A stretch of 64,000 nt of DNA, taken from positions 62,001-126,000 of the forward strand of contig WBUL01000007.1 in NCBI GenBank assembly GCA_008933735.1, read 5' to 3'. A model generated the notes under the pieces. The model searched no databases and was not told the DNA's origin. It saw nothing but the letters and a program-made list of their open reading frames with translations. Position numbers and translations under genes: made by a program. The stretch comes from Anaerolineae bacterium. GTDB taxonomy: Bacteria > Chloroflexota > Anaerolineae > Aggregatilineales > J027. Of this stretch, positions 1-64,000 are shown in pieces; the stretch's first letter is position 1, and each line of letters starts with the position of its first letter.

Positions 1-768
1 TCACTGGACAATGTCCGCATCCGGCAGGAACCAAATATTCGCAGCCCGCGCATCGGGTTTATCGGTTGGGGCGAACTTGCAGAACTCCTTGCGGTCAGCG
101 CTGATGGCGTCTGGTATCAGGTCGATTACGATGGTGTCATTGGATGGTCAGTTGCCGAACTGTTCGAGGTCGTCGGCAGCGATAACCCGACCATCATCAC
201 GCAGCCCAACAACGTCGTTCTGGACTCACCGCTTTCCGTCCCGCCTGTCGGCAATGCCAGCGGTCTGGTGACTTCCCAAGCCAACGTTCGCATCCGTGCC
301 GAACCCAGCCTGCAAGGGCGACGCATTTCATTCATTGGCTGGGGGGAGCAGGCCGAAATCGTCGGCATCAACGAGGATCGCACCTGGTACCAGATTAACT
401 ATAATGGTATTGTGGGGTGGTCTCTGGCAGAATTCTTCGTGGTTGAAGGGGACATTACGACCGCGCCCGTAACGGTTCAGGTAACCCCTGGTGTCGTAAC
501 AGCGACACCCGTTCCCGGTGCAACCCCCGAAACCGTTACGTCAGTGGATCAGGTGTTTGGTGTTGTACGTTCGCTGGGCAACCTGCGTCTGCGTGATGCC
601 CCTGCCCTGAACGCCCGCCAGATAGGCCGTCTCGGCTGGGGTGACGAAGCCAATCTGCTGGCGGTCAGTGATGACAGGTTCTGGTATCAGATTGAATTTG
701 AGGGCGTGATCGGTTGGGCAATTGCCGATTATTTTGAACTGGTACGCGGCCAGATTCCGCCCCGTTAA
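1..768 (+). CDS. SH3-repeat (SH3b-like) protein, 5' truncated by the window edge
   Basis: Frame 1 is open from base 1 to TAA at 768. Three repeats of 'N(V/L)R(I/L)R..P....R.IG..GWG..A.....WYQI.(F/Y).G(V/I).GW..A.(Y/L)F'. The listed 268-768 ORF is only the 3' part. Confidence 0.85.
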
Positions 769-792
769 CACAAAATTCCACACAAAACATAA

Positions 793-814
793 CAGGGGGA
801 TCTTTATCCCCCTG
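793..814 (+). terminator. Hairpin after the SH3 protein gene (candidate terminator)
   Basis: CAGGGGGAT-cttt-ATCCCCCTG, perfect 9-bp stem, weak T tract. Confidence 0.5.
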
Positions 815-941
815 CTTCATTTGGCTGAATGGCTTAAAAATTTGTGCTTTTCGTACTGTTTTTTTGCAATCTTCGCTCAGATTTGGGAAAATTACCTATC
901 GCCAAAAGAACTTTGGTTACTTAATTAGGAAGGTAGAAGTC

Positions 942-2219
942 GTGAAGAAAAAACTGCTTTACACGCTTATGATTGTGGCGCTGCTGGCTGTAGCGGTCGT
1001 CCCCGGCGTTACCGCTCAGGATGAACTCTCCGGCCAGTTGGAAATCTTCTCCTGGTGGGCAGGCGATGAAGGCCCAGCATTGGAAGCCCTCATTGCGCTC
1101 TACAATGGAAAATATCCGAATGTTGAAGTCATCAACTCGGCAGTAACGGGTGGTTCTGGTGTGAATGCCCGTGCCGTCCTCAAGACCCGTATGCTCGGTG
1201 GCGAACCGCCCAGCACGTTCCAGGTTCATGCTGGTCAGGAACTCACCGGAACGTATGTGGTAGCAGACCGGATGGAAGATATCACCTTCATCTATGAAGA
1301 AGAAGGCTGGCTGGACAAATTCCCGCAGGGTATTCTTGATGCGATGAGCTATGAAGGCGGTATTTACAGCGTACCGGTCAATATCCACCGCTCCAATGTG
1401 ATGTGGTATGTCCCCGCCAAACTCGAAGAATGGGGAATTGAAGCCCCGGCGACCTGGGACGATTTCCTGGCGGTCTGCCCGACCCTTCAGGAAGCAGGCG
1501 TGGTGCCGCTGGTCGTTGGTGAAGCCTGGACTGTCAATCACCTGTGGGAAAGCGTTGCCCTGGCAGTCCTCGGTGCGGACGGCTGGAATGCGCTCTGGAC
1601 AGGTGAACTCGACCCGGCGGGTGAAGAAATGGTTGCCGTATGGAATCGGTTCGGCGAGGTACTGGCCTGCTCCAACATTGACGACGATGCCTCTGGCCTC
1701 TCCTGGCAGCAGGCAACGGACAAGATGATTGCGGGTGATGCAGCCTTCAACATCATGGGCGACTGGGCAGCCGGTTACATGACCACCACCCTGGGTCTGA
1801 CCCCTGGCGAAGGCTACGGCTGGGCTCCCTCCCCGGATACTGGTGGCACCTTCATGTGGCTGTCGGACAGCTTTGGTCTGCCCAAAGATGCCCCCAACCG
1901 TGATGCTACGATTGCCTGGCTGAAACTGCTTGGCTCTGTCGAAGGTCAGGATGCCTTCAACCCCCTCAAGGGTTCCATCCCGGCCCGTATTGACGCCGAC
2001 GTAACCAACGCCGACCTATACAATGCCTACCTGCAATCCGCCGCAGCAGACTGGGGCTCAAATACCCTTGCCTCCAGCCTGGTGCACGGTGCAGCCGCCA
2101 ACGAAAACTTCTCCGGTGAATTCGGCACCATTATGGAAACCTTCCGCGAAGCCGGTGCAGAAGCTGCCGCCGCAGTGATGGCGGAAATCTGCGCTGACTC
2201 CGGTGCGTGCGGTGGTTAA
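942..2219 (+). CDS. Sugar ABC transporter extracellular substrate-binding protein
   Basis: Signal peptide [26 protein letters not shown]; '[31 protein letters not shown]' typical of family 1 solute-binding proteins. GTG start at 942 preceded by AGGAAGG. Confidence 0.93.
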
Positions 2220-2247
2220 TCGCACTGACGCAGGTTAAAAATCTCAC

Positions 2248-2276
2248 AGCCCCGTACTTGTGACGGGGCTTTTTTA
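2248..2276 (+). terminator. Intrinsic terminator or attenuator after the substrate-binding protein gene
   Basis: AGCCCCGT-acttgtg-ACGGGGCT followed by TTTTTT. Confidence 0.85.
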
Positions 2277-2311
2277 TAATTAGCGGACAGCTCGCTGAAA
2301 AGGAGTTTTTT

Positions 2312-3649
2312 ATGCGAAGTCATAATGACCGAATGATTGCCTTCTTCATGCTGCTCCCCTCCATCATCTTGTTAGGGATTTTTGTGTACGGGTTTATTGG
2401 ACTGTCCGTCCAGACCTCACTCACGGACTGGGGCAACAACCAGCAGGAAAAACCTCCGCTTCAAGAAGGCGTTGAGCGCAGCTACATCGGGCTGGAAAAT
2501 TATCAGCGTTTGTTGACCGCCGTGCGCGAATTTCGCTTCCGCAATTCGATGGTGAACACTTTTTTCTTCACCGTGCTTTTCATCGGCGGGTGTGTGGCAG
2601 TAGGATTTGGGCTGGCAACTCTCATCGACCAGAAAATACGATTTGAAGGATTTTTCCGGACTACTTTCCTGCTCCCGATGTCCCTGTCCTTCGTGGTGAC
2701 CGGGACGGTCTGGCGCTGGATGCTGCAACCCAATGGGGGTGTGAATATCCTGCCAGAAAAAATATTCGGGCTGGGCAGGATCAAACAAAGCTGGGTCAAC
2801 AGCGAAACCCTCCTGTGGAAATTCGACTGGCAGGATATTCCCCTGTTTCTCACCTATATCGGGCTGGCGACCCTGGGATTCCTCGCGTTTAACTATCTCA
2901 GCCAGGAAAATGACCGGGTCGGGGTCATCTCCAAAGTCATCATTCACCTGTTTGTGGTGTGGCTGCTCGCGCTGATTGTCCTCAGTCTGCTTTTTGGGGG
3001 CGCTTCCTTAAATTGGCTGTGGGCTGCCCTTATTGCGCTGGCATCACTGGCCTATCGCTACTACCAGTCGGACGGGCATGTGCTGGATATGCAGGACAAA
3101 GCTGAACGAAGCTGGCGACCTGTGCAGTATTTTGCCATCGCGGCGGTCATTGTTGCGGGGGTCTATATCGCCGGACTGTGGGACAAGATCTTCCTGCCGC
3201 TGGCGACCCCTGCCGCCGAGCAGCCCAAAGGGTACAATGCGGCGCTTTCCGGGGTGATTCTCGCCGCTATCTGGCAGATGTCCGGCTACACGATGGCGAT
3301 GTTCCTGGCAGGCATACGCGGCATTCCGGAAGAACTACGCGAAGCCGCCCGCGTGGACGGCGCATCGGAACTGGAAGTGTACACCAGTATCATTATTCCC
3401 CTGCTGCGCCCCATCACATTGAGCGCCATGATCATCCTGGGGCACATTTCGTTGAAAATCTTTGACCTTGTGTTTGCGATGGCTGGGCCAGACAACGGGA
3501 ATACGATGGTACCCGGTATCCTGGTTTATACCGCCTTCCGTTCAAATCGGTTTGCAATCGCATCAGCGGTTGCGGTGATCATGCTGGTGCTGGTCGCGCT
3601 CGTGATCATCCCCTACCTGTATACATCTTTGCGTGAGGAGAAAAAGTAA
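2312..3649 (+). CDS. Sugar ABC transporter permease (MalF-like, with a long internal hydrophobic insertion)
   Basis: EAA motif 'EELREAARVDGASELEVYTSIIIPLLRPI'; 445 aa; operonic position. Confidence 0.9.
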   Translation: MRSHNDRMIAFFMLLPSIILLGIFVYGFIGLSVQTSLTDWGNNQQEKPPLQEGVERSYIGLENYQRLLTAVREFRFRNSMVNTFFFTVLFIGGCVAVGFGLATLIDQKIRFEGFFRTTFLLPMSLSFVVTGTVWRWMLQPNGGVNILPEKIFGLGRIKQSWVNSETLLWKFDWQDIPLFLTYIGLATLGFLAFNYLSQENDRVGVISKVIIHLFVVWLLALIVLSLLFGGASLNWLWAALIALASLAYRYYQSDGHVLDMQDKAERSWRPVQYFAIAAVIVAGVYIAGLWDKIFLPLATPAAEQPKGYNAALSGVILAAIWQMSGYTMAMFLAGIRGIPEELREAARVDGASELEVYTSIIIPLLRPITLSAMIILGHISLKIFDLVFAMAGPDNGNTMVPGILVYTAFRSNRFAIASAVAVIMLVLVALVIIPYLYTSLREEKK

Positions 3650-3651
3650 CC

Positions 3652-4488
3652 ATGCCAGCCGCCAATTACCCTCATCTACTTCGACGCGGGGTCGTTTATG
3701 GCCTGCTGATTCTGTGTTTGCTGATTTACCTGCTGCCCATTTACATGATTCTGGTCACTGCTCTCAAATCGCCGGATGCGGTGAACCTGAACACCGCCTG
3801 GGATTTGCCCAAAAGCATCTACTGGCAGAGTTTCGAGGAAGTTTACAACGAATTCGGGAATCGCATCCGTAACAGCTTGATACTGGTTACGCTTGCCACT
3901 GTTTTCTCCGCCCTAATGGGATCGCTGAACGGCTATGTGTTGTCCAAGTGGCGAATTCCGGGTGAGAAGATTCTGTTCCCCCTCATGCTGTTTGGCATGT
4001 TCATTCCCTATCAGGCGATTTTGATCCCGCTGTTTGACTTTCTACGCCGGGTTGATTTGTACGGCGGGCTGCCAGGGCTGATTCTCATCCATGTTGTTTA
4101 CGGGCTGCCGATAACCACGCTGATCTTTCGTAACTTCTACGTTGAAATCCCTGACGAGATGTTAGAAGCAGGTATGATGGATGGGGCGAATTTCTTTGAC
4201 TTATACGCCCGTATCGTCTTTCCGCTCTCGATACCAGGGTTTGTGGTAGTCATCATCTGGCAGGTGACACAAATCTGGAACGAATTTCTGTTTGCGGTCA
4301 TGCTCACCAGTGGTACCAAAGCCGAACCGATCACTGTCGGTCTGGCACAGCTTGCAGGGGGCGAAGCCGTCAAATGGAATCAAACGATGGCGGGTGCTCT
4401 GGTTGCAGCCCTGCCGCCCCTGCTCGTCTATATTTTCGCGGGTCGCTATTTTATTCGCGGTCTGCTGGCGGGGTCGGTCAAGGGGTAA
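3652..4488 (+). CDS. Sugar ABC transporter permease (MalG-like)
   Basis: EAA motif 'PDEMLEAGMMDGANFFDLYARIVFPLSIPG'; 278 aa, immediately downstream of the first permease. Confidence 0.92.
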   Translation: MPAANYPHLLRRGVVYGLLILCLLIYLLPIYMILVTALKSPDAVNLNTAWDLPKSIYWQSFEEVYNEFGNRIRNSLILVTLATVFSALMGSLNGYVLSKWRIPGEKILFPLMLFGMFIPYQAILIPLFDFLRRVDLYGGLPGLILIHVVYGLPITTLIFRNFYVEIPDEMLEAGMMDGANFFDLYARIVFPLSIPGFVVVIIWQVTQIWNEFLFAVMLTSGTKAEPITVGLAQLAGGEAVKWNQTMAGALVAALPPLLVYIFAGRYFIRGLLAGSVKG

Positions 4489-4519
4489 ACCGCGCTCAGA
4501 GTCATGGAGAATTTCATCC

Positions 4520-4547
4520 AAAAGGCAGGCTGGAATGCTTGCCTTTT
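4520..4547. terminator. Bidirectional terminator-like hairpin
   Basis: AAAAGGCA...TGCCTTTT between convergent genes. Confidence 0.6.
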
Positions 4548-4560
4548 ATGCTTGGATGCC

Positions 4561-5469
4561 CTAACGCAGCAGCCAGACATACAGCGCTCCCCCACCATAA
4601 ATCAGCCACAGCGCCCCATAGATTATTTTTGCCAGAAGCGGCAGGCGGACGGTCAGCACGGCAAAATGCAGCAGCAAACTGTAAAACAGGATGTAGGGCA
4701 CAAAAAACAGCCACGCCAGAATGCTTAATGCTGCGTCTTTCCGCTTGAAGGCCGTCCAGCCCAATGTCAGTCCAATGAGATAGGACACAGGCCAGGGCAA
4801 AACGGCACTGGGCGCGATATTGTAGGGGTTGGTCGGTTGGTCGTCGTAGGTATATCTCTGAACAGCGGACTGCATTTCGTCGGGCCAGTATCCCCAAATC
4901 AGCAGGGTGACCAGCAAAAAAATCAGCATGAATACGCCTCCCTGGAGGATCTGCCGGCGCGTATAGGTCATACCCACGCCCAGGGCTATCTGCGGTTTCA
5001 CCAGCAAAAAAATCCCACTCAGGGCAGGCGGCATCAGCAGTCCGATCGCGGGCAGCCAATCTATTCCCAGTTCCAGTGCATTATCCATCGCCATAAACGA
5101 GGTCAGAGTCAGAAAAACCCCCGTCCGGTTACCACCATATTTATAAATGATCAGAGTCAGCAGGCAAAAATACAGGCAGAGTTGCAGCAGCACCGCGACT
5201 TCAAGCGGGGGCAGGGCAAAAGGGGCTAGGAAAACCGCTGCCCAGGGAGGATTAACAAAACGCTCCAGCCGGTAAGGATTAAAGACGTGGCTTCCTACCT
5301 CGGTAAAGACATATTTCTGCTCATACCACACCGCTACCAGGTCGGCAGGTCGTATCAACAGAACAACGACCAGCCACCAGAACAGCGCCAATCCGGACGC
5401 CATAAGCAGAGATGCCTCTATTCCGGGCTCTTCTTCGTGATCAGTGGCAGGGGTCAAAGGAATCGCCAT
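4561..5469 (-). CDS. Integral membrane protein, GT87/DUF2029-like glycosyltransferase
   Basis: Multiple TM helices; 'FVNPPWAAVFLAPFALPP' and 'LLVKPQIALGVG' resemble DUF2029. Confidence 0.6.
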   Translation of the reverse strand: MAIPLTPATDHEEEPGIEASLLMASGLALFWWLVVVLLIRPADLVAVWYEQKYVFTEVGSHVFNPYRLERFVNPPWAAVFLAPFALPPLEVAVLLQLCLYFCLLTLIIYKYGGNRTGVFLTLTSFMAMDNALELGIDWLPAIGLLMPPALSGIFLLVKPQIALGVGMTYTRRQILQGGVFMLIFLLVTLLIWGYWPDEMQSAVQRYTYDDQPTNPYNIAPSAVLPWPVSYLIGLTLGWTAFKRKDAALSILAWLFFVPYILFYSLLLHFAVLTVRLPLLAKIIYGALWLIYGGGALYVWLLR

Positions 5470-5474
5470 CGGGT

Positions 5475-5502
5475 AGGCGTATTCTCTTGTGAGAATACGC
5501 CT
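5475..5502. repeat. 12-bp perfect inverted repeat in the 5' leader of the membrane protein gene
   Basis: AGGCGTATTCTC-TTGT-GAGAATACGCCT. Confidence 0.9.
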
Positions 5503-5508
5503 TTTAGG

Positions 5509-6525
5509 TTATTTTGCGCTTAATTCTGCCAGGCGAGTCTGAACATCCTGCAAATCGGCCAGCCCTTCCTGAGCAGTTGCCAGCCAGGGCGCAAATCGGG
5601 TCGCATCTACCAGTGTTTTATCCGGCCCACAGCCCAGAATCCATGCCGCCCGTGCCCGGTTGAGCTGGCGAATGGCCGCGTTCATATCGCGCACGAGTTC
5701 AAGCAGCTCTGGCACCAGTTCATAATCCCGCCGCGCGGGAACATACGACTTCATGAAAGGGATTTCCGGCCCACAGGCAACAAACGGATCAGCGTCCGCG
5801 CCCAGGCTGAGAACAAAGACCAGTTCATTGACCGCAGGCAGGTACTTTGCCAGATGTGCCTGAGCCCGATCTACAACCGCGCGTTGTTCCAGCGAAGGCG
5901 GCCCACCTGGTACCGGCAGATTGGTGCCTGAGCCCGGCTGGCCCGCAACCGCCACAGTACGAATATCTCCCAGCACCGTCACGGCATACAATTCAACCCA
6001 GCCGACCTGCCCGTTGAAATCGATCCTGCCCCACGAGCGCGACGAATCTACCTGTGTCACGACAACACGAACGCCGGGATCAACCGTACCCAGCAGCACC
6101 GAGTTGAAATCAGGCTGCTGCCGCACATTCACGGATGTACCGCTGGAAAAGATGACCAGAGTACCGTTCGCAACAATCGTGCCGTCTGGTGCGGAACTCT
6201 GCCCGATATTCGCGGGTACATTCGGGTCACTGCCATCTGTAACAGGCAGAAGCGAAATATCCCCATTGGCCGCCACATACACCGAACTAACCCAGCCAAC
6301 CACGCCCTTATAAGCCACCTGAAGCCACGAGCCATCCCCGTTACGTCCAATGACCTGAAGGGTAGTATTGACAGGAGCCGTTTGCAGCCGCGCCCCGCTG
6401 GTCGAAGGAAGGGAGCGGATATTCAGTTCAGCCGTGGTGACCACAAAAGCAGGGGCTTCCTGCTGTGCCAGAACAGGAACTGCCATCACCAGCAAGACCA
6501 GGAGAATAAGCAAACGTGATTTCAT
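5509..6525 (-). CDS. Secreted SH3-repeat protein
   Basis: Signal peptide; 'ELNIRSLPSTSGARLQTAPVNTTLQVIGRNGDGSWLQVAYKGVVGWV' and a second SH3-like repeat. Confidence 0.85.
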   Translation of the reverse strand: MKSRLLILLVLLVMAVPVLAQQEAPAFVVTTAELNIRSLPSTSGARLQTAPVNTTLQVIGRNGDGSWLQVAYKGVVGWVSSVYVAANGDISLLPVTDGSDPNVPANIGQSSAPDGTIVANGTLVIFSSGTSVNVRQQPDFNSVLLGTVDPGVRVVVTQVDSSRSWGRIDFNGQVGWVELYAVTVLGDIRTVAVAGQPGSGTNLPVPGGPPSLEQRAVVDRAQAHLAKYLPAVNELVFVLSLGADADPFVACGPEIPFMKSYVPARRDYELVPELLELVRDMNAAIRQLNRARAAWILGCGPDKTLVDATRFAPWLATAQEGLADLQDVQTRLAELSAK

Positions 6526-6663
6526 AAAAAAATACTCCTCAAATCGGACACATGGTACACGATAAAATTCGGTTTTGCCAACACGCCCCCCCCACTCTTG
6601 AGGGGTTCTCCTTCAATGACTACAAAACACAGGTAAAATGGAGGGTGGATGTAGGAGAAACCC

Positions 6664-7644
6664 ATGAACACCTTTCTCATTTTACTTGGAATCTTTTCAG
6701 GAATGGGGGCGCTGGCCTTGATCCTGAGTTCACTTCGCGCCCGTCGAACAACCACCCTCCGCCCTGTCGGGATGGGGCTGCTTGCAGTGAGTTTTTTCCT
6801 GATCATTGTGGGCGCGAGTCTCGTTTCAGCCGCACCCAATGAACGTATGGTGGTTTTCAACCGCGTTTCGGGCAATTTAGGCAACCCGAAGGGCCCTGGT
6901 CTGCACTTCATCAACCCCCTGACCACCAGCTATAAAATCTACGACCTTTCGCGGCAAACGTATACTATGAGCGCGGTCACCTATGAAGGCGATCTGCCCA
7001 CCGATGATGCGGTTCCGGCGCGAACCTCTGATGGTCAGGAGGTTTTTATCGACCTTACCATCATTTATAACATCAACGCGGATGGCGTCAATGACCTCCA
7101 TCAGAAGTGGCCTAATGACCGCTACCGGATGGAACTGATACGCCCTCTCATGCGAAGTGTGGTGCGCGATGTGGTCAGCGAATTTCCAGTGGAAAGTGTT
7201 TACCAGGAACGCGCTACCATTGACGATAGAATAACGGAAACCGTCGCCTCAGCACTGTCTGGTGAAGGTTTGATGCTGGTGGATATTCTGGTGCGGAACG
7301 TAACCTTTACGGATGAATACGCACAGGCAATTGAAAACGCGCAGGTTGCTGAAGTCCGCATTCGTGAAGAGGAATTTCGTATTCAGGAAGTCGAAAATCA
7401 GGCGAAACAGGTAGAAGCCCGTGCCGAGGGTGTAGCGAATGCCCGCGTTATTGAAGCAGAAGGCGAAGCCAAAGCATTGCAGCTTATCGCTGATGTCATC
7501 CGGGAAAACCCAGATCTGCTTCAGTACCAGTACATCGTGAACCTGAGCGATAACGTTCAGATTATCGCCCTGCCAGCAGACAGCCCTTATATCTTTGACT
7601 TCCCTTCGCTGATACAGCCAGCGGCGGAAAGCACTGAGCCGTAA
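6664..7644 (+). CDS. SPFH/band 7 (prohibitin-like) membrane protein
   Basis: 'GPGLHFINPLTTSYKIYDLSRQTYTMS', 'VYQERATIDDRITETVASALSGEGLMLVDILVRNVTF' and an Ala/Glu-rich coiled region. Confidence 0.9.
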   Translation: MNTFLILLGIFSGMGALALILSSLRARRTTTLRPVGMGLLAVSFFLIIVGASLVSAAPNERMVVFNRVSGNLGNPKGPGLHFINPLTTSYKIYDLSRQTYTMSAVTYEGDLPTDDAVPARTSDGQEVFIDLTIIYNINADGVNDLHQKWPNDRYRMELIRPLMRSVVRDVVSEFPVESVYQERATIDDRITETVASALSGEGLMLVDILVRNVTFTDEYAQAIENAQVAEVRIREEEFRIQEVENQAKQVEARAEGVANARVIEAEGEAKALQLIADVIRENPDLLQYQYIVNLSDNVQIIALPADSPYIFDFPSLIQPAAESTEP

Positions 7645-7648
7645 GGGT

Positions 7649-8920
7649 CTACCCTGGCCCGCTGTAATGAATACGTGCGCCATCAGGGACAATCCCGTTG
7701 GCGTACTTTTCTTTAAAGTGCTCGCGGGTGGCATCTTCCCCAATGATCACGCTGCGTCCGATCACAACACCTGCCGGAATATCGGCGTTCTTGCCCACCG
7801 TGGTCAGCCCCAGATTGCCAGGGGTATAGTCTGAACGACCAAGCCGTGCCCGGTGCCCAACAACTACCTGCTTATCCAGAACACAGTGCTCTACAATAGC
7901 TCCCCCTTCGATCACCGAATCCGTGAGGATGATACTGTCGCGTACCACTGCGTCCGGCCCAACATACACTCCTGGCGAAAGCACTGAGCGTTCAACCAGA
8001 GCCCCTTCCGCAACTTCAACTCCATTGCACAGCATACTATCCACGATACGTGCCCCTCTGGCGACCCGCACCGGAGCACGTTCCTCGCTCAAAGTATGAA
8101 TGACCCAGTGGCGATCATGTAAGTTGATCGGCGGCGGATCCTGCAACAAGTCCATATGAGCGTTCCAGAAAGCGTCAACCGTTCCTACATCCACCCAGTA
8201 ATCGTCAAAAGGATAGGCATAGACTTTCATCCCCTTTGAAATCATAGTGGGGATGATATTTTTCCCAAAATCATGTTCCGAAGTAGGGTTTTTGCCGTCT
8301 TCTTTTAATAATTCAATCAGCACCTTCGTGTTAAAAACGTAGATGCCCATGTTCGCAAGATTGCCGGGGGGATTTTTAGGTTTTTCAAGAAACTCCCGGA
8401 CGGTCATGTCGTCATTGGTGAACATGATGCCAAAACGCGACGCTTCTTCCCAGGGGACTTCACGCACACAAATCGTGACATCCGCATTCCGTTCCCGGTG
8501 GTAATCGATCAGCATCCGATAGTCCATTTTGTAAATATGATCGCCGGAAAGCACCAGGGTATAGTCCGGCTTGCCGCGTTCAATGAAGTTTATGTTTTGG
8601 GTCAGCGCATCGGCTGTTCCCGCATACCAATCCGTAGGGCTACGTCCTTTGAAGGGTTGAAGGAGTTGAATCCCGCCGCTCAAGGTGCGGTCTAAATCCC
8701 AGGGGCGGCCCAATCGGATATGCTCATTCAGAGAGTGAGGGCGGTACTGTGTCAGCACCAGTACATCAAAAATATCGGAGTTGACACAATTGCTGAGCGG
8801 AAAATCAATAATACGATATTTACCAGCAAAGGGCACAGCAGGCTTGGCACGCTTGGAGGTCAGCACCCCTAAGCGCGTTCCTTCTCCACCTGCCAGGATC
8901 ACCGCACGAACACCGGGCAT
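7649..8920 (-). CDS. glgC: Glucose-1-phosphate adenylyltransferase
   Basis: '[47 protein letters not shown]', 'YAGTADAL', '[12 protein letters not shown]' and a hexapeptide C-terminus. Confidence 0.97.
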
Positions 8921-8942
8921 ACTTGAGACTCCTAATCACTAA

Positions 8943-9839
8943 CTACGAATTATTCCAACCCACCCACACATCGACATATACAGGCCGGTGATCTGACCCC
9001 TGAGCATTGCCGCGCTGGACAACCTTGGCGGTTCCCGGCACCATCCGGTAGCGCATCGCCTGAGACAGCAAGATATAATCCAACTGGCTGTACTCGCGTT
9101 TATCTGACCAGTAATGCGTCCAGCGTTCTTTTTCGGGCAGCTCACTCAGCACATCGTACAACCCCAATTCCGGGTCTGCCAGCAGGGGTTTGAGGGTTTC
9201 CGCATCGGGTGTATCGTTAAAATCCCCCATCACGACGAACAACCCCTGTTTGGGGTTCGGGAAACGGCGCTTGATCAACTGGCCTATCGCCATCGCCTGC
9301 CGGGTACGTCGTTCTGTTGCGTCCCGGATGGCCTTTTCCCGCTTCTCCCCTTTAAGGGTGGGGTCAACAAACTTGCTTTTCAGATGGGAAACAAACGCCG
9401 TAAACACCGGAATGTAGCTGTCCGGGTCTAAAACTTCGACCTCCAGTAAATCTCTGGAAAAAATTTTCCCTTTGCGGGGGTCGCCAAAATCCCGCAAGAA
9501 CTGGTAAGAAACCACCTGCCCCAGCGGCAGCACACTGGCTAACCCCACCTGAATCCCACGCGGATCGTTCCCTTCCACCACAACGAGTTCATCAAAGTGC
9601 TTGCCTAGCTGAACCGTATTAAACTCAGCGAGCGCACCTTTGTTTTCGACCTCTTGCAGCGCCAACACATCCGGTTTATCCTCACGCAGCCGCTCCCCTA
9701 AATAATACATCTGCATCAGGTCTTTAGGCTTGGTGCTGCGTGGAGCACCAAAATCATCCCCTCGCTGATAAGGATCATCAAAACGGTCATAGAAGTTATT
9801 GACATTGTACGTTCCGAGTTTGATGCGGCGAACAGCCAT
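8943..9839 (-). CDS. Endonuclease/exonuclease/phosphatase family protein
   Basis: 'LGTYNVNNFYDRFDD', 'LALQEVENK', 'FVVMGDFNDTPDA', 'QGSDHRPVYVDV'. Confidence 0.92.
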   Translation of the reverse strand: MAVRRIKLGTYNVNNFYDRFDDPYQRGDDFGAPRSTKPKDLMQMYYLGERLREDKPDVLALQEVENKGALAEFNTVQLGKHFDELVVVEGNDPRGIQVGLASVLPLGQVVSYQFLRDFGDPRKGKIFSRDLLEVEVLDPDSYIPVFTAFVSHLKSKFVDPTLKGEKREKAIRDATERRTRQAMAIGQLIKRRFPNPKQGLFVVMGDFNDTPDAETLKPLLADPELGLYDVLSELPEKERWTHYWSDKREYSQLDYILLSQAMRYRMVPGTAKVVQRGNAQGSDHRPVYVDVWVGWNNS

Positions 9840-9853
9840 AAGCCCCCTTGCTC

Positions 9854-10228
9854 CTAACAGAGTCCAAGCTGATTAAAAAATTCCCAGGCATCATCGTCAT
9901 CGACGGACACATGCACCTGCATATCCAGTTTATTATTTAGCACCTTTGCCACAAAACTTAAAAACTGGTCCGGATTCAAAAACACACAGTAACCCATCAT
10001 GTCATGGTTTGTGATCCGGCTGTTCGAAAATACATTGAGAATGTCCTCCGGCGTGCTGGTCATGCCCTCAAAATCCAGCACCACATGCAGCGGCATCAAC
10101 GCCTGATCCAATAAAGCCGCCACCGACTCCAATGCGTCTGCCACATCCTCGGCGGCCAGAGCCTCCAGGAAATACATTTTCATGAGACGAGGGTTGTTCT
10201 TCCAGGGATACACTAATTCGTAAGACAT
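9854..10228 (-). CDS. STAS/SpoIIAA-like small protein
   Basis: 125 aa from MSYELVYPW; central 'MPLHVVLDFEGM' and alternating beta/alpha pattern, resembling the N-terminus of the 15517-16719 protein. Confidence 0.5.
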   Translation of the reverse strand: MSYELVYPWKNNPRLMKMYFLEALAAEDVADALESVAALLDQALMPLHVVLDFEGMTSTPEDILNVFSNSRITNHDMMGYCVFLNPDQFLSFVAKVLNNKLDMQVHVSVDDDDAWEFFNQLGLC

Positions 10229-10386
10229 GACCTGACAGCCAGTTTTGCCTATGAGTATAGCAACTATCAAGCGGCCTCTCAAAAAACCGCTCCTTTAATG
10301 AATCCTTAATGTTAGTGTCACAAATGAACAATCTGTTGGGACGATGCTATAGTCTGGAAAAGATGAGTAGATAAGGAGCATATACC

Positions 10387-11508
10387 ATGAGAAAAATCCT
10401 TTTCGCAGTGATGGCCCTGGCACTGGCCTTCAGTGCGGGCGCTGTGCTTGTCCAGAAATCCGAACCGGCTGCCGCACAGGAGGCGACCCTCGACCTGCCT
10501 GATCTGTATGAGCAGGCCCGTCAATCTGTTGTGTATATTGAGGTTGTTGGCAGCGGCCCAACAACCGTTTCGATGCCCAATGATGAAAATCACCCGGACG
10601 AGTTTTTCTCTCGTGGACTGGGATCAGGTTTCGTCTGGGATACTGAAGGACACATCGTCACGAATTACCATGTCGTGGGTGATGCCAAGCGTATTGATGT
10701 AACCTTCTTTGACGGCACCTTTGCCCGTGCGGAAGTGGTCGGTCTTGACCCTGACAGCGACCTCGCTGTGATAAAAGTTGATGTTCCGGCTGAAAAGCTT
10801 GTGCCAGTGGTTGTGGCGGACTCAGGATCGCTGGAAGTCGGTGAACCCGTCATTGCAATCGGCAATCCTTTTGGGCAAACCTGGACGATGACTACAGGGA
10901 TTATCAGCGCCCTGGGACGCGCGAACAGCAGCCTGACAGGATTTTCTATTCCTGACATGATTCAGACTGATGCAGCCATCAACCCCGGCAACTCCGGCGG
11001 CCCTCTGTTCGACGCTGCGGGGCGCGTGGTTGGTGTCAATACACAGATCATCTCGGAAAGTCGGGCGAATTCGGGTGTCGGGTTTGCCGTGCCCTCAAAT
11101 ACTGTTCAGCGCGTTGTCCCTGAACTGATCGAAGACGGGGATGTCGCCTACACCTGGATTGGAATCCAGGGAGGTAGTGTCACGCTGGATATTATTGACC
11201 TGATGAATTTAAATCCGGATGTACGCGGCGTCCTGATCAGCAACGTGATCGACGGCGGCCCGGCCTCTGACGCGGATTTGCAGGGCGCAGACAGCCGTGC
11301 TGAGATTGACGGGCTGGCCTACCGTATCGGGGGCGACATTATTACCGCCATTAACGGCACACCGATCAACACGCTTGAAGCGTTGGTTTCCTATCTGGCG
11401 GCAAACACTCAGCCTGGCGATAACGTTGAACTGACGATTATCCGCGATGGCGAAACCCTGACAATTCCCGTTCTTCTCGAAGAACGCCCAGAACGTTCGA
11501 GTCGATAG
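10387..11508 (+). CDS. Trypsin-like serine protease, HtrA/DegP family with PDZ
   Basis: 'GSGFVWDTEGHIVTNYHVV', 'DSDLAVIKVD', 'DAAINPGNSGGPLFD', C-terminal PDZ. Confidence 0.96.
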   Translation: MRKILFAVMALALAFSAGAVLVQKSEPAAAQEATLDLPDLYEQARQSVVYIEVVGSGPTTVSMPNDENHPDEFFSRGLGSGFVWDTEGHIVTNYHVVGDAKRIDVTFFDGTFARAEVVGLDPDSDLAVIKVDVPAEKLVPVVVADSGSLEVGEPVIAIGNPFGQTWTMTTGIISALGRANSSLTGFSIPDMIQTDAAINPGNSGGPLFDAAGRVVGVNTQIISESRANSGVGFAVPSNTVQRVVPELIEDGDVAYTWIGIQGGSVTLDIIDLMNLNPDVRGVLISNVIDGGPASDADLQGADSRAEIDGLAYRIGGDIITAINGTPINTLEALVSYLAANTQPGDNVELTIIRDGETLTIPVLLEERPERSSR

Positions 11509-11526
11509 TTTTCCCCTTTTGCCCGG

Positions 11527-11557
11527 TGGCGCGGACACCCTCCCGCGCCATTTTTTT
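11527..11557 (+). terminator. Intrinsic terminator of the HtrA-family gene
   Basis: TGGCGCGG-acaccctc-CCGCGCCA followed by T7. Confidence 0.9.
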
Positions 11558-11618
11558 ATTCGCCACAAACCGTCCCACGTGCTATGTTCATACAGGGTAT
11601 TCACACACAAAGGCAGCA

Positions 11619-12389
11619 ATGCTTCGGACGTTAGAAGTTTATCCTCAACAGAAAATTTTCTGGGTCGCAATGCTGGGGCTATGGCTGCTGACCCTGACCA
11701 TCACCCCGATTGCGATCTGGATCGAAGGTGAACACACCTTTCCGACATTTGCCACGCTGGGTGTCCTGGCACAGGCGGCAGCGACGCTGACTGCACTTTC
11801 GTGGAGTTGGTCAGTTCCACGACTTTTTACGATGTCGCTGATCGTTAGTGGACTGACATGGCTCGCGGAATTCATGGGCAGTTCCACCGGATTTCCCTTT
11901 GGCACGTATGAGTACACCGATGTTTTGCAGCCACAGCTTGCCCATGTGCCGCTCATTATCCCCTTCGCCTGGCTGATGATGCTGCCAGCGGCGTGGGCAG
12001 TCACACGAGCGATTTTGCAGCACACACGGTTCACCGATAACTGGCTGGTTTTTGCCGCGCTGAGTGGGCTGGTTTTTACGGCCTGGGATTTATACCTTGA
12101 CCCGCAAATGGTCGCCAAAGACCTGTGGCGTTGGGAAAATCCGAACGGCTACTTCGGTATTCCATGGATGAACTTCTTCGGCTGGTGGCTGGTGGCTTCC
12201 CTGATTACGCTGATAATCCGTCCGACCCAGCTACCCTTGCGCCCGCTCATGACCATTTATGGGCTCACATGGATTTTTCAGGCAGTGGGTCTGGGATTGT
12301 TCTGGGGGCAGCCGGGGCCTGCGCTGTGTGGTTTTGCATCAATGGGAAGTTGGATAGGGCTGGCATGGAAACAATCCTCTGGACGATAG
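11619..12389 (+). CDS. Carotenoid biosynthesis protein, CruF/DUF422-like
   Basis: 'EFMGSSTGFPFGTYEYTDVLQPQLAHVPLIIPFAWLMMLPAAWAV' and 'WDLYLDPQMVAKDLWRWENPNGYFGIPWMNFFGWW'. ATG at 11619 preferred over 11526. Confidence 0.85.
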   Translation: MLRTLEVYPQQKIFWVAMLGLWLLTLTITPIAIWIEGEHTFPTFATLGVLAQAAATLTALSWSWSVPRLFTMSLIVSGLTWLAEFMGSSTGFPFGTYEYTDVLQPQLAHVPLIIPFAWLMMLPAAWAVTRAILQHTRFTDNWLVFAALSGLVFTAWDLYLDPQMVAKDLWRWENPNGYFGIPWMNFFGWWLVASLITLIIRPTQLPLRPLMTIYGLTWIFQAVGLGLFWGQPGPALCGFASMGSWIGLAWKQSSGR

Positions 12390-12955
12390 GCGCGTTTTTC
12401 CTCGGTGCGATTCCGTTTTCCCCGCTGGTTTCCCGCTACGCACTGGGGAAAAATCTCCGTGAGGTAGGTGATGGCAATCCCGGCGCGACAAACGTTGTAA
12501 AGGCTGGCGGCGTGCAGTGGGGTATCCTGGCATTCGCACTGGATTATCTGAAGGGAGCGCTGCCGCCGGGAATCGCATGGTTTTTCGCGGGGATTCAGGA
12601 CTGGCGCCTTGTGCCCATCGCGGTCGCACCCGTTGCGGGTCATGCTTTCTCACCATTTCTCAATTTTAAGGGCGGCAAGGCACTGGCTGCCACCTTCGGT
12701 GTGTGGTCTGGGCTGACACTGGCAGAGGTTCCCACCATGCTTGGCCTGATGATGACGCTGTTTTTTATCATTCTGACCATCGACGGTTGGGCGGTGGTGC
12801 TGGCGCTGCTTCCGCTTTCAATTTACATGCTGGTCTACAAGAGCACGGTCTTATTCGCGGTATGGGCAGGTATTTTTGCAATCGTGGCCTACAAACACCG
12901 GGCTGATTTATACAAGCCCTTGCGCCTCAAACCCTGGATAAAATTCTCACGATGA
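12365..12955 (+). CDS. plsY: Glycerol-3-phosphate acyltransferase PlsY
   Basis: 'FFLGAIPFSPLVSRYALGKNLREVGDGNPGATNVVKAGG', 'GHAFSPFLNFKGGKALAATFG'. ATG at 12365 overlaps the upstream gene. Confidence 0.94.
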   Translation: METILWTIGAFFLGAIPFSPLVSRYALGKNLREVGDGNPGATNVVKAGGVQWGILAFALDYLKGALPPGIAWFFAGIQDWRLVPIAVAPVAGHAFSPFLNFKGGKALAATFGVWSGLTLAEVPTMLGLMMTLFFIILTIDGWAVVLALLPLSIYMLVYKSTVLFAVWAGIFAIVAYKHRADLYKPLRLKPWIKFSR

Positions 12956-14070
12956 TCGTCTGGTTTCTGGTCGCGCTGGCTTTGTTGATCATTTTGCTGA
13001 CAAGTGTGCTCAACGCCTTCACTTTCCCGCGTTTGAAAACTGCCACACAGGGCGAGCGCAAGAAAATCTCGATCCTGATCCCTGCCCGCAATGAAGCGCA
13101 GGTCATCGAGAACACGATCCGGCATCTCCTTGCACAAGAATGGGATCATTATGAAGTGATTCTGCTTGACGACCATTCCAACGATGACACCGCAGAACGT
13201 GCACGGCAGGCTGCCCAGGATGACCCGCGTCTAAAAGTGCTCTCCGGCCAGCCCCTGCCCTCCGGTTGGTTAGGGAAAAACTGGGCCTGCCACCAATTAA
13301 GCCAGGCGGCACAGGGCGATGTGCTGATTTTTACGGACGCAGACGTGGAGTGGGACGCCAGCGCCCTGCCGGCGCTGATAAGTTTACACCACGATATGCT
13401 GACCGTCTGGCCGACGCAAATCACCCTCACCTGGGCTGAACGATTGTGTGTATCCGCTATCGCGCTGGCGATTATCGGCTATCTGCCGGAAATCATGGTG
13501 CGAAAATCACCGTTTTCGGCTTTTGCCGCCGCGAATGGGCAGTGTCTGGTGTTCACCCGCGATGCTTATGAGACAGTCGGCGGGCATGAGGCTGTGCGTG
13601 ATCAGATTGTGGAGGATGTGGCGCTGGCAAAACGTATCAAACGGGCCGGGAAAACGCTTATCATGCTGGAAGGAAACAGGCTAATCCGCTGCCGGATGTA
13701 TCACAACTGGCAGGAAGTCCGCGATGGATTCGCCAAAAATATCCTCGCCGGACACGGTAACCGCTTGATGTTTCTGGCAGTTTCAACCGGGTTTCATTGG
13801 GCGGTGTTTATCCTGCCTTGGGTGTGGCTGCTGGTGGGTGGATTCGTTCATCTCGGTGACTATTGGCCTGTCTTCCCATTCGTGCTTATAGCTGCTGGCA
13901 TTCTGGTAAGAGCGATCAGTCTACGGGTTACACACCAGCGTGTGGGAGATGCGTTTCTCATGCCGCTGACCGTGCTTTTAATGACGCGGATTGCGGCACA
14001 GTCGGTATGGTGGCAAATTCGGCATGGCGGCCCCCGATGGAAAGGACGAGTTTTTGTCAAAGGCACATGA
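12952..14070 (+). CDS. Family 2 glycosyltransferase (CruC-like carotenoid-cluster GT)
   Basis: 'ISILIPARNEAQVIENTIRHLLAQEW.HYEVILLDDHSNDDT', 'LIFTDADVEW'; overlaps plsY by 4 nt (ATGA). Confidence 0.88.
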   Translation: MIVWFLVALALLIILLTSVLNAFTFPRLKTATQGERKKISILIPARNEAQVIENTIRHLLAQEWDHYEVILLDDHSNDDTAERARQAAQDDPRLKVLSGQPLPSGWLGKNWACHQLSQAAQGDVLIFTDADVEWDASALPALISLHHDMLTVWPTQITLTWAERLCVSAIALAIIGYLPEIMVRKSPFSAFAAANGQCLVFTRDAYETVGGHEAVRDQIVEDVALAKRIKRAGKTLIMLEGNRLIRCRMYHNWQEVRDGFAKNILAGHGNRLMFLAVSTGFHWAVFILPWVWLLVGGFVHLGDYWPVFPFVLIAAGILVRAISLRVTHQRVGDAFLMPLTVLLMTRIAAQSVWWQIRHGGPRWKGRVFVKGT

Positions 14071-15520
14071 GATTCTGATTGTTGGCGCGGGAATAGGCGG
14101 TCTCAGCGCCGCAATTCACCTGGCAGCAAACGGCCAGCGCGTCAAAATCCTGGAAAAAAACGCAACCGTAGGCGGGAAAATGAACGAGATTGCCGCTGAT
14201 GGCTTTCGCTGGGATACGGGGCCGTCGGTCATCACCATGCGTCATGTTTTTGAGGATTTGTTCGCTGCCGCAGGGCGTCGTTTAGAAGATTATCTGAACC
14301 TGGTACCTGTTGATCCCCTCACCCGCTATTTTTACCTTGATGGCCGCATTCTGGATATTCACCCCCAGCTCGAAAATACCCTGCAAGCCATTCAACAATT
14401 CGCGCCGGAGGACATGGAAGGCTATGAAAAATTCCTCGCTTATGCCGCGCAGATTCACCGCATCACCGGGCCAGTGTTTATTTACAATCAGCCTCCCACC
14501 TGGCGCAGTTTCCTCAAGGTTTCCCCTTTTGACGCGCTGAAAATCGACGGGCTTAGAACCATGCAAAACGCAATTGACGGCTTTGTGAAATCACCCCAAC
14601 TGCGCCAGCTTCTGGGTCGATTTGCAACATATACCGGGGCAAGCCCTTACCGCGCTCCTGCCACTCTGAACGTAATCGCGGATGTCGAACTCGCCGGCGG
14701 CGTATGGTATCCGCGAGGCGGCATTTATGCCATCGCAAAAGCACTGAGGGCACTGGCTGAAGAATTAGGGGTGACCATCTGCGAAAACACTCCTGTACAT
14801 CACATCGAGGTTCAGGACGGCAAAGTGAACGGGGTGCTGCTGGCAAAAGGGGATTTTTTACCTGCTGAGGCTGTGATCTCCAATGTGGATGTGGGAACTG
14901 TGTACGAAAAAATGCTGCCATCTGTTCCTCCAAAGCGGGCACGGGACTTGTTGAAGATGGAATCCTCCTGTTCAGGATTTATTATGCTGCTCGGCATCAA
15001 AGGCACGCATCCGCAGCTTGCCCATCATAACATCTTTTTCTCCCGCGATTACCCGCGTGAATTTGATGAGATTTTCCGGCTGGGGGTGCCGCCTTCCGAA
15101 CCCACCGTTTATGTGGCGATTACCTGCAAAACCGACCCCCAGGATGCCCCATCTGACCATGAAAACTGGTTTGTGCTGGTTAATGCGCCGCCACTAGGGA
15201 AAGCCTATGATTGGAAGCAGCAAAATTACCGTGAGGTGGTGCTGGGTCAACTGGCGAAATTCAGTGTTCAGCCGAATATTGTCACGGAGAAAATAATAAC
15301 CCCGCCGGATCTGGAGCAGATGAGCGGGGCACGGCGCGGGGCGTTATACGGCACTTCCTCAAACAACCGTTGGGCGGCTTTCTTGCGACCGCCCAATCGT
15401 GCCGCCGGCATACAGGGACTCTATTTTGCGGGTGGAACAACCCACCCCGGCGGCGGGGTGCCAATGGTTACCCTGTCGGGCAAAGTCGCCGCGACAATGT
15501 GTCTGGAAGACCTGCCCTAA
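14024..15520 (+). CDS. Phytoene desaturase/CrtI-family FAD oxidoreductase
   Basis: 'ILIVGAGIGGLSAAIHLAANGQRVKILEKNATVGGKMNEIAADGFRWDTGPSVITM', C-terminal 'GLYFAGGTTHPGGGVPMVTLSGKVAA'. A TTG at 14054 with an AAAGGA SD is an alternative start. Confidence 0.92.
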   Translation: MAAPDGKDEFLSKAHEILIVGAGIGGLSAAIHLAANGQRVKILEKNATVGGKMNEIAADGFRWDTGPSVITMRHVFEDLFAAAGRRLEDYLNLVPVDPLTRYFYLDGRILDIHPQLENTLQAIQQFAPEDMEGYEKFLAYAAQIHRITGPVFIYNQPPTWRSFLKVSPFDALKIDGLRTMQNAIDGFVKSPQLRQLLGRFATYTGASPYRAPATLNVIADVELAGGVWYPRGGIYAIAKALRALAEELGVTICENTPVHHIEVQDGKVNGVLLAKGDFLPAEAVISNVDVGTVYEKMLPSVPPKRARDLLKMESSCSGFIMLLGIKGTHPQLAHHNIFFSRDYPREFDEIFRLGVPPSEPTVYVAITCKTDPQDAPSDHENWFVLVNAPPLGKAYDWKQQNYREVVLGQLAKFSVQPNIVTEKIITPPDLEQMSGARRGALYGTSSNNRWAAFLRPPNRAAGIQGLYFAGGTTHPGGGVPMVTLSGKVAATMCLEDLP

Positions 15521-16719
15521 TCCTCGAAGTATACCCGCATGACCATGTTCCCCAGCCGAATCTCGTCAGCATCGCATAGGCGACGGGCCTCGTTAAGTTT
15601 TACAGGGTCATCGTTGACAAAAGTGCCGTTCGTGCTGCCCATATCATTGATAGTCAGCGCGTTGCTGACCGGTGGATTGATGCGAGCATGAATGTGACTC
15701 ACCCCCAGCCGATACCCCCCATAAGGCCCCAGATTGATGTCCGGCTGCAAACTGTCGCCGGGGTCAGACCGTCCAAAAATAATCACATTGGTCGGCTGGA
15801 TAATCATTTTGACCTTCTGTGAGGTAATCGCATCCCGAATTTCAAGACGCACTTTGCCTCCCTCCGGGAAAAAATCGTCTCGGAAGTGGTTAGTACGGAC
15901 TAAATCCGGCGTGTGCCAGCCTTCACGCAAACCCTGCGATCGGCGGGCGAGTTGTTCGGGGCTGTTCAGGCCAAGCTGGGCAATAGTGAGCTGCGCCTTT
16001 GGGGTAATCGGCACAACCTCCATCCCATCAGGACTCCACTGAAAATGCTCATACCAGTAATCACGGCGTGGATGGAACAACACATCAGCACTCGTCTGCG
16101 CCTCCTGTTTGTGCTGGCGGCAGGTATCGCAGGCAAAACACAGATTTTCAAAGGCGATGCTGCCATCCGGCACAATTTCGACTACTTTGAGCTTGACGAC
16201 GGCATCCTGGGTCGTATGGCAGTACTCACATCGCCCGTTAAAAACCTTCAAGAGCTGTTCGCTCACGGTCCTGGAAATCCTGGTTTTTCGCAAAGGGCGG
16301 GTTGGGAAAATATCTGTTCCCTCCGGAATCTTGGTTTTGATGTCTCCCGGAAGCGATTTGTCGAGTTTTTGCAATGTCTTGACCGCCTTATCAAATGTGT
16401 TCACAAAACCAAATTTCAGGCCAAACAATCGTCCAATGACCTCAACCACCATCCGCAGCGGCGTATCTCTCAGGCCGTAGATCATGACATAGCCCAGAGC
16501 GATATGTTTAGGCCAGCCCCATTTCTTGAGAACCATCAAGCCCGGCATTCGTTCGACCAGAACACCGTCTAACAGCAGATGGATCGGGCTTTCCACATTC
16601 TGATTGAGGAATGTCGAGACCCACTCATCCAGTTTTGAGGTGTCGTCCGCTGTGATGCTTCCCCCGCCCGTGACGACAATGACGCGGCTCTGAACCAACC
16701 AATAGACTTCAATGCTCAT
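15517..16719 (-). CDS. Three-part protein: STAS-like N-terminus, HNH/zinc-finger-like middle, FHA C-terminus
   Basis: Middle 'RCEYCHTTQDAVVKLKVVEIVPDGSIAFENLCFACDTCRQHKQ...FHPRRDYWYEHFQWSPDGMEVVPIT' (HNH family); C-terminal 'YRLGVSHIHARINPPVSNALTINDMGSTNGTFVNDDPV' (FHA). Confidence 0.85.
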   Translation of the reverse strand: MSIEVYWLVQSRVIVVTGGGSITADDTSKLDEWVSTFLNQNVESPIHLLLDGVLVERMPGLMVLKKWGWPKHIALGYVMIYGLRDTPLRMVVEVIGRLFGLKFGFVNTFDKAVKTLQKLDKSLPGDIKTKIPEGTDIFPTRPLRKTRISRTVSEQLLKVFNGRCEYCHTTQDAVVKLKVVEIVPDGSIAFENLCFACDTCRQHKQEAQTSADVLFHPRRDYWYEHFQWSPDGMEVVPITPKAQLTIAQLGLNSPEQLARRSQGLREGWHTPDLVRTNHFRDDFFPEGGKVRLEIRDAITSQKVKMIIQPTNVIIFGRSDPGDSLQPDINLGPYGGYRLGVSHIHARINPPVSNALTINDMGSTNGTFVNDDPVKLNEARRLCDADEIRLGNMVMRVYFED

Positions 16720-16821
16720 AAGCGCTAGTGGGGAATAATTACACTCTTCACAAAACAAACATACACCTGTTTTGCCTCTTTGTCCACGTATTACCTGGAC
16801 TTTTACAGAAGCTGCGCGGAT

Positions 16822-17394
16822 TTATCTGCCGTAGAGTTTCACATATCGGAAACAGTCGATGGTATGGTCGTTCACCATACCCGTTGCCTGCATAAACCCG
16901 TAGCACATGACCGGTCCAACAAAGCTGAAGCCGCGCTTCTTCAAATCTTTGCTCATCGTCTGGGATTCGGTGGTTTCCGGTGGGATTTCTTTGAGCGTTT
17001 TCCAGGCATTGATCTTCGGTTCGCCACCTACGAACTGCCAGATGAAAGCATCAAAACTGCCCACTTCGTCCTGCACCTTCAAGAAGGCCTGGGCATTTTT
17101 CACGGCTGCGCGAAGTTTTAACGCATTACGGATGATCCCTTCATCTTGCATCAGCGCCGCGATCTTCTGTTCATCGTAGCGGGCAACCTTTTCCGGGTCA
17201 AAATGGTCAAACGCGGCGCGGAAATTCTCACGTTTTTTGAGGATGCTGAACCAGCTTAACCCGGCCTGCATCCCTTCCAGAATAAGAAACTCAAATAACT
17301 TATGTTCATCATGAAGAGGAACACCCCACTCCTCATCATGATAGGCCAGATAAAGGGGATCGGTATTCACCCAGCCACAGCGTATGAGTGTCAT
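16822..17394 (-). CDS. tag: DNA-3-methyladenine glycosylase I
   Basis: 'RCGWVNTDPLYLAYHDEEWGVPLHDEHKLFEFLILEGMQAGLSWFSILKKRENFRAAFDHFD'. Confidence 0.96.
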   Translation of the reverse strand: MTLIRCGWVNTDPLYLAYHDEEWGVPLHDEHKLFEFLILEGMQAGLSWFSILKKRENFRAAFDHFDPEKVARYDEQKIAALMQDEGIIRNALKLRAAVKNAQAFLKVQDEVGSFDAFIWQFVGGEPKINAWKTLKEIPPETTESQTMSKDLKKRGFSFVGPVMCYGFMQATGMVNDHTIDCFRYVKLYGR

Positions 17395-17506
17395 CAGTTC
17401 ATCCCTCTCTCTGAATCAGACGGTGATTCTAGCACAGTCCCACGCTTGCCAAGCCACCCGTAATTTCATACACTGTCACCACACTCATTAACCAAGGAGC
17501 AGTATT

Positions 17507-18148
17507 TTGAAGCGTTTTACACTCATTGCTGTACTGGTAGTTCTGGCTATTTCGCCCTTCACGGCCCTGGCCCAGGATGAAGAATTCGATATTGATACCT
17601 CTTCCTGGCAAACCTTTGAAGCCGAAGAAGGTGAAGACGACGTTTTTGTCAAATTTATGTACCCGGAAGACTGGCTCACAGAGGTGCAGTTTGGCGGCCT
17701 CATTATTGCCAGCAGCGAAAGCGCTCTTGAAAAAGCCAACTCTGAAGAAGAAACTCAACCCGAAGAAGGCGAATTTATTGCTACTATCCAGCTTTTACCC
17801 ACCGAATTTCTGAGCTTCTTTGAAATCGAGGGGGACGACCTGGAAGCCGTCACCACCGAGATGGCAGCGTTTTTTACAGCCGAATCTGACACCGAAGAAG
17901 AAGCTCAACTGGAAGTAGGCGAAGTTTCTATCATTGAATTCAGCGAGGAACTCTCTATCGGGCGCGTTCCCGTCACGGATGAAAATATCGAAGGCGTACT
18001 GCTGGTTTTCCAACTTACTGAGGAAGTCTACGGGGTCGCCATTGGCGCCGGTTATCCAGGTGAGCTGGAAGATAACGAACTCGTGCTCTATGGCATCATT
18101 TCCACCCTGGAATTTACCGGCACAGTGGAAGACTTAATGGCGCAGTAG
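17507..18148 (+). CDS. Secreted acidic protein of unknown function
   Basis: TTG start, signal peptide MKRFTLIAVLVVLAISPFTALAQ, 213 aa, very Glu/Asp rich. Confidence 0.75.
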   Translation: MKRFTLIAVLVVLAISPFTALAQDEEFDIDTSSWQTFEAEEGEDDVFVKFMYPEDWLTEVQFGGLIIASSESALEKANSEEETQPEEGEFIATIQLLPTEFLSFFEIEGDDLEAVTTEMAAFFTAESDTEEEAQLEVGEVSIIEFSEELSIGRVPVTDENIEGVLLVFQLTEEVYGVAIGAGYPGELEDNELVLYGIISTLEFTGTVEDLMAQ

Positions 18149-18158
18149 CAGTGACTGA

Positions 18159-18177
18159 CAGGGGGTTAAGCCCCCTG
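18159..18177. terminator. Hairpin between convergent genes
   Basis: CAGGGGG-ttaag-CCCCCTG. Confidence 0.6.
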
Positions 18178-18696
18178 CTTTCTGATATTCACCCTATCAA
18201 AAATTTCGTACATCAGCCCCAGCAGGACTTTTTTCACGCTCTCTGTATCGTTTGCCCCATACGGGATAAATTTCACACTTTCCGGCTGATGCAGCACCCG
18301 CCGCAGTTCTTCCGGGGAGAGCCCGTTCGTATCATCCTGATCGTTGACTGCTACGACAAACGGCGCGGGGGCAGATTTACGGAACAGATTCACGATACGT
18401 TCGGCTTCAGGGTAGGCATCCGGCAATGCATTGTTGATAACAATCACGTAACCCAGCAAATCCCGGCTGTAGTTGATGTCCCAGGCGAATTCAAATCGTC
18501 GCGTGTCCGGTGTGCCGAACAGATGAATGACCAGCTCATCATCGACCGTATAGCGCCCAAAATACAGAGCCACGTGATTCTCGGCGGTTTGAAGTTCGGT
18601 AGCAACAAGATCAATTTCGCTGATAGCTTGGATGAAAGCGTCTTTTCCAGAAGCGAACGAGCCTACCACGATAATTTTTGCAGTCTGCATAACCAT
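18166..18696 (-). CDS. Small GTPase-like protein (COG2229-like) with degenerate nucleotide-binding motifs
   Basis: 'IIVVGSFASGKDAFIQAISEI', 'IHLFGTPDTRRFEFAWDI', 'FVVAVNDQDD'. Start at MVMQTAK preferred. Confidence 0.75.
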   Translation of the reverse strand: MVMQTAKIIVVGSFASGKDAFIQAISEIDLVATELQTAENHVALYFGRYTVDDELVIHLFGTPDTRRFEFAWDINYSRDLLGYVIVINNALPDAYPEAERIVNLFRKSAPAPFVVAVNDQDDTNGLSPEELRRVLHQPESVKFIPYGANDTESVKKVLLGLMYEIFDRVNIRKQGA

Positions 18697-18787
18697 TCCG
18701 AACGTGAAACGTTTCATGAAATTCCATTGTACAGTTTCCCATGAGGATGCACAGCTCACACGGTGTTTTTGTAACCATTTTCCAACG

Positions 18788-19510
18788 CTATTGAATCGGC
18801 TGCTGGAGCAGTGCCACGCTGAAAATCATTTCTAAAGAATTGGAATAGATCACGACACTGCTGAACTGGGTAATATCAAGGTCTTCGGGCAGCCGGTAGT
18901 TTTGCCCGCCGATGTTACCTTTCAGCAGACCCGCATCATAGGCTAGATCCCCCTCAAAAAGCTGTTCGCTACTGGTGAGATTGCTGCTCACAGCCAGGTA
19001 GACGTGCAAATCCGGCCCCAACCCAACCTCAAAATTGGAATCGAAGCGCAGAATGCGGGTGATTTCTCCATCTCCGACGAGTTCCCAGACGTTCACCCGG
19101 CCTTTCGCCCAACGCAGGGCGTCAATTTCAGAAAATTCACCGGTACGGATACGGGTTTCTGTAAACTCACTAAAAGTTTCAATGGCAATCCCATCACGAA
19201 TACTGTTATCGGCCTGTTCATTGGACGGCGCGGGCACCGGATCAGCCAGGAGCGCGTTGGCGAACAGAGCGGCCTTTTCTTCATCCTCTTTATCAAGGTC
19301 TGTCAGCAGATCACACTGCTCTTGCAGCAGTCCCTCCGGGCACCGGAACACTTTGACGACATCCTCTTCGGGTTTTAGAGGTTCGGCAAATTCCAGCCAG
19401 ATGGGGGCACTGCCCGCCACAGCCACCAAAATCCCCAGAAGAAAAATTAAGCGCCAGCGAATATATCGTGCCATGACCATCTCATCCATCTTGAATGCCG
19501 TGCCGATCAT
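18788..19510 (-). CDS. DM13-domain membrane-anchored protein
   Basis: 'LGPDLHVYLAVSSNL...DAGLLKGNIGGQNYRLPEDLDITQFSSVVIYSNSLEMIFSVALL'. Confidence 0.8.
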   Translation of the reverse strand: MIGTAFKMDEMVMARYIRWRLIFLLGILVAVAGSAPIWLEFAEPLKPEEDVVKVFRCPEGLLQEQCDLLTDLDKEDEEKAALFANALLADPVPAPSNEQADNSIRDGIAIETFSEFTETRIRTGEFSEIDALRWAKGRVNVWELVGDGEITRILRFDSNFEVGLGPDLHVYLAVSSNLTSSEQLFEGDLAYDAGLLKGNIGGQNYRLPEDLDITQFSSVVIYSNSLEMIFSVALLQQPIQ

Positions 19511-19544
19511 AGCATATTTTACTGGGAACGATTGCTGAACATGA

Positions 19545-19569
19545 ATGCCTGCTATATACTAGCAGGCAT
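19545..19569 (+). promoter_or_regulatory. Perfect hairpin covering the candidate SD and ATG of the downstream gene
   Basis: ATGCCTGCTA-tatac-TAGCAGGCAT; the ATG start occupies 19568-19570. Confidence 0.6.
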
Positions 19570-20074
19570 GAGTTTTCATCCTACATCCAAGCTCGCGGAA
19601 ACCCTCGAAGCCAACCGTCAGGGTCGTCTGACAGGCTCGCAGCGCATGATGGTCATGATGGGTGCGTTGTTCACCGCAGGCGGTCTGACCTGTATGGGTG
19701 CGATGTTTATTCAGTTGGTCGCGGCAGTTATCGCGGGCATCATGCCCCAGAATATTCTGATGTGGTTGTTTTTGATCATTACTTTAGCAGCGTTTATTTA
19801 CCTGGCGCTGACTCTCTATGTGAATGCCCGCACCTTTATCCCGGATCTTATAGGCTCCACAAAAGTGAAATCATCACAGGGAAAACTGGAAATTCGCCTC
19901 CCGAAGCGTGAACGCTGGGAATTACCCTTTTCGTACATTGTGGGAGATTATTCATTCGCCCCGTTTGAAGTGCCAGACGACGTGCCCATGGAAAAAGGTC
20001 GTGAATACGTTGTTTATTATCTGGCGCATACCCGCAAGTTCTTGAGCATCGAACCCGCTCCCAAAAGAGACTAA
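19568..20074 (+). CDS. Membrane protein of unknown function (two TM helices)
   Basis: MSFHPTSKLAETLEANRQGRLTGSQRM followed by two hydrophobic segments. Confidence 0.7.
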   Translation: MSFHPTSKLAETLEANRQGRLTGSQRMMVMMGALFTAGGLTCMGAMFIQLVAAVIAGIMPQNILMWLFLIITLAAFIYLALTLYVNARTFIPDLIGSTKVKSSQGKLEIRLPKRERWELPFSYIVGDYSFAPFEVPDDVPMEKGREYVVYYLAHTRKFLSIEPAPKRD

Positions 20075-20126
20075 TTTTCCACTTTTGCCCTATAATTGAT
20101 ACAGCATAAAGGATGGATTGACACAC

Positions 20127-20903
20127 ATGCCTAAGAGAATCAGATTTGGCATTAAAACCGATATTGGGCAGGCCCGCATGAATAACCAGGACGCGGTATT
20201 CGCCCTGGCAACCCACAGCGCCAGCGCCTTTAACCAGCCCTCATTTGGCGTATTCGTGGTAGCGGATGGCATGGGAGGGCATGAACACGGCGAAATCGCC
20301 TCAGCTATTGCGGCGCGGGTGGTAGCTGACCACATCCAGCGCACACTCCTCATTCCGATGCTGGCGGGCAGTCCGGTAGAAGATGTGTTAGAAATCCTGG
20401 AAACAGCGGTGCAGAAAGCAAATGAGAACATCCAGGGGGAGGTTCCGGATGGCGGTACGACCATTACCTTTGCCGTACTGGTAGACAACCGAGCCTATCT
20501 GGGGCAGGTAGGGGACAGCCGCGCGTACATCATTTCCGGAGGCAAAATCGAGCAGATTACCCGCAGCCACACGCTGGTTGACCGTCTGATTGAACTGGGG
20601 CAGCTCACTAAAGAAGAGGTGAATTCCCCCAATGTTAATGTCAAAAATGTGCTGTATCGGGCGCTGGGTCAGGGCGAAGTGCTCGAAGTCGATACGCTCA
20701 CCCGCCAGTTGAAAAATGATGACTATCTTCTGCTGTGCAGTGATGGGCTGTGGAATCTGGTACAGGACGAGGATTTACAGAAGATCGTTGTTGAGGCATC
20801 CAACCCGCAGGAAGCCTGCGATACGCTGGTGAGTCTCGCCAATGAGAAGGGCGGGCATGATAACATATCAGTAATTGTGGTCAAAGTGGGCGAAGACAGA
20901 TAG
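20127..20903 (+). CDS. PP2C-family serine/threonine phosphatase
   Basis: 'KTDIGQARMNNQDAVF', 'FVVADGMGGHEHGE', 'GQVGDSRAYI', 'LLCSDGLWNLV', 'GGHDNISVIVV'. Confidence 0.93.
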   Translation: MPKRIRFGIKTDIGQARMNNQDAVFALATHSASAFNQPSFGVFVVADGMGGHEHGEIASAIAARVVADHIQRTLLIPMLAGSPVEDVLEILETAVQKANENIQGEVPDGGTTITFAVLVDNRAYLGQVGDSRAYIISGGKIEQITRSHTLVDRLIELGQLTKEEVNSPNVNVKNVLYRALGQGEVLEVDTLTRQLKNDDYLLLCSDGLWNLVQDEDLQKIVVEASNPQEACDTLVSLANEKGGHDNISVIVVKVGEDR

Positions 20904-21595
20904 TGCCCCAAAAAATCAGCTACGGTGTCAGAACCGACATCGGCAAAGTTCGCACAACCAATCAGGATGCTGTTTTTTCCCTCCTGACATGCTGTGACAG
21001 TTTTTCAAAACATCCTGCTTTCGGGATTTTCATCGTAGCTGATGGAATGGGTGGGGCGCTTGCCTGCCAGATCATACCAGCCTACATCCAAAAAAAACTG
21101 CTTCCCGCCCTGCTGACGGGCAAAACCCCTGAAAATATCCCTGATCTCATCCACGAAGCCTTCCAGCAGGCCAATACCAGCCTCCTCGCCGAGACACCAG
21201 ACTCCGAAACGACCGCTGCGGCAGCGGTCGTTGTAGGCAGCACGGTTTATCTTGGGTCTGTGGGAGATACAGGTGCATTTCTTGTTTCCCATGAGCGCTG
21301 CGAACGGTTAACCTGCATTCACGATTTACAGCAGGGTGTCCCTTCATATCCTGCCCTGGGTACCGACAATCTTATACCGGATACAATGGTCATTCATCTG
21401 AAACGTCACGAACGCCTGCTGTTATGCAGCGACGGCTTATGGAAACTCGTCCCGGAAGCAGCCATTCAGCATACTGTTACCAGAGCCAGCACCCCACAAG
21501 TTGCGTGTGATGCACTCGTCAACCTGGCGAATACCAATGGCGGATCAGATAACGTCTCCGTCATCATTGTCAAAGTTGATGAGGAAGCCGGGTGA
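20903..21595 (+). CDS. Second, shortened PP2C-family protein (tandem paralog)
   Basis: Same motifs (NQDAVF, ADGMGG, GDTGAF, CSDGLW, GGSDNVSVI) but 230 aa; GTG start overlaps the preceding stop. Confidence 0.88.
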   Translation: MPQKISYGVRTDIGKVRTTNQDAVFSLLTCCDSFSKHPAFGIFIVADGMGGALACQIIPAYIQKKLLPALLTGKTPENIPDLIHEAFQQANTSLLAETPDSETTAAAAVVVGSTVYLGSVGDTGAFLVSHERCERLTCIHDLQQGVPSYPALGTDNLIPDTMVIHLKRHERLLLCSDGLWKLVPEAAIQHTVTRASTPQVACDALVNLANTNGGSDNVSVIIVKVDEEAG

Positions 21596-22461
21596 CCGTA
21601 CTGATTACGGGCGCATCGACCGGCATTGGCAAGGCCGCTGCGCTGTATCTGGCTCAAAAGGGATGGCAGGTGCTGGCAGGAGTCCGGAAGGCCGCTGATG
21701 CCGAAGCGCTCCGACGTGAATCCTTACAGAATCTTACCCCCCTGTATCTGGATATTACCGACCAGACTCAGATCAAAAACGCCGCTGAGGTGGTTTCTCA
21801 AGTCGGCGACTTAACTGGGCTGGTCAACAACGCGGGTATCGCAATCGCCGGGCCGCTGGAATTTGTACCGCTTGAGGAAATCCGCCGCCAGTTTGAAGTT
21901 AACATCCTTGGGCACATCGCGGTTACCCAGGCCATGCTGCCATTCATCCGCAATACAAGAGGGCGGATTGTGTTTGTGGGTTCCATTGGAGGACGCAGTT
22001 CGCTTCCCTTTTTCGCGCCGTACAATGCCTCGAAGTACGCCCTCGAAGCTATTACTGATGCGATGCGGGTGGAGCTTCGTCCATGGAAAATCCACGTTTC
22101 GATTGTTGAGCCGGGAATTGTGGAAACTCCTATCTGGGAAAATTCACTTGCAACCGGAGCGTCTTCGCTGGCGAAACTGCCACCGGATGCCCATCACCTG
22201 TACGGCCCGGCCATCGGATGGGCGCGGCGTCTGAAGCATGTGCATGGTGTTCCGCCGGAATCCGTCGCCCATGCCATCGAACATGCCCTGACAGCCAAAC
22301 ATCCCCGGAACCGTTATGTGATTGGGAAAGATGCCTATTGGCGATTGGCGTTGGAAGCCCTGCCGGATTTTCTTCGAGATTGGCTCATTGCCCGGTATTT
22401 ACCGCCCTATGGACAAAAAATCCCTCTTCTCAACGAAGAGGGGGAAAGCAGGACTTCCTGA
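21592..22461 (+). CDS. Short-chain dehydrogenase/reductase
   Basis: 'VLITGASTGIGKAAALYLAQKGW', 'LVNNAGIA', 'YNASKYALEAITDAMRVEL'. Confidence 0.93.
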   Translation: MTVLITGASTGIGKAAALYLAQKGWQVLAGVRKAADAEALRRESLQNLTPLYLDITDQTQIKNAAEVVSQVGDLTGLVNNAGIAIAGPLEFVPLEEIRRQFEVNILGHIAVTQAMLPFIRNTRGRIVFVGSIGGRSSLPFFAPYNASKYALEAITDAMRVELRPWKIHVSIVEPGIVETPIWENSLATGASSLAKLPPDAHHLYGPAIGWARRLKHVHGVPPESVAHAIEHALTAKHPRNRYVIGKDAYWRLALEALPDFLRDWLIARYLPPYGQKIPLLNEEGESRTS

Positions 22462-22476
22462 TGTGGTGGGCTTCCG

Positions 22477-23577
<1,101 letters not shown>

Positions 23578-23778
23578 GATGGTGCTCCTTTTATCGCTTA
23601 CGAGGCGGCATTATAGCATAGGGTCAGGGCGTTTTGAGATGGCATTTTGTCATAAGATTAAGCGATTCATTGTATTATATTTATTAATAGTCGATTTTAA
23701 ATAAGCTTTTCTTGTGCAAACCTGTGAAGTATCTTATCCTTTAAGTAGTGCAAGTTGAATAAAGAGGGATGGTGCAAA

Positions 23779-25059
23779 ATGACAAAACATGCTTTCTGTC
23801 TTCACACACACTTTTATTTGCCACCCCGTGCGAACCCCATGAATGGAATCCTTGGCTCGGAACGCAGCGCTGCACCTTTCCGAAACTGGAATGATCGTCT
23901 CTATGAAGAAGTGTACCGTCCCAACGCCAGTCTCGGAAACTTTGAGCTTTTTAACTTCGATATTGGGAATGCGATTTTGCTGTGGCTGGATTTGTATGCA
24001 GATGACACTCACCAGGTCATCATAGATAGCGTGAAAAAGGTTCAGCAAAGGCGCAATGCCAGTAACATGCTCGGCATTCCTCTCCACCAATCCCCGCTGC
24101 CCCTGCTTTCCCGGCGTGATCGTTTAACCCAGCTTATCTGGGGCAAAGAAGCGCTTAAATCGCGTTTTGGGGTCGAACCGTTAGGGGTCTTTTTGCCAGA
24201 ATTTGCTGCCGATATTCCTACGCTGCAATCAGTGGTGGATGCAGGCTACGAATTCACGGTTTTGCGCTCTTCACAGGTAAACGGCCTGCCTGCCAACGGC
24301 GGTGCTGGCCCTTACCAGATTCGACTCTCCAAAGGTGATTCGATCCAGGTTTTTGTCATTGATGACGAACTATCTGCGTCGCTGATTCAGGAAATGACCG
24401 AGCGAGGCGGTTCGGCCTACTGGGTCAGGCAAGAACTAGCAGGACATTTACGCTCCTGTGGCCCGCTGACGCTGCTTTATACTGATGGTAATGCCCTGGG
24501 GCAGGATCATATGAAGGAGGCAGATTTTGTTCATTACCTGCTGAAGACGGAGATCAGGTCGGCAGGCTGCCATCTCGTTACGCTGGAAGAGTATCACAAA
24601 CAAGGGCATCAACCCCTGGCTGAACTTGAGCTTATCCCGTATGAGCGCAAGGAGACCGAACAGCAGGCCCATTGGCGAGACGCCCTGCATGACCTGATGA
24701 CGGAGTGCAATCTGCTGTTTGCGGAGCTAGTCGGCGACAATGCCTGGAAGATACGCGACCAAGCATTTTCTGTTGAAAATACAGAGCACATCGAGCTAAT
24801 CCGCAGCCAGATGGCCCTACAGCGAGCCTGGGCCAATGTCGCGGCGCTGGAAACCCCCTACATCACCGACAGTCATATTATCCGCGAAGCGGCCTACGCA
24901 ATCCTGCAAATCAAACTTGTTAACGGCACTGACTTCTCGACGATTCTCAGTGACCGAATGACCCCCAAGCAAATCTCTGAATTCACCGAAATCCTCCATA
25001 CCATGATGCAGGATGCGCGGGCAACCGGCACGTATCCGGTGGTGGATGCTCCCGTTTAA
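23779..25059 (+). CDS. Short GH57/DUF3536-like protein
   Basis: 'FCLHTHFYLPPRANPMNGILGSERSAAPFRNWNDRLYEEVYRPN', 'FELFNFDIGNAILLWL', 'GVFLPEFAADIPTLQSVVDAGYEFTVLRSSQ'. Confidence 0.75.
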   Translation: MTKHAFCLHTHFYLPPRANPMNGILGSERSAAPFRNWNDRLYEEVYRPNASLGNFELFNFDIGNAILLWLDLYADDTHQVIIDSVKKVQQRRNASNMLGIPLHQSPLPLLSRRDRLTQLIWGKEALKSRFGVEPLGVFLPEFAADIPTLQSVVDAGYEFTVLRSSQVNGLPANGGAGPYQIRLSKGDSIQVFVIDDELSASLIQEMTERGGSAYWVRQELAGHLRSCGPLTLLYTDGNALGQDHMKEADFVHYLLKTEIRSAGCHLVTLEEYHKQGHQPLAELELIPYERKETEQQAHWRDALHDLMTECNLLFAELVGDNAWKIRDQAFSVENTEHIELIRSQMALQRAWANVAALETPYITDSHIIREAAYAILQIKLVNGTDFSTILSDRMTPKQISEFTEILHTMMQDARATGTYPVVDAPV

Positions 25060-25081
25060 GGGTAAAACGGCCTTTCACACC

Positions 25082-25114
25082 AAAACGCGGCTGCTCTCAG
25101 GCTGCGTTTTTGTT
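25082..25114 (+). terminator. Intrinsic terminator
   Basis: AAAACGCGGC-tgctctcag-GCTGCGTTTTT (one G.U pair). Confidence 0.75.
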
Positions 25115-25197
25115 TGGACACGAAAATTTGTAATAAAATATAGAAAGGCTTTAAAATCCCTGTATCAGGACCGGATTCAGTGTAGGAAGACCAGACT

Positions 25198-25458
25198 GTG
25201 AGTAAGGTTATGGCAACAATTTCGACGGAAGCGATCTACTCGTTGGAAAAAGCCTTCAGTGATGCGTATGCCAATCACTATGGGCAGGCCCCCACTCAGG
25301 TACAGACTCTATCCGATGGGCGTATCCTCATCAATGGCATCGCTTTTACTCGGACAGAAGTGGTACGTATGATCCAAACACTGGAAAGCGAAACCGCCAA
25401 AAAACGAAGAAGCCTTGTGACCCGCCTTATCAGCTTCTTCGGTGGGAAATCACGCTAG
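25198..25458 (+). CDS. Small protein of unknown function (86 aa)
   Basis: GTG start; coherent ORF ending 2 nt before a convergent gene. Confidence 0.6.
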   Translation: MSKVMATISTEAIYSLEKAFSDAYANHYGQAPTQVQTLSDGRILINGIAFTRTEVVRMIQTLESETAKKRRSLVTRLISFFGGKSR

Positions 25459-25459
25459 G

Positions 25460-26362
25460 TCATAACTGCTGAGCAATCCGGTCTACCTCGTCTGACCAGT
25501 GTGCCAAACCCGCCAGACTGTCACGAATAATCTCCTTGACCCCAACATGCGGCCAGGCTGCCCATGCCCTTAACTGTGCCAGCCCGACCGAGGGCAGCGC
25601 TTCTACCGCTACATTTATACATCGGCTCAACGCCTCGCGCAGAAGCGGATGGGCTTCCTGACTTTGCGAAACAAAACGGAGTGCCTGCTGCTGCAAATCC
25701 AGTACATCCAGTACGCGGAACGGCTGGCCTTCCAAAAGAGGGAGATACGAAATGCTGCTAATGATCGCGCCCCATTCCAGACTATTCGCCTGCATGGCAT
25801 GAAAACGCAGACGGCGCAGAGTCGTTTCCCAGCTCAGAGACAGCATCCGGTGTAAACCCATCGCCGCCGTATCCCTGACCCGCCACAATGGACTGTTTGC
25901 CAGTTCCAGCAGAGTCCCGGTTCCGCTTTGGATCTGGCTGAACACCCCTGCCCACACCCCCAGACCGACAGCCGCCGCCATTTGCAGCATTTGCAGCGGC
26001 GAGTCCGGGTCTTCTCCAAAAAAAGCTGGCGGGTGGTGCATGTTCAACCACGCCAGCAGCCATTCCATATTTTTGTAACTGTCCTGAAGTGGTATTTCTT
26101 CGTGGTGGCAGATGGTATAAATCACATCGCCAAACGCCCGCAGCAGTTCCAGATTCGACTCTTTCCCCGGCAGGGCGCTGTGGTCTATCAGATAATCTTC
26201 CAGGGCACAGATATCCGGATCAAGCAGGCGGTTCCGGGTGTGCTGATTCAGGCTGTACCGCGCCAGGTTAAATTCATTGGGTGCCAGCAACCCCGGACTC
26301 CGCAGTGCGGATTGGATCAGGGGCTGCAATATCTCGTAATAGGTGGCATAATTCTCCATCAT
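25460..26362 (-). CDS. Hypothetical helical (HEAT-like?) protein
   Basis: 300 aa, Leu/Ala-rich helical repeats, coupled to 26372-27511. Confidence 0.7.
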   Translation of the reverse strand: MMENYATYYEILQPLIQSALRSPGLLAPNEFNLARYSLNQHTRNRLLDPDICALEDYLIDHSALPGKESNLELLRAFGDVIYTICHHEEIPLQDSYKNMEWLLAWLNMHHPPAFFGEDPDSPLQMLQMAAAVGLGVWAGVFSQIQSGTGTLLELANSPLWRVRDTAAMGLHRMLSLSWETTLRRLRFHAMQANSLEWGAIISSISYLPLLEGQPFRVLDVLDLQQQALRFVSQSQEAHPLLREALSRCINVAVEALPSVGLAQLRAWAAWPHVGVKEIIRDSLAGLAHWSDEVDRIAQQL

Positions 26363-26371
26363 TGATTCCTA

Positions 26372-27511
26372 TTAGCGCCGCCGCGACCGGGAGGTCTGCG
26401 GCTGTTTGCGCCGCCGCCCAAACAAAAGATTCCTCACCCCGCCAAGAATTTCACCCAACAAGGGAATCTGCATGGCAAAGCCGACAACCGCCAGTGCCGT
26501 TCCCGCAGTGCTGGCCTGGGGCACAGTAATGGAGCCAAAAACAAAATTCACATCCACCTGAAGCGCCTGCCCCCAGATATTGCGAGCAGGGATCGTCTGC
26601 ACATTGGTGTTAGGTTTGGGCTGCCATTCCAGATTAATCACCAGATTGATCACAAACGACCCGGAATTACCCGGTGCATCCAGACTCCAGCGCCAGGTTC
26701 CTTCTTCACCCCGCCCCAACTGCTGGGTTTGTGGCGTCAGGGTTTCGACATCAAAATCCGGCGCGACGAGTCGGGCTGAATAACGAGCGTTATGGGTATC
26801 GTAAAAATCAGTAATCAGAATGGGGGTGGCGATGACCTGATTGTCCTTGATTTCGGCCACAGCTTCAACGCCGCCAGAAGGCAGCGCCTTGAGGGTCAGA
26901 ACCACCGTTCCGGAACCGCCGACCCGAAAGGAGCGCGGCCATTCCAGTTCTACGGTGCGCTGCTCATACCCTGCGATACCGCCTGCGCCACCCTGACCAG
27001 AGGTGTTGGGCGCGGCTACCGCCGATGAGACCGCGAGTGGAACCACCGCTACCTCAATTTTGTTATCAAGGACAACATTTTCTGCCAGCGATTGCTGAAC
27101 CACCTGAGACTCTTCCACCGATAGTTCAGGCTGCTGTTCTATCGTGATAGTCTGGGCCGCAGCCTGCACTTCTGCAACCTGGGCTTCAAATTCCTGCACG
27201 CTGGCATCTGTCCCCGCTGAGGAAAGCACTTCCAGCGCAGGGGCTTCCAATTCCGGCTGCGCGTTAATAATGTTAGTGGTGGAAGTTTCGCCATCGACCA
27301 CGACGGGCAAATCCGGCGGAACTTCCCGGCTAAAGTTGGTACCAAAAGAATTATCAGCGATTTCCTTGAGGGTGGTTGTCGCACCGCCCAGCTCACGCAC
27401 TTCCCGGTAAAAATTAAAAAACTCCGGCGCCTGCGCGACCCCGACCCCAACCAGACCGACAACGAGTAGGATCACCCCCAGCAGTCCGGCAATGAATCTG
27501 AAACATCCCAT
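26372..27511 (-). CDS. Membrane-anchored extracytoplasmic protein of unknown function
   Basis: N-terminal TM, long Ala/Glu/Val linker, beta-rich domain, C-terminal hydrophobic segment and Arg-rich tail. Confidence 0.75.
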   Translation of the reverse strand: MGCFRFIAGLLGVILLVVGLVGVGVAQAPEFFNFYREVRELGGATTTLKEIADNSFGTNFSREVPPDLPVVVDGETSTTNIINAQPELEAPALEVLSSAGTDASVQEFEAQVAEVQAAAQTITIEQQPELSVEESQVVQQSLAENVVLDNKIEVAVVPLAVSSAVAAPNTSGQGGAGGIAGYEQRTVELEWPRSFRVGGSGTVVLTLKALPSGGVEAVAEIKDNQVIATPILITDFYDTHNARYSARLVAPDFDVETLTPQTQQLGRGEEGTWRWSLDAPGNSGSFVINLVINLEWQPKPNTNVQTIPARNIWGQALQVDVNFVFGSITVPQASTAGTALAVVGFAMQIPLLGEILGGVRNLLFGRRRKQPQTSRSRRR

Positions 27512-27637
27512 CTTATTTTTTCCCTCACTCGTTACGGTAACATCATCCCTATGATACGGGTTTCAGCCCTCAATTTCAAACCTTTTGCCCACGCTGGCAA
27601 TATATAGGGTGTGAGTGCTCATGTTTTGGAGGTTGGT

Positions 27638-28180
27638 GTGGATGAACTTGAGGCAATTCACCGATTGAAGCGCGGGGACATCAGTGGGCTCGCCCTGCTT
27701 GTCCGGCGCTACCAGGTACAGGCCGTCCGAACCGCTTATCTGATCACCCAGGAACGCGACCTGGCAGAAGATGTGGTGCAGACAGCCTTCATCCAGGTGT
27801 ATCGGCAAATTGACGGGTTTGACACAAAAAGACCCTTTGCGCCCTGGTTTATGCGGAGTGTGGTGAATGCGGCTGTACAGGCTGCCCGAAAACAGCACAG
27901 ACAGATTTCCCTGGACAGCAGCCCTTTTGAGGATGGGCTGCCCGACCCCGCCCCCAGCCCGGAATCGGCAGTGGAATCAGCGGAATTGGAGCAGGTTGTA
28001 TGGCAGGCATTACAAAAGCTGTCACCGGAACAGCGTGCCGCCGTTGTGCTGCGATACTATCTGGGCTTCAGCGAAAGCGAAATGTCCGATGAGTTGGACT
28101 GTGCGCCCGGTACGGTCAAATGGCGTTTGCACAGTGCCCGCAAACAGCTTCGCATCCTGTTAGGGACGCAGGAGGAATAG
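27638..28180 (+). CDS. RNA polymerase sigma-70 factor, ECF subfamily
   Basis: 'RYQVQAVRTAYLITQERDLAEDVVQTAFIQVYRQIDGFD', 'LQKLSPEQRAAVVLRYYLGFSESEMSDELDCAPGTVKWRLHSARKQLR'. GGAGG then GTG at 27638. Confidence 0.95.
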   Translation: MDELEAIHRLKRGDISGLALLVRRYQVQAVRTAYLITQERDLAEDVVQTAFIQVYRQIDGFDTKRPFAPWFMRSVVNAAVQAARKQHRQISLDSSPFEDGLPDPAPSPESAVESAELEQVVWQALQKLSPEQRAAVVLRYYLGFSESEMSDELDCAPGTVKWRLHSARKQLRILLGTQEE

Positions 28181-28183
28181 TTC

Positions 28184-29458
28184 ATGAACAACAAACATCT
28201 GACCGACATTTTGAAATCACTGACTGAAAAGGAGATACCAGACGACATGGACTTATGGCCTGTCATTCAAGAACAGTTACAGCATCCACCGCGCCGCAGG
28301 ATGCGTCGTTTCCAGCGGCTTATCGTGGTCGCAGCCGTCCTCGGAACACTGCTCATCAGCGCTGCTGCCTACGGGTTTTACCAACAGCAGACTGGCCCGG
28401 ATGACCCAGGATTGGATGAGGTCAAGCACAGCAACCTGATCACCCCGCTCGGTTTGAGTCAGACGATCAATGGGTTTACGGTCACGCTCGATTGGGCCTA
28501 TGCCGACGCCCACCGCATCGCCATTGCCTATACCCTGGGAAGTGAAGCGAGCACGGATATGTACGGCATTTTCACGATGGAGCACCTGACAGATGACCAG
28601 GGAAACCTCTTCCCCAGCACGTTTGGAGGTGTAGTGTCAGACAACAATCTGCAAAAAGCCAATGCCAATTTCGATGCCAGTTCCCTCAGCGGCGCACCGG
28701 ACAGTTTAAATCTGACCCTGACTGTTGACATTCAGCGGCAGACCAATCTGCCTCCTCTCCCTACCCCAGACCCGAATGTAACCCCTGATGGCTCAGGGGG
28801 TGGATTCGGAGGGGGAGGCGGCGGCAGTGGTGAAGGGTTTGTTCCCTATATCCCTGAGGACGCTTCTTCTTTCCAGGTAGGGAATATCCCGATGGGAGAA
28901 GCCGTAGAGTTCGAGACTCAGGCAACGCTGAGCTTTGAGTTCACCATCCCATTCATTCCGGCAGTCGTCGTGGAACCAGGAGAAACCATCACGACCCATG
29001 ATCTGGCGGTGACGCTCGAAAAAATCGCTGTCGCACCCTCCATGACCAAAGCCGTAGTTTGCCACCCTCTGCCCGACGAGCAGTCCTGGTCACCATTTGT
29101 GCGCCTCAATACAGGCAGTATTCAGCTTGAAGCTGCCGCCAGCACACCCCTTGGAGGCGGGTGTTGGGAAATGACTTTTCTTGCACCCTATGACCGCCAG
29201 CCTGCGACCTGGACATTCACGGTAGAACGACTGCAAACACCGCCTGTTTTCACCGCTGACCAGCTAGAAGCCGCCTTCGCCGAATACGGCGTGACCGTTG
29301 AGGTACAGGGCGAAGGCTCACAGGGCGGCTATAATTTTAGTGGTTCTTCGCAGACTATTCCCGAAGGCATCGACATTAACCAGCTCTGGCGGCAGGTTGA
29401 AGACCGTTTCCGTCAGATCACCAGCGGCCCCTGGGAATTTACCATCGAAATTCCGTAA
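28184..29458 (+). CDS. Membrane protein with DUF4179-like domain, putative anti-sigma partner
   Basis: Follows the ECF gene by 3 nt; 'IPDDMDLWPVIQEQL', one TM, Gly-rich linker GSGGGFGGGGGGSG. Confidence 0.7.
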   Translation: MNNKHLTDILKSLTEKEIPDDMDLWPVIQEQLQHPPRRRMRRFQRLIVVAAVLGTLLISAAAYGFYQQQTGPDDPGLDEVKHSNLITPLGLSQTINGFTVTLDWAYADAHRIAIAYTLGSEASTDMYGIFTMEHLTDDQGNLFPSTFGGVVSDNNLQKANANFDASSLSGAPDSLNLTLTVDIQRQTNLPPLPTPDPNVTPDGSGGGFGGGGGGSGEGFVPYIPEDASSFQVGNIPMGEAVEFETQATLSFEFTIPFIPAVVVEPGETITTHDLAVTLEKIAVAPSMTKAVVCHPLPDEQSWSPFVRLNTGSIQLEAAASTPLGGGCWEMTFLAPYDRQPATWTFTVERLQTPPVFTADQLEAAFAEYGVTVEVQGEGSQGGYNFSGSSQTIPEGIDINQLWRQVEDRFRQITSGPWEFTIEIP

Positions 29459-29466
29459 TGTTTCTC

Positions 29467-29497
29467 AAGCCCCTCTCATCGTTGAGGGGCTTTTTTT
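29467..29497 (+). terminator. Intrinsic terminator of the sigma/anti-sigma unit
   Basis: AAGCCCCTC-tcatcgtt-GAGGGGCTT plus T run. Confidence 0.92.
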
Positions 29498-29499
29498 CT

Positions 29500-30159
29500 T
29501 TACTGCCGCAGCCGGTAATACTCTGCGCTGCCAAAGCCGTGCCAGCGCGGAGTCCCTAGCGGCACCACCGGGTCTTCGTTCTCTTTGGGCGGCTGGCGCA
29601 TTTCAATCGCTCGAATCGGCATATCCGGGGTGATGCGGAACGAGCCGTCCGGCTGCACAGCATTTACCAGAATCCCACCTTCCTGCCAGTAGACGTAGGC
29701 TTCCGTTACCACGCGGCGGGGGCCCCGTCCGCCGAGGGTGCTGGCCGATGAAGCGAGGAATGCATACTGCGGCTCGCCATATACCAGGATCGCATCGCCC
29801 AGACGAAGCTGCCGCGTTGGGGTAACGTTCAGACGAAATCCTGCCAGAATCTGCCCGCCATAATTCCATGTCCGCCCGCTAAACATCCATGCTCCGTCCC
29901 GATTCGCCAGTGCCAGCCGCTCCTCAAAAATGAGAATCGCTTCTTCACCAGGACGAACACCATACCAGCACGGTAGTACACAATCGCCGGGGTCAAGATA
30001 ATTCGGTGGAATCGGTGTCAGCGCCCCCATGAAGCGGGCGCTGTAGACTGCGCTCAGGCTGCATCCATACGCGGCGATAAATCCCATCAAAATCAGCACA
30101 AAACCACGCATTATTTCTCTCCAAACGGCTGCGCGGCTGTATACACACAGCCCTGCCAC
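29500..30159 (-). CDS. C-x-x-P-C-W family protein, copy 1
   Basis: N-terminal TM; 'LDPGDCVLPCWYGVRPGEEAI'; 'LGDAILVYGEPQYAFL'. The true start may be the internal MRGFVLILMGF. Confidence 0.75.
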   Translation of the reverse strand: MAGLCVYSRAAVWREIMRGFVLILMGFIAAYGCSLSAVYSARFMGALTPIPPNYLDPGDCVLPCWYGVRPGEEAILIFEERLALANRDGAWMFSGRTWNYGGQILAGFRLNVTPTRQLRLGDAILVYGEPQYAFLASSASTLGGRGPRRVVTEAYVYWQEGGILVNAVQPDGSFRITPDMPIRAIEMRQPPKENEDPVVPLGTPRWHGFGSAEYYRLRQ

Positions 30160-30686
30160 GCCACCGCATTAAAAGGCCGCGCGAAGTTTCCGTAGCGAAT
30201 CGACTCAATGGGTGATTCCACACTCAAACGTTTCGTGACAGGCACAAACAGGGTGATTTGTTCCTCTTCATAATAGAGTTGCAGCACTTTTTCCGTCCCA
30301 ACCTGACGCGCATCAATTGAAAATTGCAGGGTCTGATAATCTGGCTCGCCCAACGCCAGCAAAAAATCACCCAACCGAATTCCTGATGGCCGGATGAACA
30401 AATCACCGTTCTCTGGATGAAGCAAAATGATATGCTCATGCGCCATCAGCCAGGTATTTTTTGCGATTTCCTGGACACCTGAAAGCTGGCTGACCGCGCC
30501 ATGAACCTCCATGATGCTGGATTTTCCAGGACGAATCCCTGACCAGCAGGGTGAAACACAGCCCTCATCTGGCAGCACTGCCGCTAGGTAACTTGCCATG
30601 TACTCGTCCGCCCTATCACGCTGCACGAGCCATCCGGCAAAAACCGCCCCCCAGATGACCATCAGCCACAGTAAAAAACGCAACAC
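30111..30686 (-). CDS. C-x-x-P-C-W family protein, copy 2
   Basis: N-terminal TM; 'LPDEGCVSPCWSGIRPGKSSI'; 'LGDFLLALGEPDYQTLQF'. Confidence 0.78.
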   Translation of the reverse strand: MLRFLLWLMVIWGAVFAGWLVQRDRADEYMASYLAAVLPDEGCVSPCWSGIRPGKSSIMEVHGAVSQLSGVQEIAKNTWLMAHEHIILLHPENGDLFIRPSGIRLGDFLLALGEPDYQTLQFSIDARQVGTEKVLQLYYEEEQITLFVPVTKRLSVESPIESIRYGNFARPFNAVAWQGCVYTAAQPFGEK

Positions 30687-30718
30687 TCAGGGTTCTCCAG
30701 TAAAAAAGCGTCGGGCTG

Positions 30719-31291
30719 TCACCGCCCATAGAGAGACAGCCAGGTAAAACCCTGCCACATGGCACAGGTCTTGGGGGTGCTGGGATGATAATACATAAAA
30801 CGAACCGGGGTGGCAGGATGCAGGCGAGCCCCGTGAAGGATGGGATCAGTGAAAATCTCCAGCCGATCCTCTTCGTAGAAAAAAATCAGGCGGGTTTCGA
30901 CCCCGGTTGCCAGCCGCACACAGTCAGGATTACCCAACCTTGCAAACAACTCTCCCAAAGTCACCTGTCCGGATATATCGAGCATCACCTGTGTGACGAT
31001 CCGTGAACGGGTGCTGATAATCACGTAGGAGGTATAAAACCGCTGTCCATCCGGGGAAAACTCCTTGCTGCCAGCCCCGTCACGGGCATTTGGGAGGGTG
31101 CTCAACAGGGTATGTACATGCTCATCCTTCGTATTAACCTGAATCCCATACCAGCAGGGGGCCAGACAGGAGTCATCCGGCAGCAAAATCTGTATGTCCC
31201 GCGGAGCAGATGTCTTTGTCATCAGCGCTGCGCCACACAAGAAAAGCACCATGATAAACAGGCCTACCGTCAGCACCCCAAAGCGTACCAT
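30719..31291 (-). CDS. C-x-x-P-C-W family protein, copy 3
   Basis: N-terminal TM; 'LPDDSCLAPCWYGIQVNTKDE'; 'LGELFARLGNPDCVRLAT'. Confidence 0.78.
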   Translation of the reverse strand: MVRFGVLTVGLFIMVLFLCGAALMTKTSAPRDIQILLPDDSCLAPCWYGIQVNTKDEHVHTLLSTLPNARDGAGSKEFSPDGQRFYTSYVIISTRSRIVTQVMLDISGQVTLGELFARLGNPDCVRLATGVETRLIFFYEEDRLEIFTDPILHGARLHPATPVRFMYYHPSTPKTCAMWQGFTWLSLYGR

Positions 31292-31897
31292 TTATTCCAC
31301 CACCGGCGGATACTTCGCCAGCCAGATCGCACCCAGCCACTCCCATGAATAAAAAGGCTGTGCATAATAATTGTCAGGATATTCAAACGCGGCAAGCGGC
31401 ATTTCTACAGATACACGCCCCTGTGATGATACCGACACCAGCACAATCACCTGCTGTTTTTCATAGTACAGGGAAATCAGTTTTTCTTTTGCGCCCGTGT
31501 TCAAATTCACAGCGGCCTGCTGCGTCTGATAATCGGGTTCTCCCATCGCTGCCAGAATATCGCCCAGCCGGACATGCGGTGCCAGCAGGGTTAAACTGCT
31601 CAGAAACCAGGCAATGTATACCTCATCTTCATAGGTAAACCTCCAGGCGTAGTCCTGAATCGGCTGCGCGTCAGGAAGCTGGTTCAAGATCACGGTTCCT
31701 TCTTCTTTGGATGTCACAACAGAACGAATCCCTCGCCAGCACGGAGCAGTACAGGTGTCATCCGGCAGCAAAACAGCAACCGCAGGCGGTGTTCCAGCCC
31801 GTAAACCGGCTTCCCTTGCTGTCATCACCCCTGCACCAACCATCCCGACCAGCACCATCAGCCAGATTACTCCTCTAATTGGAACATCGCTCCCCAC
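31292..31897 (-). CDS. C-x-x-P-C-W family protein, copy 4
   Basis: N-terminal TM; 'LPDDTCTAPCWRGIRSVVTSK'; 'LGDILAAMGEPDYQTQQA'. Confidence 0.78.
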   Translation of the reverse strand: MGSDVPIRGVIWLMVLVGMVGAGVMTAREAGLRAGTPPAVAVLLPDDTCTAPCWRGIRSVVTSKEEGTVILNQLPDAQPIQDYAWRFTYEDEVYIAWFLSSLTLLAPHVRLGDILAAMGEPDYQTQQAAVNLNTGAKEKLISLYYEKQQVIVLVSVSSQGRVSVEMPLAAFEYPDNYYAQPFYSWEWLGAIWLAKYPPVVE

Positions 31898-33054
31898 ACA
31901 TTATCAAACACCAGCGTTTTGTCATTCACCCGAATGCGTGTGAGAAAATCCAGCCAGACCTGGTCATAAGTATCATCGGCGGCTTCATAGCGCACCCACA
32001 GCAGTCCTCCGTTAAACGGCAGTTCAGCGACGATTAACGCTCCAGAACTTTCCTCCGTTTCGATCTTCCCTGCCGCCGCCAGCAGCGTGTCCCAGGAAAA
32101 CAACACGGTCTTGCTGATTTCCTCCTGCTGATTCAGCAAATCCAGGACACTCACGTAATTCGCTGGCAGCAGCGAGACACGCATGGAAATCGTCGCCGAT
32201 CCATCTGGTGTCTGTGCGGTGACCACCAGTACATCCTCGTCTTCCAGAACAACCCAATCTGGTGGCGCGGAGGTCGTAATACCATTTTGAATGAATCGCA
32301 GCCCCATCGGTTCGCCCACTTCAACCGGATCAAAGGTCAGCGCCCCGGCAGGCAGCGTAGTCCCTGCCTCAAATCGCTCCACCAAGCTGTCCGCAGGTTC
32401 AAAGCTGACTAACAGTTGGGCAATGTTCTCCTCAAATTCGAGCGGCTGCTCGTTCAGTTTGAGGGTTCCCAGCAGCATATTTCCCATCGCCAGCAAGTCA
32501 ATCCAGTTTTCCGCTGGGGCTTCAAAAAGAATGATGGCAAGTTCATCCCCTTCTACCAAGGTCGCAAACGACAGCGACAGCACATGCTCATATTGTTCAA
32601 AACGAGGATTCGTATTTTGTTCGATATACAGCATCAACGCCGCTCGCTGGCTGCCATCCCGCAGTGCGACCGGGTCGGCGTAAGCGCCTTCCTGTTTCAA
32701 GCCCCTGAAGGAGGCATATTTTTCGTAATAGTCCAGTGCCGGATTCAGCGCTTCGGTATCAAACTGGATTTCCAACTGGTCAGCGGGACGCAGAATCATT
32801 TGTATCTGAATGGGTGTTTCACCCGGCTGTAATTCAGAAATATTTGTCATGATGCCGTATGGGGTGGGTGACTCCGTCACAGACTGCTCCCAGCCTTCTG
32901 GCACCCCCAGGCTAAATTCAGTGCTGCCGCTGCGAAGGATCATTTCGCCCGCGATGGGAGGAATCTCCATTTGGGCCAGCACAGCCGAGGGCAAAAGCCA
33001 GAGGACAATGAACAGGGCAGCCACCCTATAGCCTTTTCTGAAAGGATCATTCAT
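31867..33054 (-). CDS. Secreted protein of unknown function, tandem paralog A
   Basis: Signal peptide; 'STEFSLGVPEGWEQSV'; 395 aa; overlaps the downstream gene. Confidence 0.75.
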   Translation of the reverse strand: MNDPFRKGYRVAALFIVLWLLPSAVLAQMEIPPIAGEMILRSGSTEFSLGVPEGWEQSVTESPTPYGIMTNISELQPGETPIQIQMILRPADQLEIQFDTEALNPALDYYEKYASFRGLKQEGAYADPVALRDGSQRAALMLYIEQNTNPRFEQYEHVLSLSFATLVEGDELAIILFEAPAENWIDLLAMGNMLLGTLKLNEQPLEFEENIAQLLVSFEPADSLVERFEAGTTLPAGALTFDPVEVGEPMGLRFIQNGITTSAPPDWVVLEDEDVLVVTAQTPDGSATISMRVSLLPANYVSVLDLLNQQEEISKTVLFSWDTLLAAAGKIETEESSGALIVAELPFNGGLLWVRYEAADDTYDQVWLDFLTRIRVNDKTLVFDNVWGAMFQLEE

Positions 33055-33067
33055 ACTCTAATTCTCC

Positions 33068-34354
33068 TTATGGCATAACAATCTGCTCTAATGCTTGCAG
33101 CAGAGGCTCGACAGGCAGCACGCTGCCATTCACCACCGTTGAACTCAGAACCGTTTGCCAGAGCGCCAGCGCAGAAGCCCATTCATTCTGGGGGGCGTAC
33201 AGCGTGACCATGAGCAAACCGCCCTCTATTTCAACGAGAATCACCTGCTGAAGCGTTCCCCCAGAATGAGCCGCATATTCCGCTGGATACCGTACTCCTA
33301 CGACTCGTGCGGGCGCACTGCCCCATGCAAAATCGACCCATGTGCCTACATTGATTTGCTCATAAGTATTGGTCTGCAAAAATGTGCTGTAAGCAGCAAC
33401 AGGGTCGGACGGCAGGTCAGCCTGCTGAAGCTGTGTCAGAATCCGTGCTTCGGAAATCAAACTCACCTGAATCAATGAACCACGCAAAGGCTCACCTTCT
33501 TCGATACCGCGCCAATCGTCTTCATAAAAGAATGTGGTCGGGAAATCGGGGTTGTCGGTCATATTGCGGCGAAACCAGTTCGGCGGTGCGGCAATTCGCA
33601 CCTCGGCCCCGCCGCTTATTTTCAGAGCCGCCACGACCGGTCCGGTCAGGCTGTAAGGGTCACTCACTCGGTTTAAAGCAACACGTGGCCCTGCCGGGTC
33701 AAGCGACTCACCGTTCACGGTCAGGCTGGCTCGAACAGCGGCAAACTGGTCTAAAACCATGGGGCGCGGCGGTTCCTGGGGCAGCAGCGTCGTTTCAAAC
33801 TGCATCAGCAGCAGTGCCTCTAATTCGATTTCCACCCCGATCCATTGAACATAGCGGCTGAGCGGGTCATCCTGGTGATACACCACAAACAGCGCTGCCG
33901 GGTAAGCGTCCCAGCGGAAGCGGTAAACCTCACTCATCAGTGCCGGGTCGTAGTCTTCCGTATAGGGCAGGATCGCTTTCAGCCCTTCCATGAGCGCCCC
34001 AATGCGGTCATCTTCCGGCAAATTTCCATACAAAAACGCGGCGGGTTCATCAAGGCGTGCCCGCACCTTCTGAAAATCCGCGCCGCCCACATAGGCTGAC
34101 ACAGCCGACTGCGCTTCGGCCTGGCGCGGGGAAAGGGGAACCTGAATTGTCCAGGTATCCGGCACCACAAAAGCGACAGTCAGGTTATCTTTTGAGACGG
34201 TAAGAGATTCTTGCATGGCCGCTGCACGAGCCGTCAGGTTGAACCCGCTCATCAGAACTGCAAGACATATCATGATAAGGACAAATCGCGGCATTTGAAG
34301 TCTCATACGTTCATTCACCATACGAATCTTAGGCGGATTGCTGATGTTAATCAA
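33068..34354 (-). CDS. Secreted protein of unknown function, tandem paralog B
   Basis: Signal peptide; 'NLTVAFVVPDTWTIQVPL', 'GGAEVRIAAPPNWF'. Start uncertain among several ATGs. Confidence 0.72.
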   Translation of the reverse strand: MINISNPPKIRMVNERMRLQMPRFVLIMICLAVLMSGFNLTARAAAMQESLTVSKDNLTVAFVVPDTWTIQVPLSPRQAEAQSAVSAYVGGADFQKVRARLDEPAAFLYGNLPEDDRIGALMEGLKAILPYTEDYDPALMSEVYRFRWDAYPAALFVVYHQDDPLSRYVQWIGVEIELEALLLMQFETTLLPQEPPRPMVLDQFAAVRASLTVNGESLDPAGPRVALNRVSDPYSLTGPVVAALKISGGAEVRIAAPPNWFRRNMTDNPDFPTTFFYEDDWRGIEEGEPLRGSLIQVSLISEARILTQLQQADLPSDPVAAYSTFLQTNTYEQINVGTWVDFAWGSAPARVVGVRYPAEYAAHSGGTLQQVILVEIEGGLLMVTLYAPQNEWASALALWQTVLSSTVVNGSVLPVEPLLQALEQIVMP

Positions 34355-34418
34355 TCCTGCTCAACAAAAGCCCAACATTTGGAGTAGAATCACAAACAGT
34401 TTCAAGGGGAAACTCCTT

Positions 34419-36041
34419 ATGACAAATCCGAATCCTGCCGCGCCGCCGCATTTACAGCGTCTGGTGCGTTCACTGCTCACGGTAATGGTCGGTTTCATGC
34501 TGACCAAAGGTGTCAGTCTGCTGCAAACGATCATCATTGCCAACCGGTTTGGAGCGGGCAGCGAATACGATACCTTTGTGCAGGGCAGCACACTGCCAGA
34601 CTACATCGTGCGCTTGATCGGCGGCGGGGCGCTGGGTGTGGCTTTCATCCCGGTTTTTAGCGCCCTGTTGAACAAAGAAGACCCCAGCAGCGCCTGGACA
34701 CTCGCCAGCCAGGTCTTTAATACCCTCATGCTGGTGGCGATTACTTTAAGCGTGCTGGTCATGCTGACCGCGCCCTGGCTGGTGGAAACGATTATCGCGC
34801 CGGGCATGTCTGATTCAGAGGTGCGGCAAACCGCCGAAATCATGCGAATTCTCAGCGTCGGGACGATCATTTTTAGCCTGAGCGGTATTTTATCCGGCGT
34901 GCTGCACGGGCATAACCATTTTCTGCTGCCTGTCCTCGCGCCCATTTTTCAGGATTTAGGCCTGCTCTTTGGGGTGATATTTTTCCTCGACCCGTTCGGG
35001 ATCCACGGGCTGGCCTGGGGGATGCTGCTCGGTGCGGTGATGCATTTTGGGATTCAAGTGCCGGGGTTGTTCATGTTCAAGTTCAAGTGGTATCCAAAAC
35101 TGGGCTGGCAAGACCCCCAGCTTCGCCATGTGATTACCCTGATGCTGCCGCGTATGTTAATCGGTGTGGCATTTTTAGTGAATCTGATCGCCATTAACAA
35201 CATTAATTCTCGGTTGGGCGAAGGCGCGGCGAGCGCGTTTTCGTGGGGAATCCGCTTCATGGACATCCCCCAGGCGCTGATCGGGACCGCAACGGGCATC
35301 GTCATTTTCCCGACGCTTTCTGCCCTCAACGCCATGGGGAGAATTGAAGAACGGCGGGCTGCTTTTGCCGGGGCACTGCGTTTTATCCTGTTTGCGACGA
35401 TTCCTTCGACAGCAGGCATGATCCTGGTCAGCTATCCGGCACTCCGGCTGTTGTTTAACGAGTGGGACTCCGCGATTATCTTCACCGCGATTCAAATTTT
35501 GAGCCTCGCTATTATCATCCAGAGTTTGCATGAAGTCCTGACACGCTCTTTTTATGCCCAGCAGGATACGCTCCGCCCTCTGATTTTTTCGGTCATCGCA
35601 ACAGGCATCACGGTCATAACCGTTATTGTCATGTATCAAATGTACCGTGCTGCTGACCCGCCCCTGTGGAGTCCCCTTGCGGTTGGCGGCCCCGCGCTGG
35701 CCTATGTGATCAGCTTTATGGTGGAAGTCATTCTGCTGGCCTATACGCTGCGTAAACGCTGGGGAGATATTGCCCTGCCAGAACTGATGCAGACCGCGTT
35801 CAAAACGCTGGCAGCGACGGCTGTGATGGTCGTGAGCGTGCTTCTTGCGGATGTTATCCTCGATTCCGCCGGATTCGGCACCTACACCAGAGTCAACATC
35901 CTGATCCAGCTTGTCGTGAAAGTTGGTGTGGGGATGCTGGCATTTCTCATCACCGCATGGTGGATGGACGTACAGGAACTTCAGGAAGCGCGGCACATCT
36001 GGCGTGCCCGCCGCCTGAGACTAGCTGAGGAAGGGGTATGA
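34419..36041 (+). CDS. murJ: Lipid II flippase MurJ-like protein
   Basis: 'MVGFMLTKGVSLLQTIIIANRFGAGSEYDTFVQGSTLPDYIVRLIGGGALGVAFIPVFSALLNKED', 14-TM MVF fold pattern. Confidence 0.92.
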   Translation: MTNPNPAAPPHLQRLVRSLLTVMVGFMLTKGVSLLQTIIIANRFGAGSEYDTFVQGSTLPDYIVRLIGGGALGVAFIPVFSALLNKEDPSSAWTLASQVFNTLMLVAITLSVLVMLTAPWLVETIIAPGMSDSEVRQTAEIMRILSVGTIIFSLSGILSGVLHGHNHFLLPVLAPIFQDLGLLFGVIFFLDPFGIHGLAWGMLLGAVMHFGIQVPGLFMFKFKWYPKLGWQDPQLRHVITLMLPRMLIGVAFLVNLIAINNINSRLGEGAASAFSWGIRFMDIPQALIGTATGIVIFPTLSALNAMGRIEERRAAFAGALRFILFATIPSTAGMILVSYPALRLLFNEWDSAIIFTAIQILSLAIIIQSLHEVLTRSFYAQQDTLRPLIFSVIATGITVITVIVMYQMYRAADPPLWSPLAVGGPALAYVISFMVEVILLAYTLRKRWGDIALPELMQTAFKTLAATAVMVVSVLLADVILDSAGFGTYTRVNILIQLVVKVGVGMLAFLITAWWMDVQELQEARHIWRARRLRLAEEGV

Positions 36042-37687
36042 GTCTTAATTCCAAAACACTGCCTTTTATCTGCTTTTTTTTGATTCTGGCTGTCCTTTTA
36101 TCGGGAACTCAGGCCAGTGCCCAGCTTCCGCCCACCATTGTCTTTTTTACGGCGGACACGCCTTCTTCATTGACGGTCAGCGACGCGGAAAATGGGCAGT
36201 TACAAATCACGCTGCGGTGGAAAACGGTCAATGCCGGAAGCGATTTGCAGGCACGGCTGGAAACCCTGATCGTTAACACCTGGCAGCCGCTGACCCGACC
36301 CGATGGCACGCCATTTTCCCCGACGGACAGTTTTGCCACCCTATACCAGCACCCCTTGAATTTCGCGCCGCCTACTTACCATTTAACCATTGTAGACACA
36401 GCAGGAAACGTCATTGCCCAACAGTTTTTGACTGTACCCTATACCTTTGACCCGAACAGTCCGCCGCCGCAAATTGTCGCCTTTTCCAGTGATCGGCAAA
36501 CAATCGAGATAGGCGAAATCCAATCCGGTCAGGCACGCTTGAATGTGAACTGGGAGATTGCCGGACGCTGGCCTCACTCGAATCTCGTCTTTCAACAGAT
36601 TTTGGATGATGGGAATCGGGTGTCGATTGAGCTTCCCCGCGAACATTTGTGGATTCCATCCAGGGGTCAGGGCGTGGTTGCGCCCGTGCCGCCAGGACTA
36701 AGCAGCCTGGTTCAAATTCAACTGCGGGTCGTCGATGTGCGGGATGATGCTGTGCTGGACGAGGCCACGATTCTGCTCAACATCACCAACAGTACAGGCA
36801 GCACGGCACCAGACACTGTCGTGATCTCGACCTCACCGCCCACTGACATGCCTGCCCCGGAACGCCAGAGCCAGACATCTTCGACCGACCAGCAAATCGT
36901 AGCCAACCGCCCCGAATACACTATCGCGGGCACGATTCCAACAGTGTATCGCTTCGCATTCGTGCCGGAGCCTGCCGCCTATGGGGAATCTATTGACATC
37001 ATCTGGCGCGTGGAGGGCGCATCGAGTGTGGCGCTTGATGTGATACTGCCCGACGGCACACGCCAGAATATTATGCAGGCAGTCCCTGACATCGAGGGAC
37101 GCTTTGCCGTCGTCCTGCCTGCGGGTACATATTACCGCCTAAAGATAATTATGCAGGTGACCAACACGGCGGGTGATGTGCTGGACATGGAACGCTACCT
37201 CACCATGAAATGCGATCACCCCTACATTTTTGAACAAAAACTGCCTGCCATGATGTGTCCTGATGGGCCTGAGCAGTACATTCAGGGGACATTTCAGGAA
37301 TTTGAAGGTGGGTACCTGCTGCGGCGGGCGGACACAGACAAAATCTACGTGATGTATCGTGGTGGGCGCGGCTTTGAAATTTTCCCCGACTCATATGAAC
37401 AGGGCGAAAGTGTAGTGGTGAACGAAATTCCACCCGCAAACTACTTTGCGCCCCAGGGCAGGCTGGCAAAATTCTGGCTGCAAAACCCGGACGTGCGCCA
37501 GCGGCTTGGCTGGGCAATTGGGCAGGAAAGTATTTACGTAATCACGCTACAAAACGAGCAAATCAACAACAGCCAGTTTACCACCTATCTCCTCTGGCCG
37601 GACAGCCGCCTGGTTTTTATGCGTTTTACCCAGGATGAAATGACAGGCGAATGGGTCGGCAGCGGTTGGGGCTATGTCGGGAGGTGA
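36038..37687 (+). CDS. Secreted/anchored protein of unknown function coupled to murJ
   Basis: Signal peptide; repeated beta-rich segments; ATG overlaps the murJ stop. Confidence 0.75.
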   Translation: MSLNSKTLPFICFFLILAVLLSGTQASAQLPPTIVFFTADTPSSLTVSDAENGQLQITLRWKTVNAGSDLQARLETLIVNTWQPLTRPDGTPFSPTDSFATLYQHPLNFAPPTYHLTIVDTAGNVIAQQFLTVPYTFDPNSPPPQIVAFSSDRQTIEIGEIQSGQARLNVNWEIAGRWPHSNLVFQQILDDGNRVSIELPREHLWIPSRGQGVVAPVPPGLSSLVQIQLRVVDVRDDAVLDEATILLNITNSTGSTAPDTVVISTSPPTDMPAPERQSQTSSTDQQIVANRPEYTIAGTIPTVYRFAFVPEPAAYGESIDIIWRVEGASSVALDVILPDGTRQNIMQAVPDIEGRFAVVLPAGTYYRLKIIMQVTNTAGDVLDMERYLTMKCDHPYIFEQKLPAMMCPDGPEQYIQGTFQEFEGGYLLRRADTDKIYVMYRGGRGFEIFPDSYEQGESVVVNEIPPANYFAPQGRLAKFWLQNPDVRQRLGWAIGQESIYVITLQNEQINNSQFTTYLLWPDSRLVFMRFTQDEMTGEWVGSGWGYVGR

Positions 37688-38698
37688 TTATTCCCTGTCC
37701 AGCCGCCACGCGGTCCACTTGAAGAAAACATGGATCAGGCCAAAGGGGATCATAATATATGATAGAAAAATAGTCCCGAACACAACCGCATAGAGTCCAG
37801 TATGTTCGATGGATGAAAACGCACGATGGGTGCTGATTTCCCCCAGGCCAAGCGCGGGCAGCCATTCCCAGAATACCGCTATCCCTGCCAGTTCAATAAA
37901 AGAGGGCAAAACCGGAGGGCGCGAACGATCCCAGGAGTAGTCCGATTTGACAGCAAGCTCGCTGTACAACAGGTACATAATCACCCACCCCGCCAGACCA
38001 AGCATCACCCGCATCACAAGAGCACCGACAAAACTTGCAGCGATGGCAAAACCCGGACGGTTGATGTAACTGCTCACCAGTCCACTCATGGAGGCGACCA
38101 GTCCGGCTTCCATAAGCGGGACAGCAACCCACATCGCCAGTAAGGGCAGCCCCGCCAGGAAAAAGGACAGGCCGGGCATCCGCTGCAAACAGGGTTCGGC
38201 ATAACAGTAACGGGAAGAGGCGGAGGTTTCCGCCAGCAGCAGCATAAAAAACACCGTTGCGATGCCCCATTGTGTAATTATGAGTCCTTTCAGCAGCGGC
38301 CAGACCTGCCACCCCATCGCCACCAACTGCGTATGCAGCCACTGGGTTTTAGGCATAGGGATCAGGCGGATTAAATCCCAGTCCCCTGTCTGGCGGCGGG
38401 CACTGATCGCGGACGCCAGCCGCGACGCCGACGACCAGACAAGCCGCCAGCGTGCAGCGATACTGTATACCCAGAAAATGAACAGCGGCGCGGCGCATAC
38501 ACCTACACAGGGCGACAGCAGCGCCAGCCCAGACACCATCACCAGGGTAACTGCCACGACCCCATTGACCAGGCACGGCGACTCCCCAAGGGAGCTTCCA
38601 TGCCGGATTTCATAGGTGGTCAGGACATCATAGCGTCGCTGCATAGGAGCCAGCAGTGCCCGCAAAACGGAAAAACCGTTGTGTTCCTGGGAGTTCAT
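37688..38698 (-). CDS. ABC-2-like membrane protein, paralog 1
   Basis: 'ARRQTGDWDLIRLIPMPKTQWLHTQLVAMGWQVWPLLKGLIITQ'; N-terminal 'TYEIRHGSSLGE'; six or more hydrophobic segments. Confidence 0.75.
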   Translation of the reverse strand: MNSQEHNGFSVLRALLAPMQRRYDVLTTYEIRHGSSLGESPCLVNGVVAVTLVMVSGLALLSPCVGVCAAPLFIFWVYSIAARWRLVWSSASRLASAISARRQTGDWDLIRLIPMPKTQWLHTQLVAMGWQVWPLLKGLIITQWGIATVFFMLLLAETSASSRYCYAEPCLQRMPGLSFFLAGLPLLAMWVAVPLMEAGLVASMSGLVSSYINRPGFAIAASFVGALVMRVMLGLAGWVIMYLLYSELAVKSDYSWDRSRPPVLPSFIELAGIAVFWEWLPALGLGEISTHRAFSSIEHTGLYAVVFGTIFLSYIMIPFGLIHVFFKWTAWRLDRE

Positions 38699-38708
38699 GT
38701 CTCGCGCA

Positions 38709-39830
38709 TCACAGTTTGCTTTGTATTACACCGCGCTGCCCATTAATCCGCCAGTTTTTGTCGATACTGTCCAGTCTGGCATAACTGCCCACCGGAAAAC
38801 CAACCGTTGGGTCGCTTTTCAGCGTTCGCAGGGTGGCAACAGGAGCAGGGAAATAATCCAGGGCGTCAGCAAATGCGACACCTTCCGGCCAGATGGCATC
38901 CCCAATCATACGGCGATGATTAGCATCTCCCTTAAAAATCACCAGCGCGGCTTTTTCAAAGGTTTTCCGCAGACGCAACGGCATTTCCCACACAAAGCGC
39001 GGGCTGTTCCAGAAGCCGTCCGGCGCCAAGCGCAAACGTCCATCATCAAAAGCGGTTTGTAAACGCTGACCGAAAGCAGTAAACGCGGGTTTCTGTGCGA
39101 CCCGCCGCAGAAAATCCCATACATCCGCCACTACCACATCACTTACAAAGACCGGATGCAGTTTGACGTGCAGCACAACCTTATGCCGTTTGAGCAGCTC
39201 ATCAATCAGGGCAGCATCCATCGTGAATTCTGTGCCATAATTATCCGCCACCAGATGCACTTCACCGCTTGTGCCCCGAAGATGTGACAGAATTTTTTCG
39301 GTATCATCCACCAGCAAATCTTCAGCATCTGCATGAGCGCCCCGCCCCACAGCAATCTCATAACTTAAATCAATCCGGTTGCCCCACAGCGCCAGATGTA
39401 AGCGGCGTTCCAAATCGGCATTCAGCGCCTGCTCCAGCAAATTCCAGGGCGACTCGCTGTTCATTTCGAGTGCTTTCTTGGGGCCAAACGGGTCACGCTG
39501 CGTTTCCCACCAGCGCACGGCCTCGATCACCCGCCGATAGAAGATATGCTCGGCATAAAACCAGCCCGTATTTAGCCAGGTATCCTTCCGGTAAGGCTCA
39601 GAGGCGGAAAGCCAGTCATCATGATCCGGCGCCGGATATTCCGGCAGGCGAATCGGCGCATCATTCATTAACTCAAAACGCAGTTTTTTTAGCGCATCCT
39701 GAATCGCGGGGTGATAATCAGGATTGAGCTTCAGAATTTCGTCAACTATCCCTGGCGCACGGCGGCGCATCGTGTCGTTTCCAAAAGCATTACTCTCGTC
39801 CGTGCGGACGGGGGGAGGCGGAGTCAGCAT
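38709..39830 (-). CDS. DUF89 / ARMT1-like damage-control phosphatase family protein
   Basis: 'LWGNRIDLSYE', 'LVADNYGTEFTMDAALIDELL', 'HVKLHPVFVSDVVVADV', 'LVIFKGDANHRRMIGDAIWP', 'LRTLKSDPTVGF'. Confidence 0.85.
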   Translation of the reverse strand: MLTPPPPVRTDESNAFGNDTMRRRAPGIVDEILKLNPDYHPAIQDALKKLRFELMNDAPIRLPEYPAPDHDDWLSASEPYRKDTWLNTGWFYAEHIFYRRVIEAVRWWETQRDPFGPKKALEMNSESPWNLLEQALNADLERRLHLALWGNRIDLSYEIAVGRGAHADAEDLLVDDTEKILSHLRGTSGEVHLVADNYGTEFTMDAALIDELLKRHKVVLHVKLHPVFVSDVVVADVWDFLRRVAQKPAFTAFGQRLQTAFDDGRLRLAPDGFWNSPRFVWEMPLRLRKTFEKAALVIFKGDANHRRMIGDAIWPEGVAFADALDYFPAPVATLRTLKSDPTVGFPVGSYARLDSIDKNWRINGQRGVIQSKL

Positions 39831-39864
39831 ACGATCGGTCCTTTTTCATCCAAACGCCTTAATT

Positions 39865-40932
39865 CTAGCGCCTTGCCATATGAGTTAAAGCCTGTTTTAT
39901 TGCACGGGACATACCATCCAGCGGCAAAAATCCAAAAGCAAAAGCAAAAAAGCCCAGACAGGCCACAAAAATCAGCGCGTGGGAAAGATAGGTCACCTCC
40001 AGCGTCAACCCCCAGACAGCCAGCCAGGGCAGCCAGTTCCACGTAAAAAAACAGATCGGAAGATGTAACAACCATCCGAGTATTCCTATGACCATCAGGA
40101 GCACGAAAGTCACCACAAAGCCATCGCCCAGATGAAAAAACAGTCCGAATGCTGTTAACAACAGCGGCAGGCCGAACAAGATATTCGCGGATGAACCCAC
40201 ATGAATTTTCATTGTGTTCCCGAAACTCCTGAACAGGGCAAAGGAGGGATTTTTACTGCATACACTGGCGTGAAGGGCCGCTGTGGAAAACACCCCTGTC
40301 TCGATCAGCGGCAGGCAAATCACCATCATGCAGAACGGCAGCGCCACCAGGAAAAACATCCACGTGGGCAGGTAATGGGCATCCGGAATGAGATCAGTCA
40401 GCAAGAAATCGTCTAATTTCTCTCCCTGCCAGCGCTGATGCTGTTGGGCACTCATATAGAGCAGTGCCACACCCGTAAAAACTGCCTGCCCGATTATCAG
40501 ATTCCGCACCAGCGGCCACACCTGCCAGCTTATGGCGGTAAGTTGGAGTTCCAGCCAGCGTGCTTTTGGAATTGGCGTGATGAGAATCAAATCCCAATCA
40601 CCACGTTCACGTCGCACGGTAATCATCCTGGCAGCACGCCCACTGATGGCGACAAAAAGCCGCAGCCGCGAAAGGATCAGATAGACGGCTAACCCGCCCA
40701 GCGCCCCCTGACCAACTACCGGCCAACTGAAACCGTAGCTCTGAAGAGCAAACAGCAGTATCAGCAGAGTCAGTCCCATGATTGATGGGATCAGCCAGCG
40801 CCATTCACGCGGGCGTTCCGATTGGCGAATTTCATACTGCACCAGAGGATGATCCAGATTCTTCCAGAGCGGCAGCACCGTCAGGAAAATCTGCTTACGG
40901 GTCAATTGACCCTCATCTGGTGAAATTCGCAC
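39865..40932 (-). CDS. ABC-2-like membrane protein, paralog 2
   Basis: 'LDHPLVQYEIRQSERPRE'; 'TVRRERGDWDLILITPIPKARWLELQLTAISWQVWPLVRNLIIGQ'; GTG start. Confidence 0.78.
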   Translation of the reverse strand: MRISPDEGQLTRKQIFLTVLPLWKNLDHPLVQYEIRQSERPREWRWLIPSIMGLTLLILLFALQSYGFSWPVVGQGALGGLAVYLILSRLRLFVAISGRAARMITVRRERGDWDLILITPIPKARWLELQLTAISWQVWPLVRNLIIGQAVFTGVALLYMSAQQHQRWQGEKLDDFLLTDLIPDAHYLPTWMFFLVALPFCMMVICLPLIETGVFSTAALHASVCSKNPSFALFRSFGNTMKIHVGSSANILFGLPLLLTAFGLFFHLGDGFVVTFVLLMVIGILGWLLHLPICFFTWNWLPWLAVWGLTLEVTYLSHALIFVACLGFFAFAFGFLPLDGMSRAIKQALTHMARR

Positions 40933-40936
40933 AGGG

Positions 40937-42064
40937 TCAGTCTCGTCGGCTCAAACGATGCAGCGCTGAAGTCAAAAATCCGCGAGTACTTTCTATCGGA
41001 GCATAGGTGTAGCTGTAAGGCAGGGTCAGCAGAAATGCCAGAAAGATCACGACATGCACCAGATAGGGCATTTCCATCGTCAGCGCCAGAATCCCAATCC
41101 AGGGCAGCCATTCCCACACGAGCGCCAGGAAAACAACGGGAATGCCATAAGCAAGCAGCGTTCCCACCATGATAAAACCGGAGGCAAGTCCTACCGCCAG
41201 TCGTACATCCATCCCGTTAAATTCCTGAGGGAACAGCGTTCCCAGGATCACGATCAGTACCATCATTGCCAGCGGCGTGACGACAACAAACACCACCGTT
41301 GAAACAATCCGCCCGATCCCCAGGTAAATGACCGCCCGGAGAAGCGAAAAAGCGGCCATCCGGCTTTCCGCGCTCGCGTTTAAAACCGCCGACGCATACA
41401 ACCCAACCTCCGCCAGCGGAATCAGGGTCGCCAGGGCACCGATGGGCAGAGCCAGCGCGACAAAAATCCAGGCTGGAAGATAATGCGCGTTAGGGTCGGG
41501 AAGATATTGATAAGAATCCGAGAACGCTTCATTTTGATAAGAGTCATGCTGCGCCACACCCAGATAGCCAATCGCCAGCAGCATGAACACCGCGTGGATT
41601 ATCATCAGACCCCGCACAAGCGGCCAGGTCTGCCAGATGAGCGCAGTCACCTGTAAATTCACCCAGCGCGACTTGGGAATCGGTGTCAGCATGATTAAAT
41701 CCCAGTCGCCGCGCTCTCGCCGCAGGGTAATCATTCGAGTCGCCTGCTCCGCCAGCGCGACCAACAGCCGCAGCCGCCCCAGCACCAGGTACGCCAGCAG
41801 CCCTGCCAGCATGGTGACCCACAGAGCTTTCCAACTTCGCCCACCGATCAACACAACAGCGATCATGGCCGATAGGGTGATAATCGTGACGGTAATTCCC
41901 AGCCAGGGCCGCGTACCGCGCCGGCGAGTCTGTCGAATTTCGTATCGCACCAGGGGATGAGTCAGATTTTCCCAGGGTGGGAAGACAGCCTGCCATACTT
42001 CGTCACGGCTCAGCCGCCCCTCAAAAGGGGTAAATGGATAGAGCGCCGGATTTTTTCGTTTCAT
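40937..42064 (-). CDS. ABC-2-like membrane protein, paralog 3
   Basis: 'LTHPLVRYEIRQTRRRGT'; 'TLRRERGDWDLIMLTPIPKSRWVNLQVTALIWQTWPLVRGLMIIH'; ATGA overlap with paralog 4. Confidence 0.78.
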   Translation of the reverse strand: MKRKNPALYPFTPFEGRLSRDEVWQAVFPPWENLTHPLVRYEIRQTRRRGTRPWLGITVTIITLSAMIAVVLIGGRSWKALWVTMLAGLLAYLVLGRLRLLVALAEQATRMITLRRERGDWDLIMLTPIPKSRWVNLQVTALIWQTWPLVRGLMIIHAVFMLLAIGYLGVAQHDSYQNEAFSDSYQYLPDPNAHYLPAWIFVALALPIGALATLIPLAEVGLYASAVLNASAESRMAAFSLLRAVIYLGIGRIVSTVVFVVVTPLAMMVLIVILGTLFPQEFNGMDVRLAVGLASGFIMVGTLLAYGIPVVFLALVWEWLPWIGILALTMEMPYLVHVVIFLAFLLTLPYSYTYAPIESTRGFLTSALHRLSRRD

Positions 42065-43179
42065 CGTTCGCGCATTTGCAGCCGCCGCACCGTCCTTGCT
42101 GCCAGTGAACGGATCAGCAGCAGCGGCGTCGCCACATAGGTGGTCAACCCTGTACACATGATCGAAAGATACAGCAGGATATGTTCAGAAACGCGGGCTT
42201 CTGTTGACACCATCAACGGCCCCAGCGCAGGCAGCCACTCTACAAAAAACGACGTGATCGGCACTGCAATACAGGTATACAGCGAAAACCCCAGCACACT
42301 CGCCCCTCCGAAGTCGCCCAAATCATTATTCGGACTGAAGGTAAAGAAAAACACAACAAAAAACAGCCCGGCGTAGAAAAACACAGCAGCGATAATGGAG
42401 CGGATGAAAAAAATCCCCAGAAAGTTATATAACATCGCCATCGCGGGATGCTTGCTTAAGGTGCTGATGTAAAAACTGAGCGCGGCCAGAACCGCCACCA
42501 TCATGAGAGGTTCCAGGATCAGGGCGGCAAAAATGGGAAACGTCAGGATCATATATACGGGCAGCGGTAGATAACGATACGAGGAGCCTTCGTAATAATA
42601 ACGATCCCCGCGGTCGTCATAGCGGTCGTAGAGGATGACCCCAACGAAGATCAGAACCAGCACCGTCTGAATTATCATGAGATTGCGGACGAGCGGCCAC
42701 ACCTGCCAGCCCAGGCCGATCAACTGCGCTCGCAGCCAGCGGGCTTTGGGCATCGGCGTAATCGCAATCAGTTCCCAGTCGCCGCGCAGCCGCCGTTCTG
42801 TGACCACCTTTGCCGCCCGTGAAAATACCGCCAGCACCAACCGCCAGTGCCCATAAATCACTCCCAGACTCAGCACTACCGCCACAATCCCGACCATCGG
42901 GCCAATGAATGCCCCTATAAACTGGGTTTCAAGCTCGCCGTATGCCAGCATTCCTGCTGCGTACAAAATTTCCCCGATCAACACCAGATACGCCATCACA
43001 ACCAGCATCCAGGGACGGCTGCCCGTGCGCTGGCTGCGCCGAATCTGGTACACCACCAGGGGGTCATCCAGCGTTTGCCCAACCGGAATGACCGCGCGGA
43101 TAAACGACCAGGGATTGATGGGGCTGGGAAAATATTCGGTGACGGCGCGGCGTTTTAAGGAGGGTTTAGCTTCAAGCAT
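42061..43179 (-). CDS. ABC-2-like membrane protein, paralog 4
   Basis: 'LDDPLVVYQIRRSQRTGS'; 'TERRLRGDWELIAITPMPKARWLRAQLIGLGWQVWPLVRNLMIIQ'. Confidence 0.78.
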   Translation of the reverse strand: MLEAKPSLKRRAVTEYFPSPINPWSFIRAVIPVGQTLDDPLVVYQIRRSQRTGSRPWMLVVMAYLVLIGEILYAAGMLAYGELETQFIGAFIGPMVGIVAVVLSLGVIYGHWRLVLAVFSRAAKVVTERRLRGDWELIAITPMPKARWLRAQLIGLGWQVWPLVRNLMIIQTVLVLIFVGVILYDRYDDRGDRYYYEGSSYRYLPLPVYMILTFPIFAALILEPLMMVAVLAALSFYISTLSKHPAMAMLYNFLGIFFIRSIIAAVFFYAGLFFVVFFFTFSPNNDLGDFGGASVLGFSLYTCIAVPITSFFVEWLPALGPLMVSTEARVSEHILLYLSIMCTGLTTYVATPLLLIRSLAARTVRRLQMRER

Positions 43180-43385
43180 TCACAGTATCCTGTACCATAA
43201 CAGACATGCCCATTATGGCACAGGTTCGCGGATTCGCAGAAGCACCTGAGTGTTCTGAGGGACTATTTTCCTATCTGGATCTTATGCGAGTTCTCACAGA
43301 GGTCAGGCAAATACCCCTGAGTGGGCAGGTCTTCGTTCGCTGTGTGCACTCAGCCCCCCGATTTTCGTAGGGGCGCGGTCTTAAG

Positions 43386-43412
43386 CGGGTAAAAATCGCC
43401 GATTTTTACCCG
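43386..43412. repeat. Near-perfect 27-nt palindrome in a long intergenic region
   Basis: CGGGTAAAAATCG-c-CGATTTTTACCCG. Confidence 0.9.
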
Positions 43413-43494
43413 TGTGACCCGCCCGCCAATGGAGGAAAGCAGATCGCAGGGAGATGACACTTACAGTTAAGGCTCGCTTAACTAGCACAAGACT

Positions 43495-46053
43495 CTATTT
43501 GGTACGCGAAGCACGCGGCATGATCATGCTGATCACTTCGTAGTTGAGTGTATTCAGGAAATCGGCGGCGTCTTCTGCCGTGATTTTTTCTTCGCCCTGT
43601 TCGCCAATTAACACGACTTCATCGCCCACCCGGACATCATCAATATCCGTTACATCCACCGTGCACTGGTAAATATCCACATTGCCAATCAGTGGCGCTC
43701 GTTTGCCTTTGACCAGCACATACGTCCAGGGCAGCGGCCCTACCCGAAAACCGCTGGAATAACCGACAGGCAGCACCGCCACCGTGCGTGTTGTGTCCGA
43801 GGCGACCAGTCCGATTAAATTAGTAGACACACGCTTTAACTGCACAATTGTGGTTTTCCAGGACAGCGCGGTTTTGAAATCCGGTGGGAGTTCGTAACGC
43901 CCCGGATACAGGCCATACAGTGCTGCGCCACAGCGCACCATGTTAAATCGCGCTTCCGGGATATGCAGCGCGGGGCCGGACGCTGCTGCATGAACATACT
44001 GGAACTGCGCGTTAATGGTTTTGAGCATGTTAATGGTTTCATCAAATTCGTTTAACTGGCGGATGGCATCCTGCCGTTCTATGGTGGAGGCGATATGCGT
44101 GTAAATGCCTTCCAGATGAATCCGGTCAAGCTTATGCAGCCCTCGGACAAACTGCGGTACTTCATCACGCATCAAGCCCATGCTGCTTCTGCTCACATCA
44201 ATGCGGATGTGGGCTTTGATGGTGCGGTCCAGTTCGGCGGCGGCCTGGTTGAAGGCTTTTGCCGTGTTCAGATCATAAATGGAAATGGTCAGATCGTGCC
44301 GCACCACCTGACGTGCCGCATAGGGAACCGTGTATCCCATAATCAGAATCGGCTTAGTGATACCCGCCCGCCGCAGTTGGAGTGCTTCGTCAATCGAGGT
44401 CAAACCAAGATAATCCGCCCCGTTTAAACCGGCAGTGGTACTGACGGGAATCGCGCCGTGCCCGTAGGCATCGGTTTTCACAACCGCCATCAGGGTACAC
44501 TGCGCCCCGATAATTTCTTTGATCCGTTTAACGTTGTGGGCGACCGCAGCCGTATCGACATGCACCCAGGTCGGGCTCATCGGGCGGGTTGTCCAGTCCG
44601 AATCAAGCGCAGTGTCCTGACGCGGCAGCACCATCACATCTTCAGGATTATTCAGCAGCGCGGCGACGACACGCTCCATCCGTGCTGACCGGTTGCCCTT
44701 GACCAACACAAGGTCTTTCGGCCCTAAACGGTTGCGAATAGCGGTGGCAGCATCCTGCGCGGAAAATGTGATGTGCGTACTGGTGAGGGGGAACCCCTTG
44801 TCCAACGCGGCCCGGACTGCATTCGCTGCATCGTCCCCTTCGGAAACTACTTCCGTCGCCACTTCTGCCAGGCTGGCGCCAATTTCCAGGTAGCTCTGCG
44901 GGCGGCGTTCACTCGTATCGGCAATATCGCCCAGCACCACAAAGATTTTCCCTCGTGGGCTGACCAATCCCATTTGAGTTTCTTTAATGGATGGCTGGGG
45001 ACGCAGTGCTTTGAGCCATTCCAGCACCAGCAGCATATCATCCGGCGTGGTGTCGTAGGTATCGTCAATGAGCTGGCACCGGTTTACCCCTACCAGAGGG
45101 CGCATTCTTCCGGGAAGAGGTTCCAACTGGGTCAGGGCATTCAGGCTGTTTTCCAGCGGCACTTCAAAGGACAACCCCACGCACAGCGCCGACAGCACCG
45201 CGTATAAATTGTGTGCTCCCAGCAGCCGCACCCATTTAGCGATAAAACGCTGGTTGCCATAACGCAAATCGAATCCGGTTTTATCCAGCGCCTGGATAAT
45301 ATTATAGGCGGTCAGGTCTGCCCCAAAGGATGTCCCTTGTTTATCAACGCTGATCGTTAATTTGGGAACACGACATTGAATCTCTCGCACCAGGGCATCA
45401 TCGTAATTCAGCACAGCGAGGCCATCCTGCGGCAAATTTTCGATGAGGACTCGTTCTTCCGGGATAGCAGTTTTGCTGGCTTTCGTCGGGTTGATATTGG
45501 TCACTACACCGACCGTTGAGGGAGCAGCGGTAATCATTTCCGCCATTTCCCCCGCTTGGGTACTGTCATACTCCAGAACAGCAATTTCATGCTGTTTGGT
45601 CAACTGCCCCAGCGCTAACGGGAGCGCGAACCGCCCCGGAATATTTACCCGTCCGGTATACACCTGATAACGAAGCCGCAGCACCTGACTGATAGCTTCT
45701 TTGGTCGTGGATTTGCCATAACTACCCGCTACTGTGACGACAGTCGTGCCAAACTTGCTTAGCACATAATTTGTCCAGCGCATCAGAGCCGCCTCAACAT
45801 CATGCATGATGATGACGGTGATACCCTGCGTATCAAAAGTGGGGGGATGTTTGCACATGAGGCCGGTTGCACCTGCCCTCACGGCGTCCTCCATGAAGTG
45901 GTGTCCATCACCACGCTCTGTCTTGAGCGCAACAAACAAATCGCCAGACTTCACCTGACGGGATTCAAAGCAAAATCCGTTAAAAATCTGGGCTACTGGC
46001 TCACCAAAAAGCTGACCATCCGCCGCATCCAGAATATCGTAAAGATTAATCAT
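43495..46053 (-). CDS. Bifunctional MurF (Mur ligase) / alanine racemase fusion
   Basis: N-terminal 'VVTVAGSYGKSTTKEAISQVL' Mur ligase; C-terminal 'WVHVDTAAVAHNVKRIKEIIG...LMAVVKTDAYGHGAIPV' PLP-dependent Alr. Confidence 0.93.
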   Translation of the reverse strand: MINLYDILDAADGQLFGEPVAQIFNGFCFESRQVKSGDLFVALKTERGDGHHFMEDAVRAGATGLMCKHPPTFDTQGITVIIMHDVEAALMRWTNYVLSKFGTTVVTVAGSYGKSTTKEAISQVLRLRYQVYTGRVNIPGRFALPLALGQLTKQHEIAVLEYDSTQAGEMAEMITAAPSTVGVVTNINPTKASKTAIPEERVLIENLPQDGLAVLNYDDALVREIQCRVPKLTISVDKQGTSFGADLTAYNIIQALDKTGFDLRYGNQRFIAKWVRLLGAHNLYAVLSALCVGLSFEVPLENSLNALTQLEPLPGRMRPLVGVNRCQLIDDTYDTTPDDMLLVLEWLKALRPQPSIKETQMGLVSPRGKIFVVLGDIADTSERRPQSYLEIGASLAEVATEVVSEGDDAANAVRAALDKGFPLTSTHITFSAQDAATAIRNRLGPKDLVLVKGNRSARMERVVAALLNNPEDVMVLPRQDTALDSDWTTRPMSPTWVHVDTAAVAHNVKRIKEIIGAQCTLMAVVKTDAYGHGAIPVSTTAGLNGADYLGLTSIDEALQLRRAGITKPILIMGYTVPYAARQVVRHDLTISIYDLNTAKAFNQAAAELDRTIKAHIRIDVSRSSMGLMRDEVPQFVRGLHKLDRIHLEGIYTHIASTIERQDAIRQLNEFDETINMLKTINAQFQYVHAAASGPALHIPEARFNMVRCGAALYGLYPGRYELPPDFKTALSWKTTIVQLKRVSTNLIGLVASDTTRTVAVLPVGYSSGFRVGPLPWTYVLVKGKRAPLIGNVDIYQCTVDVTDIDDVRVGDEVVLIGEQGEEKITAEDAADFLNTLNYEVISMIMPRASRTK

Positions 46054-46229
46054 AACGCACGCTGTATGAATTTAGATAAAGCCATAAACTCAGTTTAGCA
46101 GGATTTCCGTTTCCTGCGCGAATCGTTGCTGTCACGATTTCCTTACTACGCCAGATTAGAATAGAATACAGTAGAGGTTTTCTCATTCCACAAGAATATG
46201 CTAAATTATTAGGCAAAGCTCAGTGAGGA

Positions 46230-46673
46230 GTGCGTAACATGCCTACGATTTTGTTTGCAGAAGACAGTCCCGTCCAGGCGAAGCTGGCGATTCACCATCT
46301 CAGCGAAGCGGGTTACGAAGTGATTCATCATGTATCGGCGGAAGATGCCCTGCAAGCGCTGGAAGATGGTCTGAAACCCGATCTGATTCTCTCCGATGTC
46401 GTCATGGGGGAAATGAACGGTTATGACTTCTGCCGCAAAGCCAAGTCCGAGGCACGCTGGAAGAATATCCCCTTCATGATGCTCACAGGGCAGGAGGCAC
46501 TGGAAGATCAGTGGGAAGGCACGGACGCGGGCGCGGATGATTACGTGGTCAAGCCGTTCAACGGCCCGGATATGCTTCAGCGTATTCGGCTGCTGCTGGT
46601 GGGCAAGGGCCCCAACATTGACGACGACTACATCTCGTCCGGGCGATATATGGAAAAGCCCGAAATCGAGTAA
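46230..46673 (+). CDS. Single-domain response regulator (receiver)
   Basis: 'ILFAEDSPVQAKLAIHHL', 'PDLILSDVVMGEMNGYDFCRK', 'PFMMLTG', 'ADDYVVKPF'. Confidence 0.94.
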   Translation: MRNMPTILFAEDSPVQAKLAIHHLSEAGYEVIHHVSAEDALQALEDGLKPDLILSDVVMGEMNGYDFCRKAKSEARWKNIPFMMLTGQEALEDQWEGTDAGADDYVVKPFNGPDMLQRIRLLLVGKGPNIDDDYISSGRYMEKPEIE

Positions 46674-46707
46674 CCGGCATGTCCGTCACAACCGCAACGC
46701 GATTCTG

Positions 46708-46736
46708 ACCCGCTAAACAGCTTAGCGGGTGTTTTT
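46708..46736 (+). terminator. Intrinsic terminator of the response regulator gene
   Basis: ACCCGCTAA-acagc-TTAGCGGGT then gTTTTT. Confidence 0.88.
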
Positions 46737-46741
46737 ATTCC

Positions 46742-47254
46742 TTAGACCGAGCCGGGAAGATAGCGTTTCATTGTTTTGAGATAGCTGACCACAGACTGGT
46801 CTAAACGAGACCGTTCATCGTCAGTCAGTTCACGTTTGATCTGGGCAGGAACGCCCGCCACCAGCACCCCGGATGGGATCACCTGCCGTTCCCGCACCAC
46901 GGATCCAGCGCCGACAATCACGTATGCCCCGATTCTTGCCCCACTTAACAGAGTCGCATTCATACCAAGCATTACATGACTTTCGACCTGGCAGCCTTCC
47001 ATCACCACTCCATGCCCGATAATGACATCATCGCCCACAACCGTATCAAACTGGCGGTTGACATGCAGCACGGCGTTGTCCTGCACACTGGTACGCTCCC
47101 CGATGACAATCTGCCCTAAATCACCGCGCAGCACCGCCCCAAACCAGATGTTGGCCTGCGTTTTAACCACAACCTGTCCAATCAGAACAGCAGTAGGGGC
47201 AATAAACACTTCCGGGGCAATTTGTGGGGTCTGATCCTGGAATGGGTAAATCAT
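46742..47254 (-). CDS. Gamma-carbonic-anhydrase-like hexapeptide protein
   Basis: 'PTAVLIGQVVVKTQANIWFGAVLRGDLGQIVIGERTSVQDNAVLHVNRQFDTVVGDDVIIGHGVVMEGCQV'. Confidence 0.92.
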   Translation of the reverse strand: MIYPFQDQTPQIAPEVFIAPTAVLIGQVVVKTQANIWFGAVLRGDLGQIVIGERTSVQDNAVLHVNRQFDTVVGDDVIIGHGVVMEGCQVESHVMLGMNATLLSGARIGAYVIVGAGSVVRERQVIPSGVLVAGVPAQIKRELTDDERSRLDQSVVSYLKTMKRYLPGSV

Positions 47255-47297
47255 GGGTTTCCTCTCTATCTCCCATGATTTTAACGACAAGTGCCCA

Positions 47298-47328
47298 CAA
47301 AAAAAGTCCCCTCTCGGAACCGAGAGGA
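47298..47328 (-). terminator. Intrinsic terminator of the 47356-47751 gene
   Basis: Minus strand: CCTCTCGG-tt-CCGAGAGG-GGAC-TTTTTTT. Confidence 0.88.
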
Positions 47329-47355
47329 GAACCAGAGTGCACATAAGAGGTGAAT

Positions 47356-47751
47356 TTAGCGCGTCCGCCGCAGCACATACATTTGCGCCAGCGACAGCAA
47401 AAGCACGGCATCACCCACGACAGCCAGCGCCCAACGTGCGTCCGTTGCCAGGTCACCCCATGCCAACGCCAATCCGATGGCTATCACAAGGGCACTGTCA
47501 AAATTCAAAAGGGCGACCACCCAGGCCGTCCGGCGGCTGACTTCCCCACGTGCGATGTAAAAAAGAAAAGCGGCGTAAGCTAAGGCAAAAATCCCTGCGC
47601 CGATAACCACCGTGCGGCTAATCCCGAACCAATCCGCAACAGTTTCCGCCCCAACCAGCAGAAGTGCGCCGAGGGCGATTTCCACCAGCCCGTCAAACTG
47701 TAACATCCGCTGGACGAGTGTATTCTGTTTGCTTTGAGTCAGTGTTGCCAT
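47356..47751 (-). CDS. Four-TM membrane protein of unknown function
   Basis: 131 aa; about four hydrophobic helices. Confidence 0.7.
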   Translation of the reverse strand: MATLTQSKQNTLVQRMLQFDGLVEIALGALLLVGAETVADWFGISRTVVIGAGIFALAYAAFLFYIARGEVSRRTAWVVALLNFDSALVIAIGLALAWGDLATDARWALAVVGDAVLLLSLAQMYVLRRTR

Positions 47752-47810
47752 GAGAGGAACTCCTTTTTGATTGACTTGTCCCCATCATAGGTCACGGCAT
47801 ACTGCCAAAT

Positions 47811-48455
47811 CTACGAAAAAGACTGCCAATCACTGCCAAAAAAGGCATAGAAGTCGGGATTCGTGTAGACCCTATCCCAGCAGAAATGATCGGCATCGGG
47901 GAAAATGGTCAATCGGACATTTCCACCACACGCCCGCAGTAAATCCACCATCTGATGTGAGTTTTTAACCCACACCGCTTTGTCCTGTTCCCCATGAAAC
48001 ACCCAGACAGGCACGTTTTTCAGAGCGCAGAGCTTCGTTTCATAGTCGGGGAAGATGCGTCCACAGATCGGTACCACCGCCGCGAATCTTTCGGGGTGGT
48101 GAGCCGCCAGACACCATGCCCCCTGTCCTCCCATGCTCAACCCGGTCAGGTAGACCCGGCTGCGGGCAATAGCATAAGTATGGAGGATGTGATCCAGCAG
48201 CGTGTCAAGCTTTTCGACGAGATCAATCCAGCGCACCTCAGCAGGGCACTGTGGCGAAACGACCACAAACGGGAAGTTTTCTTCCCGGTCTATCCAGAAT
48301 GCCAGCCCGTACTTCTTGACCAGCTCAGGTTCGTTTCCACGCTCCCCGCTGCCATGCAAGAATAAAATCAGCGGCCAATCGCGTTTTTCGGCATAGCTTT
48401 GCGGCAGATAAAGCCAGTAAGAAAGATCAAAATCCGTTTTCAATTGGTGTGACAT
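47811..48455 (-). CDS. Alpha/beta hydrolase, esterase/prolyl-oligopeptidase-like
   Basis: 'PLILFLHGSGERGNE', 'RVYLTGLSMGGQGAWCLAAHHPERFAAVVPICG', 'PVWVFHGEQDKAV'. ATG at MSHQLK. Confidence 0.9.
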   Translation of the reverse strand: MSHQLKTDFDLSYWLYLPQSYAEKRDWPLILFLHGSGERGNEPELVKKYGLAFWIDREENFPFVVVSPQCPAEVRWIDLVEKLDTLLDHILHTYAIARSRVYLTGLSMGGQGAWCLAAHHPERFAAVVPICGRIFPDYETKLCALKNVPVWVFHGEQDKAVWVKNSHQMVDLLRACGGNVRLTIFPDADHFCWDRVYTNPDFYAFFGSDWQSFS

Positions 48456-49798
48456 TATTTCAGACGTTCCCTTAAGTCTTGAGCAATTAACTGGGCGGCG
48501 GCATTTTGCCAGTTGTACAGGGTGCGTTCCGGTACCTGGAACTGAAACCACTCCAGAACCGCTTTGATCCGGGGCTCAAGATGGCTGCTGTCGGCGCGAC
48601 GGCTGTAAGGCTTGATACCTGTAACATAAGGAAAGTAGGTTGCGTTATAGTAGCGCCATTCATCCGTCGTGCCAAAATTTTCTTTACCACGCGGTTTGAG
48701 CCGTTCGATGCTTTCCATCAAAATGGCTTTAAGCTCAGCCGCCCGTTCCAGGGTATCAGCTTCCGCCCCGCGTTCGATGAGCCGCGCCTCAATGATCGGC
48801 AGATAGGTTAATGGATTGGTTGCCAGCCGGGGTAAATTGCCCATATTGCTTAGCGCACGACGAGTCAAACGGACAAGTTCATCTTCATCCATCTCTGCAA
48901 AATCGACTGAGCTCTTCACCTTCGGCAGTGCACGGGCCGCAGTACGCAGCTCCTCGCGTGCCTTCTGGAGCTGCGGCGTGCCGGAAAAGGCCACCTGGTC
49001 AAACCACTTTTGAAGCGAATCCGAAAACACCTGGATAAAAATGGCGGCGGAAATCGTGGTTAAAAGCAGAACATAGAAAGCGAGACCCCTTTCCCCGCTT
49101 AATATCATCGCCAGCGCAACCTGCCCCCCAAATAACAGCGCGATAAAAAAAGCCGCGTCGAATGCACGCAGCATATCCAGCCACAGCGCTTCACCCTGCT
49201 GTGCAGCATCCCAGAACGCAATCGCTACTCCGAAGGCAATGAGATCCATGCTGATCGCCGCCAGCACCACATTAGAGGGAAGCACATCCAGCGCCAGCAG
49301 CATGGCCGCGACTCCCAATCCCATAAACAGCGTTGCCAGACCCACAATTTGAAAGGTGCGGTTCCGACTCCGAATCACCGCCAGAAATGAACAGCCGAGT
49401 GGAATCACCACCGCCATCAAAAAAATCATATAGCCCCACTGCGGCGATTCGTCGGCATAGTTAAACACGAAGTCCGTAACGGCGGCAGCCAGATACAAAA
49501 CCGCAGCCCCGATCAGGAAAAAACGGGCACTGAAGTGAAAACCCGTTTCTGGGGGCAGCAGTTCCACGATTGCCAGAAACCAGAACACACTTAACCACAG
49601 TGGCAGCGGCCAGCCGAAACGCATCAGCAGGGTGTCATCCGGGGCTGGTTTTTGCAGTATGTCCACCGCCAGCATTAACCCATAGACCAGCAGACCGAGG
49701 CCGGCATATCTCAGCAGCGTGGTTTGTACATCGCGCTGGATCAGATACAGTCCTAACCAGACCACATAGCCGAAAATAAGAATTTCGAGAACGATCAT
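48455..49798 (-). CDS. Polytopic membrane protein with cytoplasmic C-terminal domain, unknown function
   Basis: 447 aa; seven or more hydrophobic segments, then a helical soluble region. Confidence 0.75.
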   Translation of the reverse strand: MIVLEILIFGYVVWLGLYLIQRDVQTTLLRYAGLGLLVYGLMLAVDILQKPAPDDTLLMRFGWPLPLWLSVFWFLAIVELLPPETGFHFSARFFLIGAAVLYLAAAVTDFVFNYADESPQWGYMIFLMAVVIPLGCSFLAVIRSRNRTFQIVGLATLFMGLGVAAMLLALDVLPSNVVLAAISMDLIAFGVAIAFWDAAQQGEALWLDMLRAFDAAFFIALLFGGQVALAMILSGERGLAFYVLLLTTISAAIFIQVFSDSLQKWFDQVAFSGTPQLQKAREELRTAARALPKVKSSVDFAEMDEDELVRLTRRALSNMGNLPRLATNPLTYLPIIEARLIERGAEADTLERAAELKAILMESIERLKPRGKENFGTTDEWRYYNATYFPYVTGIKPYSRRADSSHLEPRIKAVLEWFQFQVPERTLYNWQNAAAQLIAQDLRERLK

Positions 49799-50265
49799 AA
49801 GGATGAACTAAAAAAATCTGCTGCCCATACGAATTGAATGCCTGCGCGTTTCGCCGCTTCCTGATCGGTATCCAGATCGCCCACGAATACAATTTCATCG
49901 GGGTTATCTATTTTAGCGCGGCGGGCAATGGTCAGCAGCATTCCGGGGTTGGGTTTGCGGTGCAGACTCTCACGGGCATATTTTTTGACGGTGCCATTCG
50001 GATGATAGGGGCAGAACAGGGCGTAATCCGCCCCGATGAGACCCGCCACGTACTGCATCAAAGCCTGTGCCTGCTTATAGGAAAGATACCCGAACGCGAC
50101 CCCGCCCTGATTGCTGGCAACGGCAAGAATGTGCCCCTCGGCTTTTAGCTGCTGGCACTTTGCCAGCACTCCCGGCATAAGGGTATGTTCTTCAATGGTG
50201 TTGGCTGGCCTGCCCTCAATGCTGGCGACCAGCGTACTGTCTTTATCGAAGATAATGAGCATCAC
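49795..50265 (-). CDS. HAD-IIIA hydrolase (GmhB/histidinol-phosphatase-like)
   Basis: 'LIIFDKDSTLV', 'LAVASNQGGVAFGYLS', 'RKPNPGMLL', 'VFVGDLDTDQEAAKRAGIQFVWA'. Confidence 0.88.
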   Translation of the reverse strand: MMLIIFDKDSTLVASIEGRPANTIEEHTLMPGVLAKCQQLKAEGHILAVASNQGGVAFGYLSYKQAQALMQYVAGLIGADYALFCPYHPNGTVKKYARESLHRKPNPGMLLTIARRAKIDNPDEIVFVGDLDTDQEAAKRAGIQFVWAADFFSSSL

Positions 50266-50277
50266 TCATCTCTAAAG

Positions 50278-51138
50278 TTAGTCATCTAATAGATTGGGGC
50301 GCGGTGTGATTCTTTGGAGAATCGCTTGGGGATTATGTGCAAGCGTTTGAAGAAACTCCTGGGCATCTTCTAAATCGGTAAAGGCCGCGTGGATAGTATT
50401 CCCGGTATTAATTTGCAAAGTAATTTCGAATTTCTGAACCATGGGGTTGGATGGCAGGGGTGCAAGCAGCTCATCAATTGCATTTTTTACTAAGTCTGCC
50501 CCAGTTTTACCTGGAAATCTTTCAAATTTCAGCCAGCTTTGAGCAATGGTTTTGAGATGACCGGTAGACTGCAACTGCAAGATAAGATTAAGCAGGTCTT
50601 CTGGTCGTTCATAACTTTCACGCATGGTTGCAGCATTTAGGTTGAAGCTGTTATCGCCCAGGAAATTATCAAGCGGAGACTGAAGGGTGCTGTCTATCTG
50701 ATCGTCTGTTGCCACCAAAATCATTTTGATGCCACCTTCGGATAACAGCATTAATCCAACTCCTTCCGTCCAGTACCCGGCTAAAACTGCGGCAGCCCCT
50801 CGAATAGTTGGATACTTTTTGCGAACCTCTCGCAGTTGTAAAATCCAAGCACCTTTATCATTATGATGACGAGCATCCTTTAACCATTTGGTTTCCAGGA
50901 GGGCAATAGGTTCCGTTGTATTCTTTAAAACAACGACATTATCCATTTGGCGAGGAAGCCCACCTATCATTTCAAGTCTAATAACTCTTTTCCCCTCCTC
51001 CGGACTCAGGAGTTCATAACCGGCATGTTTTTCTGCAAGGTACTGCCTGACAAACTCGATCACGGCCTCTTCAAAAACTTCTCCAATAATTTGACCAAAT
51101 TTACTGGCTGGACTTTTAACTTTTTTCTCTGAAGCCAT
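50278..51138 (-). CDS. Putative restriction endonuclease, PD-(D/E)xK-like
   Basis: 'GEVFEEAVIEFVRQYL', 'MDNVVVLKNTTEPIALLETKWLKDARHHNDKGAWILQLREVRKKYP'; adjacent to a DNA methyltransferase. Confidence 0.75.
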   Translation of the reverse strand: MASEKKVKSPASKFGQIIGEVFEEAVIEFVRQYLAEKHAGYELLSPEEGKRVIRLEMIGGLPRQMDNVVVLKNTTEPIALLETKWLKDARHHNDKGAWILQLREVRKKYPTIRGAAAVLAGYWTEGVGLMLLSEGGIKMILVATDDQIDSTLQSPLDNFLGDNSFNLNAATMRESYERPEDLLNLILQLQSTGHLKTIAQSWLKFERFPGKTGADLVKNAIDELLAPLPSNPMVQKFEITLQINTGNTIHAAFTDLEDAQEFLQTLAHNPQAILQRITPRPNLLDD

Positions 51139-51143
51139 AGCTT

Positions 51144-52526
51144 TTACTTTTTAAGAATAACAATCCCTTCCCGAAGAGGAACATTGTGCCGCTGTGGGTT
51201 CTCCTTCCATTTTTCGCCTCGCCCGCGCAGTTCATAATAGTCAAAATGACGGAAACCCAATGCTACCGCCAATTCCCCGATTAAAGTATCTGTGGCTACA
51301 TGAACACCATAAGGTGCAGAATCTCCCAAAACGAGACAGAAATGTCCGCCTGGCATCAACACTCGATGGGTTTCTTTCAGCACTGCCAAGATGTCATTAA
51401 AATACAAAGCTGTCATCAGGTCATAGGCTTTTTTGCCGCCCTTTTGATTCCTCAAAAGGGCAAGGGCGAGGATGGAAGTCTGTAGCTTCTGGTATATGTT
51501 AGGTGCTATAGCCTTAATTTCTTCAGAGAGGGCCGTTTCAACATTATATTTGCTCCGATTGATCTGAGTGGTTGCTGCGATCATTAATTTATCACGATAG
51601 TCTCTGGTAATATCAGACCAGGTTCGTGCTAACCCCCAAAAATAAGTTTCAAGGCGGGTTCTATCAGCATAATCATAATTATTCAAGTAAGGGGGTGAAG
51701 TGAGTGCAAGTTTTACTTGCTCATCGGCTAGCAGTTGTTTTTGACGCGAATCCCCTAAAATATTCTTGATTTCACAGCGCCTTTCTTTCGTTTTTTGTAA
51801 ATCCCCCATCATTTGCCAGACGGTTTTTTGGAAAGTCCCCAAAGCGTCCTTGGGCGGTGCTTCTCCTCTATTTTTACGTGGGGAAATATAAGGCCAGCCT
51901 GTGCCTGCCAATGCGGCTCCGCGTAAGGTCTCTGTAAGCGCTAACTTGAGAAAATCCTGCACAGCCGGATAAGTTGAGTAAGAAAGGATCTGCTCCCGCA
52001 AAATGTACAAAATTTTCAAGTCGTCAGGATGGTAACATTTGTAGACTAATTCAGGGAAAACACCTTCTATATCAATAAAAGTTTTCCCCCCATGCGTTTT
52101 TTCGGAAACTTCTTCAAAAAACTCACGAATTTGTTTTCGCAAAATATTTTCTTCAAAATCCCAATTCAACTTCACCTTTGCTACCCAGTGAACAAAGGAG
52201 TGAGCCTCGACCCCATAAGCATTGATCCCTTGCTGCTTGGCAACCACCAAGGTCGTTCCTGTGCCAGAAAAGGGATCATAAATCCAATCCTCAGGGAGTA
52301 CACTAAATAAATCCAAACTTTCAAGAACGAATTTATAGGAAAACCCGGCAGGATAACGAAACCAACGGTGAATAGGCGCTTTGGCGCTATCCTTAAAAGT
52401 GCCGATTTCCCGCCCTGAATAGTAGGACGGGGATAATGTTTCGTCTCCAGTGGAGGTCATGAAAGGGAGTAGAAGTTGGGTCGGCGAGTCCAAAATTCGT
52501 TTTCCTATGCAAAGCAGCAGGGGCAA
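51144..52526 (-). CDS. Site-specific DNA methyltransferase (TSPPY type)
   Basis: Motif I 'DWIYDPFSGTGTTLVVAKQQGINAYGVE', motif IV 'LALTSPPYLNNYDYADRTRLETYFWG', 'HRVLMPGGHFCLVLGDS'. Confidence 0.93.
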   Translation of the reverse strand: MPLLLCIGKRILDSPTQLLLPFMTSTGDETLSPSYYSGREIGTFKDSAKAPIHRWFRYPAGFSYKFVLESLDLFSVLPEDWIYDPFSGTGTTLVVAKQQGINAYGVEAHSFVHWVAKVKLNWDFEENILRKQIREFFEEVSEKTHGGKTFIDIEGVFPELVYKCYHPDDLKILYILREQILSYSTYPAVQDFLKLALTETLRGAALAGTGWPYISPRKNRGEAPPKDALGTFQKTVWQMMGDLQKTKERRCEIKNILGDSRQKQLLADEQVKLALTSPPYLNNYDYADRTRLETYFWGLARTWSDITRDYRDKLMIAATTQINRSKYNVETALSEEIKAIAPNIYQKLQTSILALALLRNQKGGKKAYDLMTALYFNDILAVLKETHRVLMPGGHFCLVLGDSAPYGVHVATDTLIGELAVALGFRHFDYYELRGRGEKWKENPQRHNVPLREGIVILKK

Positions 52527-52545
52527 GTTGGCGAACTTACCCCTG
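52518..52545. repeat. Hairpin between the SHMT-GcvT fusion gene and the methyltransferase gene
   Basis: CAGGGG-c-AAGTT-ggcg-AACTT-a-CCCCTG, no strong T tract. Confidence 0.7.
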
Positions 52546-52559
52546 TATTGTAGCAGAGT

Positions 52560-55500
52560 TTACTTCCTGCGTATCGGAAAACGCGAGAGCACCGTGACCG
52601 ACTGCGGGGCCGTGACTTTATCACCCATTTTGAGGTCAGTGATCCCTTTGCCATCTTTAGAACTGCCGACATTGGCATAGACCATCAACTCCGTGCCCTC
52701 GGCGGCAAATTTGTCCTTCACCAGTGCCTGCCCGATGTGATAGCCTTCCAGCCCTAACGCACAGGAGGTCACCTGCCCGACCACACGTCCACGAGCATCG
52801 ACCAGAGGGTCACCGGGAACTGGTGATCGCAGCCCCTTGGCGTCCACCTGGAAGCGGACGGTTTCCACATCGCGTTTGGCTTCATAGTCCAGGAAGGCAG
52901 TTTTACCCACAAAAAACGGCTTCCATGTTTTGACATAGCTGCCAAAACCCGCGTCCGCCGGATTCATATTCAAATGACCGGCCAGCTCATGCCCATACAG
53001 CGGAAGACCGGCTTCCGTTCGCAGACTGTCCCGCGAGGCCAGACCACAGGGGGTAACCCCTTTTTCGACCATGAGCTTGAAGAAAGAGGCCGCCTTTTCA
53101 GGATGAACAAAAATTTCAAAGGCGACTCGTTCACCTGTATATCCGGTACGGGAGATAATCAAATCATAGCCCGCCAGCGTCACCTGGGTCAGTTCCGCCC
53201 AGCCAAGCTTTTTGACCTTCGCTTTATCCGCCTCGCTGCCATCCAGCGTGAGCAGATAATCCACACTCTTGGGGCCTTGCAGCGCGATGTCCACTCGTCC
53301 ATCGGCTAACCCTGGCGCTCGCAAATCGCGTAAGGTGGTCATCTTACGTCCTGGCGCTTTAATCCAGGGACGTTCATTACTGATGCGAACCTCGCCTTTC
53401 AGCACCGCATTCAGCCACGCCCAATCCTTGTCATTGTTGGACGCATTCACAACCATCATAAAATGATCTTTGCCGCGCCGATAGATAAAAATATCATCCA
53501 AGGGAATGCCGTCCGGGGCAAGCAAATAACTGTAATGGGCTTTGCCAACGTCCAATTTGGAAACATCATTGGCGGTCACAGCATCCAGAAAAGCCTCAGC
53601 GCCTGCGCCGGAGACATCAAACACCCCCATGTGCGACACATCAAAAATGCCTGCATCCGTCCGCACAGCCCTGTGCTCATCCGTCACCGACGCATACCAG
53701 ACCGGCATATCATAGCCGCCAAAACCAACCATCTTGGCGCCCAACGATTTATGCAGGCTGTGAAGCGGTGTGGTTTTCAGGGTATCGCTGTCCGGTTCGT
53801 TCCATTCAAAGACGGGCAGGACATTCCCTTTTGGCCCTTGGTAACTGCGGCCTGTACAGCCCACAAAGTAGGCTTTATCTGACGCAAATCCAATGCCCTC
53901 AAAAGCCCAATCTTTATCAAAACCCGCCTCTGCAAACCGCGTCATATCCGGTTCACGGGTGAGCGGACTCACCGAGACCGGCCCCGGCACCTTAGACTGA
54001 ACATCATGTTCGTCAAACTGAACGTACCCATCCGACAGGGCGGTCAGCCACTGCACCACGTAGTCGAGACATTCTTCCACGTACAGCAGATAGACATGGT
54101 CACCTTTACGTTCCACAATACCGCGTGAGATGTAGGTACCATTCATTTCAAGGATAAAGGTCGGCTGCCAGTCACCATTTTTCATGCCCAGCACATCACA
54201 GGTCAGCACCGTCTGGAGAAAAGGTGCCGCAGATTCGCCGTAAATATGAATGGTCGACCAGGGGGCACTTTCATAGTGGTCGTCTACAGGCAGCACACGG
54301 AAATGTTCTTCAGCGGCGTCAGCCTCTTTGGGATAATTTACCAGACTGGGAATTTCATAATCGATTCCGGCTTCCGTCGCCAGCTTATTCACGCGCTGCT
54401 GCACATCCACAAATACATCAAAATCAACCTTTGCCCGCCAATTTTTGACGGTGTTGTTCTTCATGTAGCTGAACGGTTTGCAGGCAAACAACAAATCGGC
54501 GATTGCGTCGGTCAGTTCGATACATTCTGACTCTCGAAAGCCGCGCTGGGTAATCCAGGGCGTGCCGAACCGAACCCCCGTCGCCCGGAAGGGCGAGGTA
54601 TCACCGGGGATGGTATTACGATTTGCCACTACCCCCGCAACATCCAGGAGTCGTGCCGCAATGTCACCTGATAAGGGCGAACCGTCCGCACCTTTGATCT
54701 GCCCCACATCCACCAGGAACATATGGGTATTGGTGCCGCCATACGGGATTCGCAGGCCCCGTTCCTGAAACCGAGCAACCATTGTTTTCGCATTTTTCGC
54801 CGTCTGGTGCTGCAATTCGTGAAACTGTTTCGTTCCGGCAATTTTCATAGCAACGGCCAGCGCCGCAATTGTATTTACGTGCGGCCCGCCCTGTTCCCCT
54901 GGGAACACCGCCCGGTCAATTTTGCGGGCGAGATCGCGCTTATGGGTCACTAATACAGCCGCCCGCGGGCCATTCAGGGTTTTGTGGGTGGTAAAACTGA
55001 CAATATCCGCAATCCCGACGGGTGACGGATACACCCCCGCTGCGACTAACCCCGCTACATGGGACATGTCGGCAAGCACCAGACTGCCTGCTTCATCGGC
55101 AATTTCACGGAACAACTTCCAATCAGGTGCCCAGGGATAGGAGGTATACCCCGCGATAATAAACTTAGGACGGTGCTTGAGCGCCAGGTCTCGAATCTGG
55201 TCGTAATCCAAGCGCTCGGTTTGGGGGTCAACACCATAGGCCACCACATTAAAAAAGATGCCGCTCCGGTTCACAGGGCTGCCATGTGTCAGATGTCCAC
55301 CGTCGGTCAGGTTTAAACCCATGATGGTATCACCAGGCAGGGCAAGGGCTGTATAAACAGCACTGTTGGCGGGTGCGCCGGAAAGCGGCTGCACATTCAC
55401 ATACAGCCTGTCCGGGCCGTACTTTTCGGTCGCAAACCGTTCGGCAGTACGGCGGCGGGCCAGACTTTCGACGACTTCCGCCATTTCCGTGCCTTTATAG

Positions 55501-55793
55501 TAGCGCGGGCTCCCATCGCGCCGAAACTCAGCCAGCCGAACATCCAGATCCAGCAGGCCTTCTTCGCTCATAAACCGCCAGTGTTCCGGCGGATAACCTT
55601 CCGCATAGATATTACTGAGTACTGACCCGACTGCTTCACGCACCGCCAGTGGAATCGACGATTCTGACGGGATCAAAATGAGCTTACGCGCCTGACGAAT
55701 CGCCTCAAAATCCACCAGCGCGGCGACATCGGGGTCAATACTGGCAAGGTCGCCACGAAATAAGAAATCATCCATCGGCATAAGTGCGATCAT
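52560..55793 (-). CDS. Fusion of serine hydroxymethyltransferase (N) and aminomethyltransferase GcvT (C), with a middle GcvT-like domain
   Basis: N: '[35 protein letters not shown]', '[17 protein letters not shown]'. C: '[49 protein letters not shown]'. Start among clustered ATGs uncertain. Confidence 0.94.
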
Positions 55794-55850
55794 TCTCCTT
55801 AATATGTTTTGATCGACTCTGTCGATTTTAGCGTGGCTTACGTTTTTTTT

Positions 55851-56807
55851 CTATTCTGAGGGTTCAATCGGCTTTGCATTCACTTCCCACAGAAATTCCT
55901 TAATGTCCCTGAGGGTCCCAAATTCTGTGCCGATCTGCGTTGCTGCATAAATCGCTGCCGCCCCCCCAAGCTCCAGGGCACTGTCCAGCGAATGTTCTTT
56001 AAGCCGCCCGCGTAGATACCCTGCCAGCATGGCATCATATACCCCGGATCGTGTTCCTGTTCTGATTTCTTCAGGATATTCCAGTTTAAGAATCTGGTCT
56101 TCTGTTGCCAGGATCGCGCCTGCATAATCATTGAGAATGATCATCACACGCAGAGCACCTTCTTCCTGCAACTTGCGGGCGCAGTAAATCACATCCTTCT
56201 CTACACGTACCGGGAAATTGAAATATCGCTCGATACGCAGTTGATCCAGCATCACAAGGGTGGGTTTGGCCTGTATCCCCTGGCGCAGCGACTCGCCCTC
56301 TGTGTCCAGGACAACCCGCGCCCCAGCTTCTTTTGCAACCGTTGCCAGCCCGGCATAGGTATCCGCATTAGCACCGAGCGGCAGGCCTCCTGCAAATACC
56401 ACATAATCGTTAGGTTCGATCCGCTCCCTGAGCATATCCTCCACCCTACGGAATATTTCAGGCGGTACTTCGGCACACTCCTCTTTGATGATGGTTTCCT
56501 GACCCGAACCTGTATCTTTTATAAAGATGCTGCTGCGGATGCGCCCCTCAAAACGCACCACCCGCACCGGAAAGCCGTATTCCAGCAGCAGCGCCTCATA
56601 TGCGCGTGAAATGGGGCCTGTGCCGAGGAGGACAATGGCTTCGGTTTCTGTTCCCAGCATTCTTACCGCCGATGAGATATTCATTCCACGACCTGCGGCT
56701 GAGATAACAGACCCGTCAATTACCTGATTTTCATAGCCGACAGCAAGATAATGTACAGTAATGGTGCGATCCAGCGAAGGGTTCAGGGTAACGGTTATAA
56801 TCTTCAT
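55851..56807 (-). CDS. PfkB-family sugar kinase (1-phosphofructokinase-like), divergent active site
   Basis: 'IITVTLNPSLDRTITV', 'GRGMNISSAVRMLGTETEAIVLLG', C-terminal 'SGVYDAMLAGYLRG'. Confidence 0.82.
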   Translation of the reverse strand: MKIITVTLNPSLDRTITVHYLAVGYENQVIDGSVISAAGRGMNISSAVRMLGTETEAIVLLGTGPISRAYEALLLEYGFPVRVVRFEGRIRSSIFIKDTGSGQETIIKEECAEVPPEIFRRVEDMLRERIEPNDYVVFAGGLPLGANADTYAGLATVAKEAGARVVLDTEGESLRQGIQAKPTLVMLDQLRIERYFNFPVRVEKDVIYCARKLQEEGALRVMIILNDYAGAILATEDQILKLEYPEEIRTGTRSGVYDAMLAGYLRGRLKEHSLDSALELGGAAAIYAATQIGTEFGTLRDIKEFLWEVNAKPIEPSE

Positions 56808-56840
56808 GATGTAATCTCCTTATCCTGGAAAGGATGTGTT

Positions 56841-57638
56841 TTGTACTGGCAAGAAATCCGTTCAACGGGACTCAAAACACTGCTCACGAAATCCAGCATC
56901 GGTCTAATCTGCGATTTTGACGGCACCCTCAGTCCGATTGTCCAGGACCGCGAGAGGGCTCAGCTTGCCCCTGGCAACCGGGAACTCCTGCGACAGCTCC
57001 AGAAACACCTTCGGCTGGTGGCGCTCGTTTCCGGGCGGGCGGTGGCTGACTTAAGCGCACGTGTTGGTCTGCCCGGCCTCATTTACATCGGTAATCATGG
57101 TCTTGAACGACTCGTTGACGGTCAGATCGTTTGCCCGCCCGAAGTGGCAGCCTATCGTTCGGCTATCAAGGCAGTGCTTAACGCCATCCACCTTGAAAAA
57201 CAGATGACATTGGAAGACAAAAACGTAACCTTTGCCATCCACTACCGGCAGGCTGCCGATCATGAAGCCATCCAGACCACTTATTCTCCCCTTTTACAAT
57301 CCTTAGCAGATGAACATGGCCTTCATTTTTCGCAGGGGCGGAGGGTATTTGAGCTGCGCCCGCCCCTTGAAATCAACAAAGGCACTGCCCTCGCCAGCCT
57401 GGTCACACAGTACGGATTGGATGGCCTCGTCTTTATCGGAGATGACATCACCGATGCAGACGCCATGCGAACAGCCCGCCAACTGCGGGAGCAGCAGACC
57501 TGTTACTCGGTCAACCTCGCGGTTGAATCGGAAGAAATGCCTGCTATCCTGCATGATTATGCAGACGCTTTCGCAGCGGGCACCTCCGACGTAACGGCAT
57601 TTTTGGCCTGGTTTTTGGATGCACTCAGCGCATCCTGA
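56841..57638 (+). CDS. otsB: Trehalose-6-phosphate phosphatase-like (OtsB family)
   Basis: 'LICDFDGTLSPIVQDRERAQL', 'VALVSGRAVADLSARVGLPGLIYIGNHGLE', 'LVFIGDDITDADAM'. TTG at 56841 after AAAGGA is the likely start. Confidence 0.9.
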   Translation: MYWQEIRSTGLKTLLTKSSIGLICDFDGTLSPIVQDRERAQLAPGNRELLRQLQKHLRLVALVSGRAVADLSARVGLPGLIYIGNHGLERLVDGQIVCPPEVAAYRSAIKAVLNAIHLEKQMTLEDKNVTFAIHYRQAADHEAIQTTYSPLLQSLADEHGLHFSQGRRVFELRPPLEINKGTALASLVTQYGLDGLVFIGDDITDADAMRTARQLREQQTCYSVNLAVESEEMPAILHDYADAFAAGTSDVTAFLAWFLDALSAS

Positions 57639-59071
57639 ATTTGCTGGTAAAACCACTGTTTGATGTCAGCCTGGGTGACTTTCTCACGCAGCGCCGCTGC
57701 TCGTTTGCGGCGCTCCTCCACAGGCATATTCAGCGCCTGGTGCATCGCTTCCGCGGTCCCATACACATCAAATGGCGAAACGGTCAGTGCATGTTCACCC
57801 AATTCAAAGAATGCGCCTGCATGTTCTGATAAAATCAGCACCCCATCGCGCTGGTTGACCAGCACCCCCTCTTTTGCCACCAGATTCATGCCATCTGCCA
57901 GGGGATTAACCAGCAGAACATGATAAAGCTGCATGGCAGCAATTGCCCGTGTATAGTTGTCGCCCACGATAATCCGCACAGGTTCCCAGAAGGCTTCGCT
58001 GTAGTTTGCGTTAATCAGACCTGCTACAGCCATGATTTCCTGCAAATAGTTCTGGTATTCAATCACTTCCATCCGTGATGGCACCAGCAGCGCCATCATA
58101 TGAATTTTCCCGTAATATTCAGGGTGATTTTCCAGAAGGACGCGGAAGGCTTCCAGCCCGCGCAGGATATTCTTACTCGGCTCGATGCGATCCGTTCGCA
58201 GAATCAGTTTGCGATCACCGACGAAATTCAAAATCGTCGTTCGCAGCAGCAGCGCTTCGTTGCTGTTTGCCAGTTCCTGCACTTTTTCCACGTCAATGGA
58301 GATCGGATATGCGTTGGCAAGGATGCGCTGCCCCCGGTACGTAATGGAAGTGCGGCTGCCATGTGAATGGGCATCCGCCAGATAGTAACGGCAGGTCTGG
58401 ACAAAATTAAAGGCATCTTTGTTCGTCTGGAAGCCGACCCGATCTGAGGCCAGCAGCCCATCCAGAATGGTGTCTCGAATCTGCCCCGGCAAAATGCTCC
58501 AGGCGTCTGTGCCCGGCCAGGGAATATGAATAAACGGCTGAATCTGAACCGAACTGCCCAGTTGATCTCGCAAAAAGCGCGGCAGCAGATAGAGATGGTA
58601 ATCCTGAGGCAGAACAATCACCGGGCGGTCAACATCCTTCACCATCTCCACAATCGCATCGGCAAAAAGCTGATTAATCACCACATACCCATTATTCCAT
58701 GCATTCCAGGTTTCACGGGTGATGCTGGGTTGGCGGGGGGCATCCCAGAGTTGGTGCTGGATGAACCACAGCAGAGGATTCGCAATGACTTCATAGTAGC
58801 CCCGGTAAGCCCCGGCTTCGGGAATCAGCAGACGCAGGGAGATACCTTCAACGGTTTGAGGCTGGTTGTTTCCGGCTTCCGCCCATTTGCGATCATCTTC
58901 GCTCAACGAGGCAGCCACCCACAGCACATCATGTTTTTCTGCTAACCCTGCCAGCGCCGTCACCAGTCCTCCGGCGCCGCGCTTCGATTCAAACGTGCCA
59001 TCTTCTTTCTGCGAAAAGGAATACGGCCCTCGATTTGAGGCAATGATAATGAGAGGATCTTTGTCGGCCAT
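57557..59071 (-). CDS. GT20 family, trehalose-6-phosphate synthase-like (OtsA homolog)
   Basis: 'IIASNRGPYSFSQKEDGTFESKRGAGGLVTAL', 'VLPQDYHLYLLPRFLR', 'HIPWPGTDAWSILP', 'LRTDRIEPSKNILRGLEAF', 'LADGMNLVAKEG'. Confidence 0.9.
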   Translation of the reverse strand: MADKDPLIIIASNRGPYSFSQKEDGTFESKRGAGGLVTALAGLAEKHDVLWVAASLSEDDRKWAEAGNNQPQTVEGISLRLLIPEAGAYRGYYEVIANPLLWFIQHQLWDAPRQPSITRETWNAWNNGYVVINQLFADAIVEMVKDVDRPVIVLPQDYHLYLLPRFLRDQLGSSVQIQPFIHIPWPGTDAWSILPGQIRDTILDGLLASDRVGFQTNKDAFNFVQTCRYYLADAHSHGSRTSITYRGQRILANAYPISIDVEKVQELANSNEALLLRTTILNFVGDRKLILRTDRIEPSKNILRGLEAFRVLLENHPEYYGKIHMMALLVPSRMEVIEYQNYLQEIMAVAGLINANYSEAFWEPVRIIVGDNYTRAIAAMQLYHVLLVNPLADGMNLVAKEGVLVNQRDGVLILSEHAGAFFELGEHALTVSPFDVYGTAEAMHQALNMPVEERRKRAAALREKVTQADIKQWFYQQIQDALSASKNQAKNAVTSEVPAAKASA

Positions 59072-59253
59072 TATGCTCCCTCAAGGTCTCATCTACCCTT
59101 TAAGGGTAACACATCAAATCCACTCCATGATAAGAATCTGATGATTTCTCCTCAACGATAACGCACAAAAGGATTCCTCTTTTGTGCATCTTGCCCACTT
59201 GCCGCGTTTTAGGGATACTTCTAATATAGCCAGAAGTTTTGGAGAATATTGTT

Positions 59254-60438
59254 ATGCCCACCGCGCCGCTGACCATTGGGATTGAAGAAGAGTACCAGAT
59301 TATTGACCCTGAAACCCGTGAACTGACCTCGTATGTGCAAAAATTAATGGATCGAGGGCGCGTGGTGCTGGGCAACCAGATTAAAAATGAATTTATGCAG
59401 TCCCAGGTGGAGGTTGGCAGCCGGGTATGTCAGAATATCAAAGAAGCCCGCGAAGAAATCATTCACCTGCGCCGCACCATTCGAGATATTGCCAGAGAAC
59501 ACGGAAAATCGATTGCCGCCGCTGGAACACACCCTTTTTCACGATGGCAGGATCAACAAATGTCCGAAGGCGAGCGTTACGATGATCTGCTGACCACCAT
59601 GCAGGACAGCGTAAGACGCCTGCTGATTTTTGGAACACACGTTCACATCGGTTTTGGTAAAGATCGGGTTGCGCGTGAACTCACGATTGACATTCTGAAC
59701 CAGATTCGCTACTTCCTGCCGCACATTCTGGCGCTCTCGACATCTTCCCCCTTCTGGCACGGGCGCAACACAGGCATGAAAAGCTACCGGAGCAAGGTTT
59801 TTGAAAATATGCCGCGTTCCGGCATTTCCCCCACTTTCAACAGCTATGCGGAATATGATAACTATGTGGACTTGATGGCACGGGTTGGGGCCTTGGGACG
59901 TGAAGGCACACAAAAACTCAGCGGCGAATCCGGAATCAAGGACGCCACCAAAATCTGGTGGGATGCTCGCCCGCACCCGAACTGGGGCACCCTGGAAATC
60001 CGTATCGCGGACATGTGTACGACGGTGGACGAAGCGATTTCTATTGCTGCCTTTATTCAAGCGCTGGTTGCCAAGCTGATCCAGCTCCGCAATCAGAATC
60101 GCAGTTGGCGAATCTATCGCACCCATGTCATTAACGAAAACAAATGGCGGGCGGTACGTTATGGCATTGATGGAGAATTAATTGATTTTGGCTGTGAGGC
60201 CGAAGTCCCTATGCGGAATCTGGCGCAGGAATTGGTCGAACTGGTCGATGATGTTGTAGACGAACTCGACTCACGAGAGGAAGTCGCCGGCATCCTGAAA
60301 ATTTGCGAAACGGGGACAAGCGCTGACCGCCAGGTCGCCGTTTATAACAAAGCCATCGCTGACGGTGCGGCCCATCAGGACGCTCTTCGCAGCATCGTAG
60401 ATAATCTGATTTATGAAACCGGCAAAGGCTGGGAATAA
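59254..60438 (+). CDS. Carboxylate-amine ligase, YbdK/GCS2 family
   Basis: 'LTIGIEEEYQIIDPETRELTSYVQ', 'QVEVGSRVCQNIKEAREEI', 'GTHPFSRW', 'FGTHVHIGF', 'WWDARPHPNWGTLEIRIAD'. Confidence 0.95.
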   Translation: MPTAPLTIGIEEEYQIIDPETRELTSYVQKLMDRGRVVLGNQIKNEFMQSQVEVGSRVCQNIKEAREEIIHLRRTIRDIAREHGKSIAAAGTHPFSRWQDQQMSEGERYDDLLTTMQDSVRRLLIFGTHVHIGFGKDRVARELTIDILNQIRYFLPHILALSTSSPFWHGRNTGMKSYRSKVFENMPRSGISPTFNSYAEYDNYVDLMARVGALGREGTQKLSGESGIKDATKIWWDARPHPNWGTLEIRIADMCTTVDEAISIAAFIQALVAKLIQLRNQNRSWRIYRTHVINENKWRAVRYGIDGELIDFGCEAEVPMRNLAQELVELVDDVVDELDSREEVAGILKICETGTSADRQVAVYNKAIADGAAHQDALRSIVDNLIYETGKGWE

Positions 60439-62878
60439 GCACTTCTACGCCGACAATGCCTCACCGATGATGACCTCAAACCGTTGGCGGCGCCGATGGG
60501 GCGCGGCAGCACTGATTCTGGCGCTGATTTTGATGAGCACAGCGGCGATGCTGTTCTGGCGCGTCAAACCTGAACCGGCTGTTCCGGATGGCACCCCCTG
60601 GAATTTTTATCTGGCAGGGCTTACAGCGCTGGTTGGCGGCGTGTTACTGCTGACAGCGACTCCGGTTAAGCTGGAAAAACCGCCGCTTTTGCTGCTGCTG
60701 ATTCTGCTGCTGGCGTTTGCCATCCGTCTTTATCATTTTCCCGATGTGCCGTATGGGGTGTGGGGGGATGAAGCGGAAGCAGGCTTGAGTGCCCGTCACA
60801 TTCTGAACGAAAGCGATTATCGTCCCATCTACAACGGGTCGCTGCATATGACCTACGTTCAGATGTGGATGTATGCGGGGCTGCTGGCTGTGTTCGGGGA
60901 TACGAGCATCCTGGCGCTGCGGGTATTAAGCGTGTTGTTTGGCGTTGGCGCCGTGTTCCTCGGCTACTATGTTGGCAAACAGATTCACAGCCCTTCTTTT
61001 GGCCTCTGGATGGCCTTTTTTCTGGCAATCATGCGCTGGTCATTGACCTTCAGCCGCCTGGCAATCACAGGCATTGAAACCCCCTTTTTTGCTCTGCTGA
61101 CCTTGTATCTGCTCATCCGCCTTATGCACCGACCAAGCCTCCTCAACGCGGTGCTGCTCGGTTTTGGGGTCGGGGGTGGTTTACTGTTTTACATGGCCTA
61201 CCGCCTGATTGTTGCGGGATTGTTTGTGGTAGCGCTTCTGCACTGGTGGCGGAAGGCGATCCCCTATTTCCTCCTTGTGGGTATCGTCGCGCTGATGGTT
61301 ATTTTCCCAATACTCATCTTTGCAGACACCAATCCGGATGTCTTTCTGAGACGGCAGCGGGATACCTTTATTGGGAATCTTGTGCCGGAGGTGTACCCCA
61401 CACTGGAAAAAGCAATTTACGAAAATGCCAAAACCTATGTCAGAATGTTTCACATCCAGGGGGATGGCTGGTCACTGTATAACTATCGTAACGTGCCTAT
61501 GCTTGATCCTGTCATGGGGGTGCTGATGATCCTGGGACTGGCTTTCGCGCTGGTTCGCATCCGGCAGATTGAAAACCAGTTCTTTTTAGTCACCCTGATA
61601 ACAGGTCTGGCGGCGGGCGTGCTGACGGTCAGCGAAGCGCATTCCGGGCGCACGGTTGGGGTGGTCATGGTAGTCGCGTACCTGTGCACCCTGGGACTGT
61701 TTGGGGTAAAAGAGCTTATAGAACGCTTTTACCATTCGCTGCCGGAACAGGTACCGCTGGCGGCTGGGCTTCTTCTTGGGGCAGCCGCCCTGGTTCTTAA
61801 TTTTACGGCCTACTTCAACGGGTATGCCCACAATTACGAAGGCTGGATTCTGTCGGCTCGTAACCGGGTCATCGCTGATGAGCTGCTGCGCTATCCACCT
61901 GAGGATTACCGCTTGATTGTTTCTAATTCCACGTTTTCGCATAATCCGATTTTCTTCATTGAACCCGATCTCTTCCCACACCTGGAAGGCGTCGAGATCG
62001 CCGGTCTGTTCCCGCTGTACACGGAATCTCAGAAATCGTTTTATATCGTGCTGGGGAGGAAAGACATCTGGGCGGTGGATTACGTGCGGATGCTGTATCC
62101 CAACGCCGAAATCACGACGCCAAATCTGAATCGATTCAGATTAGAAGGAGATATCCCTGATATTCCCTTTATGTTTGGGGTCAGACTGCGCCCGGGGGAC
62201 ATCAAAAGTTTGCAGGGGTTGGATGAACGGGGGCGGGGATTCTTATATGTTCGCCAAACAGGAGAATATCGTTTTCTGGTTCCGCCGGATGCTGCTATCA
62301 CCCTGGACGGGGTAACACTCGAACCGCCTGAAACAGTCCTGGGGTTAAATGTCGGGCTGCATACGCTGGAAACCACCCATCCCTTGCAGTGGCAGCCGCC
62401 TGGAACCTCCAACTATTATCCCGTTCCCTCCCATGCGCTGTATCATGCTCCGGTAGGCGTGATGGGTTTGCGCGGCTATTTTTACCCCAATCCGAACTGG
62501 GAAGGCATTCCGGCCTCAGACCGGGTTGATCCGACTCCCTACACTTATTTTCACGAAATCCCCCTGGCACGTCCCTACACGGCACGATGGGTTGGGTGTT
62601 TGCAAGTCCCCGCCGATGGAGACTATGAGATCACAGTAGAAACCGTTGGATATGCGGAAGTAAATATTAACGGGGAACAAATCCTGGCGGCGGCAACTGA
62701 GGATGGGCAGGTTGGCGCGATTCGGACCCTCCAGACAGGTCAAATTCCCATTGAAATCCGCTATCGGGACACACAGGATTATTCCGCCCTGTACGTGCAG
62801 TGGCGTCCCCTAACGCAAGGGGATTTGATGCCGCTGTCTCCGGTGCTGCTGTCCCCGGATGTTGAGGCATGTCAGTGA
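60413..62878 (+). CDS. Polytopic membrane glycosyltransferase (GT39/GT83-like) with C-terminal PA14-like domain
   Basis: 'PDVPYGVWGDEAEAGLSARHILNE' catalytic loop; many TMs; C-terminal 'GLRGYFYPNPNWEGIPASDRVDPTPYTYFHEIPLARPYTARWVGCLQVPADGDYEITVETVGYAEVNINGEQI'. Start may be 60467. Confidence 0.85.
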   Translation: MKPAKAGNKHFYADNASPMMTSNRWRRRWGAAALILALILMSTAAMLFWRVKPEPAVPDGTPWNFYLAGLTALVGGVLLLTATPVKLEKPPLLLLLILLLAFAIRLYHFPDVPYGVWGDEAEAGLSARHILNESDYRPIYNGSLHMTYVQMWMYAGLLAVFGDTSILALRVLSVLFGVGAVFLGYYVGKQIHSPSFGLWMAFFLAIMRWSLTFSRLAITGIETPFFALLTLYLLIRLMHRPSLLNAVLLGFGVGGGLLFYMAYRLIVAGLFVVALLHWWRKAIPYFLLVGIVALMVIFPILIFADTNPDVFLRRQRDTFIGNLVPEVYPTLEKAIYENAKTYVRMFHIQGDGWSLYNYRNVPMLDPVMGVLMILGLAFALVRIRQIENQFFLVTLITGLAAGVLTVSEAHSGRTVGVVMVVAYLCTLGLFGVKELIERFYHSLPEQVPLAAGLLLGAAALVLNFTAYFNGYAHNYEGWILSARNRVIADELLRYPPEDYRLIVSNSTFSHNPIFFIEPDLFPHLEGVEIAGLFPLYTESQKSFYIVLGRKDIWAVDYVRMLYPNAEITTPNLNRFRLEGDIPDIPFMFGVRLRPGDIKSLQGLDERGRGFLYVRQTGEYRFLVPPDAAITLDGVTLEPPETVLGLNVGLHTLETTHPLQWQPPGTSNYYPVPSHALYHAPVGVMGLRGYFYPNPNWEGIPASDRVDPTPYTYFHEIPLARPYTARWVGCLQVPADGDYEITVETVGYAEVNINGEQILAAATEDGQVGAIRTLQTGQIPIEIRYRDTQDYSALYVQWRPLTQGDLMPLSPVLLSPDVEACQ

Positions 62879-62900
62879 GGGCGGACGTGCTGTCCGCCCT
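62878..62900. terminator. Shared hairpin between convergent genes
   Basis: AGGGCGGAC-gtgct-GTCCGCCCT. Confidence 0.6.
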
Positions 62901-62903
62901 GCC

Positions 62904-63533
62904 CTATGAGGATTCCTTTTCCTGATCACCACGCCGCAGTTGACGGCGGCGGCGGCGGTCACTGACGGTTTTGCCTTCCTCGCCAGCTTGTTCGGCGCGT
63001 TTTTCGCCCATTAATCGGTTTTTGACTACCAGAAGCTGTTTCGCCATTTTCTGACGCTGCGTTGGGTTGCGAATGGCCTCCAACCCCGCCTCATAGGCGG
63101 CAACAGCCTGCATCAGGTTGCCGGATTTAAACAGCATGTCCGCCAGCGCCAACACCGTTTCACCATAGTTATCATCGTCGCCCAGGTCACGGAAAATTGC
63201 GGCGGCTTCACGGTAAAATGTGGCGGCCTGTTCCTGGTTACCCTGCTTGGAATACGCCAGCGCCATGTTCCCCATCGCCTGGGCTTCCAGACGGCGGTTT
63301 TTCTGCTCACGGAAGGTTGCCAATCCACTTTCCATCAACTGAATGGCTTCGTCGTAGTTATCCATTGCCCGGTAGGCCAGACCCAAATTGACCTGCATTT
63401 CCGCCATGCCAATCACATCACTTTCCTGCTGGAAAGCATCAATGGCGGACTTGAAGGTTTGTGCTGCCCCTTCGTAATCGTGATCTTCGAATTGGCGAAT
63501 ACCCTTCGCCTGTAACAGTTTTCCTTCAGACAT
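62904..63533 (-). CDS. TPR-repeat protein
   Basis: Successive 'A..L..LG.AY...DNYDEAI.L.E..L' repeats. Confidence 0.9.
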   Translation of the reverse strand: MSEGKLLQAKGIRQFEDHDYEGAAQTFKSAIDAFQQESDVIGMAEMQVNLGLAYRAMDNYDEAIQLMESGLATFREQKNRRLEAQAMGNMALAYSKQGNQEQAATFYREAAAIFRDLGDDDNYGETVLALADMLFKSGNLMQAVAAYEAGLEAIRNPTQRQKMAKQLLVVKNRLMGEKRAEQAGEEGKTVSDRRRRRQLRRGDQEKESS

Positions 63534-63535
63534 GG

Positions 63536-63997
63536 TTATAACGTAATCTCCAGAATACTTTCTGCTAACTCACGCAGCTTTTCGGTGTCCATTTTCGCCA
63601 GCTTGATTGCCAGCTCAATATAGCGGTGGTTGGACGGCTTGGCGATAAACTGACGGACTTCCGGCGGCATATGTAAAAAAAGCTCAAAGGCTTCCTGCGC
63701 TTCCAGGTAACGTCCAACCCGGTTTTCACCTTCCAGAAAAGCCGACTCGGTCACGCGCAGTGCCGAGGCCAGGGAACTGAGATGGGAAAGCGGGACAGCC
63801 CGCTGCCCATATTCGTACTGCATCAGGGTTTGCTCATCCAGGCCAACCCGCGCCGCCAGTTCGTCCGGTGTCAGCCCGGCCTGCTCCCGGTACAGCCGAA
63901 TCTCAACGCCGATCATACGATCACGGGTCGAAAGATATTCGTGCTGGTTGACCACTCGCTCTGCCATCTGCTCCAACAGAGTCTCTGTGCCGGACAT
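63536..63997 (-). CDS. XRE-family helix-turn-helix regulator
   Basis: 'EIRLYREQAGLTPDELAARVGLDEQTLMQYEYGQRAVPLSHLSSLASALRV'. Confidence 0.9.
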   Translation of the reverse strand: MSGTETLLEQMAERVVNQHEYLSTRDRMIGVEIRLYREQAGLTPDELAARVGLDEQTLMQYEYGQRAVPLSHLSSLASALRVTESAFLEGENRVGRYLEAQEAFELFLHMPPEVRQFIAKPSNHRYIELAIKLAKMDTEKLRELAESILEITL

Positions 63998-64000
63998 GAG

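Follow-up and report, generated by a model that had tools for sequence, protein, structure and literature searches.

Sco-type copper proteins are membrane-anchored, extracytoplasmic proteins with a CxxxC motif. The small proteins described here resemble them in the C-x3-C spacing of two cysteines, in the membrane anchor and in their extracytoplasmic place, but they have no predicted thioredoxin fold, and their family has no conserved His column to supply the His ligand that a Sco-type site requires. A second group that invites comparison are the DsbA-like proteins of the Thioredoxin_4 family (PF13462), which share the compartment and the thiol chemistry and are fused in cis to the array-type domain in some relatives. 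The proteins of the array differ in that they possess neither a thioredoxin domain nor a CxxC motif, and with C-x3-C, no Pfam match and no fold match they were not counted as members of the DsbA/thioredoxin-like group. The third is the BLIP-like superfamily (BLIP, PF07467; SmpA_OmlA/BamE, PF04355; DUF3862, PF12978), whose members have been described as putative inhibitors (PMC2954215). Its proteins are likewise small and exported, are built of tandem or single units of a helix and four strands, and show a GxTxxxV...GxP-like signature, whereas an invariant C-x-x-P-C-W staple and a C-terminal W-x-G are peculiar to the array family.

The window, a stretch of 64,000 nucleotides from an Anaerolineae bacterium (contig WBUL01000007.1, positions 62,001 to 126,000), contains four adjacent open reading frames of this kind on the minus strand between 29500 and 31897 (Table 1). 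All four carry the motifs C-x-x-P-C-W-x-G and L-G-D/E...G-x-P. The preliminary description had given the first motif as D-x-x-C-x-x-P-C-W-x-G; the part from the first cysteine onwards is present in every copy, but the leading Asp is not a family feature. In the protein encoded at 31292-31897 the CTAPCW pair comprises the only two cysteines. The true start of 29500-30159 is probably the ATG at 30111, which would give a protein of 203 aa and an overlap with the stop of the upstream gene.

Table 1. Features of the array and its flanks in the window
Feature	Position	Strand	Length	Remarks
Type-A copy	31292..31897	-	201 aa	TM helix 7-34; CTAPCW at 49-54; LGDILAAMGEPDY
Type-A copy	30719..31291	-	190 aa	CLAPCW; LGELFARLGNPDC
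Type-A copy	30111..30686	-	191 aa	CVSPCW; LGDFLLALGEPDY
Type-B copy	29500..30159	-	219 aa as listed	CVLPCW; LGDAILVYGEPQY; C-terminal WHGFG
Secreted protein, family unknown	31867..33054	-	395 aa	upstream, co-directional; 31-nt overlap with first array gene
Secreted protein, family unknown	33068..34354	-	428 aa	upstream, co-directional; 13 nt ahead of next gene
Terminator-like stem-loop with T-run	29467..29492	+		between convergent anti-sigma gene and array; consensus scan only

Together with 31867-33054 and 33068-34354 the array forms a co-directional run of six genes whose members overlap or lie 0 to 32 nt apart. The nearer of the two upstream genes is probably on one transcript with the array, and possibly both are co-transcribed with it. 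The two encoded proteins (approximately 400 aa, no family match) each show a 'VP[ED]xW' segment near the start. Upstream of the run lies a divergent MurJ gene. Downstream, beyond the terminator-like hairpin and convergent with the array, are genes for an ECF sigma factor and a probable DUF4179-type anti-sigma protein (27611-29458). Elsewhere in the window, 43495-46053 encodes an 852-aa protein in which a Mur ligase (N-terminal part) is fused to an alanine racemase (C-terminal part).

Pairwise identity among the four proteins is 21-37%, and they can be aligned over most of their length. With one copy as query the other three were retrieved from the genome with E values of 3e-31, 2e-11 and 3e-8. 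At the level of protein sequence the kinship of the four copies is thus well beyond chance, and the initial view of four consecutive same-strand genes with two shared motifs as one family was borne out. At the DNA level resemblance is left only in the motif regions (blocks of 51-53 nt, 71-76%), which indicates that the duplications are old. Another family of the order possesses pairs of such genes. In a maximum-likelihood tree, which has long deep branches and several weak inner forks, 30111, 30719 and 31292 formed a group with the leading genes of these pairs (support 94/90). The trailing genes joined 29500, in a group (99/98) that also takes in single orthologues from the window's own family. 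The array therefore comprises three type-A genes and one of type B. Because the order A then B is common to both families, the A-B pair should be older than their split. On this tree and gene order the array descends from an old A-B pair of which the A gene is here present in three copies, in agreement with the earlier impression that it is old and diversified. In several genomes of the window's family (L211-L215) the type-B orthologue is found near genes for a glycogen-debranching enzyme, a CBM48 protein, a LysM lipoprotein and MurJ.

No credible family match was obtained when the four copies were compared with Pfam, NCBIfam (curated cut-offs), PHROG, PADLOC and PDB sequences, which agrees with the preliminary statement that no named family has this signature. 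The PADLOC models of anti-phage defence gave only a chance-level match (E 0.055). Sets of 31 and 67 relatives likewise had no credible match in family libraries, and no description of the family was found in the open-licence literature. Profile searching, which the preliminary description had proposed together with a count of copies per genome, recovered no Pfam family and a large family in Chloroflexota. Profiles retrieved relatives by the hundred: iterated, they found them in 8 of the 10 genomes of the window's family and in 90 of the 101 genomes of its order, where one genome can have as many as 24 copies. In a phylum-wide sample at least 15 of 300 genomes had relatives, a figure that is a lower bound as few candidates were scored per genome. 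A search for related loci seeded with A1 returned no relatives, and a motif pattern scan of genome contigs was used in its place; over 84,980 species the motif scan gave at least 119 loci. Among the matches listed, profile E values below 1e-6 occurred only in Chloroflexota records, with the exception of one titled 'Pleurocapsa minor' (L109, JAHHHY010000001.1), a record title that looks wrong. The other motif matches listed from outside the phylum had no significant profile score, appeared to be due to chance and were rejected as members; eight motif matches on viral contigs included none that was convincing.

Tandem arrays of two to at least six copies recur elsewhere (L086, L095, L143, L219, L304). 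L143, a contig of 4.4 kb, carries at least six consecutive copies (127-3955), in several of which PCF replaces PCW. The array in the window, which had first been taken as the notable unit, is real but not a local peculiarity: it is one instance of a phylum-wide family. Judged by these searches, the family is large, old, restricted to Chloroflexota and has no entry in the libraries searched.

The signature of the family is C-x-x-P-C-[WF]-x-G-[IL]-x-P-G-x-[ST]...G-x-P...W-x-G. In 227 sequences made non-redundant at 70% each of the two cysteines was kept in 214 of 215 cases, and in the 146 of them that had not been gathered by motif (median pairwise identity 20%) in 135 of 136. Other strong columns are the Pro of C-x-x-P-C, the Gly-x-Pro, a Trp near the C-terminus and a Gly. 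There is no conserved column of His, Met, Lys or Arg (maxima: His 11%, Met 28%, Lys/Arg 25%), and the best Asp/Glu column, a single helix position, reaches 74%. This pattern does not look like that of a catalytic centre or of a metal-binding site, and an enzyme or metal site is unlikely. It might be thought that the two cysteines are ligands of a metal or cofactor, as in the CxxxC copper proteins, since the C-x3-C spacing with Pro and Trp on the extracytoplasmic side would suit such a role. However, they are not accompanied by a conserved ligand of any other kind, His and Met included, and the fusion partners of the family are thiol oxidases, so that a metal- or cofactor-binding protein is very improbable. 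The preliminary description had left the choice between a disulfide and a metal or cofactor site. The cysteines are indeed the key feature, and a disulfide is favoured because the cysteines are nearly invariant whereas conservation extends to no third residue of a ligand type, and because relatives are fused to DsbA-like domains.

These fusions occur among relatives in family f2 of the order, where the array-type domain follows either one Thioredoxin_4/DsbA-like domain (L266, L274, L277) or two (L088, L127, L136, L184, L305, L307); the assignment rests on a Pfam match for three of the fusions and on motifs for the rest. In the fused DsbA-like domains both CxxC and the cis-Pro TP motif are intact. 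In a further relative (L020, 946-2673) the array-type domain is joined to a WD40/TolB-like propeller at the N-terminus. In f2 there is also a conserved block consisting of genes for an M23 peptidase, a secreted 720-aa protein, a lipoprotein member of the family and an S1 protein, followed by convergent VKOR and MoeA genes. The lipoprotein member is thus one gene away from VKOR. The 14 loci with a VKOR neighbour show one inherited, convergent gene order on the gene maps and were weighed as a single arrangement.

The fusions, in which the CxxC is intact, and the recurrent proximity to VKOR raise the possibility that C-x-x-P-C acts as a redox-active dithiol in disulfide exchange with DsbA or VKOR partners, which would make the family a thiol relay or regulator outside the cytoplasm. 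The conservation of the cysteines, which exceeds that of every core residue except the proline of G-x-P, speaks for such a role: it goes beyond what a staple of purely structural role would require and counts against a view of the pair as a staple only. We nevertheless regard a relay as unlikely. The VKOR gene in f2 is on the opposite strand with the S1 gene in between, within what is a single inherited order; a search of the neighbours of non-fused members turned up no DsbA-like gene; and the C-x3-C spacing is not the usual CxxC. The genome of the window does encode a thioredoxin-VKOR fusion and has three Thioredoxin_4 loci, but its VKOR is on another contig, not near the array. A related and quite unlikely reading is that of an unnamed thiol module, possibly with a new fold, which would exchange disulfides with VKOR/DsbA and whose paralogues would make up a redox or quality-control layer of the envelope that is expanded and specific to Chloroflexota. 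Since VKOR and DsbA-like proteins are present in the genome, oxidation of the cysteine pair in the envelope is plausible.

Structure prediction and comparison by AlphaFold and Foldseek had also been proposed at the outset. AlphaFold2 models were obtained for the protein encoded at 31292-31897 with 67 sequences (pLDDT 85.0, pTM 0.75) and for the mature domain of the relative L135 (pLDDT 95.3, pTM 0.90). Both consist of a helix, four strands, a helix and four strands, that is, of two alpha-beta4 repeats. For neither model did Foldseek find anything in the PDB at E <= 0.001, and BLIP, OmlA and BamE were absent from the top 50. One viral match had a probability of 0.98 at E 0.039, to a phage 'immunity protein' that itself has a weak DUF3862 match.

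A BLIP/BamE-type tandem had been guessed from the sequence ahead of folding, and the later tests were mixed. The proteins would then be tandem BLIP/BamE(SmpA_OmlA)/DUF3862-type domain proteins that act as periplasmic inhibitors of a partner enzyme. Each half has part of a G-x-[ST]-x-x-x-[EQ]-V...L/Y-G-x-P pattern, the models show the element order alpha-beta4 twice over and the viral match points the same way. In hhalign comparisons with the BamE profile the best register placed motif 2 on GMTxxQV...LGxP, as expected, in three of five profiles (A6, A5 and the C-terminal half), and for two of these three, column-shuffled controls scored lower. The E values of 0.02-0.07 were, however, not significant, even the model with pLDDT 95 had no PDB match, and a profile comparison of the two halves of the domain gave no match between them. 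BamE was found in none of 41 genomes of the class, while control genomes were positive. A BLIP/BamE-like relation is therefore a weak lead only, an inhibitor of this type is unlikely, and filing the family as BLIP-like was not adopted because significant PDB-fold, sequence and profile matches were all lacking.

Each array protein has one N-terminal membrane segment. Among 195 members that could be scored, 126 had both a lipobox and a hydrophobic segment, and in 65 the hydrophobic segment stood alone. The four copies in the window belong with the latter, having a hydrophobic anchor but no clear lipobox, and the distribution of charges around their TM segments gave no decisive topology signal. 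Their location on the outer face, as first proposed for the cysteines, is supported by the lipoprotein relatives and by the disulfide argument itself, and we infer that they are small, membrane-anchored, extracytoplasmic proteins. We give an even chance to the view that they are disulfide-stapled binding or scaffold domains. After export the two cysteines would be oxidised to a short-range disulfide which would staple the loop that leads into repeat 1. Rather than working as an enzyme, the domain would then bind partners or provide a scaffold in the cell envelope, and duplication with divergence of the surface would fit paralogues directed to different partners.

Although roughly nine in every ten genomes of an order encode the family, single genomes have as many as 24 paralogues and its structure is predicted with confidence, none of the curated libraries searched contains it. 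A name would give hundreds of hypothetical proteins an annotation, and the fusions to DsbA-like domains offer a concrete starting point for work on disulfide chemistry in the envelope of Chloroflexota, which has been little studied.
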